Below, piece by piece: positions 1 to 64,000 of a stretch of 64,000 bases of DNA. This stretch comes from Cycloclasticus sp. symbiont of Poecilosclerida sp. N. Lineage in GTDB: Bacteria; Pseudomonadota; Gammaproteobacteria; Methylococcales; Cycloclasticaceae. Location of the stretch: NCBI GenBank assembly GCA_002101205.1, contig LWTM01000077.1, positions 248,001-312,000 of the forward strand. Reading direction: 5' to 3'. A model generated the notes under the pieces. It made no database searches. It had not been told where the DNA came from and saw only the letters and a list, made by a program, of their open reading frames with translations. The translations under genes and the position numbers were made by a program. The first letter of the stretch is position 1, and each line of letters opens with the position of its first letter.

Positions 1-1
1 G

Positions 2-169
2 AGCCGCTGTCGTTTTTACCCAACTTGTTCAGAGTATGCGATACAGGCGTTTGAAGAATATAGTTTTTCAAGAGCATTTTATTTAACAACAAAAAGACTG
101 TTTCGTTGTCAGCCTTTGTGTAAAGGCGGCGTAGACCCCCTTCCAACCCCACAGAATAAAAATGGATAA
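2..169 (+). CDS. yidD: YidD, membrane protein insertion efficiency factor (C-terminal part)
   Basis: The gene enters from the left edge, so its N-terminus is missing. The visible 55 residues carry the YidD signature: a CRFYPTCSEYA motif at the start, then a cysteine-containing RLFRCQPLCKGGVDPLP stretch before a short tail. YidD is a small membrane-associated protein that assists YidC/Sec-dependent insertion of inner-membrane proteins. Its stop codon lies inside the first codons of yidC (ATG at 162, TAA at 167-169), an overlap typical of the conserved rpmH-rnpA-yidD-yidC-mnmE block. This supports both the identification and the yidC start. Confidence 0.88.
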   Translation, partial: SRCRFYPTCSEYAIQAFEEYSFSRAFYLTTKRLFRCQPLCKGGVDPLPTPQNKNG

Positions 170-1799
170 TCAAAGAACGTTACTTTTTGCAGCACTAGCC
201 TTTATTTCGGTTCTTATTTGGCAAGCATGGCAAAAAGACTATGTACTACCCCCCCTAATTGATGCGCCAGGGGCTACTATTAATGGCGTGGCAAAAGACG
301 TTCCTAAAGCAAGTCTGGGTGCTGATTTAACAAGAAACATTGGCGCTGAGGCGCTTGATGGCAATAAATTAGCGAACACAATATCTGTTATTACAGACGT
401 TTATAAGCTTGAAATAAGCTCGTTAGGCGGAAGCATTAGTCAACTAGATTTAACACGATATCCTAAAGAAAAAGGTGACATTGAGACGGTTCGGCTTTTA
501 AAGAACAGTGAGTCTAAAACGTTTGTCGTTGAATCAGGCTTAATTACACAAAATGGCGACGACCCAAGTCACCATGCTATATGGGTCGCAAAAAAAGACC
601 ACTATGAGCTGCTTGGTAATGAGTTACGTGTGCCACTTGTTTGGAATAACGGCCGTGGCGTCACCGTAACAAAAACATATTTGTTTACAAAAGGCAGCTA
701 TAGGGTCGAGCTAGAAACACGCATAGAGAACAGCTCAGCGAGTGATTGGGCGGCCAGAGAGTATTTGCAAATCAAACGTAATGATTATGCTGAGAAGAAA
801 GCAAACTCGTTCATCTATACCTATACGGGCGGGGTTCTATATACAGACGAAGAGAAATATCAAAAAATTGATTTTGATGATATGCAGGATGAAAACCTTA
901 GTGTGAAGTCCACTGGTGGCTGGGCTGGAATGATTCAACACTACTTTGGTGTGGCGTGGGTTCCTGAGAAAGAAAACCAATACAGTTATTACACGAAAGC
1001 ATTAGAGGGTGGTTTTTATGTTATCGGCGCGTATTCCCCAAATAAAATAGTTGCTGCCGGTGAGATAAAAACGATTAACTCGGTGCTATTTGCCGGGCCA
1101 AAGCTCCAAGAGCAGCTTGTTACAACAGCCCCTGGACTAGAGCTAATGGTTGATTATGGTAAATTGACAATTATTGCCGAACCTATTTTTTGGTTGTTGA
1201 GCATGTTTTACGATCTTGTTGGAAACTGGGGTTTTGCCATCATTATGGTAACGTTTACTATTAAAGCCCTGTTCTACAAGCTATCAGAAAAAAGCTATAA
1301 ATCGATGGCGAACATGAAAATAGTTCAGCCTAGAATTGTTGCGCTCAAAGAGCGCTATGGTGATGATAAGCAACAATTAAACCAAGCGATGATGAAGTTG
1401 TATAAAACAGAGAAAATAAACCCTCTTGGTGGTTGTTTGCCTATTCTTATTCAAATCCCTGTGTTTATTTCTTTATATTGGACCTTATTGGAAAGTGTTG
1501 AGTTAAGGCAGGCACCGTTTGCTTTGTGGATTGATAATATCTCCGCAGCCGATCCTTACTTTATTTTGCCGGTAATTTATGGCATTACGATGTTCTTGCA
1601 ACAGCGTTTAAACCCCTCTCCTGTTGACCCTATGCAGAAAAAAATGATGCAAATGTTACCCATTATGTTTACGGGTTTCTTTGCATTTTTCCCAGCAGGC
1701 TTGGTGTTGTACTGGATTGTAAATAACGTTTTAACGATTGTTCAGCAAACCGTTATTATGAAAAAAATAGAAGCAGAAGCTCTAAGAAAAAGTAACTGA
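162..1799 (+). CDS. yidC: YidC membrane protein insertase
   Basis: This 545-residue protein matches Gram-negative YidC in length and layout. It has an N-terminal membrane anchor beginning at MDNQRTLLFAALAF, a large periplasmic beta-rich domain to about residue 330, and a C-terminal core with several transmembrane helices (for example the GNWGFAIIMVTFTIKALFY helix and GGCLPILIQIPVFISLYW). YidC inserts and folds inner-membrane proteins, including respiratory and ATP synthase subunits, alone or with SecYEG. It overlaps yidD by 8 bases and is followed after 62 bases by mnmE, the conserved gammaproteobacterial order. No strong ribosome binding site precedes the ATG, consistent with coupling to yidD. 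Confidence 0.97.
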   Translation: MDNQRTLLFAALAFISVLIWQAWQKDYVLPPLIDAPGATINGVAKDVPKASLGADLTRNIGAEALDGNKLANTISVITDVYKLEISSLGGSISQLDLTRYPKEKGDIETVRLLKNSESKTFVVESGLITQNGDDPSHHAIWVAKKDHYELLGNELRVPLVWNNGRGVTVTKTYLFTKGSYRVELETRIENSSASDWAAREYLQIKRNDYAEKKANSFIYTYTGGVLYTDEEKYQKIDFDDMQDENLSVKSTGGWAGMIQHYFGVAWVPEKENQYSYYTKALEGGFYVIGAYSPNKIVAAGEIKTINSVLFAGPKLQEQLVTTAPGLELMVDYGKLTIIAEPIFWLLSMFYDLVGNWGFAIIMVTFTIKALFYKLSEKSYKSMANMKIVQPRIVALKERYGDDKQQLNQAMMKLYKTEKINPLGGCLPILIQIPVFISLYWTLLESVELRQAPFALWIDNISAADPYFILPVIYGITMFLQQRLNPSPVDPMQKKMMQMLPIMFTGFFAFFPAGLVLYWIVNNVLTIVQQTVIMKKIEAEALRKSN

Positions 1800-1861
1800 G
1801 CGATATATAACTTTAAAAAACCAGACAGCGGCCCCGACAAACGTATTCACAGGGCAAATAC

Positions 1862-3217
1862 ATGCGAATTGAGAATAACGACACCATCACAGCTATAGCA
1901 ACGGCTAGAGGCCGTGGTGGCATTGGTGTTATTCGTGTCAGTGGCCCGCGCACGAACAAGATTTGTGAGCAAATCTTGGGCACTAAAATCCCTGCCAGAC
2001 AAGCTTGTTTACAAAAATTCAAAGAAAAAGATGGTTCAATTATTGACAATGGAATTGCGCTGTTTTTTAAGGGCCCAGCATCCTATACCGGCGAAGATAC
2101 GCTAGAACTACAAGGTCACGGCGGCCCTGTCGTTCTGGATATGCTATTAAAGCGAATTATAACGCTTGGAGCGCGGCTTGCAGAACCAGGCGAGTTCACA
2201 CAACGCGCCTTCTTGAATGATAAATTAGATTTAGCTCAAGCTGAAGCCGTTGCAGACCTTATTGATGCAGGAACCGAGGCCGCAGCTACATCTGCGCAGC
2301 GCTCGCTAGAGGGTGACTTTTCTAAACACATCAATGATTTACAAAAACAATTAACACATTTGCGATTGTACACTGAGTCGGCTATAGATTTTAGTGATGA
2401 AGACATCGATTTTTTAGGTGGAGAAGAGCTTGAAAAACAGATTTATACAATAAAAGAGTCGTTTAAAACTCTCTCAAACAAAGCTAAACAGGGCTGTTTA
2501 CTTAGAGATGGAATGACGGTTGTATTAGTAGGTAAACCGAATGCTGGAAAGTCTAGTTTAATGAATGCCATGGCTCAGCGCGAGGCTGCCATTGTTACCG
2601 AAGTAGCTGGAACAACTAGAGACATATTGAAAGAAAAAATACAAATAGATGGTATGCCGGTACATATTATAGATACAGCAGGCCTGCGTGAAACCGACGA
2701 CATCATTGAGCGAGAAGGCGTGAAAAGAGCGAAACAAGCCGTATCAACCGCGGACCATGTTTTGCTTATAGTAGATGATCAAGAGCCTTATTCAGATTCT
2801 TATTTAGAATCATTAAAAGACAGACCAAAGGGGGCTCCAGTAACGACGGTGTTTAATAAAATAGATTTAACGGGCGCGAAACCTAGGATTAAAATAAATG
2901 GAGAACAGGCGACCATTAAGTTGTCTGCTAAGCACAACGAGGGGCTGGATTTATTAACAAACCATTTAAAAGAATCAATGGGTTTTAGTTCGCAAGAGAA
3001 AAGCGTGTTTTTAGCGCGACGCCGTCATTTAGATGCGCTTGCCCGAGCAAATGAGTTTTTAAACACAGGTGTTGATCAGCTATTAAAAAACCAGGCTGGC
3101 GAGTTGTTTGCAGAAGACCTACGCTTAGCGCAACAAGCACTATCAGAGATCACAGGGAAAATAACGCCAGATGACTTATTAGGTGAAATTTTCTCATCCT
3201 TTTGTATTGGAAAATAA
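1862..3217 (+). CDS. mnmE: tRNA modification GTPase MnmE (TrmE)
   Basis: MnmE works with MnmG to put the cmnm5 group on the wobble uridine of certain tRNAs. The 451 residues show the family layout: an N-terminal tetrahydrofolate-binding domain beginning with DTITAIATARGRGGIGVIR, a helical domain, and an inserted Ras-like G domain with P-loop GKPNAGKSS (about residue 224), the DTAGLRET switch region and NKID. The protein ends in the invariant CIGK motif, whose cysteine is essential in the family. It follows yidC as usual. The region after it is atypical: instead of mnmG, a stretch with transposase debris follows. Confidence 0.97.
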   Translation: MRIENNDTITAIATARGRGGIGVIRVSGPRTNKICEQILGTKIPARQACLQKFKEKDGSIIDNGIALFFKGPASYTGEDTLELQGHGGPVVLDMLLKRIITLGARLAEPGEFTQRAFLNDKLDLAQAEAVADLIDAGTEAAATSAQRSLEGDFSKHINDLQKQLTHLRLYTESAIDFSDEDIDFLGGEELEKQIYTIKESFKTLSNKAKQGCLLRDGMTVVLVGKPNAGKSSLMNAMAQREAAIVTEVAGTTRDILKEKIQIDGMPVHIIDTAGLRETDDIIEREGVKRAKQAVSTADHVLLIVDDQEPYSDSYLESLKDRPKGAPVTTVFNKIDLTGAKPRIKINGEQATIKLSAKHNEGLDLLTNHLKESMGFSSQEKSVFLARRRHLDALARANEFLNTGVDQLLKNQAGELFAEDLRLAQQALSEITGKITPDDLLGEIFSSFCIGK

Positions 3218-3360
3218 AGAGGACCTTTCATTCCTAGAGCGGTTGCTTTCCTAGAGCCGTCAAGCTTTTAGGCCAGATGTGAACAATTGAATATTTCATT
3301 ATTTGTATTGCCTGCCCGCGGCAAGGCGCGCCGCCCAGAAAGCTAAAATGAAAAGGTTGT

Positions 3361-3546
3361 GTGGAACGTGCTAATGGTACTGGTCGTTATGAGTTCTATC
3401 CATTTCATGAGAGAACCTTAACGGTACCAACACTTAACATTGAGCTAGAAAAGTACCCATGGCGTTATAACTACTATCGTCCTCACGATAGTTTGGATTT
3501 GATGACACTAATGGCGTATTATCAACACATCAACGAGGCCGCCTAA
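3361..3546 (+). pseudogene. C-terminal fragment of an IS481-like (DDE, integrase-core) transposase
   Basis: About 61 codons encode the last part of an integrase-core transposase. The VERAN motif containing the catalytic glutamate, the EFYPFHERTL segment and the YNYYRPHDSL motif (the family's YNxxRPHxxL) are all present, but everything upstream is missing. The reading frame ends YQHINEAA-stop. The same ending, with diverged DNA, recurs near position 57733. The rest of 3218-3657 holds no gene I recognise: it contains a short direct repeat TTCCTAGAGC (3230 and 3248) and a GC-rich patch near 3313-3340. The fragment cannot encode an active enzyme. Confidence 0.75.
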
Positions 3547-3657
3547 ATGTCCTAAATGTAGTGCACCCGATTAAACTATTGTTATTAGCGTTTAAAGTGG
3601 GTTAAACTGTGCGGCTACTTTTTATTAAAGTTCACACTGGGTGGGCGGGGTCATGAA

Positions 3658-4086
3658 ATGAAAACATTTAGTGCGAAAGCAGAAGCAGTGGAACACGATT
3701 GGTATGTTGTTGACGCCGAAGGTAAGGCGTTGGGCCGTTTGGCTGCAAAAATAGCGCATCATTTACGTGGTAAACACAAACCGGAATACACGCCACATGT
3801 GGACACGGGCGATTACATTGTTGTGGTTAATGCTGAGAAAATTGGTGTGACGGGCAATAAAGAAAAAGATAAAATGTACTACAAGCATACAGGGTACATT
3901 GGTAATTTAAAGTCTATTTCATTAGCCAAACTACGTAAAACACAGCCAGAGCGCATTATTCAATCCGCAGTGAAAGGCATGTTGCCAAGAAACTCGTTGG
4001 GTAGAAGTATGTTCAAGAAAATGAAAGTATTTGTTGGCGCGGAACATACGCATCAGGCGCAGCAACCTAAAATTTTAGATATTTAA
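3658..4086 (+). CDS. rplM: 50S ribosomal protein L13
   Basis: L13 is an early-assembling protein of the large ribosomal subunit. The 142-residue length equals the usual bacterial length. Diagnostic stretches include [32 protein letters not shown] and the [13 protein letters not shown] motif. rpsI follows after 15 bases, the universal rplM-rpsI pair. The sequence before the start is unusual: a GC-rich GGGTGGGCGGGG run rather than a clear Shine-Dalgarno, preceded within 110 bases by the transposase fragment. The promoter must therefore lie in or next to insertion-sequence debris. Confidence 0.98.
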
Positions 4087-4101
4087 GAAGAGTTTAATAT
4101 A

Positions 4102-4494
4102 ATGGCACAAACCCAATATTATGGAACAGGTCGTCGCAAGAGTTCAGTGGCTCGTGTTTTTGCACGTCCAGGCAAAGGCGAAATAAAAATTAACAACGCA
4201 TCACTAGATGAGTACTTTGGTCGAGAAACCGACCGTATGATTGTTCGTCAACCTTTAGAAACTGCGGAAGCAACAAGTAAATTTGATTTCCTTGTGACGG
4301 TGAAAGGTGGTGGCACGTCAGGTCAAGCAGGCGCTATCAGGTTGGGCATTACGCGTGCGTTAATAGAATACGACGGCGAGTTACGCCCGGCCCTACGTAA
4401 GGCTGGTTTTGTAACACGTGACTCACGCGAAGTAGAACGTAAAAAAGTGGGTCTGCATAAAGCGAGAAAACGCCCTCAATACTCAAAACGTTAA
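4102..4494 (+). CDS. rpsI: 30S ribosomal protein S9
   Basis: S9 is a small-subunit protein whose C-terminal tail reaches the P-site tRNA. The 130-residue protein has the family's [11 protein letters not shown] start region, the [15 protein letters not shown] motif and the basic C-terminus [11 protein letters not shown] with the conserved terminal KR. A good ribosome binding site (AAGAAGAG) precedes the ATG. It is the second gene of the rplM-rpsI operon. The usual downstream partners (petABC or sspAB) are absent; a transposase fragment and convergent hemW follow instead. Confidence 0.98.
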
Positions 4495-4576
4495 TATCGC
4501 TGTTTAGTGCGGCACGGGCTTAATAGCCTTCCTGTAGCACAAGGCAAGAATAGAGCTAAGAAAAACCTTTAAACAA

Positions 4577-4681
4577 TATCCTGTGGGTTATGTTCATGTG
4601 GGTATTAGCGAGATACATACGGCGGAGGGCAAAGCGTATATGTTCGTAGGGATTGACTGTGCGACCAAATATGCTTGTTAA
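4577..4681 (+). pseudogene. internal fragment of an IS481-like transposase
   Basis: A frame ending at TAA 4679-4681 reads GYVHVGISEIHTAEGK, then MFVGIDCATKYAC. It matches the catalytic-core opening of IS481-type transposases (commonly GYxHxDIxExRTAEGKxYLFVAIDRxTK). The first catalytic aspartate of the DDE triad appears to have become glycine, and the frame stops soon after. It lies 83 bases beyond rpsI, on the same strand as the C-terminal fragment at 3361 but in reversed order relative to an intact gene. The two fragments therefore do not represent a simple interruption of one element. Confidence 0.65.
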
Positions 4682-4686
4682 GCGGC

Positions 4687-5838
4687 TCATTTGCCAGGCA
4701 AGAAGTGCTCTAAAGTGTCATTTAAAAAATTCCATCCGTGCTCTGTACATGTATACCTTGAGTCATTCAGTGTGAGCAATTTTTTGTCGAGTAAAGTAAC
4801 CAATATGGACTCAACCTTTGATGCGTTTTGGTAAGTGCGTTGGGTGAACTGTTCTAAGGTAAAGCCAATTTTTAGGCGTAAAGCATTCATCATAAATTCG
4901 AATGGTAACTCTTCAGCGATGACAATGTTTTGACCGCCAATTGATTCTGAGGTGCCGGCTGAGTTCATGAATTCACGAGGTTGTTTAACTTTCCAGTAGC
5001 GATGGATCTCTCCACTTTCATGGGTTAATTTTCCATGAGCGCCTGCACCGACTCCAATATAATCACCAAACTGCCAATAATTTACATTATGTTGTGATTG
5101 TTGTTCATTTGCCGCATAAGCAGATACTTCATATTGCGTTAGTTGCTGCGAAATTTGTTTTTGACACGCCGTTTGCATATCCCAAATTATTTCATCTTGC
5201 GGTAACGCCGGGGGGTATTTATGAAACAGTGTGTTTTTTTCGAGCGTGAGTTGGTAGTGCGATAAATGACCTGTTTGATATTCCAACGCTGTACCAATAT
5301 CGCTAACTGCTTGTGCAACGCTTTGGTTAGGTAAGCCAAACATGAGGTCGAGGTTAATGCGCGTAAACCCTACATCCTGTGCCACTTTTATAGCACGACG
5401 TGCTTGTTCGCTATCATGAATACGGCCTAATCTTTGTAAATGGCTATCGTTAAAGCTTTGTACGCCAATGGATAACCGGTTGATACCAATTCTATGCAAA
5501 GCTCTGAATTTATCGGCTTCTGCTGTCCCGGGGTTTGCTTCTAACGACACTTCTATACCGGTCGCTATCCCAAGCTGTTGGTCGACAGCATTTAAAACGC
5601 GACCGATGCTCGCTGCAGAAAACAAGCTAGGTGTCCCTCCACCGATGAAAATACTTTTTAAACGTCTTGCTTTAAGTTGCTGCGACTCAAGCGTAATGTC
5701 CTTAATAAGGGCGTTAACATAGCCTTCTTCATCGTAATCTTCGCGTTTTTCATGCGAATTAAAATCGCAATATGGACATTTTTTAACGCACCAAGGGATA
5801 TGAATATAAAGACTATATTCGAGGTTGATTGGCATCAT
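4687..5838 (-). CDS. hemW: HemW, radical SAM heme chaperone (coproporphyrinogen III oxidase-like)
   Basis: HemW belongs to the HemN-like radical SAM family and is thought to deliver heme to respiratory enzymes rather than oxidise coproporphyrinogen. The 383-residue protein begins with SLYIHIPWC and carries the CxxxCxxC cluster (Cys17, Cys21, Cys24). It also has FIGGGTPS and SIGVQSFND, typical of this family. Two adjacent ATG codons could serve; the first overlaps the rdgB stop (ATGA), suggesting translational coupling. It is the last gene of the rph-rdgB-hemW run and converges with rpsI. It lacks the extra cysteine of true HemN (CxxxCxxCxC), which supports the HemW call. Confidence 0.93.
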   Translation of the reverse strand: MMPINLEYSLYIHIPWCVKKCPYCDFNSHEKREDYDEEGYVNALIKDITLESQQLKARRLKSIFIGGGTPSLFSAASIGRVLNAVDQQLGIATGIEVSLEANPGTAEADKFRALHRIGINRLSIGVQSFNDSHLQRLGRIHDSEQARRAIKVAQDVGFTRINLDLMFGLPNQSVAQAVSDIGTALEYQTGHLSHYQLTLEKNTLFHKYPPALPQDEIIWDMQTACQKQISQQLTQYEVSAYAANEQQSQHNVNYWQFGDYIGVGAGAHGKLTHESGEIHRYWKVKQPREFMNSAGTSESIGGQNIVIAEELPFEFMMNALRLKIGFTLEQFTQRTYQNASKVESILVTLLDKKLLTLNDSRYTCTEHGWNFLNDTLEHFLPGK

Positions 5839-6446
5839 GTCTTATGCGTGTAAAAACGTGCAATTTGCGGCATGAGTGTTTGCAATGCTTGGGCGCGATG
5901 GCTAATCGAATTCTTAAAACTCTGGTCTAATTGAGCAGATGTGCAGTTTCGCTCAGGCACGTAAAAAACAGGATCGTAGCCAAACCCTTTATCGCCAAAT
6001 CTCTCTAAAGTAATGCGGCCGTCCCAAACACCGTGCCCAATTAAAGGAGATGGATCATTTGCGTGAGCCATAAAAACCATCGTGCAATGAAAACGAGCAC
6101 TACGTTGCTCCGTTGGTATGGTTGCTAATGCCCGCAGCAACTTGTCCGTGTTGTTTTTGTCATTCGATGGCAAGCCTGCATATCGAGCGGAGTAAACGCC
6201 AGGCGAGCCGCCTAAAGCATCAACTTCTAAGCCAGAATCATCTGCAATAGCAGGCAGTTTGGTAATACTCGCGGCGTGCCTTGCTTTGATAATAGCGTTT
6301 TCAATAAAGGTCATGCCTGTTTCGGCAACATCAAGTACGTCGAAGGCGGATTGAGGGATAGCCTCAATAGCATGTTGTTGCAGAATTGTTTGAATTTCTG
6401 CAATTTTGCCCTCATTAGCACTGGCTAAAACAATGCGTTGAGTCAC
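5835..6446 (-). CDS. rdgB: dITP/XTP pyrophosphatase (RdgB/HAM1 family)
   Basis: The enzyme hydrolyses non-canonical purine triphosphates (dITP, XTP) to monophosphates, keeping them out of DNA and RNA. The 203 residues contain the family's start [14 protein letters not shown], the [24 protein letters not shown] core and the GFGYDPVF motif near the C-terminus. It overlaps rph by 4 bases on one side and hemW by 4 bases on the other, a tight operon seen in many gammaproteobacteria. Confidence 0.96.
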
Positions 6447-7159
6447 TTTACCAATGCACCTCGTTGATGTTGCATCAGTTCACTGATGCCAGAAGTGGCA
6501 AGGTTTAGCATTTCGTCGAGCTCTTCACGGGTGAATGCATGGCCTTCAGCGGTGCCTTGTACTTCAATAAAGCCGCCAGCATCATTCATGATGACATTCA
6601 TATCGGTTTCAGCTTCCGAGTCTTCTGGATAGTCTAAATCTAAAACAGGTACGCCGTTGTAGATGCCAACTGACACGGCAGCTATTTGGCCATGGATAGG
6701 GTTGGAGCTAATTTTTTTATCGGCTAATAGTTTGTCTATTGCGATAGAAAGGGCAACAAAACTGCCAGTAATAGACGCAGTCCGTGTGCCGCCATCAGCC
6801 TGTAGAACATCGCAATCAATGGTGATGGTGTAACCGTCTAGCGCGTTTAAGTCGACCGCAGCGCGCAAAGAGCGGCCAATGAGTCGTTGAATCTCTTGTG
6901 TACGACCACTTTGTTTGCCGCGTGCGGCTTCTCGTCCCATGCGGGTATGTGTGGAACGAGGCAGCATGCCGTATTCTGCTGTCACCCAGCCTTGTTTTTT
7001 ATCCCTCAGGAAACGTGGGACGCGGCTTTCAACAGACGCAGTGCATAGTACTTGAGTATTGCCGCAGGCGATAAGGACAGAGCCTTCAGCGTGGATGGTG
7101 AAATTAGTTATTATTTTAATATCGCGTAGTTGATCTGTATTACGTCCACTGGGTCTCAT
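6443..7159 (-). CDS. rph: Ribonuclease PH
   Basis: RNase PH is a phosphorolytic 3' exoribonuclease that trims tRNA precursors. I chose the start at 7159, giving 238 residues and the family N-terminus [16 protein letters not shown]; an AGGA element sits upstream. The frame stays open to 7288, but that extension ([11 protein letters not shown] and so on) is not part of the family. Visible motifs are [31 protein letters not shown], the phosphate-binding [17 protein letters not shown] and [20 protein letters not shown]. It heads the rph-rdgB-hemW operon, divergent from yicC. Confidence 0.95.
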
Positions 7160-7263
7160 GTTTGTTCCTAGGTAAATGAAATTGTTTGAAGTTACGCGCG
7201 AGGCAATAACTGAAAGATAAGCGACATTATAAAGTAAGAAAGGGGACTTATTGGATGAAAAAG

Positions 7264-7337
7264 AGCCTGTCAAGTGTTGATTAGCCACTTTTCTCGTTAA
7301 AGGATAGCCGTTGGCGGATATTTCTGGTTGACAGGCT
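7264..7337. promoter_or_regulatory. Divergent control region of rph and yicC with an inverted repeat
   Basis: A perfect 10-base inverted repeat, AGCCTGTCAA at 7264-7273 and TTGACAGGCT at 7328-7337, lies with 54 bases between arms in the gap between rph and yicC. Each arm reads TTGACA, a consensus -35 hexamer, in the direction of its own gene: leftward for rph, rightward for yicC. Convincing -10 hexamers at the right distance are not obvious for either arm, so this may be a pair of promoters, a regulator site, or both. Function is inferred only. Confidence 0.4.
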
Positions 7338-7397
7338 ATGAATTTTCTTCAAAAAAGCCTAACATTCGATTTTTATGTGGTGAAGGAAGGCTTGAAA

Positions 7398-8264
7398 ATG
7401 ATAAAAAGTATGACTGCTTTTGCAAGTGGCGAAACGGCGGCTGGTCGCTATATGTTGACGTGGGAAATTAGGTCGGTTAATCATCGTTATTTAGATGTTT
7501 CGCCACGATTGCCAGAAGCTTTTCGAGCTATTGAGCCTTTAGTGCGTGAGGCGACTGGGAAATATTTAAAACGTGGGAAAATTGATTGCGGGCTTTCTTA
7601 TAGAAAAGCAAAGGAAGCTGAAGAAAGCATAGAAATTAATATCGCGCGTTTAACGCAAGTATTGAACGCAACGACTAAAATTGAAAGAAGCATGGTTCAA
7701 TCTCAAGCAATATCGCCGTTAGATATTTTACGTTGGCCAGGTGTTCAGTCCGAGGTGCGAGAAGACATGGTGCCCGTTTATGCGGAAGCTATTGAGCTAC
7801 TCAATGATACGTTAAAGCAATTGCTTGAGTCGCGTGAGCGTGAAGGTGCAGAGATTAAGGATATGGTCGATTCACGTTGTAAATTAATTCAACAGCAAAT
7901 GTCCATTGCTAAAAAACACTTGCCAGGAGTGCAGGTGCAATTACGCGAAAAACTACAGAAAAAGATAAATAACTTATTAGAAGAGCCAGAACAAGCAAGG
8001 TTAGAGCAAGAGCTGGTTTACTTCCTCCAGAAGATGGATGTGGAAGAAGAGTTAGATCGGCTCGATGCGCACGTTAAAGAAGTCAGGCGCATTCTTGATC
8101 AAAATGAACCGGCAGGTAGGCGTTTAGATTTTTTGATGCAAGAGTTAAATAGAGAAGCTAACACCCTCGGCTCAAAGTCTATGGATATACAAACAACGAA
8201 TGTATCGGTGGAATTAAAGGTATTAATTGAGCAAATACGCGAGCAAATTCAGAACATAGAATAA
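7398..8264 (+). CDS. yicC: YicC family endoribonuclease-like protein
   Basis: The start at 7398 (MIKSMTAFASGE) gives 288 residues, close to the 287 of E. coli YicC, and has AAGGAAGG just upstream. An ATG at 7338 would add an unrelated extension. Family features are MTAFASGE, EIRSVNHRYLDVSPRLPE near the N-terminus and the DUF1732-type C-terminus with RLDFLMQELNREANTLGSKS. E. coli YicC has been reported as an RNase acting in sRNA turnover; I infer a similar role. It sits upstream of gmk and rpoZ as in many gammaproteobacteria. Confidence 0.93.
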   Translation: MIKSMTAFASGETAAGRYMLTWEIRSVNHRYLDVSPRLPEAFRAIEPLVREATGKYLKRGKIDCGLSYRKAKEAEESIEINIARLTQVLNATTKIERSMVQSQAISPLDILRWPGVQSEVREDMVPVYAEAIELLNDTLKQLLESREREGAEIKDMVDSRCKLIQQQMSIAKKHLPGVQVQLREKLQKKINNLLEEPEQARLEQELVYFLQKMDVEEELDRLDAHVKEVRRILDQNEPAGRRLDFLMQELNREANTLGSKSMDIQTTNVSVELKVLIEQIREQIQNIE

Positions 8265-8273
8265 AGGTAGAAA

Positions 8274-8891
8274 GTGACAGCAAGAGGGCAATTATTTATC
8301 GTATCGGCGCCGTCTGGTGCAGGAAAAACGAGTTTAATTAAAGCGTTGTTAGAGGCTTTGCCTGACATTATGGTGTCAGTTTCTTATACAACAAGAAAGC
8401 AGCGTTCTGGTGAAACTTCGGGTGTGGATTATCACTTTAGTGATCAAAATGAGTTTCAAACGATGGTTAATCAGGACGATTTTCTTGAACATGCAACGGT
8501 GTTTGGCCATTCGTATGGAACATCGCGTGCGCATGTCGATCAAAAATTATTGCAAGGCATTGATGTTATTCTTGAAATAGACTGGCAAGGTGCACAACAG
8601 GTGCGCAAAGCTATGAATGATAGCTGTTCAATTTTTATTCTGCCTCCCTCTAAGCAAGTCCTTGAAGACCGGCTTAAAGGACGAGGGCAAGATAGTGAAG
8701 AAATTATTGCTAAACGTATGCGTACAGCAGTCGATGAAATGTCGCATTATGACGAATATGACTTTCTTGTGGTGAATGATAATTTTGATATGACGTTGAC
8801 TGAATTAATCGCGGTGATTAAATCCCAACGTTTGGCGATGCGCAGAGGCAAGTTGGTCAACGCAACATTGATTGAGCAGTTGGTTAATTAA
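8274..8891 (+). CDS. gmk: Guanylate kinase
   Basis: Guanylate kinase phosphorylates GMP or dGMP to the diphosphate with ATP. The 205-residue protein has the P-loop [11 protein letters not shown] at residues 9-19, the GMP-binding [19 protein letters not shown] segment and [12 protein letters not shown]. The start codon is GTG at 8274, behind AAAGGTAG. It is followed 60 bases later by rpoZ, and then spoT: the gmk-rpoZ-spoT arrangement links GTP supply, RNA polymerase omega and (p)ppGpp metabolism. Confidence 0.97.
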
Positions 8892-8906
8892 ATTAGCTAA
8901 CTAGGG

Positions 8907-8912
8907 TATAAT
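8907..8912 (+). promoter_or_regulatory. Likely -10 element of an rpoZ promoter
   Basis: A consensus TATAAT lies 40 bases before the rpoZ start in the 60-base gmk-rpoZ gap. The region about 17 bases upstream (TTAATT) is a poor -35 match, so this is a candidate rather than a firm promoter. Confidence 0.45.
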
Positions 8913-8951
8913 TGCTCGCTATTTAAAATTTAACATTCGTAAGGGGTTAAA

Positions 8952-9215
8952 ATGGCACGTGTAACAGTTTCGGACTGTCTAAAAGAAGTAGATAATCGTT
9001 TTGAGTTGGTTTTATTGGCATCTCGACGGACTCGTCAAATTCTGGACGGTGCCGAGCCAAGTCTAGAACTTGAAAATGATAAACCAACAGTAGTTGCTCT
9101 AAGAGAAATAGCCGCCGGCAACATCACAGAAGAAGTGCTGGACTTGGTTGATAACCAGCCTATTGAAGAGCTTTTCATTGATGAAGAAGATACGGAGCAG
9201 GTTGCAAAAAAGTAA
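8952..9215 (+). CDS. rpoZ: RNA polymerase omega subunit
   Basis: Omega is the small subunit that helps assemble beta-prime and contributes to a ppGpp site in proteobacteria. The 87-residue product shows the family core: [20 protein letters not shown], then RRTRQIL, then [16 protein letters not shown]. The length is close to E. coli's 91. A ribosome binding site (AAGGGG) precedes the ATG. A terminator-like hairpin at 9370-9400 separates it from spoT. Confidence 0.96.
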
Positions 9216-9221
9216 ATCTTT

Positions 9222-9357
9222 CGTCGTGTCAGCCCTGCCCCCACCTGCATAAGGCTTATTAAAACTAAGACAAAGCACTTTTGTTGTGTCGGCTTTATAC
9301 CGCCGGCATAAGACTCATTGAAACGAATACAAAGCACTTTCGTTTAATTCAGCTTTA
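9222..9357. repeat. Imperfect tandem repeat, period about 59 bases, rpoZ-spoT gap
   Basis: Two copies of a roughly 49-base unit (9249-9297 and 9308-9357) align well through CAAAGCACTTT and AGCTTTA/GGCTTTA. A truncated, more diverged third copy lies at 9222-9248. The spacing between the shared CATAAG words (9248 and 9307) is 59 bases. The repeat occupies the whole gap between the rpoZ stop and the terminator. No reading frame is maintained, and I see no function for it beyond a possible small repetitive element. Confidence 0.6.
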
Positions 9358-9369
9358 ATGCTAGACTCA

Positions 9370-9400
9370 AATGCTCATGGCAAGGTCATGGGCATTTTTT
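9370..9400 (+). terminator. Rho-independent terminator after rpoZ
   Basis: AATGCTCATG (9370-9379) pairs with CATGGGCATT (9387-9396) across a 7-base loop, giving a 10-pair stem with one G-T pair, followed by a run of six T. It fits an intrinsic terminator for the yicC-gmk-rpoZ transcript. It overlaps the far-upstream ATG codons of the spoT frame, which argues that spoT starts later, at 9434. Confidence 0.75.
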
Positions 9401-9433
9401 ATGCCTATAATTTTAAGTTACAAAGTAGAGTCT

Positions 9434-11599
9434 ATGGCAGTAAGTCAGAAAAAAGAAAACGTTTTGTCGCAGGAAACACTCATGTCCGAATTGCTGTCGG
9501 TGGTTGGTGCTTATTCATCAAGAAAGCAATTGCGTAAAATACAGCAAGCCTATCAAGTGGCTAGCAGTGCTCATTTGGGACAGTTTCGCCTCAGTGGAGA
9601 AGACTATATTTGTCACCCCGTGTCTGTTGCGCTTATTTTAAGCCATATGAAAATGGATGCAGACTGCATTATGGCAGCCATTATGCATGACATAGTAGAA
9701 GACACGGATGTGACTCTTGATGAGTTGGCGGAAAATTTTAATAAGGATGTGTCTAGCCTTGTTGCTGCTGTTAGCAAGTTGACCAAAATAAATTTTAAAT
9801 CTCGTGAAGAAGCGCAAGCCGAGAATATGCGCAAGATGTTTCTTGCGATGGCAAAAGACTTGCGAGTCATCATCATTAAACTTGCCGATCGTTTACATAA
9901 CATGCGGACTATTGGTTTTATGAAACCCGCTAGTCGACGCCGTATTGCAAAAGAAACGTTAGAGATTTATGCCCCCATCGCCCATCGTTTAGGGATGCAC
10001 GAGTTTCGACTTGAGTTAGAAGATTTGAGTTTTGCAGCAATATTCCCTTATCGAAAAGAAGCGATTGCTAATGGTGTTATGAAAGCGCGCGGACATAGAA
10101 AGGAAATGTTAGAAAAGCTAGAGCAAACGCTTGTTGCGCGATTTGTAAATACGGATTTCCCAGGTGTTATTAAAGGTCGAGAAAAGAATTTATACGGCAT
10201 TTATCAAAAAATGAAACGGCAGAGCATACCGTTTAACGAAGTATTTGATGTGTATGCATTCCGAGTGATTGTCGAGACGCCTGAGCAGTGCTATCAAGCG
10301 TTAGGTGTCCTTCATGCTTTGTATAAGCCTGTTCCTGGGAAATTTAAGGACTATATAGCGCTACCCAAAAGTAACGGCTATCAATCTTTGCATACTGTGC
10401 TGGTTGGCCCTTTTGGTGTGCCTGTAGAAATTCAGATTAGGACATTGGCAATGGATCAGGTGGCAGAGTCTGGCATTTCTGCACACTGGCTATATAAAAC
10501 GACAGATGTGTTTGGGGACTCTCAAGTTGGAGCGCATGAATGGCTGAGAACTTTATTGGAAACTCAAAAAAATGAAGCAGACTCATTTGCGTTTATTGAT
10601 AATTTAAAAGTAGATTTATTTCCCAAAGAAATTTTTGTATTTTCTCCGAAAGGTGAAATTGTCAAACTACCCGCAGGTTCTACGGCCGTAGATTTTGCGT
10701 TTGCGGTGCATACAGATATAGGTATGGCGTGTGCGGGCGTGAAAGTAAATAGGCAAATGGAGCCTTTACACACGGTTTTAAGAAATGGGCAAACTGTAGA
10801 AATCATGACCAGCGATTTTGCGGTCTGTAATCCGAATTGGCTGAATTTTGTTACGACTAATAAGGCCAGAAATGCTATTCGTCATCATCTAAAAGAATTT
10901 AAGGAACGCGATGCTATTGCTTTGGGTGGGCAATTATTAAATGATGAGTTAAAGGAGTCTGGCGTTACATTTGGTGATCTTGATAAGGATAGGCTGGACG
11001 AGTTTTTGAATGCGCAGCAACTAGGATCGGTTGATGCTTTACTGATGGACATAGGGTTTGGAAACCGGATGCCACTGATTGTTGCTCAGCATTTAATACC
11101 ACCTGTTGGCCAGGAAGAGCCTTCATTAGATATTAGCAAAGGTAAGCAGTCGACAGCGACGCTTAATATTCACGGTGCAGAAGGCATGTTAATCAATTTA
11201 GCAACATGTTGTCGGCCGATACCTGGGGATAAAATCCTTGGGTTTTTCAACCCAGGACGAGGTATCGTTGTGCACCGAACGCATTGTAAAAACACCAAAG
11301 AGCAGAGGCGTAAAAACGCCAATTGGTTGAATGTTCAATGGGCAGAAAATGTGGATGGCGAATTCAGTTCAGATATCAGTTTGGACTTACAAGATGGGCG
11401 AGGCGTTTTAGCGGAAATAGCCTTATCGTTATCAAAATCGGGTTGTAATATTGAGAACATAAGCATGGCGAAACATTCGAAAAACGATTCGCACGACAGA
11501 TTCACTATTACGGTGCGAGATAGGAAGCACCTTGCGAGGGTGGCGCGACGCCTGCGTGGTTTGCCATCTGTATTCAAAATATCACGCCTTAGAAACTAG
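9434..11599 (+). CDS. spoT: Bifunctional (p)ppGpp synthetase/hydrolase SpoT
   Basis: This long RelA/SpoT homologue controls the stringent-response alarmone. I use the ATG at 9434 (MAVSQKKENV), giving 721 residues; the frame is open from 9371 but that part lies in a terminator. Domains in order: an HD hydrolase with intact HDIVED (about residues 85-90); a synthetase domain with YQALGVLHALYKPVPGKFKD and KSNGYQSLHTVLVGPFG; a TGS domain (FVFSPKGEIVKLPAGST); a zinc-finger-like region with CCRPIPGD; and a C-terminal ACT domain. The intact HD box marks a hydrolase-competent enzyme rather than RelA. ridA, recG, ubiC and ubiA follow closely. Confidence 0.96.
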   Translation: MAVSQKKENVLSQETLMSELLSVVGAYSSRKQLRKIQQAYQVASSAHLGQFRLSGEDYICHPVSVALILSHMKMDADCIMAAIMHDIVEDTDVTLDELAENFNKDVSSLVAAVSKLTKINFKSREEAQAENMRKMFLAMAKDLRVIIIKLADRLHNMRTIGFMKPASRRRIAKETLEIYAPIAHRLGMHEFRLELEDLSFAAIFPYRKEAIANGVMKARGHRKEMLEKLEQTLVARFVNTDFPGVIKGREKNLYGIYQKMKRQSIPFNEVFDVYAFRVIVETPEQCYQALGVLHALYKPVPGKFKDYIALPKSNGYQSLHTVLVGPFGVPVEIQIRTLAMDQVAESGISAHWLYKTTDVFGDSQVGAHEWLRTLLETQKNEADSFAFIDNLKVDLFPKEIFVFSPKGEIVKLPAGSTAVDFAFAVHTDIGMACAGVKVNRQMEPLHTVLRNGQTVEIMTSDFAVCNPNWLNFVTTNKARNAIRHHLKEFKERDAIALGGQLLNDELKESGVTFGDLDKDRLDEFLNAQQLGSVDALLMDIGFGNRMPLIVAQHLIPPVGQEEPSLDISKGKQSTATLNIHGAEGMLINLATCCRPIPGDKILGFFNPGRGIVVHRTHCKNTKEQRRKNANWLNVQWAENVDGEFSSDISLDLQDGRGVLAEIALSLSKSGCNIENISMAKHSKNDSHDRFTITVRDRKHLARVARRLRGLPSVFKISRLRN

Positions 11600-11607
11600 G
11601 AGCATTA

Positions 11608-11997
11608 GTGCAAAAAACAGTTATACACACAACGTCAGCACCAGAGTCGATTGGTACGTATTCTCAAGCTATAAAAGTGAATAGAACGGTTTATTTATCG
11701 GGGCAAATTCCGTTAATGCCAGATGCTATGGTGCTTATAGACGGTGATGTTGCGAGTCAAATTGAGCAAGTTTTAAAGAATTTAACGGCTGTAGCAAAGG
11801 CTGCTGGTGGCGGTTTATCTGATATTGTAAAGCTCAATATTTATCTAACGGATATGAATGACTTTCCGGTTGTTAATGAAATAATGGAGAAATATTTTTC
11901 TCGGCCATATCCAGCAAGGGCAGTAATTGGTGTAACAGCCTTGCCTAAAAACAGCCAAATTGAGATCGATGCAGTAATGGTTTTAACCAACGATTAA
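11608..11997 (+). CDS. ridA: RidA family reactive intermediate/imine deaminase
   Basis: RidA removes reactive enamine/imine intermediates (such as 2-aminoacrylate) made by PLP enzymes. The 129-residue product has the family start (TTSAPESIGTYSQAIKVN), the YLSGQIPL strand and the C-terminal ARAVIGVTALPKNSQIEIDAV with the conserved arginine. The start codon is GTG at 11608, behind AGGAGC. It lies 8 bases after spoT, and its stop overlaps the recG start by one base. The spoT-ridA-recG order is common in gammaproteobacteria. Confidence 0.95.
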   Translation: MQKTVIHTTSAPESIGTYSQAIKVNRTVYLSGQIPLMPDAMVLIDGDVASQIEQVLKNLTAVAKAAGGGLSDIVKLNIYLTDMNDFPVVNEIMEKYFSRPYPARAVIGVTALPKNSQIEIDAVMVLTND

Positions 11998-14081
11998 TGA
12001 CTGTGGCTAGTTGTTTAGATGATTTGCCTATTACACGCCTAATAGGAGTTGGCGAGAAAGTCGCTGAGAAATTGGGTCGTTTAGATATCGTGTCGGTGGC
12101 GGATGTATTGTTCCACTTGCCATTTAGATACGAAGATAGAAGTAAGGTCATTTCAATTGGCGCGTTAAAGCCGGGGCATTCATGTTTGTTTGAAGGCCGA
12201 GTGGAGATTGCAGAAGTGGTTTTTAGAGGGCGGCGCTCAATGCTGGTTCGTTTAAGTGATGGCACAGGTTTTGTCACGCTGCGGTTTTTTCATTTTTCTA
12301 ATAGTCAAAAGCAAACGATGCAACGAGGGCAGTGGCTGCGTTGCTTTGGTGACGTTAAAGTCTATAGTAAAAGTGCAGGGCCTGAGGTTGTTCATCCTGA
12401 ATATCAGCTTATTTCAGAGCATAAACGCGGGCAGCTCGATGAGGGCCTGTTAGCAGTTTACCCCGTGACAGAGGGTTTGCACCAAATGTCGTTCCGTAAA
12501 CTCATCAAGCAAGCATTTGCGCTATTAAAAAATGGTGCTTATGTACATGATTTTTTACCAGAAAAACTATTGAAAGAACTGCGTTTTGTTCCATTAGTGG
12601 AAAGCCTGCAGCAGCTTCACTACCCGCAATCAATGCCGTCTGACGTGAGTGATATACCTGCATTCAAACGTTTGATATTTGAAGAACTATTGGCTAACCA
12701 TTTAAGTTTAAGCCGTTTAAAACAGGGCGTTCAGCAATGGGACGCGCCAAGCCTTAAGTTGAGTGATGATAGTCAACAGCAATTTTTGCGTGAACTGGGT
12801 TTTGATTTAACAGCTGCGCAACGGCGAGTCGTCGATGAGATTGCATCGGACTTAAAAGCAACAAAACCGATGCAGCGATTACTGCAAGGCGATGTGGGTT
12901 CTGGTAAAACGGTGGTCGCGACATGCGCGGCATTGCAGGCCATACAGGCTGGTTATCAAGTAGCGATTATGGCACCGACAGAGCTATTGGCAGAGCAGCA
13001 TTTTAAGAATTTTCAATCATGGCTGGCGAAGATGAATATTCGTGTTGATTGTCTAGTCGGCCGACATAAAGGCGCTATATACAACGAGAAAACAAGTGCT
13101 ATTCAAGCAGGAGAAACGGATGTTGTTATTGGCACGCAGGCGCTGTTTCAAGACAAAATTGAATTTGCCAAATTAGGCTTGATTATTATTGATGAACAGC
13201 ACCGGTTTGGCGTGCAGCAACGACTAGCGTTAAGAGATAAAGGCATACGTGATGGCAGTTGCCCGCACCAGTTAGTGATGACGGCAACACCTATTCCGCG
13301 AACTTTGGCAATGCTCGGTTATGCGGATTTGGATTTATCGGTTATTGATGAACTGCCACCAGGTAGAATTCCGGTAACAACAACCATTTTGCCGGTTTCA
13401 AAAAAACAGCGGGTTATCGACAGAATTAAACAAGGTGTAGAAAATGGTAGGCAAGTTTATTGGGTCTGTACCTTAATTGAAGAATCTGAAACTTTACAGT
13501 GCCAAGCGGCTGAGGCAGCTGCTGAGTTATTGGTCAATAGTTTGCAAGGGGTAAAAATCGGTTTAGTGCATGGACGCATGAAGGCGGACGAAAAAGAAGC
13601 TGTTATGGCAAAATTTAAACAGCAGGAGCTACATATTCTAGTGGCAACAACCGTTATTGAAGTGGGTGTCGATGTCCCTAATGCAAGCTTAATGGTGATA
13701 GAAAATGCAGAGCGGCTAGGTTTGGCGCAGTTGCATCAGTTACGTGGTCGCGTGGGCCGTGGACATCGTGATAGCCATTGTGTGTTGATGTATCAATCGC
13801 CTTTATCCTCTAATGCAAATGAGAGACTGTCCATCATGCGTAAAACCACTGACGGTTTTAAGATAGCAGAAAAAGATATGCAACTACGCGGACATGGAGA
13901 GTTATTGGGTAAACGCCAAGCCGGCTTTATGCGCTTTAAAGTGGCTGATATGGCTAGAGATGCTCATATGCTTGACAATGTTGCCCAATGCGCTACAGAA
14001 GTATTACAAAAGCACACCGAGTTAGTCGAACCATTAGTCCACCGCTGGGTAGCTAATTCAGCAGAATATGCCCAAGTTTAA
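11997..14081 (+). CDS. recG: ATP-dependent DNA helicase RecG
   Basis: RecG remodels branched DNA such as stalled forks and Holliday junctions. The 694-residue protein has the N-terminal wedge/OB domain (LFHLPFRYEDRS, then a beta-rich segment to about residue 160). The helicase core includes Walker A GDVGSGKT, the DEQH box (IIDEQHRFGVQQR), MTATPIPRTLA, and the C-terminal helicase motifs TTVIEVGVDVPNAS and HQLRGRVGRG. The ATG overlaps the ridA stop (TAATGA), suggesting coupled translation. Confidence 0.97.
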   Translation: MTVASCLDDLPITRLIGVGEKVAEKLGRLDIVSVADVLFHLPFRYEDRSKVISIGALKPGHSCLFEGRVEIAEVVFRGRRSMLVRLSDGTGFVTLRFFHFSNSQKQTMQRGQWLRCFGDVKVYSKSAGPEVVHPEYQLISEHKRGQLDEGLLAVYPVTEGLHQMSFRKLIKQAFALLKNGAYVHDFLPEKLLKELRFVPLVESLQQLHYPQSMPSDVSDIPAFKRLIFEELLANHLSLSRLKQGVQQWDAPSLKLSDDSQQQFLRELGFDLTAAQRRVVDEIASDLKATKPMQRLLQGDVGSGKTVVATCAALQAIQAGYQVAIMAPTELLAEQHFKNFQSWLAKMNIRVDCLVGRHKGAIYNEKTSAIQAGETDVVIGTQALFQDKIEFAKLGLIIIDEQHRFGVQQRLALRDKGIRDGSCPHQLVMTATPIPRTLAMLGYADLDLSVIDELPPGRIPVTTTILPVSKKQRVIDRIKQGVENGRQVYWVCTLIEESETLQCQAAEAAAELLVNSLQGVKIGLVHGRMKADEKEAVMAKFKQQELHILVATTVIEVGVDVPNASLMVIENAERLGLAQLHQLRGRVGRGHRDSHCVLMYQSPLSSNANERLSIMRKTTDGFKIAEKDMQLRGHGELLGKRQAGFMRFKVADMARDAHMLDNVAQCATEVLQKHTELVEPLVHRWVANSAEYAQV

Positions 14082-14090
14082 CTGGGTCTG

Positions 14091-14654
14091 TTGTCGCTGA
14101 GAAAAGTGAATCATTTTTTTATAAAACAGCCGCAGTGGCGCGCGATGAGACGCTGGCGCTTAAATTCAATTCCGCCGCGTGTACTTGATTGGCTAACAGA
14201 ACCTTATTCATTAACGTTAAAAATAAAAAAAACATTTGTTCAGCCTTTTAATGTCCAGCTTCAAGGACAAGGCTTATCAAAGCCATTTTTAGCAGACTCT
14301 CGGTGTTTACAACAGCACATTTGCCATCACGCGCTCATTCGAGAAACGCTGCTTAAAGTGGGTGATGAAGCGGTTGTTTTTGCGCGCACGACGTTGCCGA
14401 GGAAAGTGGCACGGGAACTTCAAGAGTTAACGCACCTAGGTACAAAGCCATTAGGCGAGGTGATTTTTAGCTACCTTGATTTGCAACGAGTAGGTTTGGA
14501 CTTTGCAAAAATTAAAGTAGATCACTTAAGCCCTCTAATGCAGCAACAGCTTGTCGGTGAATCATATATTTGGGCGCGTCGTAATACATATAGAGTTAAC
14601 AAGCAGGCATTTATTGTGAGTGAGTTTTTTCTACCCGCTATATTTTCAAAATGA
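14091..14654 (+). CDS. ubiC: Chorismate lyase UbiC
   Basis: UbiC splits chorismate into pyruvate and 4-hydroxybenzoate, the first committed step of ubiquinone synthesis. Up to 187 residues are encoded. Recognisable pieces are the N-terminal helix, VGDEAVVFARTTLP, and WARRNTYRVNKQAFIVSEFFLP, which carries the family's E-x-FLP end. The start is uncertain: TTG at 14091 gives the full frame, GTG at 14106 is slightly shorter and also plausible, and neither has a strong ribosome binding site. Its stop overlaps the ubiA ATG by 4 bases, so both steps of the 4-hydroxybenzoate branch are in one operon. Confidence 0.88.
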   Translation: MSLRKVNHFFIKQPQWRAMRRWRLNSIPPRVLDWLTEPYSLTLKIKKTFVQPFNVQLQGQGLSKPFLADSRCLQQHICHHALIRETLLKVGDEAVVFARTTLPRKVARELQELTHLGTKPLGEVIFSYLDLQRVGLDFAKIKVDHLSPLMQQQLVGESYIWARRNTYRVNKQAFIVSEFFLPAIFSK

Positions 14655-15526
14655 TAGTTGAATTAAAACAAACCAATTTGAAGGCGTATTGGCAGCTAAC
14701 TAGAATGCACAAACCGATTGGTATTTTACTGTTGTTGTGGCCAATGTATTGGGCGCTTTGGATTGCAAGTAGCGGGAGCCCTAACACTCTGGTGTTTATC
14801 GTTTTCACGCTGGGTGTGGTGTTAATGCGTTCAGCAGGTTGTGTGATTAACGATTATGCGGATAGAGAGGTTGATTTACACGTATCGCGTACGAAAGGCA
14901 GACCTATTGCATCTGGGCGAGTTACACCTGTGGAGGCATTGCAGCTATTTGCTTTATTAATTGTAGCGGCGTTTTTGTTGGTTCTTTCGATGAATAAATT
15001 AACGGTATGGCTGTCTTTTGGCGGGGTTTTTTTAGCGGCTCTGTACCCCTTTATGAAGCGGTATACACATTTTCCACAAGTGTTTTTGGGCGCCGCTTTC
15101 AGCTGGGCTGTACCGATGGTTTTTGCGGCTCAAACGAATACAATTCCGCCGCTTGCATGGTTGCTAGTTATTGCAACGCTGATCTGGGCGGTTGTATACG
15201 ACACGATGTACGCGATGGTTGATCGTGAGGATGATTTAAAAATAGGGGTGAAGTCCACAGCTATTTTGTTCGGTAAACTGGACAAAGTATTGATTAGTTT
15301 TTTTCAAATATTATTGCTGACCACACTGATCATCATTGGTCAAAAAGCTGAACTTGGGGTGTTCTATTTTACGGGTGTCTTTGTCGCGGGTCTGTTTTCT
15401 GTGTATCAGCAATATTTGATTAAAGATCGCTTGCCAACAAAGTGTATGACAGCTTTTTTGAATAATAACTATTTAGGCTTGGCTGTTTTTATCGGTGTGT
15501 TGCTGGATTATACAAACAAACTATAA
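14651..15526 (+). CDS. ubiA: 4-hydroxybenzoate polyprenyltransferase UbiA
   Basis: UbiA attaches the polyprenyl tail to 4-hydroxybenzoate in the inner membrane. The 291-residue protein has about eight hydrophobic segments and both aspartate-rich motifs: NDYADREVD, and the second in YDTMYAMVDREDD, which bind Mg-prenyl diphosphate. LTRMHKPIGILLLLWPMYWALW is the typical N-terminus. It overlaps ubiC by 4 bases. At its 3' end it runs into a decayed comF on the opposite strand. Confidence 0.96.
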   Translation: MIVELKQTNLKAYWQLTRMHKPIGILLLLWPMYWALWIASSGSPNTLVFIVFTLGVVLMRSAGCVINDYADREVDLHVSRTKGRPIASGRVTPVEALQLFALLIVAAFLLVLSMNKLTVWLSFGGVFLAALYPFMKRYTHFPQVFLGAAFSWAVPMVFAAQTNTIPPLAWLLVIATLIWAVVYDTMYAMVDREDDLKIGVKSTAILFGKLDKVLISFFQILLLTTLIIIGQKAELGVFYFTGVFVAGLFSVYQQYLIKDRLPTKCMTAFLNNNYLGLAVFIGVLLDYTNKL

Positions 15527-15842
15527 AATGGTTAAGCTCGCCCAAACTTCAACGCATTTAACACCCTCTTTTTTAATATCTTTGCAATTTCATTGGCGGT
15601 AGAGTCTGTTGTTACAACATCATCTATGATGGCAACAGTTTATATGCTCTTAAGTACTTTGTAGTGGAAGGCGTTGCCTTTAGACATTTCCCGCAAGTGC
15701 TGTTATCGGTTGTTAGCTCAATGTCCCAGATGATGCGTGAATGTTTGTTTATCTGTAAATCTTGTAGGCAGCTTAAGCACAAGTCTAAGGCGTCTCTCCC
15801 CCGCTTGATTGCAAATAAAGTAGGTGTGAGGGCAATGCCCAA
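15521..15842 (-). pseudogene. comF: Decayed comF (amidophosphoribosyltransferase-like competence protein)
   Basis: Both ends of a ComF-type protein remain, but the middle is gone. The start at 15842 encodes a zinc-binding N-terminus (LCLSCLQDL, later TCGKCLK) ending LRAYKLLPS-stop. The next frame resumes directly with the phosphoribosyltransferase signature AIIDDVVTTDSTANEIAK. A further one-base shift is then needed to continue into EGVKCVEVWA, whose stop falls in the end of ubiA. Intact ComF is about 230-250 residues; only about 105 codons are left. comF beside bioB is a common gammaproteobacterial arrangement, which supports the reading. ComF is needed for DNA uptake in competent bacteria, so that function is probably lost unless encoded elsewhere. 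Confidence 0.72.
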
Positions 15843-15855
15843 GGTGTATTAAATT

Positions 15856-15869
15856 TGAACAGTTGTTCA
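15856..15869. promoter_or_regulatory. 14-base palindrome upstream of the bioB promoter
   Basis: TGAACA-GT-TGTTCA forms a perfect inverted repeat 19 bases before the -35 hexamer of the bioB promoter. It could be a regulator binding site or part of the comF 5' region. No known regulator site is recognised. Confidence 0.35.
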
Positions 15870-15887
15870 TATTTCAGCAAATTAATT

Positions 15888-15915
15888 TTGACAACCTTAT
15901 CAGCTAAGGTACTAT
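15888..15915 (+). promoter_or_regulatory. bioB promoter with an operator-like inverted repeat in the spacer
   Basis: A perfect -35 hexamer TTGACA (15888-15893) is followed 16 bases later by TACTAT (15910-15915), a 4/6 match to -10. The spacer is occupied by the inverted repeat ACCTTA-TCAGC-TAAGGT (15894-15910), placed where a bound repressor would block RNA polymerase. Biotin operons are commonly controlled by BirA or by TetR-type BioQ; the sequence is not the E. coli BirA operator. The regulator identity is inferred, not seen. Confidence 0.6.
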
Positions 15916-15949
15916 GCGGTTTTAAGTTTTTAAATAGAGCGGTTTCAAT

Positions 15950-16945
15950 ATGAGCGTATCAGCAGAAGTGGTTGGCGAGCAAAAAATGGCGACGGTTAGT
16001 CTTGTTAGAAACACGTGGTCGTTGAGCAAAGTGCAGGCGCTTTTTGCTCTGCCATTTAACGACTTATTGTTCAAAGCGCATACTGTTCATCGCGAAAATT
16101 TTGACCCTAATGCCGTGCAAATCAGCACCTTGCTGAGTATTAAAACCGGTGCTTGCCCAGAAGATTGTTCGTATTGCCCACAAAGCGTTCGTTATGATAC
16201 GGGTCTTGAGAAACAAGCTCTAATGGAAATTGCAGCGGTGGTTGAACAGGCGAAGGTGGCTAAAGCCAATGGTGCGAGTCGCTTTTGTATGGGCGCGGCG
16301 TGGCGTAGCCCGAAAGATAGAGACCTAGATAAAGTCACGCAAATGGTGGAAGAGGTGAAAGCCTTGGGGATGGAAACCTGTGTGACATTGGGTATGCTTG
16401 AAAATAGCCAAGCAAAACGGCTAAAAGACGCGGGGCTAGATTACTATAACCATAATATTGATACCTCTGAAGAGTTTTACAAGAAAGTCATCACGACACG
16501 AACCTATCAAGACAGACTGGACACGATTGATGCCGTCCGTAGCGCTGGCATCAATGTCTGTAGCGGCGGTATTGTAGGCATGGGAGAGGAAATATCGGAC
16601 CGTGCAAAAATGTTACAAACCTTAGCTAATATGGAGCGGCCACCGGAAAGTGTGCCGATTAACCAATTAGTGCAGGTTGAGGGGACGCCGTTAGAAGGTG
16701 TTGAGTTAATTGATTCGATTGAGTTTATAAAAACGATTGCGGTGGCGCGTATTTTAATGCCGGCCTCTCAAGTTCGCTTGTCGGCGGGGCGCTCTGAAAT
16801 GACGGATGAAATGCAAGCGATGTGTTTCTTTGCTGGCGCAAACTCCATCTTTTATGGGGATCAATTATTAACGACAGAAAACCCATCGCAAAGCGCTGAT
16901 TATAAGCTGTTCAAAAGACTTGGGATTCACCCTGCGACGGCTTAG
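15950..16945 (+). CDS. bioB: Biotin synthase
   Basis: BioB is the radical SAM enzyme that inserts sulfur into dethiobiotin. The 331-residue protein carries the CxxxCxxC cluster in [13 protein letters not shown] (Cys69, Cys73, Cys76), the YNHNIDTS motif and RLSAGR with the arginine ligand of the second cluster. Two in-frame starts are possible; the ATG at 15950 gives about 12 residues more than the one at 15986. It is first in the bioB-bioF-bioH-bioC-bioD operon, which contains the whole late pathway plus the BioC/BioH entry, apart from BioA. Confidence 0.97.
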
Positions 16946-16953
16946 CAGCTTTC

Positions 16954-18111
16954 ATGGATCACTGGAATCTAGCCAGCCAGCTTGGTGAGATAAAAGCGCA
17001 GCAGTTATATCGAACGCGACAGGTGCTCGCGAGCCCGCAGGGCACTAACGTCGTTATTGACGGTGAGATGTTTAACAACTTCTCAAGTAATGACTACCTT
17101 GGCTTGGCGAACCATGCGGATGTTGTTCGTGCTTTTCAGAAGGCAGCAAATGAGTATGGTGTTGGCAGTGGCTCGGCGCACCTTATTTGCGGACATACCA
17201 AAGAACACCATGCTTTAGAAGAGGAATTGGCGGATTTTACCGGCCGTCAGCGCGCGCTTGTTTTTTCTACAGGCTATATGGCGAATATGGGTGTTATTTC
17301 GGCATTGCTAAAAAAAGGTGATGTGGTTTTTCAAGATAAGTTGAACCATGCGTCATTAATTGATGGTGGGAAACTATCAGGCGCACAACTAAGACGTTAT
17401 TCACATGGCGACCTTCAGCGTTTGCAGCAATCATTAGAAAAAACAGATTTGAACCGAAAGCTTATTGTTAGTGACGGTGTGTTTAGTATGGATGGTGATG
17501 AAGCGCAGCTTACTCGCCTTGTATCAATCGCAGAGCAATCAACAGCGGTGTTGATGATTGATGATGCACACGGCATTGGCGTGTTGGGCAACAGCGGTGG
17601 GGGCGTGTTGGAAAAGCGTGGTCTAAATCAGCAACAAGTACCTATTTTAATGGCAACACTAGGTAAAGGCTTAGGCACAGCAGGGGCTTTCGTTGCAGGC
17701 AGTGAAGAGTTGATTGAAACGTTGATACAACAAGCTAGAACGTACATTTTCACAACGGCCATGCCGGCGGCCATTATGGCGGCAACACGGGTGAGCCTTA
17801 AATTGTGTCAACAAGAAAGTTGGCGGCGCAAAAAGTTAGCATCTTTGGTTTCTCAGTTTCGTCAAGGCGCGGCGCAATTAGGGCTTAATTTAATGCCCTC
17901 TGAAACACCTATTCAGCCGATTGTTTTAGGCAGCAATCAAGCGGTCGTATCCGCTCACGCACATTTAAAAAGCAAAGGGTTTTTAGTTGGCGCAATACGC
18001 CACCCTGCGGTTGCAAAAGGCAGTGAACGATTACGCATTACCTTATCGGCGAATCATACAAAATCGCAAATAGACGGTTTACTTATGGCTCTTGAAGAAG
18101 CGGTTTGTTGA
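16954..18111 (+). CDS. bioF: 8-amino-7-oxononanoate synthase
   Basis: BioF condenses pimeloyl-ACP with alanine. This 385-residue PLP-dependent enzyme of the alpha-oxoamine synthase family has FSSNDYLGLANH near the N-terminus, DDAHGIGVLG (the aspartate that pairs with PLP) and the lysine motif TLGKGLGTAGAF. It lies 8 bases after bioB, and its TGA overlaps the bioH ATG by one base. Confidence 0.97.
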   Translation: MDHWNLASQLGEIKAQQLYRTRQVLASPQGTNVVIDGEMFNNFSSNDYLGLANHADVVRAFQKAANEYGVGSGSAHLICGHTKEHHALEEELADFTGRQRALVFSTGYMANMGVISALLKKGDVVFQDKLNHASLIDGGKLSGAQLRRYSHGDLQRLQQSLEKTDLNRKLIVSDGVFSMDGDEAQLTRLVSIAEQSTAVLMIDDAHGIGVLGNSGGGVLEKRGLNQQQVPILMATLGKGLGTAGAFVAGSEELIETLIQQARTYIFTTAMPAAIMAATRVSLKLCQQESWRRKKLASLVSQFRQGAAQLGLNLMPSETPIQPIVLGSNQAVVSAHAHLKSKGFLVGAIRHPAVAKGSERLRITLSANHTKSQIDGLLMALEEAVC

Positions 18112-18887
18112 TGAAATTGGATATACAAGTCAGTGGTAAAGGGCGGAATCTTGTTTTAATACACGGTTGGGCAATGAGCTCCTTGGTTTGGGCGCACTGG
18201 CTTGATGAGCTGGAAAAATCCTATCAAGTTATTCGCGTTGAATTGCCGGGGCATGGGATAAGTCAACATAATCAGTCCTGGTCAATGAATGAGCTATTAG
18301 AAATGTTAGCTCAACAGTTACCTGCAAAGTGTAGCGTGTTGGGTCATTCGCTCGGCGGCATGGTTGCGTTGGCCTATGCGGCGAAATACCCCCTTAAAGT
18401 AGAGAGCTTGGTGATGCTCGCAAGCAGCGCTAAGTTTGTGCAAACAAGTGATTGGCAGCACGCTCAAGCGCTGGAAACCTTCACTGTTTTTGGCGAAGGC
18501 TTGCTTGAAAATCCGAAGTTAGCAGTTAAGCAATTCTTGCTGTTACAAACACAAGGTATGCGGGGAGCAAGAAAAACGACAGCTTTATTAAAGGGCTTGG
18601 TAAATGATGCGCCCGCTAAGGCATTGATAGCGCTAAATAGTGGTTTGGATGCGTTGAAAAAGATGGACTTAAGGGCGGAATTAAAGTCCATTTCTTGTCC
18701 ATTGTTAATGTTGTTGGGTGAGCAAGATCAATTGGTACCTGTTGGCGTGGGGACTGATTCGTTAGCGTTGAATACGAAAATTAAATTAGTCGTGATTAGC
18801 GGCGCAGCTCACGTGCCTTTTTTGTCTCATCAAGCAGACGTTATGAGAGCTATTGAACAGTTTATACCCGCCAAGGAGCGTGTTTAA
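18111..18887 (+). CDS. bioH: Pimeloyl-ACP methyl ester carboxylesterase BioH
   Basis: BioH removes the methyl group from pimeloyl-ACP methyl ester, ending the BioC-started chain. The 258-residue alpha/beta hydrolase has the LIHGWAMSSLVW oxyanion segment, the nucleophile elbow GHSLGGM, the acid residue in GEQDQLVP and the histidine in GAAHVPF. The start at 18111 (MKLDIQVSG) overlaps the bioF stop; two TTG codons just upstream are less likely. The stop overlaps the bioC start (TAATGA). Confidence 0.93.
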   Translation: MKLDIQVSGKGRNLVLIHGWAMSSLVWAHWLDELEKSYQVIRVELPGHGISQHNQSWSMNELLEMLAQQLPAKCSVLGHSLGGMVALAYAAKYPLKVESLVMLASSAKFVQTSDWQHAQALETFTVFGEGLLENPKLAVKQFLLLQTQGMRGARKTTALLKGLVNDAPAKALIALNSGLDALKKMDLRAELKSISCPLLMLLGEQDQLVPVGVGTDSLALNTKIKLVVISGAAHVPFLSHQADVMRAIEQFIPAKERV

Positions 18888-19684
18888 TGAGCCGGCCGGC
18901 AGCGGCAGCCTTTGCAAAATTGGCGGTTCAACAATCGTTCGATTTGGCGTCAGCAAATTACAATCAATTTACGTCGTTGCAACGAACCATTGGTGATAGT
19001 TTGCTTGAAAAGAGGCCTGATGCAGACCATGTTGATGTGTTGGATATTGGCTCAGGTACTGGTTATTTAACAAAGCAGCTTTGCCAGATAGGTGACGTGG
19101 AAAATATATATGCCTTGGACTTTTCGCAAGGTATGCTGCGGGAAACTAGGCAGAGCATGTTAGGCGAGCCTTTAAGCGGCTTGTTGTGTTGCGATGCTGA
19201 AAGTTTGCCCTTGAAACATAAATCATTAAGTGCAATTTATTCTAACGTGACTTTTCAGTGGTGCTTGAATTTGCCTCAGGTATTTAACGAAGTAAGCTGT
19301 GCGCTAAAACAAAATGGCTTATTTGCCTTCAGTACATTTGGCCCGCAAACGCTGTGTGAATTAAAAGCATCATGGGCTAAGGCGGACCGAGCTGTGCACG
19401 TTAACACATTTGTTGAGCCGGAGACTATTGAGCGAGATATGAAGCTTGCCGGGTTTAAAGATATAAACGTGACGAGCGAAACCATCTTGATGTATTACGA
19501 CACGCCGAAACAATTGATGTTGGATTTAAAAGGCATGGGTGCGCATAACCTTAATCAAGGTCGTAACCTTGGCTTAACTGGGGTTAGGGCATACAAATCC
19601 ATATTGAACGCGTATGAGTTATTAAGAACATGGCAGGGTATTCCTGCTACTTTTCAGGCGGTTTACGTTTATGCGCGTAAATAA
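18887..19684 (+). CDS. bioC: Malonyl-ACP O-methyltransferase BioC
   Basis: BioC methylates malonyl-ACP with SAM, disguising it so that fatty-acid synthase can build pimelate. The 265-residue protein has the class I SAM motif VLDIGSGTGYLTKQL at about residues 50-64. The post-II region YSNVTFQWCLNLPQVFNE and GLFAFSTFGPQTLCEL also match the BioC family. One-base overlap with bioH places it firmly in the operon. Confidence 0.95.
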   Translation: MSRPAAAAFAKLAVQQSFDLASANYNQFTSLQRTIGDSLLEKRPDADHVDVLDIGSGTGYLTKQLCQIGDVENIYALDFSQGMLRETRQSMLGEPLSGLLCCDAESLPLKHKSLSAIYSNVTFQWCLNLPQVFNEVSCALKQNGLFAFSTFGPQTLCELKASWAKADRAVHVNTFVEPETIERDMKLAGFKDINVTSETILMYYDTPKQLMLDLKGMGAHNLNQGRNLGLTGVRAYKSILNAYELLRTWQGIPATFQAVYVYARK

Positions 19685-19699
19685 AGGCGGTGCAACTTG

Positions 19700-20395
19700 A
19701 TGAGTAAAGGTTTCTTTATCACAGGCACTGATACTGGCGTTGGTAAAACATACGTTGCGGTAAATTTAATCCGTGCTTTTCGAGAACTCCAGCTTAAAGT
19801 TTCCGGCTTTAAGCCAGTGGCGTCAGGTGCTGTTTGGGGGAATGGGCGTTTAGAGAATGAAGACGCCCTCGCTTTAATGCACGAGTCAAACGTTCCCTTG
19901 TCCTATGAAATCGTCAACCCTTATTGCTTTGAACCGGCTATTGCGCCTCATCTTGCAGCAAATCAAGCTGGAGTTGATATTGCTTTCTCCCAAATCCAAT
20001 CTTGTTATAAAAAGCATGCAGAAGCATCTGATGTGGTTATTGTAGAGGGTGCCGGTGGTTGGAAGGTGCCACTGGGTAACCAATTAAGTTTTGATGATGT
20101 CGCGATAGCGTTAGACCTGCCCGTGATATTGGTTGTTGGGCTTCAATTAGGTTGCATTAGTCATGCATTATTATCAGAAGCGTCTATTCTTAAAAAAAAC
20201 CGTTTGGCAGGCTGGGTTGGAAATGTGGTGAGTCAAGAGTTTGGTGAGGCGGATGCAAATATGGAAACATTGAAAGAACTCATGGCGTCGCCTTGTATTG
20301 GTTATTTTAAGCAACAGTCTACAAAAGAAAATAATGTTGTTGCGGTGCAAGCAAATACGGCAAAGCTACTTGATTATTTGCTTGAGTTTAGTTAA
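19700..20395 (+). CDS. bioD: Dethiobiotin synthetase
   Basis: BioD closes the ureido ring of dethiobiotin using ATP and CO2. The 231-residue protein starts MSKGFFITGTDTGVGKTYVA, with the P-loop at residues 8-16. It also has the second motif KPVASGA and EGAGGWKVPL. I use ATG at 19700 rather than the TTG one codon upstream. It ends the biotin operon; no intrinsic terminator is evident. Confidence 0.96.
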   Translation: MSKGFFITGTDTGVGKTYVAVNLIRAFRELQLKVSGFKPVASGAVWGNGRLENEDALALMHESNVPLSYEIVNPYCFEPAIAPHLAANQAGVDIAFSQIQSCYKKHAEASDVVIVEGAGGWKVPLGNQLSFDDVAIALDLPVILVVGLQLGCISHALLSEASILKKNRLAGWVGNVVSQEFGEADANMETLKELMASPCIGYFKQQSTKENNVVAVQANTAKLLDYLLEFS

Positions 20396-20772
20396 ATTGC
20401 ACGTGAAAACACTGCGAGTCTAAATAGGTTGTAAAATAGTGGCTTGTGGCAATGAATAGACTGGAACGCGATATATCGTGTTAATGCCGAATCCTTCATT
20501 GTCTTTCCGACAAGCAGCTGCTTTTTTGTTGCTATATTGATTGCATCTTTGGCTGTCGTCCTATTAATGTGTTTTACGGATTTGTGGATGGTGTTGCAGT
20601 TTTTAGGTTGGAGTTGCTGTTGGGTTGTTGCCTGATATTGATGTTGAGAATATGTAACGTCTAAGAAGTCATCATCATTGCAGATAAAGTAATACGGGTA
20701 GAGCGAGGCTCTGACAAAGTTGAATAAAAAGTAAGCTTCAATGAGTTTGGGTTCAAGTTGAGCTGGAGAGTT
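20392..20772 (-). pseudogene. Start-less open frame between bioD and ctaC, unrecognised
   Basis: The 550-base gap 20396-20945 has no complete gene. On the minus strand a frame stays open for 126 codons from just after a stop at 20773-20775 to a TAA that touches the bioD stop. It contains segments such as EPKLIEAYFLFNFVRASLYP and RTTAKDAINIATKKQLLVGK. There is no start codon before its last third, so it could only be the remnant of a gene or chance. I do not recognise the protein. The rest of the gap up to the ctaC ribosome binding site (AGGGAG at about 20932) shows nothing else. Confidence 0.3.
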
Positions 20773-20945
20773 CTAAATATAAAGGCTACTTGGTGAAGTT
20801 GATTATTAAATCGCACGGTAAAAAATTGAAGTCGGCCGCTTTCTAGTTGAAAGCGAACGAGAAAAGTTAACGGTGTAGCTTAAGAAGATGTTAATTGCGC
20901 CGATGTATAGTGAGTTGAAATTTAAAAATAAGGGAGATCGTTTCT

Positions 20946-22076
20946 GTGAATAAACTAAAGCAAATTTTTGCTAGCGTCGCGGCTCTGACACTTATGTCGG
21001 GCGTTGCACATGCGGAATATGGGTTGAACATGCCTGTTGGTGTGACTGAAACGAGCCGTCAGGTGTATGACTTGCATATGCTTATACTTTGGGTTTGCGT
21101 GGCAATTGGTGTGGTCGTTTTTGGTGCAATGATCTATTCAATGGTTTATCACCGTAAATCACAAGGCGCGGTCGCTTCCCAATTCCATGAAAGTATGACG
21201 GCCGAATTGGTTTGGACTGTTATCCCTTTCATCATCTTGGTTGTGATGGCGATTCCTGCGACTAAGGTGTTGATTGAAATGCATGATTCATCAGAAGCTG
21301 ATATGACGGTTAAAATAACGGGCTATCAGTGGAAATGGCACTATGAGTATATTGGCGAAGACCTTGATTTTTTCAGCTCATTAGATGCTGCAAGCAACGA
21401 AGCACGCCAGGTTGGTTCAGGCATTGACCCATCAACGGTAGCAGACTATTTATTAAATGTAGATCACCCGTTAGTGATTCCAGTGGGCAAAAAAGTTCGT
21501 TTCTTGCTGACAGCTGAGGACGTCATTCATGCGTGGTGGGTTCCCGATTTTGGCTGGAAAAAAGACGCAATTCCTGGGCTTATCAATGAGGCTTGGGTTA
21601 TTGTTGATGAGCCGGGCGTATACCGTGGCCAGTGTGCAGAATTATGTGGGCGAGATCACGGCTTTATGCCGATTGTTGTTGAGGTGAAATCAGAAGCCGA
21701 TTATGCAACATGGTTAGTGGCTCAAAAAGTGGCGAAGCAGGTAGCTAAACTAGCAGCAATAGAAGACTTGGACCCTCGAGAGCTAAAACGCGCCGGCAAA
21801 AAAGTTTACCGTGCAAACTGTATAGCGTGTCATCAGAAAAAAGGTGAAGGTTTGCCGGGCGTATTCCCAGCAATCAATGGTAGCGCAGTGGCAACAGGCG
21901 ATATCAATAAGCACATTGATATCGTTATGAACGGTAAGAAAGGTACTACGATGGCAGCATATAAAGACCAACTAACAGATCTTGAGTTAGCGGCGGTTGT
22001 AACCTATCAACGTAATTCATTAGGCAATAAAGTTGGCGACGCTGTTCAGCCTGCTGAAATTGCTGCATTAAGATAA
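20946..22076 (+). CDS. ctaC: Cytochrome c oxidase subunit II (with fused cytochrome c domain)
   Basis: Subunit II accepts electrons from cytochrome c at the CuA centre. The 376-residue protein has a signal-like N-terminus cut near AHAEYG, two transmembrane helices (LILWVCVAIGVVVFG and TVIPFIILVVMAIPA), and a cupredoxin domain with CuA ligands in CAELCGRDHGFM (Cys230, Cys234). A C-terminal cytochrome c domain carries CIACH (Cys292, His296), making this a caa3-like subunit. The start codon is GTG at 20946 behind AGGGAG. It is the first gene of the oxidase operon. Confidence 0.96.
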   Translation: MNKLKQIFASVAALTLMSGVAHAEYGLNMPVGVTETSRQVYDLHMLILWVCVAIGVVVFGAMIYSMVYHRKSQGAVASQFHESMTAELVWTVIPFIILVVMAIPATKVLIEMHDSSEADMTVKITGYQWKWHYEYIGEDLDFFSSLDAASNEARQVGSGIDPSTVADYLLNVDHPLVIPVGKKVRFLLTAEDVIHAWWVPDFGWKKDAIPGLINEAWVIVDEPGVYRGQCAELCGRDHGFMPIVVEVKSEADYATWLVAQKVAKQVAKLAAIEDLDPRELKRAGKKVYRANCIACHQKKGEGLPGVFPAINGSAVATGDINKHIDIVMNGKKGTTMAAYKDQLTDLELAAVVTYQRNSLGNKVGDAVQPAEIAALR

Positions 22077-22092
22077 TTAGGAGATTCAGATA

Positions 22093-23673
22093 ATGACGAC
22101 TGTTACAGAGACACACGACGATCATCACGATCACGGTCCAGCAAAAGGTTTAATGCGTTGGGTTACAACAACTAATCACAAAGACATCGGCACGCTATAT
22201 TTAATATTTGCACTCATCATGTTTATGATCGGTGGCGCAATGGCGATGGTTATTCGTTTGGAATTATTCCAACCTGGCATGCAGTTTATTGACCCTAGTT
22301 TCTTTAATCAAATGACCACAGTTCATGCATTAGTCATGATTTTTGGTGGTGTTATGCCTGCCTTTGTTGGTTTGGCCAACTGGATGTTACCCATTATGAT
22401 TGGCGGGCCAGATATGGCGCTTCCAAGGATGAATAACTGGAGCTTCTGGATCCTTCCTTTTGCTTTCGCTATGTTGTTAGGGACCTTTTTTATGGACGGC
22501 GGTGCACCAGCAAGTGGTTGGACGATTTATCCACCCTTAGTTCTCCAAGGCGGTAATGGCTTCCCGTTCATGATTTTTGCTATTCATATGATGGGTATTT
22601 CATCAGTGATGGGTGCGATTAACGTCATTGTGACTATTTTAAATATGCGCGCCCCAGGCATGACATTGATGAAAATGCCTTTATTCGTATGGACATGGTT
22701 TATTACCGCGTATTTATTGATTGCGGTTATGCCTGTATTGGCCGGCGGGGTAACCATGCTGCTAACAGATAAGTTCTATGACACAACATTTTTTAATGCT
22801 GCCGGTGGTGGCGACCCTGTGTTGTTCCAACATATCTTCTGGTTCTTTGGACACCCTGAAGTGTATATTTTGATTCTTCCAGCGTTTGGTGTCGTTTCAG
22901 AGATTATCCCAACCTTTGCGCGTAAGCCTTTATTTGGTTACAGCTCAATGGTGTATGCAACGTCCTCAATTGCCTTCTTGTCTTTTATTGTTTGGGCTCA
23001 CCACATGTTTACAGTGGGTATGCCGTTACAGGGTGAATTGTTCTTTATGTACGCCACCATGTTGATTGCGGTACCAACGGGTGTGAAAGTGTTTAACTGG
23101 GTTTCTACAATGTGGAAAGGCTCAATGACTTTTGAAACACCGATGTTGTTTGCCATTGGTTTTGTCATTATGTTCACTATTGGTGGTTTCTCTGGCTTGA
23201 TGCTCGCGATTGCGCCAGCTGATTTTCAATACCACGATACCTACTTTGTAGTAGCGCATTTTCATTACGTGTTAGTGACAGGAGCTATCTATGCAATTAT
23301 GGCTTCAGCATATTACTGGCTGCCTAAATGGACAGGTAATATGTACAATGAAAGGCATGGGCAGATACATTTTTGGATCTCTACAGTGTCTGTGAATGTG
23401 TTGTTCTTCCCTCAGCATTTCTTAGGCTTAGCGGGTATGCCGCGTCGTATTCCTGACTATTCTATACAGTTTGCTGAATTTAATATGTGGTCAAGTATAG
23501 GTGGTTTTGTGTTTGGTCTTTCACAGGTTTTCTTCTGCTACATTGTGTATAAAACAATCAAGGGTGGTGAGAAAGCAACAGACCAAGTATGGGAAGGCGC
23601 CAATGGTTTAGAGTGGACGCTATCGTCGCCTCCGCCCTATCATAGTTTTACGACGGCACCCGTCATTAAGTAA
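22093..23673 (+). CDS. ctaD: Cytochrome c oxidase subunit I
   Basis: Subunit I holds heme a and the heme a3-CuB oxygen-reducing centre in the inner membrane. The 526-residue protein has the twelve-helix pattern. Conserved signatures are TVHALVMIFGGVMPAF (heme a ligand), FGHPEVYILILP (the cross-linked His-Tyr), WAHHMFTVGM (CuB histidines) and HFHYVLVTG. The N-terminus is histidine-rich (ETHDDHHDHG). It lies 16 bases after ctaC with an AGGAG upstream. Confidence 0.98.
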   Translation: MTTVTETHDDHHDHGPAKGLMRWVTTTNHKDIGTLYLIFALIMFMIGGAMAMVIRLELFQPGMQFIDPSFFNQMTTVHALVMIFGGVMPAFVGLANWMLPIMIGGPDMALPRMNNWSFWILPFAFAMLLGTFFMDGGAPASGWTIYPPLVLQGGNGFPFMIFAIHMMGISSVMGAINVIVTILNMRAPGMTLMKMPLFVWTWFITAYLLIAVMPVLAGGVTMLLTDKFYDTTFFNAAGGGDPVLFQHIFWFFGHPEVYILILPAFGVVSEIIPTFARKPLFGYSSMVYATSSIAFLSFIVWAHHMFTVGMPLQGELFFMYATMLIAVPTGVKVFNWVSTMWKGSMTFETPMLFAIGFVIMFTIGGFSGLMLAIAPADFQYHDTYFVVAHFHYVLVTGAIYAIMASAYYWLPKWTGNMYNERHGQIHFWISTVSVNVLFFPQHFLGLAGMPRRIPDYSIQFAEFNMWSSIGGFVFGLSQVFFCYIVYKTIKGGEKATDQVWEGANGLEWTLSSPPPYHSFTTAPVIK

Positions 23674-23681
23674 TTAAAATA

Positions 23682-23701
23682 CGCCTAGACAGATCTAGGC
23701 G
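23682..23701 (+). other. Intercistronic hairpin after ctaD
   Basis: CGCCTAGA and TCTAGGCG form a perfect 8-base-pair stem with loop CAGA, 8 bases after the ctaD stop. No T-run follows, so it is more likely an mRNA stability or processing element that adjusts ctaD levels relative to downstream genes than a strong terminator. Confidence 0.5.
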
Positions 23702-23719
23702 CATAATGAATGATAGAAA

Positions 23720-23821
23720 ATGAATGATCAAAAAAAGAAAAACCTGATTACAGTCATCGTATTAGCGGCCGTTGCAATCGCGTTTTACGCTGGGTCATTT
23801 ATCTTTTTAACGAATAAATAA
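23720..23821 (+). CDS. Small single-span membrane protein of the oxidase operon (33 aa)
   Basis: A 33-codon gene reads MNDQKKKNLITVIVLAAVAI, followed by a hydrophobic stretch ending FLTNK. It is a basic N-terminus plus one transmembrane helix, about residues 9-30. Similar very small proteins sit between ctaD and ctaG/ctaE in other proteobacteria and are annotated as cytochrome oxidase small assembly protein. Here no ctaG (Cox11, the CuB chaperone) follows; ctaE starts 17 bases downstream. It could also be a truncated CtaG N-terminus, since CtaG begins with a basic tail and one helix. The intact RBS, start and stop and the compact spacing favour a real small gene. Confidence 0.62.
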   Translation: MNDQKKKNLITVIVLAAVAIAFYAGSFIFLTNK

Positions 23822-23838
23822 TTGGAGTAGCTAAAGTT

Positions 23839-24702
23839 ATGTCTTCAGAAAACGCGTATTACATTCCGCATGATGCCAAGTGGCCTATTGTTGGCTCTGT
23901 TGGCCTAACATTATTGTTGGGTGGCTTTGCCAACGAACTTAATGGTTCTACTTCGGCTTCATCTGTTATGGCGGTGGGCTTTTTAGTTTTGGTTTATATG
24001 ATGTTCGGCTGGTTCGGTGAAGTGATCGCTGAAAGCGAAACAGGAACATATAGGCATGTGGAAGATGCTTCATTTCGCATGGGTATGGCTTGGTTTATAT
24101 TCTCTGAAGTGATGTTTTTTGCAGTATTCTTTGGGGCTCTTTTTTACATTCGAGTGTTCTCAGTGCCTTGGTTAGCTGGTGAGGGTGTAGGTGTATCAAC
24201 AAATGAGTTTTTGTGGCCTAACTTTGAAGCCACGTGGCCAACTAATGGGCCAGGTGATGTTGGTGGCGAGTATCAAAAAATGGGCGCTTGGGGCTTGCCG
24301 GCAATTAATACCTTATTGTTGTTGACCAGTGGTGTTACATGCACATGGGCGCACTGGGGTTTAATTGCTAACAAGCGTAAGCAGCTGATTGTTGGACTAG
24401 CGCTGACCGTTCTATTAGGGTTTGCCTTCGTAGGCTTACAAGCACTTGAATATAGCCATGGTTACCAAGAACTTAACTTAACGCTGGGCTCTGGTGTATA
24501 TGGGTCAACTTTCTACATGCTAACGGGCTTCCATGGTTTTCACGTAACTGTTGGCGCAATAATGCTGACTGTGATGTTGTTCCGTAGTATGAAAGGTCAT
24601 TTCACGCCTGAAAATCACTTTGCATTCGAAGCGTCTGCTTGGTATTGGCATTTTGTGGACGTTGTTTGGCTTGGCTTGTTTATCTTCGTTTATTGGCTAT
24701 AA
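23839..24702 (+). CDS. ctaE: Cytochrome c oxidase subunit III
   Basis: Subunit III is the seven-helix accessory subunit that stabilises the proton-uptake path of aa3 oxidases. The 287-residue protein has MGMAWFIFSEVMFFAVFFGA, LLLTSGVTCTWAHW, GFHGFHVTVGA and the C-terminal WYWHFVDVVWLGLFIFVYW, all family hallmarks. It follows the small gene after an ATTGGAG ribosome binding site. An intrinsic terminator 22 bases past its stop ends the structural-gene transcript. Confidence 0.97.
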   Translation: MSSENAYYIPHDAKWPIVGSVGLTLLLGGFANELNGSTSASSVMAVGFLVLVYMMFGWFGEVIAESETGTYRHVEDASFRMGMAWFIFSEVMFFAVFFGALFYIRVFSVPWLAGEGVGVSTNEFLWPNFEATWPTNGPGDVGGEYQKMGAWGLPAINTLLLLTSGVTCTWAHWGLIANKRKQLIVGLALTVLLGFAFVGLQALEYSHGYQELNLTLGSGVYGSTFYMLTGFHGFHVTVGAIMLTVMLFRSMKGHFTPENHFAFEASAWYWHFVDVVWLGLFIFVYWL

Positions 24703-24723
24703 GCAATAAAATGGATTGAAAAA

Positions 24724-24749
24724 GGCGCTACTCAGTAGCGCCTTTTTTT
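24724..24749 (+). terminator. Rho-independent terminator after ctaE
   Basis: GGCGCTAC (24724-24731) and GTAGCGCC (24735-24742) form a perfect 8-pair GC-rich stem with a TCA loop, followed by seven T and preceded by an A-run. The A-run makes it potentially active in both directions, which suits the convergent DUF2909 gene on the other strand. Confidence 0.92.
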
Positions 24750-24800
24750 ATTGATACATTGCTATTACAGTGTGGAATTACTAAGTTTTCTGCCGCGCTA

Positions 24801-25052
24801 TCATTTTGAGTTAATACTTTTCTCAACAGCTTCGCTAGCAGGCATTAAACCATGTGGTTTAATAAAGCCAAGATATGACGCAAAGAGTAAAGAAGCAAAC
24901 AAAGTAATAGAAAGACCCACCCGAATAGCGAGTGCTTTCACAACCTGCTTAGGGCTGGATTTCCTGCTGTAGAGGTGATAAAAAGCTTTAAATAAGCTGT
25001 AGATAATAAAAACCAACGTAAAAACGACGAGGTATTTAATCAAAGGGGGCAT
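24801..25052 (-). CDS. Twin-transmembrane protein, DUF2909 family
   Basis: The start at 25052 (MPPLIKYLVVF) gives 83 residues. The frame is open to 25178, but that extension would run into the SURF1 gene and is not family-like. Two hydrophobic helices flank a short basic loop, and the second half reads QVVKALAIRVGLS then YLGFIKPHGL, the DUF2909 signature (KALxxRVGLS...G.I.PHG). Such genes lie divergent to SURF1 in many gammaproteobacteria. The function is unknown; a supporting role in oxidase assembly is inferred only from position. Confidence 0.82.
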   Translation of the reverse strand: MPPLIKYLVVFTLVFIIYSLFKAFYHLYSRKSSPKQVVKALAIRVGLSITLFASLLFASYLGFIKPHGLMPASEAVEKSINSK

Positions 25053-25137
25053 GTAATCAGTCTCAATTAGTGTTGATGGCGCTATTTTATACCTAATCCA
25101 GTTAATAAAATGAACAGACGACAAAGGTTTCCGAAAT

Positions 25138-25854
25138 ATGAAGTTTAAAGCCAACCTATTTCTAACAGTGCTCGCCATATTAGTGTTTTTTTTACTCGTC
25201 AGCTTGGGTAACTGGCAGTTAGACAGAGCGCAAGAAAAGCAAGACTTGTTAGATTTACAGACCAGTAGGATAAATTTAAGCCCCGTGGAGATAAAGTTGC
25301 TTGATATGACGCAAGCAGGTTTGCGCTACTTGCCCGTTAAATTGAACGGGAAGTTTGATGTTAACCGGCAGATATTGCTAGATAATCAGGTTAGGCAAGG
25401 ACAAGTAGGTTACGTGGTGTTAACACCGCTATTGCTCGACGAAAATAAGGCAATTCTTGTTAATAGAGGCTGGCTGCCGATGAGCGGTGATAGGAATGTA
25501 TTGCCGAATGTAGACCTAAAGGGAGAAAGCACTTCTATGATGGAGGGGCACTTGGATCATTTTCCAACGGTAGGGATAAAGCTGAAGGGGGCCGATGTGC
25601 TTTCAGAAGGCTGGCCAGCTGTGGCGCAGTTGGTTGATGTAAATAAAGTGTCAGCACGTCTTGGTTATGAGATTTTGCCCTATCAAGTTTTACTGGGGTC
25701 TAATGAGAGCGATGGCTATGATCGTGAATGGGTGCCGATGAAAATGGGGCCAGAAAAAAATCACGGTTATGCCTTTCAATGGTTTGCACTATCAGCGGCT
25801 TGGGTTGTTTTGTATTTTGTAGTGACGATTAAATTAAAACGTAAAGAAGAATGA
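25138..25854 (+). CDS. SURF1 family cytochrome oxidase assembly protein
   Basis: SURF1 helps insert heme a into subunit I. The 238-residue protein has one helix at each end (LTVLAILVFFLLVSLGNWQL and FQWFALSAAWVVLYFVVTI) and a periplasmic domain between. Family motifs are GNWQLDRAQEK, the YLPVKLNGKFD strand, LLDNQVRQGQVGYVVLTPL and ILVNRGWLP. Its TGA overlaps the ATG of the next gene (ATGA). It starts the assembly-factor half of the oxidase cluster. Confidence 0.95.
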   Translation: MKFKANLFLTVLAILVFFLLVSLGNWQLDRAQEKQDLLDLQTSRINLSPVEIKLLDMTQAGLRYLPVKLNGKFDVNRQILLDNQVRQGQVGYVVLTPLLLDENKAILVNRGWLPMSGDRNVLPNVDLKGESTSMMEGHLDHFPTVGIKLKGADVLSEGWPAVAQLVDVNKVSARLGYEILPYQVLLGSNESDGYDREWVPMKMGPEKNHGYAFQWFALSAAWVVLYFVVTIKLKRKEE

Positions 25855-26432
25855 ATTCATTAACAAAAAATAGATTGAAGTTAGTTTTTATCACTATTTT
25901 ATTTGCCCTGCCCGTTATGGCGGCTTGGTTTATTTTTAGTAACCAGCAGTTATTAGCAGGTGGGAAAACAAAAAATCATGGTGAGCTCATTTCACCCGCT
26001 ATTCCATCGAAGCTAAGTGAATTTGTGATCAATGGTGCTGATATTGATATGCAACACTTAGCTGGTCGCTGGGTGCTACTGCACATTGATCTAGATGCTA
26101 AATGTAGCAAGCCCTGTGAGAAATCCGTTCACATGATGAAACAGTTAAATACCTTATTGAATAAAGACTCGGGTCGGTTAAAAAGAGTGTATCTCGATAA
26201 ATCAAGCCTTCAGGAAAGAAGTGAGCTAACAAAAGATACGGAATTAAACGTATTTAAATGGGACAAACAACATATAGAAAAGTTAATGGGTTTGGTTAAA
26301 GAGCTTCGAGACAGTGATATGTTATTAGTCGACCCTCTTGGAAATATTATGATGAAGTACCATCACGACGCAGACCCTTACGGCATACAAAAAGACCTTA
26401 AATTGCTTCTTAAAGCGTCGCAAATTGGCTAA
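25851..26432 (+). CDS. Membrane-anchored thioredoxin-like protein of the oxidase cluster
   Basis: This 193-residue protein has an N-terminal signal anchor (LVFITILFALPVMAAWFIF) and then a periplasmic domain. The segment GRWVLLHIDLDAKCSKPCEK resembles the start of a SCO/thioredoxin fold with a CxxxC pair (Cys-Ser-Lys-Pro-Cys). Near the end, LLVDPLGNIMMKYHHDADP also matches the C-terminal SCO pattern. Proteins like this regularly lie between SURF1 and ctaA in gammaproteobacteria. I infer a role in copper delivery or thiol reduction for CuA. It overlaps SURF1 by 4 bases and ctaA by 8. Confidence 0.7.
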   Translation: MNSLTKNRLKLVFITILFALPVMAAWFIFSNQQLLAGGKTKNHGELISPAIPSKLSEFVINGADIDMQHLAGRWVLLHIDLDAKCSKPCEKSVHMMKQLNTLLNKDSGRLKRVYLDKSSLQERSELTKDTELNVFKWDKQHIEKLMGLVKELRDSDMLLVDPLGNIMMKYHHDADPYGIQKDLKLLLKASQIG

Positions 26433-27408
26433 CAGCGTGTTTAGAGGTTTAACAATATTCGCAATACTTTTGACCTTATTGGTCGTTGTGCTGGGTGCAT
26501 ATGTGAGGTTGTCTGATGCCGGCTTAGGTTGCCCTGATTGGCCCGGCTGCTATGGCAGCTTGATTCTTGATGAGTCAGCAGAAGGTCTGGAGCACGCAAC
26601 TGAAAATTACGAGCGACCCTTAGAGGCGTCAAAGGCGTGGAAAGAAATGATTCATCGCTATTTTGCCAGCACATTAGGGTTGGTGATTTTGATTCTTACC
26701 TTTATCGCATGGCGGCGACCGGGGTTGGGTCAGTTAAAGTTAACGGTTTGTCTGTCTTTATTAGTGATGTTCCAAGGAGCTTTGGGGATGTGGACGGTCA
26801 CTTTATTGGTAAAGCCGGTGATTGTTATGAGCCATCTATTAGGAGGCTTAGCAACGCTGAGTTTGTTGCTGTTGCTCTTGTTACGGATTGGCAAAAGGCG
26901 ATTGCCGAGCAGGATGTGTAATGATTATGTGAAATCATTGGCGGTTATAGGCTTAATTGTTCTCGTGATGCAAATTGCCTTAGGTGGCTGGACCGGCGCA
27001 AATTATGCAGCGCTTGCCTGCCCTGATTTCCCCACGTGTTATGGCGATTCGTGGAACCCTGATGTTGATTACAAAGAAGGCTTTGTTCTATGGCGCGGGC
27101 TCGGTGTGGATTATGAATTTGGTGTGCTAAGTAACGAAGCAAGGGCGGCCATTCATTGGGTGCATCGTATAGGTGCATTGATTACGACGATTATTCTCAG
27201 TTTTTTAGCCTTCCTATTATTTAAGTTAGGCGCAGTGAAAGAGTCGTTATTACTGGTGACTTTCTTATTCGCACAGTTAGCGCTCGGTGTCCTCAATGTG
27301 CTGCTGAATTTGCCACTACACGTTGCTGTGGCGCATAATGCCATAGCAGCTGCACTTCTTTTGAGTTTAGTTTACGTAAACTTTAGGTTGGCCAAAGACC
27401 CACATTAA
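26425..27408 (+). CDS. ctaA: Heme A synthase (CtaA/Cox15)
   Basis: CtaA oxidises the C8 methyl of heme O to make heme A. The 327-residue protein has about eight membrane helices in two related halves. Visible motifs are GAYVRLSDAGLGCPDWPGCYG, EMIHRYFASTLG (heme-ligand histidine), QIALGGWTGANYAALACPDFPTC and AIHWVHRIGA. The start is ambiguous: TTG at 26425 overlaps the previous gene, GTG at 26437 is an alternative, and neither has a strong ribosome binding site, consistent with coupling. Confidence 0.94.
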   Translation: MANSVFRGLTIFAILLTLLVVVLGAYVRLSDAGLGCPDWPGCYGSLILDESAEGLEHATENYERPLEASKAWKEMIHRYFASTLGLVILILTFIAWRRPGLGQLKLTVCLSLLVMFQGALGMWTVTLLVKPVIVMSHLLGGLATLSLLLLLLLRIGKRRLPSRMCNDYVKSLAVIGLIVLVMQIALGGWTGANYAALACPDFPTCYGDSWNPDVDYKEGFVLWRGLGVDYEFGVLSNEARAAIHWVHRIGALITTIILSFLAFLLFKLGAVKESLLLVTFLFAQLALGVLNVLLNLPLHVAVAHNAIAAALLLSLVYVNFRLAKDPH

Positions 27409-27420
27409 TAAGGCTTTATT

Positions 27421-28308
27421 TTGACAGAACAAATCATAAACCCAGCAAACGGCATTCGTTGGAAAAGCTATTACGCTTTGTGCAAACCCAAAGTCGTTAT
27501 GCTAATTGTTTTTACGGCCGTTGTTGGAATGTTTCTGTCAGTGCCAGGCATGGTGCCTTGGCAACCTTTAATATTCGGCACAATAGGCATTGGTTTAGCG
27601 GCTTCATCTGCGGCAGCGATTAATCATTATTTAGATCAAAAGTTCGACGCAAAAATGGCTCGAACAAAAGGCCGACCTTTACCGCATGGTGATTTAAACG
27701 GCAAGCAGGTCTTAAGTTTCGCTTTTTCCATTGGCATTATTGCCATGTTGATTTTGATCTTTTTAGTCAATGCGTTAACGGCTTTCCTAACGTTTTTATC
27801 GCTTATCGGTTACGCCGTTGTATACACCGTGTATTTGAAACACGCAACGCCGCAAAACATTGTTATTGGCGGCGCCGCCGGCGCCGCGCCGCCGGTATTA
27901 GGTTGGTGCGCAGTCACAGCGACGATTGATCCGCACGCTTTATTGTTGTTCCTTATTATCTTTATTTGGACGCCGCCGCATTTTTGGGCGTTAGCGGTTG
28001 CACGTCGAGATGAATATGCAAAAGCTGATATTCCAATGCTCCCCGTGACGCATGGTGCCGAGTTCACACGACTCCACATAGTCCTTTATACGGTTTTATT
28101 GTTGTTGGTGAGTGTGCTGCCGTTTTTAACCGGCATGAGCGGCTTACTTTACCTAGTAACGGCAGTTGTTCTTGGTTTGGTTTTTCTTTATTACGTTATT
28201 CGGCTGAAAAAAACAGCTGATGACGTGGTCGCAATGAAAACATTTTGGTTTTCGATTATTTATTTAATGCTTTTATTTACAGCATTGTTAATAGATCATT
28301 ACGTCTAA
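27421..28308 (+). CDS. ctaB: Protoheme IX farnesyltransferase (heme O synthase)
   Basis: This UbiA-superfamily enzyme adds the farnesyl group to heme B, giving heme O for CtaA. The 295-residue protein has the prenyl-diphosphate motif [19 protein letters not shown] and a second motif region around [18 protein letters not shown], with about eight hydrophobic helices. The start codon is TTG at 27421 behind AAGG. A palindromic GC-rich run lies inside the gene around 27868-27893 (GGCGGCGCCGCCGGC...), encoding GGAAGAAPP. Also called cyoE in other bacteria. Confidence 0.95.
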
Positions 28309-28322
28309 AAGGCATTGTGAAA

Positions 28323-28901
28323 ATGAAAATAACCGCCCTCATTTGTCTTTTATTTTTACCCAACATTGTTTTTGGGAATGACTTTACAGCAGGGCGTGAT
28401 AAGAACAGCGTACAGGCGATTCAGTCGCTAGAGGCGTATGCAAAATATAAGATGGCGCAGTACGACGAAGCGCGAGAAATTTGGCTGTTATTGGCAGAAA
28501 AAAATAATAGCTCAGCGCTTATAAATTTAGCTAACTTGTATGAGCAAGGCCAAGGCGTTGAGCGAGACTTACAGCAGTCTATTGTTTATCTAAGAAGGGC
28601 TGCTGAGCTTGGTGACGTACGTGGGCAATTCCAACTTGCTATGGCCTATGAAAAGGGTTTAGGTGTTGATCGTGATTTGTGGCAGGCGGCTTTCTGGTTG
28701 GAAAAAGCGGCTCTGCAAGGTGATGAAACAGCGCAGTTCAATTTGGGCGTGATGTTGGCTACTAATTACGGTGAAGGTTTGATGACCAGTTCAAAAAAAC
28801 AGCGTACTGAAGCGGTAAAGTGGCTAACTAAAGCTGATGAAAATGACGTTGAAGATGCAGCGGAATTTCTAACATTGCTGTCGAATATGATGCGATTTTA
28901 G
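28323..28901 (+). CDS. Exported Sel1-repeat protein
   Basis: The start at 28323 (MKITALICLLFLPNIVFG) gives a clear signal peptide and a 192-residue product. The body consists of tetratricopeptide-like Sel1 repeats, with three units around LANLYEQGQGVERDLQQSIV, LAMAYEKGLGVDRDLWQA and NLGVMLATNYGEG. Such proteins act as periplasmic scaffolds for protein contacts; no partner can be named. It begins 15 bases after ctaB and is followed closely by the aspartic protease gene, so these may form a tail to the oxidase operon. Confidence 0.85.
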   Translation: MKITALICLLFLPNIVFGNDFTAGRDKNSVQAIQSLEAYAKYKMAQYDEAREIWLLLAEKNNSSALINLANLYEQGQGVERDLQQSIVYLRRAAELGDVRGQFQLAMAYEKGLGVDRDLWQAAFWLEKAALQGDETAQFNLGVMLATNYGEGLMTSSKKQRTEAVKWLTKADENDVEDAAEFLTLLSNMMRF

Positions 28902-28913
28902 GTTGCGAATATT

Positions 28914-29435
28914 GTGAAGACGGTCGACTCTAAAAATAAAATATCGAAAATGATGGTATCGCTAGCTTGGATTGGGCTGCTAGCAATGCTTGTTATTGGT
29001 TTTGATCGCTTTCTTGGAAAGCAAGCGAATCCAAATGAACGGCCAGATGTTGTTTATGCTTCTGATGGTGCTGCAGAGGTCGTTTTGCAACAAAATAAGC
29101 AAGGCCACTATATTGCCGATGGGAAATTAAACGATTATTGGGCAACTTTTGTATTGGATACAGGCGCGACGAATGTCAGCATTCCCGCGAAAGTAGCTAA
29201 AGAAATGGGCCTGACCGAAGGTCGTCCACAAAGGACGCGTACAGCAAATGGCGATATAGTTGTTTATCGTGTGATGCTCGATTCAGTAACGCTAGGGGCG
29301 ATTAAGCTAAACAATGTAACGGCACACATCAATCCAAATATGGATGGCAAGGCTGTTTTATTGGGAATGAGCTTTCTAAAACACGTTGATATGGAGCAAA
29401 AAAACAAACAGCTAACGCTACGACTTAAACCCTAA
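28914..29435 (+). CDS. Membrane-anchored retropepsin-like aspartic protease (clan AA)
   Basis: The 173-residue product has an N-terminal membrane helix (MVSLAWIGLLAMLVIGF) and a retropepsin fold with the active-site motif FVLDTGATNVSIP. The second half contains the flap region and the C-terminal AVLLGMSFLKHVDMEQ typical of the TIGR02281 family. The start codon is GTG at 28914. Substrates are not known for most of this family. The following 240 bases up to rpoH contain no recognisable gene. Confidence 0.85.
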   Translation: MKTVDSKNKISKMMVSLAWIGLLAMLVIGFDRFLGKQANPNERPDVVYASDGAAEVVLQQNKQGHYIADGKLNDYWATFVLDTGATNVSIPAKVAKEMGLTEGRPQRTRTANGDIVVYRVMLDSVTLGAIKLNNVTAHINPNMDGKAVLLGMSFLKHVDMEQKNKQLTLRLKP

Positions 29436-29675
29436 TAAATGGGAATAACAGAACCCTCCATTAACGCAAAATGTGACCAGTAGTTTTTTGCGTATGTTTT
29501 CTAAGGGCTAACGTCAAGTATAAGGCAGATTGCCCTAGTATTAGGTATATACAGGCTATTAAGAGACCTCACAGCATAACGACTGCCCTAGCTACGTTTG
29601 CGGGGTCTATATAAGTCTAACTTCTGAACATTGAAGTTGATACGTGAATAATGATAGGTCGTACAATGGTGGATA

Positions 29676-30545
29676 CTAATAGCAAAGACGAAAACCCAAT
29701 TCTTTCTTCACTTTATTCATGGCGTTCTTTTCAAGCTGTCGAATGCGTTCCGCAGATACGTGGAACTTGTCGGCAAGCTCATGCAAGGTCGACTTTTCTT
29801 GGCTTAACCAACGTTCGGCTATAATTTCGCGGCTACGTTCATCAAGGTTGCTAAGTGCTGTTTGCAGCTGCGATGAATTGTGCGTTGTTTGGTCATGCGT
29901 TTCGACCAAGCTGGCTGGGTTAAGCTCTTCATCGGCCACGAAAGTGGCCGGCGTATGAACAAGCTCGTCTGATTCAGTATTATCATCTTGATGCCCATCA
30001 AACGCCATATCAAAATTACTCAGGCGTTTTTCCATTTCATACACGGCAGACTTATCAACGCCAAGGTCATTTGCGATAGCATCAGCCTCGCTCTCGTTTA
30101 ACCAAGAAAGGTTTTTTTTATGCTTTCTCAGGTTAAAGAATAATTTACGTTGCGCTTTCGTGGTGGCGATTTTCACAATGCGCCAGTTTTTGATAACGAA
30201 TTCGTGGATTTCGGATTTAATCCAATGCACGGCATAAGATACGAGACGAACACCCATTTCTGGATCGAAGCGCTTTACAGCCTTCATCAAGCCAATGCTA
30301 CCTTCTTGGATTAAGTCGGGTAATGCTAAGCCATAGCCGCTATAGCTTCTTGCGATATGGATAACGTAACGCATATGCGATAACACCAGCGTACGCGCCG
30401 CTTCAATATCATTATCATCACGCAAACGAGTTGCGAGATCTCTTTCTTGCTCTGCCGTTAAAGCGGGCACAGAGGAAACAGATGCGATATAGGCATCCAA
30501 AGAACCAGCTGATAAACGAGTAGGTAAAGCTAACGCGTGGGTCAT
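29676..30545 (-). CDS. rpoH: RNA polymerase sigma-32 factor RpoH
   Basis: Sigma-32 directs transcription of heat-shock genes. The ATG at 30545 (MTHALALP) has GAGGAG upstream and gives 289 residues, near E. coli's 284; a TTG four codons upstream is less likely. Region 2 includes LPDLIQEGSIGLMKAVKRFDP and VRLVSYAVHWIKSEIHEFVI. The RpoH box region is at about residues 128-142 (TTKAQRKLFFNLRK), and region 4 has TLHELADKFHVSAERIRQLEK. It follows ftsEX in the conserved order and has its own promoter. Confidence 0.97.
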   Translation of the reverse strand: MTHALALPTRLSAGSLDAYIASVSSVPALTAEQERDLATRLRDDNDIEAARTLVLSHMRYVIHIARSYSGYGLALPDLIQEGSIGLMKAVKRFDPEMGVRLVSYAVHWIKSEIHEFVIKNWRIVKIATTKAQRKLFFNLRKHKKNLSWLNESEADAIANDLGVDKSAVYEMEKRLSNFDMAFDGHQDDNTESDELVHTPATFVADEELNPASLVETHDQTTHNSSQLQTALSNLDERSREIIAERWLSQEKSTLHELADKFHVSAERIRQLEKNAMNKVKKELGFRLCY

Positions 30546-30601
30546 AGTACTCCTCAAAGTTTGGTGCCAATAGACCTAGCACCCACATCATAAGACCGCT
30601 A

Positions 30602-30631
30602 ATTATAGCAATAGTTCTGTTTATAAGGCAA
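30602..30631 (-). promoter_or_regulatory. Sigma-70-type promoter of rpoH
   Basis: Reading on the minus strand, TTGCCT (30631-30626) and a perfect TATAAT (30607-30602) are separated by 18 bases, about 57 bases before the rpoH ATG. This allows rpoH to be expressed apart from ftsX, which ends only 31 bases further upstream. An mRNA thermosensor in the roughly 50-base leader is possible by analogy with E. coli but not evident by eye. Confidence 0.7.
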
Positions 30632-30661
30632 TTTTGGCGTTAAAGAAACGTTCTGCGGGCT

Positions 30662-31621
30662 TTAACTTTCCAGCTCATTCAAATAGCGACTAACAACGAT
30701 CCAAGCGCCAATAATGCCAAGAAAGACCGAGAAAGTAACCCATAAAACCGCATGAATGAGAGGCATAAAAGCTAAATTGAATGAGTTGTTGTACAACATA
30801 GCTAAGGAGCTTGTGGGCCCGTCAATTAGCCAAACAGATAAATTAACGAGAATACAGGCAAAAATGCCGCCTAGGAATCCGTACCAAAAGCCACTGTAGA
30901 GAAAAGGACGCATAATGAACGCGTGAGTGGCGCCGACCAAGCGCATGATATCAATCTCATCGTGGCGGTTTTGTAGCTCCAAGCGAATGGTATTACTAAT
31001 AATCAGCAAGACGGCCAAACCCAATAAAATGGTGATGATGGTAACGCCGCGTTGTGCAACATTCAAAATACCGTTTAAACGATCTAACCAGCCCATGTCC
31101 ATTTGTACCAGCTGAATATTAGGGCGTTGTTTTAGTTCGCTAACAAGTAATCTCAGGCTAATTTGGTTGTCGATGCTGTGAAGGGGTGTTATCTGAATAA
31201 CATGTGGCAAAGGGTTACTAGCGAGTACGCTAATAGCAGTACCGAAGCCACTGTATTGGCGAAACTCTTCAAGGGCTGCATTCTTATCAATTAAATTGGT
31301 TTCAATGATCTTAGGGTCTCGTTGCAATGAATCAGATAATATTTTTGCCTGCTTAAGTGTGACGGATTGCCTGAGGAAGACAGAAATATTATTATTTAAG
31401 TCGATTTGGCCGCTCAATGACTGAATATTATTAACCGATACCAATAAACCTGATGGTAGAGATAAGGTGATAGCAATAACACTCACCGTCATTATGAAAT
31501 TAAACGGCGCTATGAAAAAGCGGCCAAGGCTTGAGAAAAATGTACGCAGGTGAATGAGTAAATATGCGTGCACACTGAAGCGACCTTGAGGTCGTTGGAT
31601 ATTACTGCGACGACTAGCCAC
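30662..31621 (-). CDS. ftsX: Cell division protein FtsX
   Basis: FtsX is the membrane partner of FtsE; together they control peptidoglycan hydrolases at the septum. I start it at GTG 31621 (reads as VASRRSNIQRPQGRFSV), overlapping the ftsE stop by 8 bases, which gives 319 residues. The frame is open further upstream but only through ftsE. Visible features are a cytoplasmic N-tail, a first helix (FNFIMTVSVIAITLSLP), a periplasmic loop with the SVFLRQSVTLKQAKIL region, and three C-terminal helices including GVTIITILLGLAVLLIISNT. Confidence 0.94.
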   Translation of the reverse strand: MASRRSNIQRPQGRFSVHAYLLIHLRTFFSSLGRFFIAPFNFIMTVSVIAITLSLPSGLLVSVNNIQSLSGQIDLNNNISVFLRQSVTLKQAKILSDSLQRDPKIIETNLIDKNAALEEFRQYSGFGTAISVLASNPLPHVIQITPLHSIDNQISLRLLVSELKQRPNIQLVQMDMGWLDRLNGILNVAQRGVTIITILLGLAVLLIISNTIRLELQNRHDEIDIMRLVGATHAFIMRPFLYSGFWYGFLGGIFACILVNLSVWLIDGPTSSLAMLYNNSFNLAFMPLIHAVLWVTFSVFLGIIGAWIVVSRYLNELES

Positions 31622-32276
31622 TGTGTTGCACCATTTCGCCGTTGGATAACTGCAGTGTGCGATACCCCATACGCTGTATAAGGGGCACATCATGACTGGC
31701 GATAAGCACGGTAACGCCCACTCGATTGAACTGTTCAAACAGTTGTATTATTTCTTCAGATAAAGCGGGGTCTAGGTTACCGGTTGGTTCGTCGGCTAAA
31801 ATCATCGGTGGTCTGTTGACGACAGCACGGGCGATGCCAATACGCTGTTGTTCGCCACCAGAAAGGGTAATAGGGTACCGTTTCTCTTTACCAAGCAGAC
31901 TTACCTTGTCCAAAGCTGCGCGAACGCGCCGTTTAATTTCATGCCTATCGATGCCTGCAATAATTAACGGAAGCGCAACATTGTCGAATACAGTATGGTC
32001 GTGCAATAAACGGTGGTCTTGAAAAATCATGCCAATCTTGCGCCGCGCATAGGGTATGTTTCGTTTTGAAATTCGGCCGATATTTTGATTGTCCAGCATC
32101 ACTTGGCCTTGGGTGCTGCGTTCAAGAATAGCGATTAATTTCAGTAGCGTGCTTTTGCCCGCACCAGAATGCCCCGTTAAAAAAGCCATTTCACCATTAC
32201 TTAATTCAAAATTGACGTTTTTTAAAGCGTCGATGCCACCAGGGTATCGTTTACTAACATTAATAAATTGAAGCAT
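31614..32276 (-). CDS. ftsE: Cell division ATP-binding protein FtsE
   Basis: FtsE is the ABC ATPase of the FtsEX divisome complex. The 220-residue protein carries Walker A GHSGAGKSTL, the Q-loop, the signature LSGGEQQRIGIARA, Walker B MILADEPTGNLDP and the switch histidine in ASHDVPLI. It lies 6 bases after ftsY and overlaps ftsX, preserving the ftsY-ftsE-ftsX-rpoH order found across gammaproteobacteria. Confidence 0.97.
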   Translation of the reverse strand: MLQFINVSKRYPGGIDALKNVNFELSNGEMAFLTGHSGAGKSTLLKLIAILERSTQGQVMLDNQNIGRISKRNIPYARRKIGMIFQDHRLLHDHTVFDNVALPLIIAGIDRHEIKRRVRAALDKVSLLGKEKRYPITLSGGEQQRIGIARAVVNRPPMILADEPTGNLDPALSEEIIQLFEQFNRVGVTVLIASHDVPLIQRMGYRTLQLSNGEMVQHSG

Positions 32277-32282
32277 AGGAGC

Positions 32283-33281
32283 CTATTTTTCGACGTTCTG
32301 TTTTTCGAAAAGCGCTTCTGTAAATTCGAGCGCATTAAATTCACGTAAATCATCAATACCTTCGCCAATACCAATAAACCGAATAGCTAAATTGAATTGA
32401 TTAGCCAGCGCGAAAATAATGCCACCTTTAGCGGTACCATCTAACTTGGTGAGGGTGATACTGGTAAGCGGCGTTGCTTCATTAAAGTGTTTTGTTTGGA
32501 CGACAGCGTTTTGACCAATGCCGGCATCAAGAACGAGCATCGTTTCATGTGGCGCCTGCTCATCAATTTTTTTAATGACACGGTTTATTTTACTCAATTC
32601 ATTCATCAAATTGGTTTGCGTATGCAGGCGGCCTGCAGTATCTGCCAGTAATACGTCGATGTTGCGAGCGCGTGCTTTTTCAAACGCATCGTAAATAACG
32701 GAGGCGGAATCTGCTCCGCTATGCTGGGCGACTACGTCAATGTTATTACGCATTCCCCATTCTTGTAATTGCTCGATGGCAGCGGCTCTAAATGTATCAC
32801 CTGCGGCCAGCATGACGCTTTTCCCCTCGGCTTGTAAGCGCTTGGCTAATTTGCCGATAGTGGTGGTTTTACCCATGCCATTAACGCCGACCACTAAGAT
32901 AACAAACGTCCCCTCACCCTCTGGAATGTGCAGTGGTTGTTGATTAGGCTCTAAAATGGATAACATTTCTTCTTGTAACGCGGTCGTTAGTGCTTGAGGA
33001 TCGGATAACTGTTTTCGAGCAACGCGCTGGGTCAAATTGTTAATGATTTGCTGAGTCGCTTCAATGCCAACATCCGCTGTCAGAAGAAGCATTTCTAACT
33101 CTTCAAATAAGTCATCGTCTATCTGTTTTTTGCTTAAAAACAGATCGCTTAGATCGGTTGTTAATCTTGTGCGTGTTTTTGTAAGCTGACTGTTTAAACG
33201 TCCAAAGAAACTTCCATTCGTTTCTTTAATGGGAGATTTATCAGTCGTATTAGTGCCTTTCTTGTTGCCAAATCCAAACAT
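32283..33281 (-). CDS. ftsY: Signal recognition particle receptor FtsY
   Basis: FtsY receives SRP-ribosome complexes at the inner membrane. The 332-residue protein has a short charged N-terminal region, a helical N domain (KKQIDDDLFEELEMLLLTADV) and a GTPase G domain. Nucleotide motifs are GVNGMGKTTTIGKLA, the DTAGR motif (LLADTAGRLHTQ) and TKLDGTAKGG. The acidic A domain of E. coli FtsY is nearly absent, as in many other gammaproteobacteria. It is divergent from the M16 peptidase genes. Confidence 0.97.
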   Translation of the reverse strand: MFGFGNKKGTNTTDKSPIKETNGSFFGRLNSQLTKTRTRLTTDLSDLFLSKKQIDDDLFEELEMLLLTADVGIEATQQIINNLTQRVARKQLSDPQALTTALQEEMLSILEPNQQPLHIPEGEGTFVILVVGVNGMGKTTTIGKLAKRLQAEGKSVMLAAGDTFRAAAIEQLQEWGMRNNIDVVAQHSGADSASVIYDAFEKARARNIDVLLADTAGRLHTQTNLMNELSKINRVIKKIDEQAPHETMLVLDAGIGQNAVVQTKHFNEATPLTSITLTKLDGTAKGGIIFALANQFNLAIRFIGIGEGIDDLREFNALEFTEALFEKQNVEK

Positions 33282-33355
33282 GATATCGTGTCTTTTTAAG
33301 GGAATTTTATCGTAAAATACCCATTCTAATATGTTTACGCTTAAGTGAGAACAAT

Positions 33356-34708
33356 ATGAAAAAACTTTCAGCAGTGATTATTTTTTTGACTGGTCTTTAT
33401 GCGCTTAGCAGTTTTGCCTCACCAAAAGTTTCGCCTAATATAGTACACGAAAAAGTGCTGAAAAATGGTTTAAAAATACTGGTTAAAGAAGACAGACGGG
33501 CGCCGGTGATGGTCTCTCAACTTTGGTATAAAGTAGGCGCAAGTTACGAGCACGGTGGTATTACGGGTCTGTCGCATGTTTTAGAACACATGATGTTTCA
33601 AGGAACGCACGGTACCTTGCCTGGGGAGTTTTCTAAAATCATTGCTGAAAATGGTGGGCGTGAGAATGCTTTCACTGGCGCAGATTACACGGCCTACTTC
33701 CAAGTCATGGAGGCCTCTCGCTTGGAAGTGAGTTTAAAGCTTGAAGCAGACAGAATGCAGAACTTAAAATTTCAACAAAAAGAGTTTGCGAAAGAGTTAC
33801 AGGTTGTGATGGAAGAGCGCCGTATGCGCACAGAAGACAAGCCACAAGGGCAAACATATGAGTACTTCAAAGCATTAGCGTATACAAATAGTCCATACCG
33901 CAATCCAATTATAGGTTGGATGCAAGATTTAGAAGACATGGAATTAGCAGATTTGGCTGATTGGTATAAGAGATGGTATTCACCCAATAATGCAACATTG
34001 GTCGTGGTAGGTGATGTAAACGCGAAGAATGTGTTTGTATTGGCAGAGCAATATTTTGGAGGTATTCCAACGGTAAATTTTAAACCAGTTAAAAACCGTA
34101 CTGAGGTCCCTCAGGTCGGTATTCGACGTGCTGTGGTTAAACAAAAGGCAAAGGTTCCTTACTTACTGATGGGCTATAAAGTTCCTGTACTGAATTCGGT
34201 TGAGGATGATGCCGACATTTATGCCTTAGAAGTATTGTCTGGCATTTTAAGCGGCGGCAGCAGTGCCCGTTTAGCGTCTCGTTTAGTGCGTGGTTCGCAA
34301 GTCGCAACCAGTGCCAGTGCTGGTTATGACATGAACGCAAGGTTGCCAACACTGTTTCTTTTTGATGCTGTGCCGGTCAAAGGTACGACGGTAAAGAGCC
34401 TAGAAAATGCTTTGTTAGAACAGCTTAAATTATTAAAAGAACACCCTGTTGAAAAGAAAGAGTTAGACAGAATTAAAGCACAGGTGATCGCCTCATCTGT
34501 GTATGAGAAGGACTCTAATTTTTATCAAGCTATGCAGTTAGGCATGCTGAATACAGTCGGTGTTGGTTGGCAAAAAGGTGAGGCTTATGTGGAAAAGGTA
34601 AAAGCAATTACAGCCGAACAAATTCAAGCGGTGGCGAGCAGGTATTTAATTGAAGATCACCTTACGGTGGTGCATATGCAAGTTGAGGAGATGCAAGGTG
34701 CGCATTAA
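33356..34708 (+). CDS. M16 family zinc metallopeptidase, active-type subunit
   Basis: The 450-residue protein has a signal peptide (AVIIFLTGLYALSSFA) and the inverted zinc motif HVLEH (His74, Glu77, His78) with the downstream glutamate region ENGGRENAFTGADYTAYF. This is the catalytic type of the M16B pitrilysin-like family, which degrades peptides in the periplasm. The next gene encodes a second M16 protein without the zinc motif, so the two probably form a heterodimer. This order, between ftsY (divergent) and rsmD, is widespread in gammaproteobacteria. The stop overlaps the next start by 11 bases. Confidence 0.93.
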   Translation: MKKLSAVIIFLTGLYALSSFASPKVSPNIVHEKVLKNGLKILVKEDRRAPVMVSQLWYKVGASYEHGGITGLSHVLEHMMFQGTHGTLPGEFSKIIAENGGRENAFTGADYTAYFQVMEASRLEVSLKLEADRMQNLKFQQKEFAKELQVVMEERRMRTEDKPQGQTYEYFKALAYTNSPYRNPIIGWMQDLEDMELADLADWYKRWYSPNNATLVVVGDVNAKNVFVLAEQYFGGIPTVNFKPVKNRTEVPQVGIRRAVVKQKAKVPYLLMGYKVPVLNSVEDDADIYALEVLSGILSGGSSARLASRLVRGSQVATSASAGYDMNARLPTLFLFDAVPVKGTTVKSLENALLEQLKLLKEHPVEKKELDRIKAQVIASSVYEKDSNFYQAMQLGMLNTVGVGWQKGEAYVEKVKAITAEQIQAVASRYLIEDHLTVVHMQVEEMQGAH

Positions 34709-36014
34709 CACGGGGGCTTTTATAGGTGCATTGTTATTGGCTAGTACCGCCAGTTTTGCTATGCCGAGTATTCAACATTGGCAAACCACCAATGGCGTGA
34801 ATGTGTATTTCGTAGCGACAAAAGGGTTACCCATTTTAGATGCTCGCGTAGTGTTTGATGCAGGGAGTGTAAGAGACGGTGAAAAAGCTGGGGTGGCAGC
34901 TTTAACCGGTGCCTTACTAGAGCTCGGTGCGGCTGGGAAAAGTGCGCAAGATATCGCCGAGCAGCTTGAAAGTGTTGGTGCACAGATGGACACATCAACA
35001 TCGCGTGACTTCACATCAATTTCTTTTAGAAGCTTAACCGATGTGAAAGCATTGGAAACTTCTTGGGGTGTTTTAAAGCAGGTAGTGAATGAGCCGGATT
35101 TCCCTAAAGCCGATTTTAAGCGAGAAAAAAAACGTACTTTATTAGCGATCACTCAGCGTGAAGAGTCACCTGGAATATTAGCGCAATTAGCTTTATATAA
35201 AGAAATTTTTAATGGCCATGCGTACGGTAACGCCATACGAGGCGTTGAAAGTACAGTAAGCCAGTTGGCGGTTAGTGACCTTGAGCATTTTTACAAGCAG
35301 TACTACGTCGCTAATAATTTAAAGATTGTTCTCGTGGGCGGCTTATCAACAGCGCAAGCGAAGAATATGGTTGAAGGTTTGGTCGGTAAGCTGCCTTTAG
35401 GTATTAAGGCGAAAACGATTACAACAGTAGAGGCTGTACAAACAGGTAAAACCATTCACCAAGAACACCCCTCGCAGCAAACGCATATGTTGTATGGCTT
35501 GCCCGTTTTAAAGCACAATGATTCGGACTATTTCGCACTATACGTCGGTAACCATATTCTAGGTGGCGGCGGGTTTAGTTCACAAATTGTTAAAGAAATT
35601 CGTGAAAAACGAGGGCTCGCATATAGTGCATACAGCTATTTTCACCCCATGGTTGAAAAGGGTCCTTTTCTAATCGGTTTACAAACGCGTAATAAAAAAG
35701 TTGAAGAAGCAGCGGCAACGGTTAAACAAATGCTGAAAAGTTTCATTGAACATGGTCCAACAACAGATGAATTAATAGCCGCTAAGAAAAACATTATCGG
35801 TGGCTTTGCGCTAAAGCTGGATAGTAACAAGAAGTTGCTGGGTCATGTTGCTAGTATCGCTGCAAGTAATGCACCTCTTGATTATCTAAATACGTATATG
35901 GCTAAGGTTAAAGCAGTAACGCGTGAGCAAATAGCGGATGCGTTTCAGCGCCGGATTAAAATAGATAGCATGGTAATGGTCACGGTTGGACAGACGGTGC
36001 GCAGTAAAAAATAA
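34698..36014 (+). CDS. M16 family peptidase-like protein, inactive-type subunit
   Basis: I place the start at GTG 34698 (reads as VRINTGAFIGALLLASTASFA), giving a signal peptide and 438 residues with GAGGAG upstream. The frame is open from 34650 but without a signal peptide. Where the active subunit has HxxEH this protein reads AGVAALTGALLELGAAGK, so zinc binding is lost. The C-terminal half keeps the substrate-binding R/Y-type motif (EIREKRGLAYSAYSYF). It is probably the non-catalytic partner of the preceding protein. The stop overlaps the rsmD ATG by one base. Confidence 0.92.
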   Translation: MRINTGAFIGALLLASTASFAMPSIQHWQTTNGVNVYFVATKGLPILDARVVFDAGSVRDGEKAGVAALTGALLELGAAGKSAQDIAEQLESVGAQMDTSTSRDFTSISFRSLTDVKALETSWGVLKQVVNEPDFPKADFKREKKRTLLAITQREESPGILAQLALYKEIFNGHAYGNAIRGVESTVSQLAVSDLEHFYKQYYVANNLKIVLVGGLSTAQAKNMVEGLVGKLPLGIKAKTITTVEAVQTGKTIHQEHPSQQTHMLYGLPVLKHNDSDYFALYVGNHILGGGGFSSQIVKEIREKRGLAYSAYSYFHPMVEKGPFLIGLQTRNKKVEEAAATVKQMLKSFIEHGPTTDELIAAKKNIIGGFALKLDSNKKLLGHVASIAASNAPLDYLNTYMAKVKAVTREQIADAFQRRIKIDSMVMVTVGQTVRSKK

Positions 36015-36588
36015 TGGCCGGTAAGAAAAACCAAGTTCGTATCATCGGTGGGCGATGGCGAGGACGTAAACTTGAATTCCCAAGTATTGAGGGCCTGCGC
36101 CCAACAGCGGACCGTATCCGTGAAACGTTGTTTAACTGGTTGCAGCCGCATTTGCCACAGTCGCATTGTTTAGATTTGTACGCAGGCAGTGGTGCGCTAG
36201 GGTTTGAAGCCGCTTCACGTGGCGCAAAATCAGTATTGATGGTTGATAATAATATAGCTGTTATTAGAAGTTTGAAATCGAATAAACAAACAATACAAGC
36301 TGATAATATACAAGTGATGCAACGGACGGCGGTTGACCTGTTAAAGCAAGGGCTGAAAAAAACGACTGAATCGATAGAAATAGCTTTCTTGGACCCACCT
36401 TTCCAAAAAGATGAATTACAACGATGCGTAAAACAACTTGAACAAAGCCAATGCTTGTCGGATAATGCAATTATCTACTTAGAGTGTGAGCGAGAGCTAT
36501 CGCTAGACTTTTTGCCCACAAATTGGGTGCAGCATCGCAGTAAAACAGCTGGGCAAGTTGCCTATTATTTGTATCACCGAGAATCAGT

Positions 36589-36592
<4 letters not shown>
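36014..36592 (+). CDS. rsmD: 16S rRNA (guanine966-N2)-methyltransferase RsmD
   Basis: RsmD methylates G966 of 16S rRNA. The 192-residue protein has the N-terminal RIIGGRWRGRKLEFP, the RPTADRIRETLFNWL motif, the SAM-binding LDLYAGSGALGFEA and the catalytic LDPPF. It is coupled to genes on both sides: TAATG overlap with the M16 gene and a 4-base overlap with coaD. rsmD-coaD pairing is standard in proteobacteria. Confidence 0.96.
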
Positions 36593-39004
<2,412 letters not shown>

Positions 39005-39061
39005 ACGTAAAATATTACGTATGCAAGCGAAGTATTCGAGTTAAAGAAAAAGCATTGCTTG

Positions 39062-39475
39062 TTAACACACGCCCGATAGTTCACATAAGCCATCTAAAAC
39101 GAGTTGAATAGGGCTGACAATGCCTATGATTTTCCCTTGCTCCATAACCGGTGCACGCATCAGGCCGTAGCGTGCAAATAATCGTGAGCAGTAGCGAATA
39201 TCCATATCAGGATGCACGCTAATCAATGGCTTTTCATTAATCTCATAAACATTAACACGCTCAGGAGCGCGATCTTTAGCTAAAACAAGTTTCGCGATAA
39301 TGCCGGCATTTATAACGCCATACTCGTCGTCGTCATGGAATTTATCGACAAATAACACGGATGTTTTATGTTTCTTCATGGTTCTGACCGCTTCGGTGAC
39401 GGTGATTCTTCCATCAATGATGTGGAAACCCGTTTTCATCACATCGCGGACAGTAATTGTTTTTATGTCACTCAT
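39062..39475 (-). CDS. CBS-domain protein of the DUF1538/P-II operon
   Basis: The 137-residue protein consists almost only of a CBS pair: first domain from about residue 10 (VRDVMKTGFHIIDGRITVTEAVRTM), second from about 85 (PLISVHPDMDIRYCSRLFARYG). CBS pairs usually bind adenine nucleotides and act as energy sensors on transporters or enzymes. No catalytic domain is attached. The ATG overlaps the P-II stop by 4 bases, making it the last gene of the operon. I infer that it senses AMP/ATP for the membrane proteins encoded upstream. Confidence 0.85.
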   Translation of the reverse strand: MSDIKTITVRDVMKTGFHIIDGRITVTEAVRTMKKHKTSVLFVDKFHDDDEYGVINAGIIAKLVLAKDRAPERVNVYEINEKPLISVHPDMDIRYCSRLFARYGLMRAPVMEQGKIIGIVSPIQLVLDGLCELSGVC

Positions 39476-39822
39476 AGTTCTTCCTCAATATTGTGTGTAA
39501 TTTCTTTGGCTTGATGTAAGACACCGATGGCATCTTCCACGTCAATTTGTAAGGCGATACCGCTGCCCGGTTCTTCGTCAAATAATCCTGCCCGAGAAAT
39601 CTCTTCGAGAATCTTTCGGCATAAATGCTCTTCTACTAAAAACAAAAGAACGTCGCGTTGTGATTCAAGGGTTAGCCCCATAAATGTCTTTTTTTTGTTA
39701 ATGCCTTCGCCGCGAGCATTATTAATGATAGTTGCGCCAGTTGCACCAATTTCTCTTGCGGCGTCTAGTACTTTATCGGTCTTATTGTCATCGACAAAGA
39801 CAATGATTAGTTTAAAGTGCAT
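39472..39822 (-). CDS. P-II family signalling protein without a modifiable tyrosine
   Basis: The start at 39822 (MHFKLIIVFVDD, with GGAGAATA upstream) gives 116 residues; the frame is open to 39948, but only through the neighbouring gene. The pattern is P-II-like: a first beta strand, helix KTDKVLDAAREIGATGATII, a T-loop region ARGEGINKKKTFMG, and a C-terminal half with EEPGSGIALQIDVEDAIGV. The protein contains no tyrosine at all, so GlnD-type uridylylation on Tyr51 is impossible. It lies one base after the second DUF1538 gene. It resembles P-II-like proteins that gate membrane transporters. Confidence 0.85.
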   Translation of the reverse strand: MHFKLIIVFVDDNKTDKVLDAAREIGATGATIINNARGEGINKKKTFMGLTLESQRDVLLFLVEEHLCRKILEEISRAGLFDEEPGSGIALQIDVEDAIGVLHQAKEITHNIEEEL

Positions 39823-39823
39823 A

Positions 39824-40618
39824 TTATTCTCCTTCTTGTTCGGTTTCTTTAGGTGATGCTCGTCGACTTGTCCAGTCGGCAAATTGAGCGTAGGCGAGTA
39901 CCGCCATAATAGGGAAAAGACAGGCAAAAGCAATGAGTCCAAAGCCATCTAGTAGCGGGTTCCTGCCAGGGATGGTAGACGCTAAGCCAATGCCTAAAGC
40001 GGTTATTACAGGTACGGTTACCGTTGATGTAGCGACACCGCCTGAGTCATAAGCCAGGCCAATAATAAGTTTCGGGGAGAACATAGTTTGAATAATCACG
40101 ATGACATAACCGGCAATAATAAACAGGTGTAATTCTATACCAGAGACAATGCGAAAGGCACCCAGTGAAATACCAATAGCCACGCCAATTGATACGGCCA
40201 AGCGTAAATACCGCGCCTTGATGCTGCCACCAGATATTTCTTGGGCTTTGATAGCTACGACTATGAGGGCTGGTTCTGCCAATGTTGTTGCAAAGCCAAT
40301 ACAGGCGCCAAAGATATAAACCCAGATGTAGTCTTGCCATGCGATGGATATGGATTGATCGGTACTTGGGTTAATAAAGTCAGGGCTGGTGAGTTGTTGT
40401 GCCATCGCTGAGCCAAGTGGAAAAAGTGCTTTATCTAAGCCAACAAGGAAAAAAGTCATACCCAGCAAGACATACGCCATACCCGTTATTAAATCGTTAA
40501 GGCGGAAGAATGGCCTACGAATAACGAATAATTGAAAGAAAGCGATGATGAAAATAATGGGCGCAACGTCGTATATTGTGCTTAGTAATGTAGAAAATAA
40601 TTCGTTTAATAACTCCAT
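39824..40618 (-). CDS. DUF1538 multi-span membrane protein (second copy)
   Basis: The 264-residue protein has about seven hydrophobic segments. Two motifs are shared with the preceding gene product: FATTLAEPALIVVAIKAQ and GLAYDSGGVATSTVTVPVIT, followed by [15 protein letters not shown]. These mark the DUF1538 family, in many bacteria found as one long two-domain protein; here the halves are separate genes. The repeated AEPALI and SGGVxTSTxTVP motifs look like re-entrant or substrate-contact segments, which suggests a channel or carrier; the substrate is unknown. The ATG overlaps the upstream stop by one base. Confidence 0.85.
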   Translation of the reverse strand: MELLNELFSTLLSTIYDVAPIIFIIAFFQLFVIRRPFFRLNDLITGMAYVLLGMTFFLVGLDKALFPLGSAMAQQLTSPDFINPSTDQSISIAWQDYIWVYIFGACIGFATTLAEPALIVVAIKAQEISGGSIKARYLRLAVSIGVAIGISLGAFRIVSGIELHLFIIAGYVIVIIQTMFSPKLIIGLAYDSGGVATSTVTVPVITALGIGLASTIPGRNPLLDGFGLIAFACLFPIMAVLAYAQFADWTSRRASPKETEQEGE

Positions 40619-41352
40619 TACAAAACCATTCCGTAGGCCATAACGAAAATCATCGGCGTTAGCGATGCAAAGGCAATGAGACCAAAACCATCGGTCATTG
40701 GGTTGCGGCCTTTGATGGCAGAAGCAAGCCCGACACCTAGCGCAGTAACCAGCGGAACCGTCATGGTTGATGTGGTTACGCCACCAGAATCATAGGCAAT
40801 ACCGATGATAGTTGCAGGGGCAAAAAACGTCATGATGACAACGCCAACGTAACCGGGAATAATTAAGTAGTGCAGCGGCCAGCCACGGATAATTCTTAGC
40901 ACGCCAAACAGTATGGCGAATCCTACGGAGAAAGCGACGGTAAAACGTAAGCCAAAAGCATAATCATTTTTAGCCTGTTCTGATTGTTCAATTATGCCGC
41001 CATCAGAGGCGACACGTGCGGCCTCATTAGCGACGGCAATGAGTGCAGGTTCCGCAGCAGTGGTGCCAAAGCCAAGCGCGAAAGCAAAAGCCAGTAACCA
41101 GAGTAGGCTGCCTTTTTTAGCAAAGGCATAGGCCATTGTTTCACCGATAGGAAATAAGCTTTTTTCGAGACCTTGAATGAATAGAGTTAAGCCCAACACG
41201 ACAAAGGCAGCACCCACGGCCATATCGCCAATGTTTGGAATGGCTTGGCGCAGAATAAAGACCTGAAAAACAAAAACAACAACAAAAATCGGCAGCAAGT
41301 CCAGACAACTGCCGAATAATTGATTTAAAAATTTATTTTTTATTTGAAACAA
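40618..41352 (-). CDS. DUF1538 multi-span membrane protein (first copy)
   Basis: The 244-residue protein begins at TTG 41352, with a strong AGGGAGAGAGG upstream. It has about seven membrane segments and the family motifs [37 protein letters not shown] and [15 protein letters not shown], aligning along its length with the second copy. It opens the four-gene operon DUF1538-DUF1538-P-II-CBS. mutM lies 78 bases upstream on the same strand. The paralogous pair probably assembles as a pseudo-symmetric heterodimer. Confidence 0.85.
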
Positions 41353-41430
41353 AGCCTCTCTCCCTTAGCATTAACTGTATAGCAATTTGCGGTGCATGCG
41401 CACATTATTTTAAGCCGCAGTCGCTGGCTT

Positions 41431-42246
41431 TTAATGTTGGCAGCGCGGGCAGTAAAAGGTTGAGCGTTGTCCGATGACAGTTTGTTTGATGCCTGTATTA
41501 CAGGTTGTGCAAGACTGTTTAGCGCGCCCATAAACATTAAGCGTTTGTTGAAAGTAACCTGGCTTTCCTTCGCTGTTAACAAAGTCTTTAAGCGTTGTTC
41601 CACCTTGTTCAATCGCTTTAGCTAAAATGGTTTTAATCGCTAAAATAAGCACTTCCATGCGTTTTTTAGAAATATTATTGGCCGCGCGTTTAGGGTGAAT
41701 TCCCGCTTGAAAAAGTGCTTCATTCGCGTAAATATTGCCAACGCCAACCACAGCTTGTCCATCCATAATCAGGCTTTTTATAGGTGCTTTTTTAGATCTA
41801 GTTTTAGGGTAAAAGTCATCAATATTAAATGCCTTTGAAAGTGGTTCAGGGCCTAAGTGATGAATGAGTTTATGCTCATTTATGGGCGCAGATGTCCAAA
41901 GCAAACAGCCGAAACGTCGCGGGTCTTTGTAACGTAAGCAATTGTTATCATTGAATATGATGTCAATATGCTCGTGTTTCTCGGCTGCAATGTCAGCGTT
42001 AATCACGCGCAAACTCCCCGACATGCCAAGGTGAATGATCAGCGTACCCTCGTCGGTGTTAATCAATAGATACTTTGCTCTGCGCGTTACCGTGTTAATC
42101 GTTAAGCTAGGCAATACGGTTGAAATTTCAGGGCTAATGGGCCAGCGTAACTGTTGTTGTCGAATGATAACTTTTGCGACTTGTTTGCCTTCGATATGGG
42201 GAGCAATGCCACGACACGTTGTTTCTACTTCGGGTAACTCAGGCAT
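41431..42246 (-). CDS. mutM: Formamidopyrimidine-DNA glycosylase
   Basis: MutM (Fpg) removes oxidised purines such as 8-oxoguanine and nicks the DNA. The 271-residue protein has the catalytic N-terminus PELPEVETTCRG (Pro2, Glu3 after Met removal), the KYLL segment with the conserved lysine, the helix-two-turn-helix AVVGVGNIYANEALF and the C-terminal zinc finger (CTTCNTG and CPRCQ). Its start overlaps the end of the DUF4340 gene by 8 bases. Confidence 0.97.
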   Translation of the reverse strand: MPELPEVETTCRGIAPHIEGKQVAKVIIRQQQLRWPISPEISTVLPSLTINTVTRRAKYLLINTDEGTLIIHLGMSGSLRVINADIAAEKHEHIDIIFNDNNCLRYKDPRRFGCLLWTSAPINEHKLIHHLGPEPLSKAFNIDDFYPKTRSKKAPIKSLIMDGQAVVGVGNIYANEALFQAGIHPKRAANNISKKRMEVLILAIKTILAKAIEQGGTTLKDFVNSEGKPGYFQQTLNVYGRAKQSCTTCNTGIKQTVIGQRSTFYCPRCQH

Positions 42247-43096
42247 CGCTATTATCCAGTTTAGGTAACGTGTTCATTTTCTTATACTTTTCCCGACTAA
42301 ATGTATAGGCGAGTTGGGATCCAGTGGACATTAAAATAGCATCATCTTCTTGTTGAATGAACTTAAAATTGATTTTTTGATTATTAGCGAGCGTGATAGT
42401 AACGACCTGTCCAGTGTCTTGTTTGGGCTGATAGTTGACATGTATAGCCCGCGCAAAGCGCCACTCATCTAATAACATTTGAACGGCATCGGACGAGAGC
42501 TCTAACGGAGTTTGTGAAACGGTTGCCCAAATATTTTCTTGGTTCCTTTTTAAATGGATTTGAGGCGTCTGCAATTCGACTATTTGAGTGTTATCGGGCA
42601 ATAAACGTGTGTCTATATAAGCGTTAGGCTGAGCGGTTAAGTGATGTAAAAATGTATCGTCTAGTAAGAACAGTTGTTCATTACTCGTTACGTATCGGCG
42701 CGAGTTAATGGTTTCTATTCCCCCAATGCTGAGTGTTTCACCATTAAATGATATACGGGCTACGGGCTTCGCCAGTCCAAATTGAGTAAGCAAAGAAGGC
42801 ACTAGCGGGTAAATAACGGGGGGGGCTATTTGTGATATTTTCAGTAGATGCGCTATTTTCCCAGATAAAGCAGGCGCATTAAACGGCTTAGTTATTTTCC
42901 ACTTCTGATTGATTAGATTTAATGAAATGTTCTCAGAGTTTCTATGTTCGATAACAATAGAATCAATAGCGCTTATATCTAAGCTTGTCACGCGTGTTTG
43001 TTCTTCGTTTTCTTGTCCAGACTTTAACCACGCAACAAGCCCGAGCGTGATAAGGAGCACCGCTAATAGTAGGTTGGTAATTAAACGGCTTTTCAT
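42239..43096 (-). CDS. DUF4340 protein associated with a Gld-like ABC exporter
   Basis: The 285-residue protein has an N-terminal membrane anchor (LLLAVLLITLGLVAWL) and a periplasmic domain with the DUF4340 pattern (ISAIDSIVIEHRNSENISLN, QKWKITKPFNAPA). It is the last gene of a four-gene run with an ABC ATPase, a permease and a GldG-like protein. Such sets are common in gammaproteobacteria, but their substrate is not established. It starts 3 bases after the GldG-like stop. Confidence 0.82.
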   Translation of the reverse strand: MKSRLITNLLLAVLLITLGLVAWLKSGQENEEQTRVTSLDISAIDSIVIEHRNSENISLNLINQKWKITKPFNAPALSGKIAHLLKISQIAPPVIYPLVPSLLTQFGLAKPVARISFNGETLSIGGIETINSRRYVTSNEQLFLLDDTFLHHLTAQPNAYIDTRLLPDNTQIVELQTPQIHLKRNQENIWATVSQTPLELSSDAVQMLLDEWRFARAIHVNYQPKQDTGQVVTITLANNQKINFKFIQQEDDAILMSTGSQLAYTFSREKYKKMNTLPKLDNSDA

Positions 43097-43099
43097 TAC

Positions 43100-44446
43100 C
43101 TAATACTTTTTGCGTTTAATCCAAATAACAACGCCAGTGATAATAAATAAGGCAGGAAGAATAAATAAAAAGCCTAGGCCAAAAACAAGCGACCATGTTT
43201 TGTTTATATTTAATTGAGTGTCGGGTGCCGTTTTTGCTGGGATATTAATCAGCGAATCATCACGGTTAAGCCACTGAACCAGGCTAATGCCAAGGTCAAG
43301 GTTCGCTCCATTACCCAAAAATGAATTCGATAAGAAATCAGCATCACCTAACACGGCAACCCGCTGCTGTTTATTATTTAGGTTGCGATTAAGAGCATAG
43401 CCGATAGTGATGGGCCCTTGTTTTTCATCGCTATTGGCATCAAATTTAATGTTACCTGCAACACCCCCCGTTTCTGTCCACGACCTTTCTAATGTTGAAA
43501 GTAAGGGCTTTGCGCTGTATTCAGTATTACTCTTAGTTGTCAGACCAGCAGCACCTGGAAATAAGCTCATGGCTTGAAGGTGCTTTGTGGCGAGGTGGTC
43601 TGGGTATTGAGTCACCAAGGCGAAAGTTGGGTCATCAATGCCGAACATTTGAGTTGTAGCGTCTACGACCGTTCCTGCTAATACAGATATGCCAAGTGTA
43701 TTAAGTAGGGCTTGTAAGTGGGTTGCTTTATTGGGTTCAACTAGTAGCAATAAGGGGTTCCCAGCAGCGAGGTATTCGTTAATTAATATGATTTCGCCGT
43801 TTAGCAAATCAGTTTGCGGGTCAGCAATAACGAGCAAAGACGTATTGGTTGGAATGCTCGGTGTGTCGACTAAATTAATGGTTTGGCTGTTAATCCCTTT
43901 ATTTTTCAACTCAGCAGCAAAGACACTAAAATCAAAATTTGCGAAACCAGCTGAGCTACGTTCTCCGTGCCCAGTTAAGAAAACCACCCAGCGTTGCTCA
44001 CTATTGGCTAGTCGTTGTAGAGTATTGCTCAGGGCTTGTTCATTTAATTGTTGTAATGATTCTTTGCGTTCGGCGTATTCAATGATGAGTTGACCGTCGA
44101 CAGTTATACCCTCTTCACGAGCTTGATCAGGGCGCATGTCAGGATTGATAATGGACAGGGATATATCGGCTTTATGTCGTTTGTATTTATCAATAAGTTC
44201 TATGATCTGACGACGTAGAACTTCATTTTCAGATGCGTAGGCGGTTATTTCTACTGGCTGATCGAGCTTTTTAAGCAAAATAAGACTTGGGTTGGATAAA
44301 GAGTTTCTAGCATTCGCTGTCCAATCAGACTGAGCGCTGTATTGCGTACTAAGCCAAGCGAGTAGCCCAAAAATGCCGAGGAATAGAATCGTAAAAACGA
44401 TATTTTGTAATCGAATAAACAGATGTGCTTTTTGTGAAATTTTCAT
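43100..44446 (-). CDS. GldG-like ABC transporter auxiliary protein
   Basis: The 448-residue protein has a helix near the N-terminus (NIVFTILFLGIFGLLAWLS) and one at the C-terminus (FGLGFLFILPALFIITGVVIW), with a large extracytoplasmic part between. Segments such as EITAYASENEVLRRQIIELI, FLTGHGERS and LLVIADPQTDL match the GldG/ABC_transp_aux family of exporter accessory proteins. It overlaps the permease gene by 4 bases. In Bacteroidetes GldAFG supports gliding; proteobacterial relatives have no gliding role, and the function is unknown. Confidence 0.85.
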   Translation of the reverse strand: MKISQKAHLFIRLQNIVFTILFLGIFGLLAWLSTQYSAQSDWTANARNSLSNPSLILLKKLDQPVEITAYASENEVLRRQIIELIDKYKRHKADISLSIINPDMRPDQAREEGITVDGQLIIEYAERKESLQQLNEQALSNTLQRLANSEQRWVVFLTGHGERSSAGFANFDFSVFAAELKNKGINSQTINLVDTPSIPTNTSLLVIADPQTDLLNGEIILINEYLAAGNPLLLLVEPNKATHLQALLNTLGISVLAGTVVDATTQMFGIDDPTFALVTQYPDHLATKHLQAMSLFPGAAGLTTKSNTEYSAKPLLSTLERSWTETGGVAGNIKFDANSDEKQGPITIGYALNRNLNNKQQRVAVLGDADFLSNSFLGNGANLDLGISLVQWLNRDDSLINIPAKTAPDTQLNINKTWSLVFGLGFLFILPALFIITGVVIWIKRKKY

Positions 44447-45198
44447 TTTTGCAAACGATCGTTATCCAGTCGACGAATGCTAAGAATTAAGAATCCTGCG
44501 ATAAATAAAACAAAATAAATAATATCGGTTGAATGAATCAGCCCGCGAAGTAAGTTTTCAAAATGTCGCATGATGGAAATATATTCCAATAAATTGCTGC
44601 TATTACCACTGTTGCTTCCGGCCCAGTCGATAATCCACAAAAGCAACAAGGCACCGAAACTGCCCACAGCGGCAACCGTTGGCTGCGAGGCAATAGATGA
44701 CATATAAAGCCCTAGCGCGTTAAAGGCGGCCATCAATAAGGCTAATGCAAGCAGGCAGGCTGAAAATTTACCCAGATCAAGCTCGCCAATGGTTAATAAA
44801 GACAAGGGCATTAACGCAATAGAAAAAAGAACAATGAGTAAGAAGGAGAAAATGGCCAAAAATTTACCCAATACAATTTCGCTAATACTGATGGGCGCAG
44901 AAAATAACAAACTGATGGTTTTGTTTCGGCGTTCATCGCTGATAACGCGCATCGTTAGTAGCGGCGTAATCAATAACAAAATGACGGCTGCATTAGCAAA
45001 TAAGGGTGCAATAACTAAATCAGTAATACCCGGTGCATTCGGTATACCCACGAGTTTGGGCTGAATGGTTAAGTAATAATCAACTTGCGTTAAAAACATG
45101 TAGGCAAGAATAAGCTGAGTGACACCAAGCATGGTCCACGCAAGGGGCGATAAGAATAAACTCCTTAGTTCGCGGCTGGCAATAATAAGGCTATTCAT
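44443..45198 (-). CDS. ABC-2 type permease (GldF-like)
   Basis: The 251-residue protein has six hydrophobic helices. It shows the ABC-2 permease pattern, with ASRELRSLFLSPLAWTML at the N-terminus and LLTMRVISDERRNKTISLLFSAPIS after the second helix. Its start overlaps the ATPase stop by 8 bases, and its stop overlaps the GldG-like start by 4. Together with the ATPase it forms the membrane core of the exporter. Confidence 0.9.
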   Translation of the reverse strand: MNSLIIASRELRSLFLSPLAWTMLGVTQLILAYMFLTQVDYYLTIQPKLVGIPNAPGITDLVIAPLFANAAVILLLITPLLTMRVISDERRNKTISLLFSAPISISEIVLGKFLAIFSFLLIVLFSIALMPLSLLTIGELDLGKFSACLLALALLMAAFNALGLYMSSIASQPTVAAVGSFGALLLLWIIDWAGSNSGNSSNLLEYISIMRHFENLLRGLIHSTDIIYFVLFIAGFLILSIRRLDNDRLQK

Positions 45199-46123
45199 GC
45201 GTATTTGAATCCTGTGTCATGCTGAGGAAAATTTGCTCTAAATCATGTTTTTCAGGTGTCAACTCAAGAAGTCCCCATTTTTTATTGATGGCCATTTCAG
45301 CTACTTCTTCAGCAATACTGGTGCCTTGCTGGTGATGAATACGGAAGTGGTTTGCTTCTAACGATTCAATCGCGTTAACGTGAGCAAGTCCTTCAAGTTC
45401 CCCCACATCCGCTGGTTGATTAAACCGAGCCAGCAAACTGGATGAGGTCATGCGATAAGACAAACCCTCGACACTTTCATTTAATACGAGTTTTCCATGG
45501 TGAATGATTTGTACTCGACTACAAGATTGTTGCACTTCGGGCAAAATGTGGGTTGATAGAATAACGCTGTGTTGTTCGCCTAATTCGCGAATTAATTGTC
45601 GAATTTCGAGCATTTGAATCGGGTCAAGACCAACCGTTGGCTCGTCTAAAACAATAACAGATGGGTTGTGTAAAATAGCTTGCGCAATTCCGACGCGCTG
45701 TTGGTAACCTTTTGAAAGGTTACCAATCAGGCGTTTGCCCATATCGGTTAAGCCACACTTTCCCTTGCCGTGACTGACCGCCTGTTTAATAGCAGGCTTT
45801 TTTAAGCCGTGCAGCTTTGCACAATAGTTGAGAAACTCATCAACGGTCAAGTCGGGGTATAAGGGCGGTATTTCGGGCAAGAAACCTAATTCCGCTTTTG
45901 CGAGCTTAGGTTGTTCAATCATGTCGTAACCGTTGATTTTAATTTCGCCAATGGTCGGTGTTAGGTTGCCGCAAATCATCTTCATGGTGGTGGACTTTCC
46001 CGCACCATTAGGGCCTAAAAAGCCTAAGACTTCGCCTTTGTCGAGCGAAAAACTTACATTATCGACGGCACAGTGACCGCCAAATTTGCGTGTTAAATTA
46101 TTGACTTCGATTAATGCGCTCAT
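45191..46123 (-). CDS. ABC transporter ATP-binding protein (GldA-like)
   Basis: The 310-residue ATPase has Walker A GPNGAGKSTTMKMI, the signature LSKGYQQRVGIAQA, Walker B VIVLDEPTVGLDP and the switch histidine in STHILPEV. A C-terminal extension of about 90 residues is typical of drug or polysaccharide ABC-2 exporters. It is the first gene of the minus-strand run leading to mutM. The 139-base gap to the divergent hyuA-type gene should hold its promoter; none is clear. Confidence 0.92.
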   Translation of the reverse strand: MSALIEVNNLTRKFGGHCAVDNVSFSLDKGEVLGFLGPNGAGKSTTMKMICGNLTPTIGEIKINGYDMIEQPKLAKAELGFLPEIPPLYPDLTVDEFLNYCAKLHGLKKPAIKQAVSHGKGKCGLTDMGKRLIGNLSKGYQQRVGIAQAILHNPSVIVLDEPTVGLDPIQMLEIRQLIRELGEQHSVILSTHILPEVQQSCSRVQIIHHGKLVLNESVEGLSYRMTSSSLLARFNQPADVGELEGLAHVNAIESLEANHFRIHHQQGTSIAEEVAEMAINKKWGLLELTPEKHDLEQIFLSMTQDSNTHE

Positions 46124-46262
46124 CCGATGAGTATACGTGATGTTGCTAGGTTTTTATGGATGAAAGCTTAACATGCCGAGGTGTTTTTTAAACAAATTGA
46201 ATAAAAGTGCGCCAGTTCAACTGGCTATGTAAAAATACCCCTTTCAACCATAAAATACCACT

Positions 46263-48206
46263 ATGTTATTAGGCGTAGATACCGGCGGGACATTTACCGA
46301 CTTTGTATATATTGACGATGTTGGTGTGCGTATTCATAAGGTGCTTTCAACGCCACAAGCGCCCGAAGAAGCTATTTTGCAAGGCATCGAGGAGTTAGGT
46401 GTTGATAACAAACAATTATTGATTGTGCATGGTTCAACGATTGCAACCAATGCGGTGCTTGAGAAAAAAGGCGTGCGCTGCTGCTTTGTCACCAATCATG
46501 GCTTGGCCGATATGCTAACGATAGGGCGCCAGGCTAGAAAAGAACTGTATGACCTGAACCCCAAGCCGCAAGAACCGCCCGTTCCATTTGAGCTGTGTCT
46601 GGAAACCGGTGGACGTGTATCGGCAAAAGGCGATGTAATAGAGCCTCTAACAGAGGCACAAATTGACCAATTAGTGACGCAGATAAAACAGCTAACACCG
46701 CGCTCAGTGGCTATCAATCTGTTGTTCTCTTTTCTAAATGATGAGGCAGAAAAGCGGCTTGAACAGGCCATGCCAGATGATATTTTTGTTTCGCGCTCAT
46801 CGAAAGTTTTACCCGAATATAAAGAATATGAACGCGGCATGGCAACTTGGCTAAATGCTTACGTTGGCCCTTTGGTGACGGGTTATTTGCAGCGTCTAAC
46901 GCAATCGGTCAAAGCCTCCTCGGTGTCGGTAATGCAAAGCTCAGGCGGCACGATTGCTGCTGAGCAAGCCGGAGAACAGGCTGTTCGTATGCTGTTGTCA
47001 GGCCCTGCAGGCGGTTTAATGGCGGCTTTACATATTGGTCAACGCGCTGGTTTTGAAAACTTATTAACGCTGGATATGGGGGGCACATCAACAGACGTCG
47101 CTCTATTAGATGGAGCGATTTCTCTAACCAATGAAGGGAAGGTTGGCGGCTATCCCGTCGCTGTTCCAATGGTTGATATGCACACGATTGGCGCAGGTGG
47201 TGGCTCAATAGCATCGGTTGATGCTGCCGGTTTATTATGCGTGGGACCTGAATCTGCTGGCGCTTCACCAGGGCCTGCTTGTTACGGTAGAGGCGGGAAG
47301 AAGGTAACAGTGACAGATGCCAATTTGTATTTGCGGCGGGTGAGTAAAAATCACTTCTTGGGGGGTGATCTAGAATTAGATATCGCGGCCAGTAACTGCG
47401 CCATGGAACACCTTGCTCGTGAATTAGGCTGTGAACCTAATCAAGCAGCACAAGGCGTTATCAAGCTGGCCAACGAGCACATGGCCCGAGCATTGCGCGT
47501 TATTTCAATTCAACGAGGCATCGACCCAAGACCCTACGCATTAATGACATTCGGCGGCGCAGGTGGTTTACACGTTTGCGCATTGGCGGATGCGTTAGGT
47601 ATGAGAACGGCTATTGTTCCGGTTTATTCAGGCGTATTGTCGGCGTTTGGCATGTTAGCAGCGCCACGTTCGCGCGAACTATCACGAAGTTTATTAGGTG
47701 AGTTGTCGAGTATGCCGCCTGCGAAAATAGAGCAAGGCTTTGCTGGAATGGTTGCGCAAGGGGAAGTAGAGCTAATGTCTGAAGGGGTGGCGCGTGACGA
47801 TATTGAATTGCGTTATTTAGTTGATTTACGCTACGTCGGTCAATCGTATACATTACCGATTATCTGGACGGGTGTGGACGATGCGGTAAATAGCTTTCAT
47901 AAGATGCATAAAAACCGTTATGGGCATGACTTGGATTTGCCTGTTGAGTTGGTTAACTTGCGAGTCACCTTGTCCGGGGAAATGCCAAAACCGTGTTTGG
48001 ATGAGAAAAGCAAACGCACTGAAAATGACGAATTAACATCAGAGTTAGAAGGTACTTTACGAATATATCAGCGGCAGCATTTAAAACCTAGCGATGTTAT
48101 TTCTGGCGAATCACTTATTGTAGAGCAAGTAGCCACCACCTACCTAGCACCGAACTGGCAGTGCGAACTTGATAGTTTTGGCAACCTAATACTGACTAAA
48201 TATTAG
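46263..48206 (+). CDS. Hydantoinase/oxoprolinase family protein, HyuA type
   Basis: The 647-residue protein has the ASKHA-like nucleotide-binding start LLGVDTGGTFTDFVYIDD. Family features are GSTIATNAVLEKKG, the central LSGPAGGLMAALHIGQ and LDMGGTSTDVALLDG, and the C-terminal-domain AHG-type GGAGGLHVCALADALGM. HyuA subunits normally pair with HyuB in ATP-dependent hydantoin or 5-oxoproline hydrolysis; no hyuB is next to it. It is slightly shorter than typical HyuA. The reaction cannot be stated. It stands alone, divergent from the ABC operon and convergent with the next gene. Confidence 0.85.
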   Translation: MLLGVDTGGTFTDFVYIDDVGVRIHKVLSTPQAPEEAILQGIEELGVDNKQLLIVHGSTIATNAVLEKKGVRCCFVTNHGLADMLTIGRQARKELYDLNPKPQEPPVPFELCLETGGRVSAKGDVIEPLTEAQIDQLVTQIKQLTPRSVAINLLFSFLNDEAEKRLEQAMPDDIFVSRSSKVLPEYKEYERGMATWLNAYVGPLVTGYLQRLTQSVKASSVSVMQSSGGTIAAEQAGEQAVRMLLSGPAGGLMAALHIGQRAGFENLLTLDMGGTSTDVALLDGAISLTNEGKVGGYPVAVPMVDMHTIGAGGGSIASVDAAGLLCVGPESAGASPGPACYGRGGKKVTVTDANLYLRRVSKNHFLGGDLELDIAASNCAMEHLARELGCEPNQAAQGVIKLANEHMARALRVISIQRGIDPRPYALMTFGGAGGLHVCALADALGMRTAIVPVYSGVLSAFGMLAAPRSRELSRSLLGELSSMPPAKIEQGFAGMVAQGEVELMSEGVARDDIELRYLVDLRYVGQSYTLPIIWTGVDDAVNSFHKMHKNRYGHDLDLPVELVNLRVTLSGEMPKPCLDEKSKRTENDELTSELEGTLRIYQRQHLKPSDVISGESLIVEQVATTYLAPNWQCELDSFGNLILTKY

Positions 48207-48730
48207 TAAACACCGCCTAAAGGGTGTGCAGGAACATCATCGTCGCAAGCAAAAACATCCGCTTCGGGGTGATGTTGCTTCACGCCTTCGGTAATGTCGG
48301 CAAGCTTCTTAACAGGGACATCCACCATCATTAAGTATTGCCCTTCTTCCACGGCTTTTTCAAAGGCCTTTAGTCTAGAGTTTGGTGCGCTGATACCAAT
48401 CATTGCAGAACCCCAAGAGCCCACGCCTGCACCAGCTACTGCAATCCCTAAAATAGCACCGCCACCTAATACTAACCCAGCAGGTGGGAATGTCATGGCG
48501 ACAAGGCCTGCTAAAATCCCCGTAACACCACCCACTGCAGCGCCTATTTCTACGCTATGAATAAAGTCGCTGGATTGGAGTAAATTAGCTTCAGGTAAGG
48601 CGGACATATCAGCGCCAGATTTGGCGATCACATGGATGTTGGATTCATTAATACGGGCGAGCAGCATCTCGTTAACAACTTGTTCGGTCGTATCATGATC
48701 TGGCAATAAAAAATACAAACGTCGTTTCAT
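48203..48730 (-). CDS. DUF1269-like glycine-rich protein
   Basis: I use the ATG at 48730 (MKRRLYFLLPDHDTTEQV), giving 175 residues; an upstream ATG would add 14 unlikely residues. The N-terminal part is a small ferredoxin-like fold, followed by a glycine/alanine-rich hydrophobic segment (AAVGGVTGILAGLVAMTFPP...GAGVGSWG). The C-terminus is a soluble strand-helix repeat ending HPEADVFACDDDVP. The layout fits the DUF1269/YlaN-like membrane-associated family. Function unknown. Its stop overlaps the HyuA stop by 4 bases in convergent orientation. Confidence 0.65.
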   Translation of the reverse strand: MKRRLYFLLPDHDTTEQVVNEMLLARINESNIHVIAKSGADMSALPEANLLQSSDFIHSVEIGAAVGGVTGILAGLVAMTFPPAGLVLGGGAILGIAVAGAGVGSWGSAMIGISAPNSRLKAFEKAVEEGQYLMMVDVPVKKLADITEGVKQHHPEADVFACDDDVPAHPLGGVY

Positions 48731-48820
48731 TACAATTACCCCCATATCGTCATGGAAATATAACACTAGCACATGTTTTTGGCTACTGGCGCAATGATTA
48801 GTTCAATTTAAAACAAACTC

Positions 48821-49372
48821 TTAGGGCTTTTTTGCGCTCGTGTGAAACTTTGGGTGATGAGCAAGCACTTGCTCTCCATCGCTGGCCCATGCATGGCAGC
48901 CATCAATATAAAAAGGTTTCGTTGTTTCGGTTGAATTGCGCCCTTTACGAACCCCCGCCATAGTTTGAAAAATAGTTGTAGTTGCAGGTCCAAGCAGGTC
49001 GGTTAAGTGTGTACAGCCTTGCAGTCCACCGACCAGTTTCTTTACGCGCGCCGTCCAGCCAGCGGTGATTTTCTCGCCGATAAGTCTTTTAAAAATAGCT
49101 GTAATATCGGGGCAGCAACCGAAGGGTGACTTGTCAGTAACAGCAATGCAATTATGGATAACTAATTGTTCGTCAACCGTAATACGTACCCACATATCGT
49201 GAATGGCATCGCCAGGTTGAATTGTTCCTCGGTAGGCATTTTCAAAAGGAATCGTCTTTATATCAGTTAAGTGAGCGTCTACATCCCATAATCCATCGTC
49301 ACGTCGGAAACCTGTGCAAGTGATTTGCCGGCGATGGAGTTCTTTTCTTGCGGAACTGGTCGGTAGTGGCAT
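48821..49372 (-). CDS. DUF2889 family protein
   Basis: The 183-residue protein begins MPLPTSSARKELHRRQITC and contains RRDDGLWDVDAHLTDIKT, GDAIHDMWVRITVD, CPDITAIFKRLIGEKI, then GLQGCTHLTDLLGPATTT, a pattern I recognise as DUF2889. No enzymatic role is known to me. Family members often lie near degradation or transport genes. It is divergent from the copper-type ATPase, with about 100 bases between them. Confidence 0.8.
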   Translation of the reverse strand: MPLPTSSARKELHRRQITCTGFRRDDGLWDVDAHLTDIKTIPFENAYRGTIQPGDAIHDMWVRITVDEQLVIHNCIAVTDKSPFGCCPDITAIFKRLIGEKITAGWTARVKKLVGGLQGCTHLTDLLGPATTTIFQTMAGVRKGRNSTETTKPFYIDGCHAWASDGEQVLAHHPKFHTSAKKP

Positions 49373-49471
49373 TTAATATGTACCTGTGATGTTTTTGAAT
49401 TTAAATGAAACTTTATTCAGTGTCATATGAACTAAGCATGTTAATGCGTCAACGTAAAATAAGGAACCCAA

Positions 49472-51913
49472 GTGAGTAAAGAATATAGTCGCCGTCATTG
49501 CGATAACGAAACAGCCACGGAAAAGAACAAGGATCCTGTTTGTGGCATGACAGTTACGGGTGACGCGAAGCACCATACAGAATACAACGGTCAATGGTAT
49601 GGCTTTTGTTGTAAAGCTTGTTTGACTAAGTTCAACAAAGACCCTGAGCTGTATTTGTCCGATAAGCCGCGTCCAGAACCGGTAGTCGTGCTAGCCGCTA
49701 AGTATATTTGCCCCATGTGTCCTGGAATAGAAAGCGACGAACCAGATATTTGTTCAAAATGTGGCATGGCGTTAGAACCAGAAATATTTGTACCGCCTTC
49801 AACGCACACCAATTATATTTGCCCTATGCACCCCGATATTGTTGAACAGAACGCGGGGTCATGCCCTAAGTGCGGTCGGACGTTAGAAGAAAAAACAGTT
49901 GTTCTTGAAGAACAAAACCCTGAACTTGACGATATGTCGCGTCGGTTAAAAATCAGTTTATTCTTTACCGTGCCCCTATTTATTATAGCGATGTCCGAAA
50001 TGGTGGTTGGCGATAGCATTTTTAATATAGCGTCAGCGCCGGCATTGCAATGGATTCAACTTTGTTTAGCTGCACCGGTTGTGCTTTGGGCGGGTTGGCC
50101 GTTTTTTGAACGTGCAGTGCAATCGGTAAAAAGCTGGAATTTAAACATGTTCACTCTGATTGGTTTGGGCGTAACAGTGGCATGGCTATACAGTTTGGTT
50201 GCGGTGTTAATGCCAACAATATTCCCCGAAAGTTTATTAACGCCACAAGGCGTTATAGCCGTTTATTTTGAAGCGGCAGCCGTCATCATCAGCTTAGTTC
50301 TATTGGGTCAAGTGCTGGAGTTAAAGGCTCACGGGCAAACTAATAAAGCCATTCATTTATTGTTGGATTTGTCGCCGAATATGGCGCGGCGAGTTAACGA
50401 AAATGGTGATGAACAAGACGTTTTGCTAGAAGATGTTGTAGTGGGTGATTTGTTACGCGTTAGACCGGGCGAAAAAGTACCTGTGGACGGAGTGTTAATT
50501 GAAGGTAATAGTTCCATAGATGAATCTATGCTAACTGGGGAGCCGATTGCGACCGAGAAAATGACCAGCGACTCAGTGGTGGCCGGCACCGTTAATGGCC
50601 ACGGTACGTTCATATTTAAAGCCCAGCGCGTGGGCGCTGAAACGCTGTTGGCGCAGATCATTCAAATGGTGCGTGAGGCACAACGTAGCCGCGCACCCAT
50701 TCAACGCGTAGCCGATGTTGTCGCATCGTGGTTTGTACCCATTGTGTTGGGTATTTCAGTCGTCACGTTTTTTGCATGGTATTTTTTGGCGGCAGAATAC
50801 GCACTAAGTTTAGCCGTTGTTAATGCGGTTGCCGTGTTAATTATTGCCTGCCCTTGCGCATTAGGCTTAGCAACACCTATGTCTATTATGGTTGGTATGG
50901 GCCGTGGGGCGCGTATGGGCGTATTAATTAAAGATGCCGCAGTGCTTGAAGTGATGGGAAAAATTGATCTGCTCGTGGTTGATAAAACAGGCACGTTAAC
51001 AGAAGGTAGACCCAGTGTTGTAGCGTTTGAAACGCTTGAAGGCATTGATCGTGCAAAAGCTCTTATTTTAGCAGCCAGTTTAGAAAAAGTTAGCGAGCAC
51101 CCATTAGCAGAAGCGGTGGTACGGATGGGGGGCGATCAAGAGTTATTTGATGTGGATGATTTCTCCGCAACACCGGGTAAAGGCGTGTCTGGTGATATTG
51201 AAAAGCAAACTGTTTTAATCGGTAACTTACGATTCTTAGAAGAAAATAATATTGATACCAGCGGTTTAAAAGCAAGACAACAAGCGCGAGAGTCAATGGC
51301 TGAAACGCCCTTATATATGGCAGTTAATAATCAAGCTGCGGGTGTTTTCTTCTTAACAGATAAAATTAAAGCAACAACTGTAGAAGCTATTCAACAGTTA
51401 CAGTCAAGTGGCGTAAAAGTAATGATGCTAACGGGAGATCAGCAAGGCCCAGCTCGACAAGTAGCAAGCCGCTTAGGTATTGATGAGTATCGAGCAGGGG
51501 TATTGCCATCAGAAAAAGTAGCAGTAGTTAAAGAACTACAAGCGAAAGGAAATTTAGTCGCAATGGCAGGTGATGGCGTGAACGATGCACCCGCTTTAGC
51601 GCAAGCCGATGTGGGTATTGCTATGGGGAATGGTTCAGATGTGGCAATAGAAAGCACGGGGGTTGTGCTGGTGAAAGGTGATTTACGCGGCATTGTACGC
51701 GCGCAAAAACTCAGTAAAGAAACGATGAAGAATATTCGCCAAAACCTCACTTTCGCCTTTCTTTATAACGGCCTCGGTGTGCCCATTGCAGCCGGTGTTT
51801 TGTACCCATTTTTAGGTGTTCTTTTATCACCCATGCTTGCCGCAGCCGCGATGAGTTTAAGCTCAGTATCGGTTATTAGTAATGCGTTAAGGCTTAAAAA
51901 TATAAAATTGTAA
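49472..51913 (+). CDS. P1B-type heavy-metal (copper/silver) translocating ATPase
   Basis: The 813-residue pump has an unusual N-terminus: a YHS-type domain ([20 protein letters not shown]) and two heavy-metal-binding zinc-ribbon-like modules ([10 protein letters not shown]...CSKCGMALE and [11 protein letters not shown]...CPKCGRTLE), not a classical GMTCxxC domain. The pump core has TGEP, the membrane CPC ([13 protein letters not shown], about residue 460), DKTGTLT (about 503) and [12 protein letters not shown] (about 700). The CPC with the C-terminal MxxSS ([10 protein letters not shown]) points to Cu+/Ag+ export. The start codon is GTG at 49472 behind AAGGA. No CueR-type promoter is evident upstream. 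Confidence 0.93.
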
Positions 51914-51945
51914 TTTAGCAATAAGCAATTTGAATGAGTTAACCG

Positions 51946-52523
51946 TTAGTTAGCCTTTACCTTGAATATGGATGATCTACTAGAGAAATCTTTGCTTTTG
52001 AAATAATGATGTGTGATTTTTTCTGAGCTATCTATTCTTATGAGTTCTAAGTCTGTTAATTTTTTTAAGTCGCGCATAGAGGTTCTGCCAGACACGCCAG
52101 ATTAAACGGCCTTGTACCAAGGTTCCGATTTTAAAATATCCCTTATTCGGACCGCTTTATTTACCATTAAATTAGACAACACATTGTGTTAGCGAACCGT
52201 TACTTTTTAGATGAAACAAGGCCTTCCAATCTTGCGCTAACGAGGGCAGACGAAACTAATTTGTTTGCACGGTCATGTAATCGGTTAACAGTATTGAGCA
52301 TGCCTTTAAGAAATTCGAAAAACATTGCGGCTGAATATTCTTCTGAGAATCCATAAGCGCCCTTAAGGTTGCTTACCCGCCTTTGTTTTTATTCCTTCAT
52401 CTGATCTTCTGTTAGATTTAAAATATCGGTCATTCCGTTATATGATAGCTCACCGCCCTCAATCGTATTCGTGCTGTAAATAGATGAGAGAATTACACTT
52501 AGATTAAATGTTTTGTACAACAT
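51946..52523 (-). pseudogene. Degenerate Fic-family-like gene
   Basis: The 749-base gap 51914-52662 has no intact gene. On the minus strand three broken frames follow one another. The first starts at ATG 52523 and encodes SSIYSTNTIEGGELSYN, similar to the Fic N-terminal S-x-x-IEG-x-x-L motif, then stops. The second, around 52230-52370, includes MFFEFLKGMLNTVNRLHDRA and stops. The third, 51946-52170, reads as a winged-helix end (SGRTSMRDLKKLTDLELIRI) with an in-frame stop just before it. The Fic core (HxFx[D/E]GNGR) is missing. The order fits a Fic AMPylase-like protein with a C-terminal HTH, but the identification rests on short motifs. Confidence 0.42.
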
Positions 52524-52662
52524 TATGTCGCGTAAAATGACAGTGCATAATCTTTTATGCCACGTTGCAACGATAGAGGGTTGAGTGGTTGTCCTGTAAG
52601 TTGAATAAGCACTTTTTTTACTATCGTTTCAGCTAAGAATTAATGGGAAGTTAAACAGAAGA

Positions 52663-55548
52663 ATGAAGGGTGCGTTTATGCGTGGGGCGAAGCAAAGGTT
52701 AAATCGCTACATTGAAGAAAGTTTGTCGCTAATTCCTGACTCGCTTCATGAAAATGTAGCAACCGTTTGGGAGCAGATAACAGGCGTTGATTTTGAAGGA
52801 AGCGACCAAGCAAACATAAATGCTTTTACGCGAGTTTTAGCCTGTAGCGCGTTCGTGCAAAAACAAGCAATAAAACACCGCCATATGGTTGTAGCGGGTT
52901 TTAGCTTAACGAATACCCAAAAATTACAGTTGCCGGCAAACTTTCACACAGAACTGAAAAACACGATAGCGCAGGCTAAAGATGAAGCGGCGGTTCAGCG
53001 TATTGTGCGGCAATCACGTAATCAAAAAATGTTGCTTATTACATGGGCGCAGCTAACGGGTGCTGACATTAACGATGTTATTTATAGCTTGTCGGAATTG
53101 GCGGACTGTTATATTCAAATAGCGTGTAACTGGACGCATCAACAATTATCTAGCCTCTATGGTGCGCCTAGAGATGCGCAAGGTGCGGAACAAAAACTTA
53201 TTGTTATTGGTATGGGAAAGTTGGGCGCGAAGGAGCTAAACTTCTCCTCAGATATTGATCTTATTTTTTGTTATCCATCAGTTGGTGAAACCGATGGCTT
53301 GCGTTTAATAAGCAACGAAGAGTTTTTTACAAGGCAGTGTCGTTTGATTATTAAGTTATTGGATCAAAATACGGTGGATGGTTTTGTGTTTCGTGTTGAT
53401 ACGCGCCTGCGGCCTTTCGGTGACAGTGGTGCGTTGGTATTAAGTGGCGAAGGCATGGAGATGTATTATCAAAGCCATGCGCGTGAGTGGGAACGGTACG
53501 CGATGATTAAAGCGCGTTTAATTACCGGTAATGAGCGCGATAAAGTGAACCTTACTTCAATGCTACGAGCATTCGTCTTTCGGCGATATTTAGATTACGG
53601 TGTGTTTGATTCTGTCCGAGTGATGAAACGTCAAATTGAAGCACAATTACAGCGTAAAGGAGTTGAGCATAATGTGAAGCTTGGGGTTGGTGGGATTCGA
53701 GAAATAGAATTTATTGGGCAGGCGTACCAGCTGATTAATGGTGGCCGGGATAAGTCATTGCAGCAGCGTGGCATATTGAAAATTTTAAATTTATTGGCTG
53801 AGAAAAACCACATCTCTAAAAAGGCAGCGGATGAATTAACCTACGATTACGCTTACTTGCGGCGTTTAGAAAATCACCTGCAAGAAATAAACGATCAACA
53901 AACCCATGTTTTGCCAAGTAATGAATTAGACCAAGCACGATTATTACTAGCCATGAATGTTAGTAACTGGGAGCTGTTGCTTGATGATGTACGTAGGGTT
54001 ATGGCGCGTGTGCACGCGTATTTTGAGGGTTTGGTGGATTTTTCAAAGGAGCGTCCTGCTGATAAAGGCATTGATTGGCAGGCGTTAGATGCCGAGACAC
54101 TAGAGCAATATCTAGCGTCGAACAATATCGTTGCAAGCCGCGCCACTCAGAACGATATTATTGAGTTTTGCAACAGTTATTCTGTGCGCCAATTAGCAGA
54201 AAAAGGGCGAGAGTACTTCATTCAATTAATGCCGATGTTATTAAATGCATTGTTATTGCAAAAGCCTTGTGAGAAGACGTTGTCCTTGTTGTTGATTATG
54301 TTGGAGAATATTTGTAATAGAACCGTTTACTTGGTGCTGTTGGTAGAAAATAAAGCGGTGTTTGAGCAGTTGGTCCGCCTAGCGATGTTAAGTCCGCTGA
54401 TTATTACGCAAGTAACAAAAACACCTATTCTGCTAGATGAACTCATTGACCCCGCTAGTTTGTATCACCCGCCGACTAAAGAAGCGTTAGAAGCAGAATT
54501 GAAAACAATGCTTTTGGATGTTAAAGGTGATGATATTGAAGGACATATGGAAACGTTGCGCTTGTTTAAACAGGTGAATGTTTTGCGTGTTGCAGCGGCA
54601 GATTTAACGGACGTTATTCCACTCATGGTGGTCAGCGATAAGTTAACCAGCATTGCAGAAGTGGTTTTGCAACAAGCGCTTTTGTTTAGCTGGCAATTAA
54701 TTTGTGCCCAATACGGCGTGCCCGAAGGTGCAAATTCAAAATGTGTTAGTGGCTTCTCAGTCATTGGTTTTGGAAAAATGGGCGGTATGGAACTGGGTTT
54801 TAGTTCAGATTTAGATATTATTTTTCTACATAAAGATGTGGCGATAGATGAAATAACAGTGGGTGATAAGCCTATATCATTGGCTGAATTTTATATGCGA
54901 CTAGGCCGAAAGGTGATTACCTTTATGACAACGCGTACTTTCTCTGGCAGCTTGTATGAAATGGATTTGCGCTTAAGACCGAATGGGAACTCTGGGCTTT
55001 TAGTGACCTCGGAATCTTCGTTTTCAGGGTACCAAAAGAGCCAAGCATGGACATGGGAGCATCAGGCATTAATACGGGCACGTTTTGTGGCAGGCTGTAA
55101 GCAAATGGGTGATTCGTTTAATACCATTCGAGCTGAGGTGTTAGCAAAGCGACGCGACACGGATACCTTGAGGAATGATGTTGTTGTCATGCGAAAAAGA
55201 ATGCGCACCGCTCTGCTGAAAACGCAAGCGGGTTATTTTGATCTAAAACATGGTATTGGAGGTATTGTCGATATTGAGTTTATTGTACAATTCGGTGTCT
55301 TGGTTAATGCGAGTGAACAGCACGCCTTGTTAACGCATACGGACAATGTTCGTTTATTGCTTGAATTGCAGAACATAGGCTTTTTATCTAGCCAGCAAGA
55401 ACAAGGTTTGAGCATCGCCTATAAAACATATCGCAAGGCAGTGCATCATGCGGCGTTGGCACAAACATCAACAATGGTTGGTGAATATTTGGTCGAAGAC
55501 CACGTCCAACTGGTGACATCAGTATGGAACGATATTTTTAATCACTAG
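52663..55548 (+). CDS. glnE: Glutamine synthetase adenylyltransferase/deadenylase GlnE
   Basis: GlnE attaches and removes AMP on glutamine synthetase according to P-II state, tuning nitrogen assimilation. The 961-residue protein contains two nucleotidyltransferase domains: GMGKLGAKELNFSSDIDLIF (N-terminal, about residue 185) and GFGKMGGMELGFSSDLDIIF (C-terminal, about residue 705). Each is followed by a GlnD-PII/GARE-like helical region with GGIREIEF and GGIVDIEF. An ATG at 52678 is an alternative start. ilvE and waaF follow on the same strand, as in many gammaproteobacteria. Confidence 0.96.
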   Translation: MKGAFMRGAKQRLNRYIEESLSLIPDSLHENVATVWEQITGVDFEGSDQANINAFTRVLACSAFVQKQAIKHRHMVVAGFSLTNTQKLQLPANFHTELKNTIAQAKDEAAVQRIVRQSRNQKMLLITWAQLTGADINDVIYSLSELADCYIQIACNWTHQQLSSLYGAPRDAQGAEQKLIVIGMGKLGAKELNFSSDIDLIFCYPSVGETDGLRLISNEEFFTRQCRLIIKLLDQNTVDGFVFRVDTRLRPFGDSGALVLSGEGMEMYYQSHAREWERYAMIKARLITGNERDKVNLTSMLRAFVFRRYLDYGVFDSVRVMKRQIEAQLQRKGVEHNVKLGVGGIREIEFIGQAYQLINGGRDKSLQQRGILKILNLLAEKNHISKKAADELTYDYAYLRRLENHLQEINDQQTHVLPSNELDQARLLLAMNVSNWELLLDDVRRVMARVHAYFEGLVDFSKERPADKGIDWQALDAETLEQYLASNNIVASRATQNDIIEFCNSYSVRQLAEKGREYFIQLMPMLLNALLLQKPCEKTLSLLLIMLENICNRTVYLVLLVENKAVFEQLVRLAMLSPLIITQVTKTPILLDELIDPASLYHPPTKEALEAELKTMLLDVKGDDIEGHMETLRLFKQVNVLRVAAADLTDVIPLMVVSDKLTSIAEVVLQQALLFSWQLICAQYGVPEGANSKCVSGFSVIGFGKMGGMELGFSSDLDIIFLHKDVAIDEITVGDKPISLAEFYMRLGRKVITFMTTRTFSGSLYEMDLRLRPNGNSGLLVTSESSFSGYQKSQAWTWEHQALIRARFVAGCKQMGDSFNTIRAEVLAKRRDTDTLRNDVVVMRKRMRTALLKTQAGYFDLKHGIGGIVDIEFIVQFGVLVNASEQHALLTHTDNVRLLLELQNIGFLSSQQEQGLSIAYKTYRKAVHHAALAQTSTMVGEYLVEDHVQLVTSVWNDIFNH

Positions 55549-55635
55549 GTATGTGGCATTTATTTTTACAAAGGCCTTTGCGCGAAATAGCTTCCGTGAA
55601 AGGTCTTTTACACAGTTAAAAGGTGGGGATTGGTT

Positions 55636-56556
55636 ATGGGGATGGACGATAGAGACGGCGTCATTTGGTTGGATGGTAAGTGGGTCGAGTGGCGTGATGC
55701 CAAAATTCATGTTCTAACGCATACGTTACATTATGGCATGGGTGTATTTGAAGGTGCGCGGGCGTACAAAACCAGCGAAGGCTCCGCTATATTTAGATTG
55801 CACGATCATACTGACCGCTTATTCAGGTCGGCGCATATTTTGAACATGAAAGTGCCTTTCGACAAAGACACACTTAACCAGGTGCAATGCGATGCGGTTT
55901 CAAAAAACAATTTGAACTCTGCGTATTTACGCCCCATGTGCTTTTACGGATCAGAAGGCATGGGTATTCGTGCTGACTGCTTAAAAGTTCACGTGATGGT
56001 TGCTGCATGGGAATGGGGTACGTACTTAGGTGAAGACGGTATTGAAAAAGGCATCCGTATTCGTACGTCGTCGTATATTCGTAATCACGTCAATAGCGTT
56101 ATGTGCAAAGCTAAAGCGAATGGCAATTACATGAACTCAATCCTTGCGCTACAAGAAGCTATTTCTTGTGGTTATGATGAAGCGATGTTATTAGACCATG
56201 AAGGTTATGTTGCTGAAGGCAGTGGCGAGAACATATTCCTTGTACGTAACGGTAAATTAATTACGCCAGATTTAACGTCGGCGCTAGAGGGCATTACCCG
56301 TGAAACGATTTTTCAACTAGCTGAAGAATGTGGCCTGCAAGTTGTAGAAAAACGCATCACACGTGATGAAGTTTATGTGGCAGATGAAGCCTTCTTTACT
56401 GGCACAGCAGCGGAAGTAACGCCCATTAGAGAAGTGGATGACCGTATGATTGGTAATGGTGGTCGTGGCCCAATTACTGAGCGTTTACAAACAATGTATT
56501 TTGATGCGGTTCATGGGCGGTCTGCGAAGCATAGTAGTTGGTTAACCCACGTTTAG
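55636..56556 (+). CDS. ilvE: Branched-chain amino acid aminotransferase
   Basis: IlvE interconverts leucine, isoleucine and valine with their keto acids using PLP. Starting at ATG 55636 gives 306 residues. Class IV aminotransferase features are LHYGMGVFEGARAYKT, the catalytic lysine Lys160 in CKAKANGNYMNS, EGSGENIFLVRNGKL and FFTGTAAEVTPI. An ATG at 55642 or TTG at 55630 could also be used. It lies between glnE and waaF, a conserved order. Confidence 0.95.
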   Translation: MGMDDRDGVIWLDGKWVEWRDAKIHVLTHTLHYGMGVFEGARAYKTSEGSAIFRLHDHTDRLFRSAHILNMKVPFDKDTLNQVQCDAVSKNNLNSAYLRPMCFYGSEGMGIRADCLKVHVMVAAWEWGTYLGEDGIEKGIRIRTSSYIRNHVNSVMCKAKANGNYMNSILALQEAISCGYDEAMLLDHEGYVAEGSGENIFLVRNGKLITPDLTSALEGITRETIFQLAEECGLQVVEKRITRDEVYVADEAFFTGTAAEVTPIREVDDRMIGNGGRGPITERLQTMYFDAVHGRSAKHSSWLTHV

Positions 56557-56568
56557 TTTAAAAAGAAC

Positions 56569-57582
56569 GTGAGTTCAACATACCGCATACTTATTGTTGG
56601 CCCTTCATGGGTCGGTGATATGGTCATGGCACAAAGCCTGTTCATGGCGTTAAAACAGCAGCATAAAAACTGCTCGATTGACGTATTAGCACCCGAATGG
56701 TCGCTGGCGATTATGGAACGTATGCCCGAGGTAAGAAAAGCGATTGTTATGCCGTTAGGACATGGACAGTTCGACTTTAAAGGTCGTAAAGCCGTAGGTG
56801 AAAAACTACGGGTAGAGGAGTACGACGAGTCTATCGTTTTGCCTAATTCGTGGAAATCAGCCTTAACGCCTTACTTCGCAAACATTCCAAAACGTACAGG
56901 TTATTTGGGCGAATTGCGTTGGGGTTTATTAAATAATTCACGCAGGCTAAATAAAAACTTATTAACTAAAACCGTACAACGTTTTGTTGCACTAGCATCC
57001 GCAGCTAATACCATTGTGCCCGTTATTCCGCAACCACGACTATTAATCGATCCTGCCAGTGTTGATGTGGCAAAGGCATCGTTTAATTTGGAGTTAACCG
57101 AAGCTAAGGTACTTGGCTTATGCCCAGGGGCAGAATATGGCTCTGCTAAACGCTGGCCGCAAGAGCATTACGCAGCGGTAGCAAAAAAGGCGCTGGAGAA
57201 CGGTTGGCAAGTGTACTTATTTGGTTCAGCTAAAGATGAACCTGTAACGGCAAAAGTTAATGAATTAGCCGGGGGGGCTTGCCGTGATTTTGCGGGTAAA
57301 ACAAACTTAACTGAGGCACTAGATTTAATGTCTTTATGCGATGTTGTTATCAGTAACGACTCGGGGTTAATGCACGTTGCAGCGGCGCTTAATATTAAAA
57401 CAATCGCCTTGTATGGTTCATCAGACCCTAATTTCACACCACCACTGCACCCCGATGCGGATGTGATTACCTTAGGTTTAGAATGCTCGCCATGTTTTAA
57501 GCGCGAATGCCCGTTAGGTCATTTAGATTGCCTGACGAAAATCTCTCCAGAGCGAGTTCTTAGTTTAATGGATGTGGCGTAG
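56569..57582 (+). CDS. waaF: ADP-heptose:LPS heptosyltransferase II
   Basis: WaaF adds the second heptose to the LPS inner core. The 337-residue GT9 enzyme begins at GTG 56569 and has ILIVGPSWVGDMVMAQSLF, GLCPGAEYGSAKRWPQEHYA and SNDSGLMHVAAALN. The C-terminal SSDPNFTPPLHP and CFKRECPLGHLDCLTKISPE match WaaF rather than WaaC. It follows ilvE by 12 bases. Directly after its stop the sequence is no longer normal: a heptosyltransferase fragment and insertion-sequence tail follow. Confidence 0.95.
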   Translation: MSSTYRILIVGPSWVGDMVMAQSLFMALKQQHKNCSIDVLAPEWSLAIMERMPEVRKAIVMPLGHGQFDFKGRKAVGEKLRVEEYDESIVLPNSWKSALTPYFANIPKRTGYLGELRWGLLNNSRRLNKNLLTKTVQRFVALASAANTIVPVIPQPRLLIDPASVDVAKASFNLELTEAKVLGLCPGAEYGSAKRWPQEHYAAVAKKALENGWQVYLFGSAKDEPVTAKVNELAGGACRDFAGKTNLTEALDLMSLCDVVISNDSGLMHVAAALNIKTIALYGSSDPNFTPPLHPDADVITLGLECSPCFKRECPLGHLDCLTKISPERVLSLMDVA

Positions 57583-57732
57583 CATTTAACGGCAGCTTGC
57601 GGCACACCTGCGGTCACCCTTTACGGCTCAACCAATGCGGTGTTAACAGGCACATCAAAGGTTTCTCCTGCGTGTTACCCAACACTTAATGCAGATGATG
57701 TTTGGCAAGCACTAACGAGTAAGGTGGCGGAT
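57583..57732 (+). pseudogene. 3' remnant of a waaC-like heptosyltransferase gene
   Basis: Immediately after the waaF stop, 71 bases (57583-57653) match the intact waaC at 60689-60759 with about 90% identity, encoding HLTAACGTPAVTLYGSTNAV. The frame then continues as KVSPACYPTLNADDVWQAL, equivalent to the end of a heptosyltransferase (intact WaaC has QPACYQSLPPQLVLNKLQAL), with about 28 residues missing in between. It therefore comes from a second waaC-like copy that is not the parent of the duplicate at 59356. The frame runs on into the insertion-sequence end at 57733. Confidence 0.7.
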
Positions 57733-57785
57733 TATCAACACATCACAGAGACCGCCTAAATGTCCTAGTGTAGTGAACCCGACCA
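57733..57785 (+). mobile_element. Right-end remnant of the IS481-like element
   Basis: About 50 bases match 3522-3574, the end of the transposase fragment near rplM: both read ATTATCAACACATCA, then GCCGCCTAAATGTCCTA-like sequence and AGTG-ACCCGA. It encodes the transposase C-terminus (YQHITETA-stop) and probably part of the terminal repeat. No other part of the element is present, so it is a scar. Confidence 0.65.
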
Positions 57786-57855
57786 CTTTTAGGCTTAAGT
57801 TAGGGTTTGGTGAATAATTTAAGCAATACCAAACTGTATTTTTTATTGAAAAGGA

Positions 57856-57891
57856 GGATGTTGCCCACTAAAATGGTAGCATCCCTTTTTT
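57856..57891 (+). terminator. Rho-independent terminator upstream of the symporter gene
   Basis: GGATGTTGCC (57856-57865) pairs with GGTAGCATCC (57875-57884) with two G-T pairs across a 9-base loop, followed by C and six T. It lies 37 bases before the symporter ATG, so it may stop transcription from waaF or serve as an attenuator for the symporter. No known riboswitch fold was recognised. Confidence 0.65.
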
Positions 57892-57927
57892 GAGCTTTGA
57901 ACCCTTATTTTTTAAACAGGTATTAAT

Positions 57928-59352
57928 ATGATTTTAGCTTCATTTCTTGCTTTTTTAGCAATTATTTTATTCGTCGGGCTTTATTCTAAGCGATTTAGCA
58001 AACAAACTACGGATGATTACCTGATTGCTAGTGGCAATATTCCAGTTTGGCAGACGGTGTTGTCAGCTTTGGCATCTGCTTATAGTGGTTTTATGTATAT
58101 TGGCTTGATTGGCTATACCTATACTCAGGGCGTTTCTGGTATTTGGTTGATGGTGTTTTGGATTTTTGGTGAATTTTGTGTGTTCATTTATCTGCCTAAG
58201 AAAGTTAGCCAAGTATCTCAACGCAGAAACCTCAATAGTTATAACGCCTTATTGGCAAATTATTGGGGGCAAAACCACACGCTGGTTAAAAAAAGTGCAG
58301 CAATTATTACCCTAATATTTTTATCCATTTATGCCGCCGCTCAATTTAATGCTGCGGGAAAGGCGTTACAAAGCACGCTACTCTGGTCGCCAATAATAGG
58401 CTCTGTGTTTACCTATTTTGTGGTGTTAGCCTACTCTTATGTAGGCGGTATTCGTGCCTCTATTTGGACCGACAACATTCAATTTGTCATTATGGTTGTC
58501 TCTATCGCTATTTTAGTTTGGTTGAGCTTGGATGCGATTGGCGGTTGGTCTATGTTTGTTGATAAGTTACACAACAACCCCGTGGCCTATACGCAGTGGT
58601 TTCCTGAATCAATGGGCAGTCTGTTTTTTATTATCTTATTTTTATTAGGCTGGGTTGGTGGCGGCTTTGGCATTGCTGGGCAGCCCCATATTGTTGTGCG
58701 TTTTATGGCAATGAAAAAGACCCGCAAATATAAACAAATTTTATTCGGTTATTACGCGCTTGCCGTTATCTTTACTGGCTTGTGCTTATTGTCTGCTTTA
58801 TTGGCAAAAGTGTATTTTGCTGGTACATTAGCCGCCGACTTTGACACCGAGACAACGTTACCAACCTTAGCCACTGCTGTGTTGCCTGCTATGTTAGTTG
58901 GTCTAATGCTCTCAGCAATCCTCTCAGCCATTATTTCCACAGCGGACTCACAAATATTAAGTTGCTCTGCTGCTTTAGGTACTGATTTACTAAAACCCAA
59001 AGCCACAGACAAAGAAAGCCTCAGACAAAATAAATTTAGCACTGCTTTAGTGGCAACTTTTGCTTTATTAATAGCACTTTATGGTGGGGAATCAGTCTTT
59101 ACGCTAGTTATTCTCGCCTGGTCTGGCTTAGCATCTGCCTTTATGCCACTACTTGTTATCCAACTTATGGGGCACAAACCCTCACAAACCCTCAGTATTA
59201 CTATAATGCTATCCGGTTTATTGGCTGCTATTATCTGGCGTATGACTGGGTTAAACAGCCTAACTTATGAGGCAATTATCGGTATCGCTGTCGGCTTTAT
59301 AGTGTTTTATGTTGTTAAAATATTATCACCTGCTGATAAAGCAAAAGAATAA
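57928..59352 (+). CDS. Sodium:solute symporter (SSF family, PutP-like)
   Basis: The 474-residue protein has about 13 membrane helices and SSF signatures: TTDDYLIASGNIPVWQTVLSALASAYSG after the first helix, YVGGIRASIWTDNIQF, GWVGGGFGIAGQPHIVVRFMA, and the Na+-site segment LSAIISTADSQILSCSAALGTDL. It most resembles proline/Na+ symporters, but the substrate cannot be settled. It sits between remnants of LPS genes, on the same strand, behind a terminator. This suggests it entered by insertion or recombination rather than belonging to LPS synthesis. Confidence 0.87.
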   Translation: MILASFLAFLAIILFVGLYSKRFSKQTTDDYLIASGNIPVWQTVLSALASAYSGFMYIGLIGYTYTQGVSGIWLMVFWIFGEFCVFIYLPKKVSQVSQRRNLNSYNALLANYWGQNHTLVKKSAAIITLIFLSIYAAAQFNAAGKALQSTLLWSPIIGSVFTYFVVLAYSYVGGIRASIWTDNIQFVIMVVSIAILVWLSLDAIGGWSMFVDKLHNNPVAYTQWFPESMGSLFFIILFLLGWVGGGFGIAGQPHIVVRFMAMKKTRKYKQILFGYYALAVIFTGLCLLSALLAKVYFAGTLAADFDTETTLPTLATAVLPAMLVGLMLSAILSAIISTADSQILSCSAALGTDLLKPKATDKESLRQNKFSTALVATFALLIALYGGESVFTLVILAWSGLASAFMPLLVIQLMGHKPSQTLSITIMLSGLLAAIIWRMTGLNSLTYEAIIGIAVGFIVFYVVKILSPADKAKE

Positions 59353-59355
59353 AAG

Positions 59356-59672
59356 GGTGAAAATACCGAAAGCTTACAAACAGAATTTGATTGCTCGCCC
59401 TGTTTGAAAAAAGAGTGTGCTTATCGCCAGCCTTCATCTGTTCAGCCAGCTTGTTATCAATCATGACCACCACAACTAGTATTGAATAAGCTACAGGCAT
59501 TAATGAAACGAATATTGTGAAAGAAATAGATAGCTGGGTGAAAGCCCCTGCTACACCACTTAATATTAAATTCAGTGAAGCTGAGCTTCAGTTAACTCAA
59601 AAACTTAGACACCCAGCAGGAAAACGGTTGACTTGTTTAGCGCAGTGGAAAAGTAAGGCTGTTACCGCTTAG
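59356..59672 (+). pseudogene. Duplicated fragment: waaC 3' end and kinase-gene 5' end
   Basis: These 317 bases are a diverged copy (about 92% identical by eye) of 60764-61080, which spans the last 52 codons of waaC and the first 55 of the tandem-kinase gene. It begins 4 bases after the symporter stop. The waaC frame is broken by a premature TGA (GCTTGTTATCAATCATGA), and the kinase part starts ATTGTGAAAGAAATAGAT without its ATG (intact ATGAATATTGCGAAA) and ends at TAG in place of an AAG codon. It cannot make either protein. The following 230 bases up to waaC hold nothing recognisable. Confidence 0.85.
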
Positions 59673-59902
59673 ATTCATTTATAATAACCTAAAAGGAATC
59701 GGAGACATCCGCCACATCAAAAATTTCCAAATAGTTGTAAAAACCGTTGAATATTACAATAACAAAAAAAGTCAATCCCGCTGTTGGGCATATAGCCTCA
59801 GCATAGAAAAGTAAAAAATTACTGAATGTGGCTTAGACACTCTACGATTTTAGTTGCGCATCACAGCGTACTCTCAAATAATATTAAGCGAATGGTTTTG
59901 TA

Positions 59903-60919
59903 ATGAATGTTTTAATTATTAAAACGTCGTCACTAGGTGATGTTATCCATACTCTGCCCGCATTAACCGATGCGGCAAAAGCAATCCCCGATACTTCATT
60001 CGACTGGGTGGTTGAAGAGTCATTTCAAGATATCCCTTTATTGCATCCGAATGTAAATAGGATTATTCCCGTATCTATACGCCGCTGGCGCAAAAACTTG
60101 TGGAAACACAAGACAGATATTAAGGCGAGCATTAAGGATATTCAGCAAGAGAGCTATGATGCGGTTATTGATGCGCAAGGGCTGATAAAAAGCGCCTTTT
60201 TTACGCGTTATGCTAAGGGTGAGAAATACGGGCTTTCCAAAACAAGCTGTCGAGAGCCGTTAGCGGCAATGGCGTACCAACACAAAATAGACGTGCCAAA
60301 AGGGCAACATGCGATTACCCGCGTAAGACAATTATTTGCACAAAGCTTAGATTACGACTTTTCTGCGGATACGCTTTCGTATGGTTTGAGAAAAACTGAT
60401 TTTTTACCACAAGAATCGTTGCAAAAGCCGTACTTAATATTCCTGCATGGCACAACATGGGCAAGCAAACATTGGCCAAATGAGTATTGGAAATCGCTGG
60501 TTTCATTAGCGACAAAGGCTGGTTTTAACGTGTATTTACCCTGGGGTAATGAACAAGAAAAGACACGTGCAGACAACTTGGCTGATGTATCAGCAAAAGC
60601 CCGTGTGTTGCCGCGTTTAGGTATTAAAGAACTATCAGCAATACTGATGCACGCAAGCGGCGTAATAGGTGTGGATAGTGGTTTGGCGCATTTAACGGCA
60701 GCTTGTGGCACACCAGCAGTCACACTTTACGGGTCAACCAATGCGGTACTAACAGGCACCTTAGGTGAAAATACCGAAAGTTTACAAACAAAATTTGATT
60801 GCTCGCCCTGTTTGAAAAAAGAGTGTGGTTATCGCCAGCCTTCATCTGTTCAGCCAGCTTGTTATCAATCATTACCGCCGCAACTAGTATTGAATAAACT
60901 ACAGGCATTAATGAAATGA
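59903..60919 (+). CDS. waaC: ADP-heptose:LPS heptosyltransferase I
   Basis: WaaC adds the first heptose to Kdo2-lipid A. The 338-residue GT9 enzyme has the start VLIIKTSSLGDVIHTLPALTDA, YDAVIDAQGLIKSAFFTRYA, FLHGTTWASKHWPNEYW, and GVDSGLAHLTAACGTPAVTLYGSTN. The DCSPCLKKECGYRQPS segment near the end carries the cysteine cluster seen in many members. Its stop overlaps the kinase-gene start by 4 bases. Confidence 0.95.
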   Translation: MNVLIIKTSSLGDVIHTLPALTDAAKAIPDTSFDWVVEESFQDIPLLHPNVNRIIPVSIRRWRKNLWKHKTDIKASIKDIQQESYDAVIDAQGLIKSAFFTRYAKGEKYGLSKTSCREPLAAMAYQHKIDVPKGQHAITRVRQLFAQSLDYDFSADTLSYGLRKTDFLPQESLQKPYLIFLHGTTWASKHWPNEYWKSLVSLATKAGFNVYLPWGNEQEKTRADNLADVSAKARVLPRLGIKELSAILMHASGVIGVDSGLAHLTAACGTPAVTLYGSTNAVLTGTLGENTESLQTKFDCSPCLKKECGYRQPSSVQPACYQSLPPQLVLNKLQALMK

Positions 60920-62349
60920 ATATTGCGAAAGAAATAGATACCTGGGTGGAAACCCCTGCTACACCACTTAATATTAAATTCAGTGAAGCTGAGATCCAGT
61001 TAACTCAAAAACTTAGACACTTAGCAGGAAAACGATTGACTTGTTTGGCGCAGTGGAAAAGTGAGACCGTTATTGCTAAGTTTTTTTATGGTGCGCGTGC
61101 TCAGCAGCAGGTTGAAAAAGAATCTGCTGTGCTGAAAGAATTAATAAAAAAAGGCATTCGCACACCAAAGTTTTTAGCTATGTATGAGAAAGCAGGTTGC
61201 TCAGTGCTGCTGATTGAATACATAGCAGATGCCATATCACTTGCAAAGTGGTTGAAAGATGAACCTGAGCAGTCAGCGTTTGAAAAGACAATGTCGAAAA
61301 CAACGACATTAATGCTTGAGTGCCACCGTGCTGGTTTTGAAATAAAGGATCCACACTTAGATAACCTCTTAATTAGAAAGGATGATGTATTTATCATTGA
61401 TGCAGGTGATATTACGCAATTTAGCGAACCATTAAACAACGAGCGTTCGCTACAAAACATGGCGCTTTTATATGCGCAGCTTCCAGTCACACAAGATGTT
61501 ATTACTTTTCAAGTCTTGAAAAACATCTTGCTAGAAAAGAGTGATCTTGAAGCGCCAAATGAAAAAGAGTGGCAACAACGCTTAATTCGTCAACGGCGCT
61601 GGCGACAGAAAAAGTTCATTGATAAAAAAGTCTTTAGAGACTGTACGGCTTACCATTGCGAACAGAGTAGCTCAAGATTTCTGGTGGCTAAACGCGATTT
61701 CTTTACCGACGAAGTAGCGCAAGCATTAACGAATCCAGATATGCTCATCGAAAAAGGCACCCTGTTAAAAAATGGCAACACAGCCACTGTAGCAAAGGTT
61801 GAGATAGGCGATAAAACGTATGTTTTAAAACGATACAACATAAAAAAACCAATACACTCTTTTATCAGAGGCTTTATGTGGTCGAGAGCGGCTGTCTCGT
61901 GGCGAAACGGCTTGCTATTAGAAATGCTGGGTATTCCAACAGCTAAGTCATATGTAATGATTGAAGGACGTTGGGGAGCGTTGAGAAGGCGTTCTTATCT
62001 ATTGTCGGAGTTTATTAGTGCGCCAACCGCTTGGGATATTTTTGAAGACAAACAGTTTAATGAGCAAAATAGAAGTGATTGGGCTAAAAAAATATCTGAA
62101 TTATTTATGCTTTTGAAACGCAATCAAGTGAGCCATGGGGACTTGAAGGCGCAGAATATACTTTGTCATACGAAAACCGCCGCTCTTATTGATCTAGACG
62201 GCTTACAGTCAACATTAGTGTATAAAAAATTCCTGCAAAGATATAAAAAAGATATTCAACGGTTCCAAATAAGTTGGCCATCAAAATGGCGTGAGAACCC
62301 ATATTTCGCTGAATATGTGTTAGCGTTGTTAAATTCGGAAGCCCATTAA
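60916..62349 (+). CDS. Protein with two LPS-kinase-like domains in tandem
   Basis: The 477-residue protein seems to contain two kinase folds of the Kdo/heptose kinase type. The first half (about 1-190) has a D-x4-N pattern at Asp145-Asn150 (KDPHLDNLLI) and a metal-binding FIIDAGD; the histidine before Asp is replaced. The second half (about 230-477) has VLKRYNIKKP, catalytic SHGDLKAQNIL (His407, Asp409, Asn414) and ALIDLDG. Kinases such as WaaP, KdkA and InaA have one domain. Coupled to waaC by a 4-base overlap, it probably phosphorylates the inner core; whether both domains act is unknown. No transmembrane segment is seen. Confidence 0.78.
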   Translation: MNIAKEIDTWVETPATPLNIKFSEAEIQLTQKLRHLAGKRLTCLAQWKSETVIAKFFYGARAQQQVEKESAVLKELIKKGIRTPKFLAMYEKAGCSVLLIEYIADAISLAKWLKDEPEQSAFEKTMSKTTTLMLECHRAGFEIKDPHLDNLLIRKDDVFIIDAGDITQFSEPLNNERSLQNMALLYAQLPVTQDVITFQVLKNILLEKSDLEAPNEKEWQQRLIRQRRWRQKKFIDKKVFRDCTAYHCEQSSSRFLVAKRDFFTDEVAQALTNPDMLIEKGTLLKNGNTATVAKVEIGDKTYVLKRYNIKKPIHSFIRGFMWSRAAVSWRNGLLLEMLGIPTAKSYVMIEGRWGALRRRSYLLSEFISAPTAWDIFEDKQFNEQNRSDWAKKISELFMLLKRNQVSHGDLKAQNILCHTKTAALIDLDGLQSTLVYKKFLQRYKKDIQRFQISWPSKWRENPYFAEYVLALLNSEAH

Positions 62350-62533
62350 ATAAATGCCGTTATGCCGATGTCTCAAGATTCCAAGCGTCGCACTATAACG
62401 GGCTGAGGCTTGCTTGGTTTTCTGGCTATTATTTTCTGATGAGTATTCGGGAACAGTGGCGGAACAAATTTCAGAACACTGTCGTAGCTTGTGACGGAGT
62501 TAGTTAATAAATTTAAACGTTAGGAATCTTAGT

Positions 62534-63532
62534 ATGTTCAATAATAAAACAATTCTTATTACAGGAGGCACGGGCTCATTTGGCAATACCTTTGTGCCAA
62601 TGACGCTTGAAAAATACAATCCTAAAAAAATCATCATCTACTCACGTGACGAGATGAAACAATGGGAAATGGCTAAGAAATTTGAAGGTGATTCTCGCGT
62701 GCGTTTTTTTATTGGCGATGTGCGAGATAAAGAACGGATTTATCGTGCGTTAGATGGCGTTGATTACGTGGTGCATGCCGCGGCAACAAAAATAGTACCT
62801 ACCGCTGAATACAACCCATTTGAATGCGTAAAGACGAATATCAATGGAGCAATGAATTTAATTGATGCTTGCATTGATAAAAACATCAAAGGAGTGGTCG
62901 CGCTCTCAACCGATAAGGCTAGCAGTCCAATTAATCTTTATGGGGCAACAAAGCTTGTTTCAGATAAATTATTTGTAGCCGGTAACTCCTATTCAGGCTC
63001 GCACCTTACCCGCTTTGCTGTTGTACGTTATGGCAATGTTATGGGTTCACGCGGCTCGGTCATTCCCTTTTTTATGTCAATTAAAGATAAAGGTGTTTTG
63101 CCAATAACAGATGAGCGAATGACGCGCTTTATGATTTCACTGGAAGACGGCGTAGATTTGGTTTGGCATGCCTTTCACGATATGGAAGGCGGGGAAGTTT
63201 ATGTAAAAAAAATCCCGTCAATGAAAGTAACAGACCTTGCAAGAGTTATTGCGCCAGAAGCCAAACAGGAAATAATAGGTATTCGCCCCGGTGAAAAACT
63301 CCACGAAAAGATGATTAGTGCCGAAGATGCAGCCTATACCTATGAATACCCTGAGTACTTTAAAATCCTACCGACGATTAATAACTGGGGCGCAGATGAA
63401 GTACGTATTAAAGATGGGGTAAAGGTAAAAGAAGGTTTTATATATGCCAGTGATAGCAATAATGATTGGATGAGTGAAGATGATTTTCAAAAGTGGCTTA
63501 GTTCTAATGAAACTAAAATAGGGAGGATTTGA
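62534..63532 (+). CDS. pseB: UDP-GlcNAc 4,6-dehydratase (inverting), PseB-type
   Basis: PseB starts pseudaminic acid synthesis by dehydrating and inverting UDP-GlcNAc with bound NADP. The 332-residue short-chain dehydrogenase/reductase has the nucleotide motif TGGTGSFGNTF, HAAATKIVPTAEYNPFECV, the YxxxK pair in INLYGATKLVSDK and the C-terminal GIRPGEKLHE. It lies 184 bases after the kinase gene and 64 bases before a cytidylyltransferase gene. This suggests a cluster making a nonulosonic or related sugar for surface glycans or flagellin. The transaminase pseC, expected next, is not here. Confidence 0.9.
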   Translation: MFNNKTILITGGTGSFGNTFVPMTLEKYNPKKIIIYSRDEMKQWEMAKKFEGDSRVRFFIGDVRDKERIYRALDGVDYVVHAAATKIVPTAEYNPFECVKTNINGAMNLIDACIDKNIKGVVALSTDKASSPINLYGATKLVSDKLFVAGNSYSGSHLTRFAVVRYGNVMGSRGSVIPFFMSIKDKGVLPITDERMTRFMISLEDGVDLVWHAFHDMEGGEVYVKKIPSMKVTDLARVIAPEAKQEIIGIRPGEKLHEKMISAEDAAYTYEYPEYFKILPTINNWGADEVRIKDGVKVKEGFIYASDSNNDWMSEDDFQKWLSSNETKIGRI

Positions 63533-63596
63533 AAATGAATAGGAAGTTGAAGGGTGGCTACGGCATGAAAAATTTATCTTTTAGGAGTAACTGATT

Positions 63597-64000
63597 ATGA
63601 AAATAATTGTTCCATTACAAACTTGCTCAACACGGATTCCCCAGAAGAATATTCGTCCCTTCTATAAAGGGGATTCTTTGTTTGATATAAAGGCAAAGCA
63701 GATCCTCGAGTTTGAATCTCCAGAGAATGTTTATATATCTTCCGAAAATGAGTCCGTTAGTAAGTTATGTGATGTATATGGGTTTAATTTTTTGTTACGT
63801 GATAAGTCTTTAACTGGTAATACAGTCTTCCAACCCGATCTAGTTAAAGCATTAACAGACCCTATTCCAGGTGATGATGACATCATGTGGATTCAAGTAA
63901 CATCACCTCTTTTTAATCAATTTTCTGAAGCATTGAAGGAATGGAAGAAAGTGAGAAACGAGTTTGACTCACTAGTTGCGGTAAAGGCATTTAAAGGACA
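63597..64000 (+). CDS. Sugar cytidylyltransferase, NeuA/PseF-like (5' part)
   Basis: The gene runs off the right edge; 134 codons are visible. It begins MKIIVPLQTCSTRIPQKNIR, equivalent to the nucleotide-binding start of CMP-sialic/pseudaminic acid synthetases (usually ARxGSKRIPxKN), though here the glycine-rich part reads LQTCSTR. QVTSPLFNQFSEALKEW fits the QxTSPL motif and FDSLVAV the DS-x-hydrophobic strand. Enzymes of this family activate nonulosonic acids with CTP. The ribosome binding site is TAGGAG 12 bases before the ATG. Confidence 0.78.
   Translation, partial: MKIIVPLQTCSTRIPQKNIRPFYKGDSLFDIKAKQILEFESPENVYISSENESVSKLCDVYGFNFLLRDKSLTGNTVFQPDLVKALTDPIPGDDDIMWIQVTSPLFNQFSEALKEWKKVRNEFDSLVAVKAFKG

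Follow-up and report, generated by a model that had tools for sequence, protein, structure and literature searches.

The interval between waaF and waaC in the present genome is best read as a scar left by module replacement at the lipopolysaccharide (LPS) core locus, in which a type II module gave way to a type I module, insertion sequences (IS) decayed and a symporter gene was gained. The probability of this reading is put at about 0.65. The present genome (G000) is a 1.9-Mb assembly in 77 contigs that is 98% complete, and the window, the whole stretch of 64,000 nucleotides that was analysed, sits on a 312-kb contig. The genes are ordered glnE, ilvE, waaF, the changed interval, waaC, a kinase gene and pseB. 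The parts of the locus are listed here in window coordinates.

56569 to 57582, + strand: waaF, heptosyltransferase II, intact; closest to that of genome G012 (89% nucleotide and 94% amino acid identity)
57583 to 57653, + strand: waaC stump, first part (waaC nucleotides 787 to 857), beginning directly at the waaF stop codon
57654 to 57730, + strand: waaC stump, second part, the 3' end of a G012-type (type II) waaC
57725 to 57789, + strand: right end of an IS481-like element, with the C-terminal end of its transposase
57846 to 57893, + strand: hairpin resembling a terminator, with a T-run, ahead of the symporter gene (from folding)
57928 to 59352, + strand: sodium:solute symporter (SSF) gene, intact, 474 aa
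59356 to 59672, + strand: truncated copy of a type I waaC 3' end and kinase 5' end
59751 to 59856, + strand: degraded 3' end of an IS3-family transposase gene
59903 to 60919, + strand: waaC, heptosyltransferase I, intact, with a type I 3' end
60916 to 62349, + strand: kinase gene, 477 aa, type I, sister to the kinase gene of genome G016

Two gene modules after waaC

The genomes of the genus carry one of two modules downstream of waaC. In type I, the kinase gene follows waaC directly, and in type II the module consists of a Mig-14-like gene, a PIG-L gene and a different kinase gene. Type I is found in G016, G007, G015, G017, G004, G003, G001, G013 and the present genome, and type II in G012, G009, G008 and G011, which are also the only genomes with the PIG-L gene. 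In G012, the full order is waaC, Mig-14-like, PIG-L, kinase, O-antigen ligase and pseB. The two sides of the changed interval in the present genome have different sister genomes, as waaF groups with that of type II G012 (99/99) and the kinase gene with that of type I G016 (98/94). Two marks of module exchange are found here: relatives differ in their gene content at this position, and neighboring genes have conflicting relationships.

A preliminary description of the locus, made from its sequence, regarded it as a record of insertion or recombination at an LPS locus. This view is upheld by the restriction of the symporter to the present lineage and by the gene order in relatives, since in all nine genus mates with the two genes on a single stretch, waaC sits immediately next to waaF. 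Three further genomes (G016, G011 and G013) have waaC and waaF on different contigs with other DNA upstream of waaC, so waaC was moved or separately gained in these.

The waaC stump and the junction copies

The stump starts with waaC nucleotide 786 or 787. Its first part is 90% identical to the present waaC and to that of G016, and 86% identical to that of G012; two substitutions in the first 72 bp are shared with the present waaC only. After about 72 bp, 81 bp are skipped in frame and the stump proceeds with a waaC 3' end of the G012 type. Here its sequence (SPACYPTLNADDVWQALTSKV) follows the form of G012 (SPACYETLNADDVWQALTGKM) rather than that of the present waaC (QPACYQSLPPQLVLNKLQALMK), and the last 65-82 bp match only the G012 waaC tail, at 80-83%. 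The stump then continues in frame into the final codons of an IS481-like transposase and the right end of that element. The fragment had initially been described as about 90% identical to the waaC 3' region, which is accurate for the first 72 bp or so; the next 80 bp or so match the waaC tail of the other allele. When the type II region of G012 (5041 bp) is compared with the present genome, the sole match is 65 bp long and falls inside the stump (57663-57727), and the rest of the assembly is without a type II module. Judged by these matches, nothing of a type II waaC survives in the genome except the stump.

The present waaC is about equally similar to the G012 and G016 genes over its first 900 bp and only G016-like in its last 120 bp or so, while the 230 bp upstream of it have no match to the region upstream of the G016 waaC. 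The kinase gene that follows encodes two kinase-like stretches: an N-terminal one closest to Kdo kinase and a C-terminal one with a match to Kdo/WaaP. Because waaF goes with G012, the kinase with G016, the present waaC has a 3' end of the G016 form and the stump holds a 65-bp tail of the G012 form, the reading preferred here is that type I replaced type II.

The direct repeats of the preliminary description are real. Base-by-base alignment of 59356-59672 with 60764-61080 gives 24 differences in 317 positions, or 92.4% identity (92.2% over 320 bp), in agreement with the value of about 92% first given; 59356-59655 and 60764-61063 are 94% identical, and the starts of the repeats are spaced by 1408 bp. 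Positions 57582-57653, at the head of the stump, are 90% identical to 60688-60759. This degree of similarity is far beyond chance, and neither repeat region matches elsewhere in the present genome, apart from each other. The downstream copy starts 3 bp past the symporter stop codon, and both of its reading frames are damaged, that of waaC by a premature TGA and that of the kinase by a start codon changed from ATG to ACG. With G016 as the outgroup, 12 changes fall on the broken junction copy and 9 on the intact copy, so both have been altered since they separated.

The preliminary description further proposed that a waaC-kinase junction had been duplicated and split around the symporter gene, and this part is not supported. 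The G012-form codons of the stump reach the end of waaC and overlap the waaC part of the downstream copy; since the two overlap, they are not two halves of one junction. It is better to read the stump as the replaced waaC allele and the downstream piece as a separate truncated copy of the present allele. A modified form of the split would place a 393-bp type I junction copy (57583-57653 plus 59356-59672) beside waaF and have it interrupted by a 1.7-kb insert that brought in the symporter gene along with the IS481 tail and a waaC tail of foreign origin. The two pieces correspond to 60688-60759 and 60764-61080, so that they nearly meet, and the identity of each to the present copy is 90-92%. This explanation is unlikely, however, in view of the first piece running in frame into the G012-type waaC 3' end, where short sequences match at the joint (GGCACATCA/GGCGCATCA), and of the borders showing no insertion-type target duplication when inspected by eye. 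Moreover, the joint of the stump is accounted for by nothing more than an 81-bp deletion within a single waaC, so no insert is needed. The breakpoints are near-coincident (equivalents of 60759 and 60764), and the split reading is possible for the first 72 bp only.

A local tandem duplication of the resident waaC-kinase pair followed by decay, with no allele replacement, is very improbable as the whole explanation. It accords with the broken copy being 92% identical to its intact counterpart but only 82.5% to G016 and with the evenly shared changes since the split, but it leaves both the G012-type waaC tail and the differing sister genomes of waaF and the kinase unexplained. Least credible is an assembly artefact joining pieces from different strains or loci. 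The draft is in 77 contigs, and other contigs contain some long repeats that are exact, but the copies at this locus diverge by 8-10%, which is too much for easy collapse or confusion, and the stretch lies inside a 312-kb contig.

Transposon remnants and the proposed course of the replacement

The IS481-like tail noted earlier (57725-57789) has about 11 further matches in the genome, with identities of 82-91%, and the C-terminus encoded by a longer copy matches Pfam rve_3. A search with this right end gives no match in the 17 genus mates. The preliminary description lacked a second transposase remnant, of the IS3 type, which lies between the junction copy and the intact waaC (59751-59856) and is 70-77% identical to copies on contigs C69, C72 and C76. 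Both types of remnant consist of transposase C-terminal sequence repeated at unrelated places of the genome, and the better copies of both elements have C-terminal transposase sequences with rve_2/rve_3 matches. Unlike IS481- and IS3-family transposons, the remnants at this locus are 3' ends only (about 65 bp of the IS481-like element and 106 bp of the IS3 element), with no both-ended element and no whole transposase gene, and neither transposase could be made from the locus. The two ends flank the changed stretch, which is counted in favor of the module replacement.

About a dozen right-end remnants of the IS481-like element are scattered in the genome, for example at window positions 3352-3543; they are about 100-330 bp long and 78-92% alike. 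All appear to be 5'-truncated and no complete copy is seen, a picture that may be biased by the use of the right end in the search. Contig C69 carries two IS3-family copies 11 kb apart, near 4.6 kb and near 15.6 kb, and both are flanked by the same open frames.

In the proposed module replacement, the ancestral arrangement would have been that of G012, with a type II waaC and its cassette (Mig-14-like, PIG-L and a different kinase) behind waaF. The downstream type II cassette would then have been lost and the type II waaC cut to a stump by deletions, one of them the 81-bp in-frame deletion between the near-repeats GGCACAT and GGCGCAT. The IS481-like element may also have reduced this waaC before only its tail was left. 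Heptosyltransferase I would now come from a type I waaC-kinase pair akin to the one in G016, and the place of joining may be marked by the IS3 tail and the truncated extra copy of this pair's junction. The SSF symporter gene, intact and with a terminator in front, would have been gained in the same interval. We infer this order of events, and the route was probably homologous recombination within waaC combined with illegitimate joins at IS ends. Several points weigh against the replacement. By sequence identity, the first 72 bp of the stump are slightly nearer to the present waaC and that of G016 (90%) than to that of G012 (86%); the G012-type tail is short; the ilvE tree lacks resolution and provides no firm species backbone; and no intermediate strain is known.

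Events of this kind are already known and ordinary, and the present instance is unusually legible. The lipooligosaccharide (LOS) classes of Campylobacter jejuni and C. coli exemplify modular exchange of LPS/LOS core loci, in which, as here, conserved inner-core heptosyltransferase genes border a region that is moved by recombination and varies in gene content between relatives (PMC8970381). Unlike in Campylobacter, the variable module here begins inside the waaC 3' end, and the replaced allele appears to have left a stump, along with IS tails and an unrelated transporter gene. A Kdo-kinase-like gene directly after waaC is also seen in the waaC-kdkA pair of the Aeromonadaceae (wa region 3), which is reported to be invariant in Aeromonas (PMC5372535). 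In the present genus, by contrast, a longer module can take the place of the pair, and the kinase, at 477 aa, has two kinase-like stretches. If correctly read, the locus makes visible what goes, what stays behind and what slips in when an LPS-core type changes. A 65-bp pseudogene end would suffice to identify the lost allele, and the ends of waaC, being of two kinds, could serve as markers for tracking module switching across the genus.

The symporter and its surroundings

The gene first described as a Na+/solute symporter encodes an intact SSF protein of 474 aa, and the terminator in front of it is substantiated by folding (dG -20.7 kcal/mol, z -4.3); the hairpin is not listed by the pattern scan, which is limited to loops of 8 nt, its own loop being 9 nt. 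Rfam gives no match within 55500-62600. The protein has a full-length match to PF00474 (159 bits against a cut-off of 22.8, residues 31-417) and, like PutP-type SSF symporters, has PutP (TIGR02121) as its best NCBIfam model. Unlike PutP, it scores 206.8 bits, below the equivalog cut-off of 515.5, and it is also below the cut-offs of the other NCBIfam transporters listed. Among the listed gene neighbors of relatives that are 37-41% identical, no consistent partner that would name a substrate is noticed. The gene is probably expressed.

Relatives of the symporter in the 17 genus mates are at most 41% identical and occur in G014 and G005, in the latter among different neighbors. No relative carrying the symporter between waaF and waaC without remnants was found. 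The nearest protein found (63% identical) comes from one Ca. Thioglobus MAG, while 82 other genomes of the Ca. Thioglobus family have no comparable match at E 1e-60 and the best other match in 369 genomes drawn from the class is 41%. In the tree, the symporter of the window pairs with the Thioglobus protein with full support. Between these two genes, dN is 0.30 and dS is 2.15, values that are no more than compatible with purifying selection, dS being saturated. The DNA upstream of the symporter gene at the Thioglobus locus has no homology outside the gene. Plasmid records were considered as a source and are uninformative, with matches only to about 29% identity.

The transporter had been called foreign-looking. 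Its GC content bears no mark of this, as the value of 40.4% compares with about 40-45% in the flanking intact genes and 40.2% at the Thioglobus locus; its distribution does. The symporter is clearly a lineage-specific gain and probably arrived by horizontal transfer, and missing sampling could be an alternative source of the wide gap to its other relatives. It is a speculative and rather unlikely idea that the gene passed between distant marine gammaproteobacteria sharing a habitat or host (the present lineage and the family of Ca. Thioglobus) and that the decaying LPS-core stretch offered it a harmless place to land. If true, LPS module switching would be an entry point for unrelated cargo genes.

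Beyond the kinase gene, pseB opens an apparent nonulosonate cluster of the pseudaminic-acid type (62534-63998) that continues past the end of the window, and pseB of G012 lies at the corresponding place. Elsewhere in the present genome, 3968 bp are 100% identical between contigs C76 (19500-23500) and C75 (171000-175000), which is either a recent duplication or an assembly duplicate.

Follow-up and report, generated by a model that had tools for sequence, protein, structure and literature searches.

The gene at positions 60916–62349 of the window (forward strand, ATG start), the window being the whole stretch of 64,000 nucleotides analysed here from a Cycloclasticus symbiont of Poecilosclerida sp. 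N, encodes a 477-residue protein made of two lipopolysaccharide (LPS)-kinase-like domains. We predict, with a probability of roughly 60%, that this protein is a tandem kinase of the PA5006 type that acts on the inner core of LPS, the principal molecule on the surface of these bacteria, and that both of its sites work. An initial annotation had read the gene as two fused kinase-like domains, linked it to the inner core and suggested that it might serve two positions; our analysis supports these points.

Indeed, both halves belong separately to the Kdo/WaaP superfamily (PF06293, curated cut-off of 21.3 bits): residues 1–225 score 29.4 bits (E 6.5e-7) and residues 226–477 score 31.7 bits (E 1.3e-7), and the Kdo model is matched at E <= 0.001 by 19/19 aligned family members. 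The protein thus has the make-up of a PA5006-type tandem kinase, a single chain of about 470–500 residues with two Kdo-family domains. The N half (residues 1–240, 61635 being its last position; 60916–61635, forward strand) contains Lys55 (61078), Glu69 (61120), Asp145 (61348), His147, Asn150 (61363) and the metal-site Asp162 (61399), while the C half (residues 241–477; 61636–62349, forward strand) contains Lys305 (61828), the HGD aspartate Asp409 (62140), Asn414 (62155), and Asp426 (62191) and Asp428 of a DLD motif (residues 426–428), Asp426 being the metal-site residue. The catalytic loops, Asp145-x4-Asn150 and Asp409-x4-Asn414, and the metal-binding aspartates were found where the initial annotation had placed them. 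Its statement that the complete HGDLxxxN motif is restricted to the second half was also correct: the C half reads HGDLKAQN and the corresponding N-half stretch IKDPHLDN, so that the N half is devoid of the HR/HG part of HRD (IKD instead, with no His or Gly before the Asp).

The assignment of the N half as a kinase domain draws on the Pfam Kdo match, on an AlphaFold model and on its alignment with WaaP (6dfl). In the full model, computed from a five-row alignment, residues 41–230 of the N half reached a pLDDT of about 70–95 in blocks, whereas most of the C half, from the same five rows, stayed under 50; the C half modelled alone had a mean pLDDT of 41.5 and its fold was not resolved. The N-half model superimposed on PRPK (Z 17.4, rmsd 4.3, 205 aligned residues), Bud32 (Z 15.9) and WaaP 6dfl (Z 15.2, rmsd 4.1, 202 aligned residues). 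According to the model, the N half therefore has a kinase fold, and a well-predicted one, the opposite of the outcome (a non-kinase first half) that the initial annotation had named as refuting its reading. Since AlphaFold resolved only the N half, the very half that had been doubted, the identification of the C half as a kinase domain relies on sequence profiles, namely the Pfam Kdo match and a 19-row family profile that, compared with solved kinases, matched TP53RK over the C half (E 1.1e-11), and CaMKII (E 1.7e-7) and WaaP 6dfl (E 8.8e-6) over the N half. The N and C profiles were homologous to each other (probability 98.9%, E 1.9e-17). A PDB search with the single sequence gave nothing better than E 0.044.

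A homologue search showed that the two-half architecture is not unique to the window but recurs in 62 distinct full-length sequences, the query included, which rules out an assembly artefact or a chance fusion and defines a widespread family, known but uncharacterised. This set comprises 45 distinct full-length sequences (among them the query) and 17 more; it takes in matches to at least 400 of the 476 profile positions from the samples searched, counts each distinct sequence once and excludes N-only, C-only and other partial matches. Within the window's genus, 12 of 18 genomes contain a full-length relative, as do 30/369 genomes of its class and 20/398 genomes of a phylum sample, all 20 belonging to the same class. 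The premise that LPS core kinases usually have one domain stands for most single genes, but two-domain proteins of this family are common in Gammaproteobacteria. The nearest named relative, from the genome of another Cycloclasticus sp. symbiont of Poecilosclerida (MAG; locus L009), is 78% identical in its best segment and follows waaC in the same order. The kinase protein had no match in a plasmid collection, and no relatives were found in viral contigs.

The initial annotation had also proposed that the first half could be a regulatory pseudokinase, a suggestion that residue conservation does not support. In the N half, Lys55, Asp145, Asn150 and Asp162 are each kept in 62/62 sequences, and position 69 in helix alpha-C is Glu in 58/62 and Asp in 4/62; this half therefore retains the five positions of an active eukaryotic-like kinase (beta-3 Lys, alpha-C Glu, catalytic Asp, Asn and metal Asp), and we reject the idea that it is a pseudokinase. 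The C half keeps Lys305 in 60/62 sequences, Asp409 in 59/62, Asn414 and Asp426 each in 60/62 and Asp428 in 62/62, and has no invariant Glu at its alpha-C site (Asn in 35/62, Glu in 16/62). Its catalytic Asp is replaced in three sequences, by Ala (L028), Glu (L036, second copy) and Asn (L029), which indicates that both activities are not needed everywhere. It is thus conceivable, though we consider it unlikely, that one half is a working kinase and the other a nucleotide- or LPS-binding partner that positions the acceptor or regulates a neighbour, as the fusion has been kept in these three lineages despite the loss of the C-half Asp. Against this, both catalytic aspartates occur together in 59/62 sequences, and the two halves each have a low dN/dS: in the comparison of the window with L009 it is 0.151/0.785 (about 0.19) for the N half and 0.096/0.879 (about 0.11) for the C half, compared with 0.077/0.618 (about 0.12) for waaC, so that purifying selection acts on both halves. 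Furthermore, the dispensable half, if there is one, would be the second and not the first.

The one-working-half explanation also draws on the regular presence of pseudokinase-like paralogues in these loci. These paralogues were labelled WapQ-like, WapP-like or PA4998-like by gene order, not by named sequences. WapQ is termed a heptose kinase in the literature. In the WapQ-like proteins, Cys replaces the catalytic Asp in 26 of 27 rows (11/11, and 15/16 further rows, the exception being L121 with Asn); the genes with Cys are those of L009 (6831–7595), L011, L013, L014, L016, L034, L054, L099, L100, L103, L104, L105–L118 and L120. A distant WapQ-like row, L095, has Ala at this position, and the catalytic Asp is missing from WapQ in all 15 loci of family f162 (see below). 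Similarly, Ser takes its place (FRS[AIL]H) in 8/8 PA4998-like proteins (6/6 and 2/2), from L009 (9447–10109, reverse strand), L006, L099, L100, L103, L104, L106 and L119. Judging from these residues, the WapQ-like proteins would be conserved pseudokinases or enzymes with altered catalysis, and the pseudokinase idea appears to fit the neighbouring WapQ-like and PA4998-like proteins better than the first half of the tandem kinase.

The window's own genome carries altered copies of some of these partners. In L031 (G000:C75:42000-60000), at about 8976–10580, two reading frames share the WapP-like gene, and its WapQ-like counterpart has in-frame stops and a frame change, draft-assembly errors being possible in both cases. 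By contrast, open WaaP-like and PA4998-like genes are present in this genome (one stop counted for the WaaP-like gene lies in the aligned stretch before its 267-residue open reading frame). Note that in a sister symbiont the WapP-like gene is apparently reduced to a remnant (L098, 6754–6873). As the tandem kinase gene of the window's genome is intact while these two partners are broken, its product may work without WapP-like and WapQ-like proteins.

The two halves do not appear to share a recent origin. A tree was built from 90 kinase domains, with 22 of the 45 N/C pairs; its bootstrap had not settled and its midpoint root serves for drawing. In it, the N halves formed one clade (100/98) that was joined to PA4998-like proteins (99/92), the C halves mixed with single-domain C-like proteins (100/96), and a supported branch separated the two groups. 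A recent internal duplication can therefore be rejected; because the N and C halves group with different single-domain proteins, the tandem kinase looks, from these sequences, like a fusion of two lineages. Among named single-domain proteins, those of the WapP (PA5008) type are closest to the C half (profile E 2.7e-22); WapP-like proteins have the motif H[NL]D[LF]KWRN, are encoded by separate genes of the same loci and form a clade of their own. In 4/45 sequences a WaaP domain is fused in front of the tandem kinase; these three-kinase fusions (WaaP+N+C, in L019, L027, L062 and L064) are open frames of 728–817 residues. Other open frames, in L085, L089, L090, L093 and L097, combine a WaaP-like and a C-like domain with little or no N domain, which suggests that the modules are shuffled.

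The gene context points to the inner core, in agreement with the coupling to waaC put forward by the initial annotation. The start of the kinase gene overlaps by 4 nt the end of waaC (heptosyltransferase I; 59903–60919, forward strand; TIGR02193, 344.5 bits against a cut-off of 185.3), and waaF (heptosyltransferase II; 56569–57582, forward strand) passes its own cut-off as well (TIGR02195, 446 against 134.6 bits). These are the only genes of the cluster close to the kinase gene in the window, the remaining ones being on other contigs of the genome. The kinase gene lies directly 3' of waaC in eight loci (the window, L009, L061, L072, L073, L074, L075 and L077), and in the window's genus it follows waaC, separate from the WaaP–WapQ block. 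Between a symporter gene and waaC, positions 59356–59675 (forward strand) hold a decayed partial duplicate of the 3' end of waaC and about the first 56 kinase codons, with an in-frame stop; it is 92.2% identical to 60764–61083 over 320 bp without gaps and is a rearrangement scar. On the other side, pseB (62534–63532; 548 bits against a cut-off of 407.75) comes right after the kinase gene, and a pseudaminic-acid-type locus (62534–63532 and 63597–end) probably continues past the end of the window.

In all 15 loci examined from family f162, the order is waaF–waaC–GT–WaaP–WapP–WapQ–tandem kinase, followed in 14/15 by a carbamoyltransferase (Pfam label), either adjacent or at a distance of at most about 5 kb; no carbamoyltransferase was found in L111 within the stretch examined. 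This is the order of PA5012–PA5005 in P. aeruginosa, as given in the available part of PMC8005017. In addition, one f162 locus encodes a WaaP that matches the P. aeruginosa protein (6dfl) along 258 residues (E 2.6e-144). On the basis of the gene order and of this match, f162 very probably corresponds to the Pseudomonadaceae, with the tandem kinase at the position of PA5006. The f162 relatives have the same place in the core operon, beside WapQ, as PA5006 (PMC8005017, in part); one f162 copy matches Kdo in both halves (two stretches), and f162 lengths counted from the ATG start are mostly 473–495 residues, compared with 493 for PA5006 in the accessible portion of PMC8707732. The window protein is about 28–30% identical to the f162 proteins and, unlike the PA5006 locus, its genus has the kinase gene after waaC, away from the WaaP–WapQ block; on the basis of order and length it is a putative orthologue of PA5006. 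The accessible portion of PMC8707732 describes PA5006 as a putative kinase, with a fragment of residues 300–493 and two-hybrid interactions, and reports no enzyme activity for it; likewise, the available parts of PMC8005017, PMC5348532, PMC8707732, PMC6147952, PMC8982409 and PMC1262709 contain no description of its activity or domain make-up. A literature search found no paper combining two kinase domains with the LPS inner core.

None of the curated NCBIfam models reaches its cut-off for the kinase protein. KdkA, the Kdo kinase (NF002475), is the best model by E-value and matches both halves; KdkA is a single-domain protein, however, and the window protein, with two domains, scores 48.5 bits against the required 142. 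The Bud32 model gives 47.9 bits (cut-off 125) and WaaY/RfaY heptose II kinase (NF007684) 22.3 bits (cut-off 248), and the protein is not listed at E <= 1 for WaaP/RfaP (NF011703, cut-off 170 bits). We therefore reject membership in KdkA, RfaP or RfaY. That KdkA and Bud32 are the best curated models, and that PRPK and Bud32 are the nearest solved folds of the N half, would suit a kinase of some other acceptor (Kdo, a sugar of the outer core or, for a RIO/Bud32-like kinase, a protein) whose place in a core locus is incidental. We find this quite improbable: both scores are far below their cut-offs, and the gene stays with waaC, WaaP, WapP, WapQ and the carbamoyltransferase across many genera, besides being fused to WaaP as described above. 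WaaP (RfaP), the heptose I kinase, shares the Kdo Pfam family and, in 6dfl, the kinase fold of the N half, and is often the operon neighbour of the tandem kinase or fused upstream of it. It differs in being single-domain and in having His in place of the catalytic-loop Asn (PMC6147952, in the part available; His in 15/15 here), which is Asn in both halves of the tandem kinase.

For the two-site inner-core kinase, we propose that an N domain nearest to PA4998-like proteins and a C domain nearest to WapP-like and single-domain Kdo-family kinases, of different descent, were joined in one protein, which would be cytoplasmic by analogy with WaaP. Each half would bind ATP, with Lys55/Asp162 and Lys305/Asp426 holding the nucleotide and metal, and Asp145 and Asp409 would serve as bases for a hydroxyl or phosphate group in the heptose region of the acceptor, presumably the Kdo-heptose made by WaaC and WaaF. 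Two different hydroxyls might each receive a phosphate from ATP; alternatively, a single hydroxyl would be phosphorylated first and the newly added phosphate second. The residues and the gene context are observed; what we infer is that each half is active, what it acts on and in which sequence the steps take place.

According to the available part of PMC8005017, di- and triphosphates are present on some core oligosaccharides of Pseudomonas, at positions that are not fully assigned, which leaves room for a second phosphorylation at the same site. More speculatively, the tandem kinase could build these inner-core di- and triphosphates, phosphorylating heptose and then its phosphate, or its halves could fill the sites credited to WapQ, which has Cys at the position of the catalytic Asp and might serve as a scaffold without activity; we hold this extension to be decidedly unlikely, and if it were true the published assignment of the core kinases would need redrawing. 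In a Pseudomonas-type locus, the intact active sites are those of WaaP and WapP and the two of the tandem kinase, WapQ being without the Asp, so that two point mutants would make it possible to test which phosphate each protein adds.
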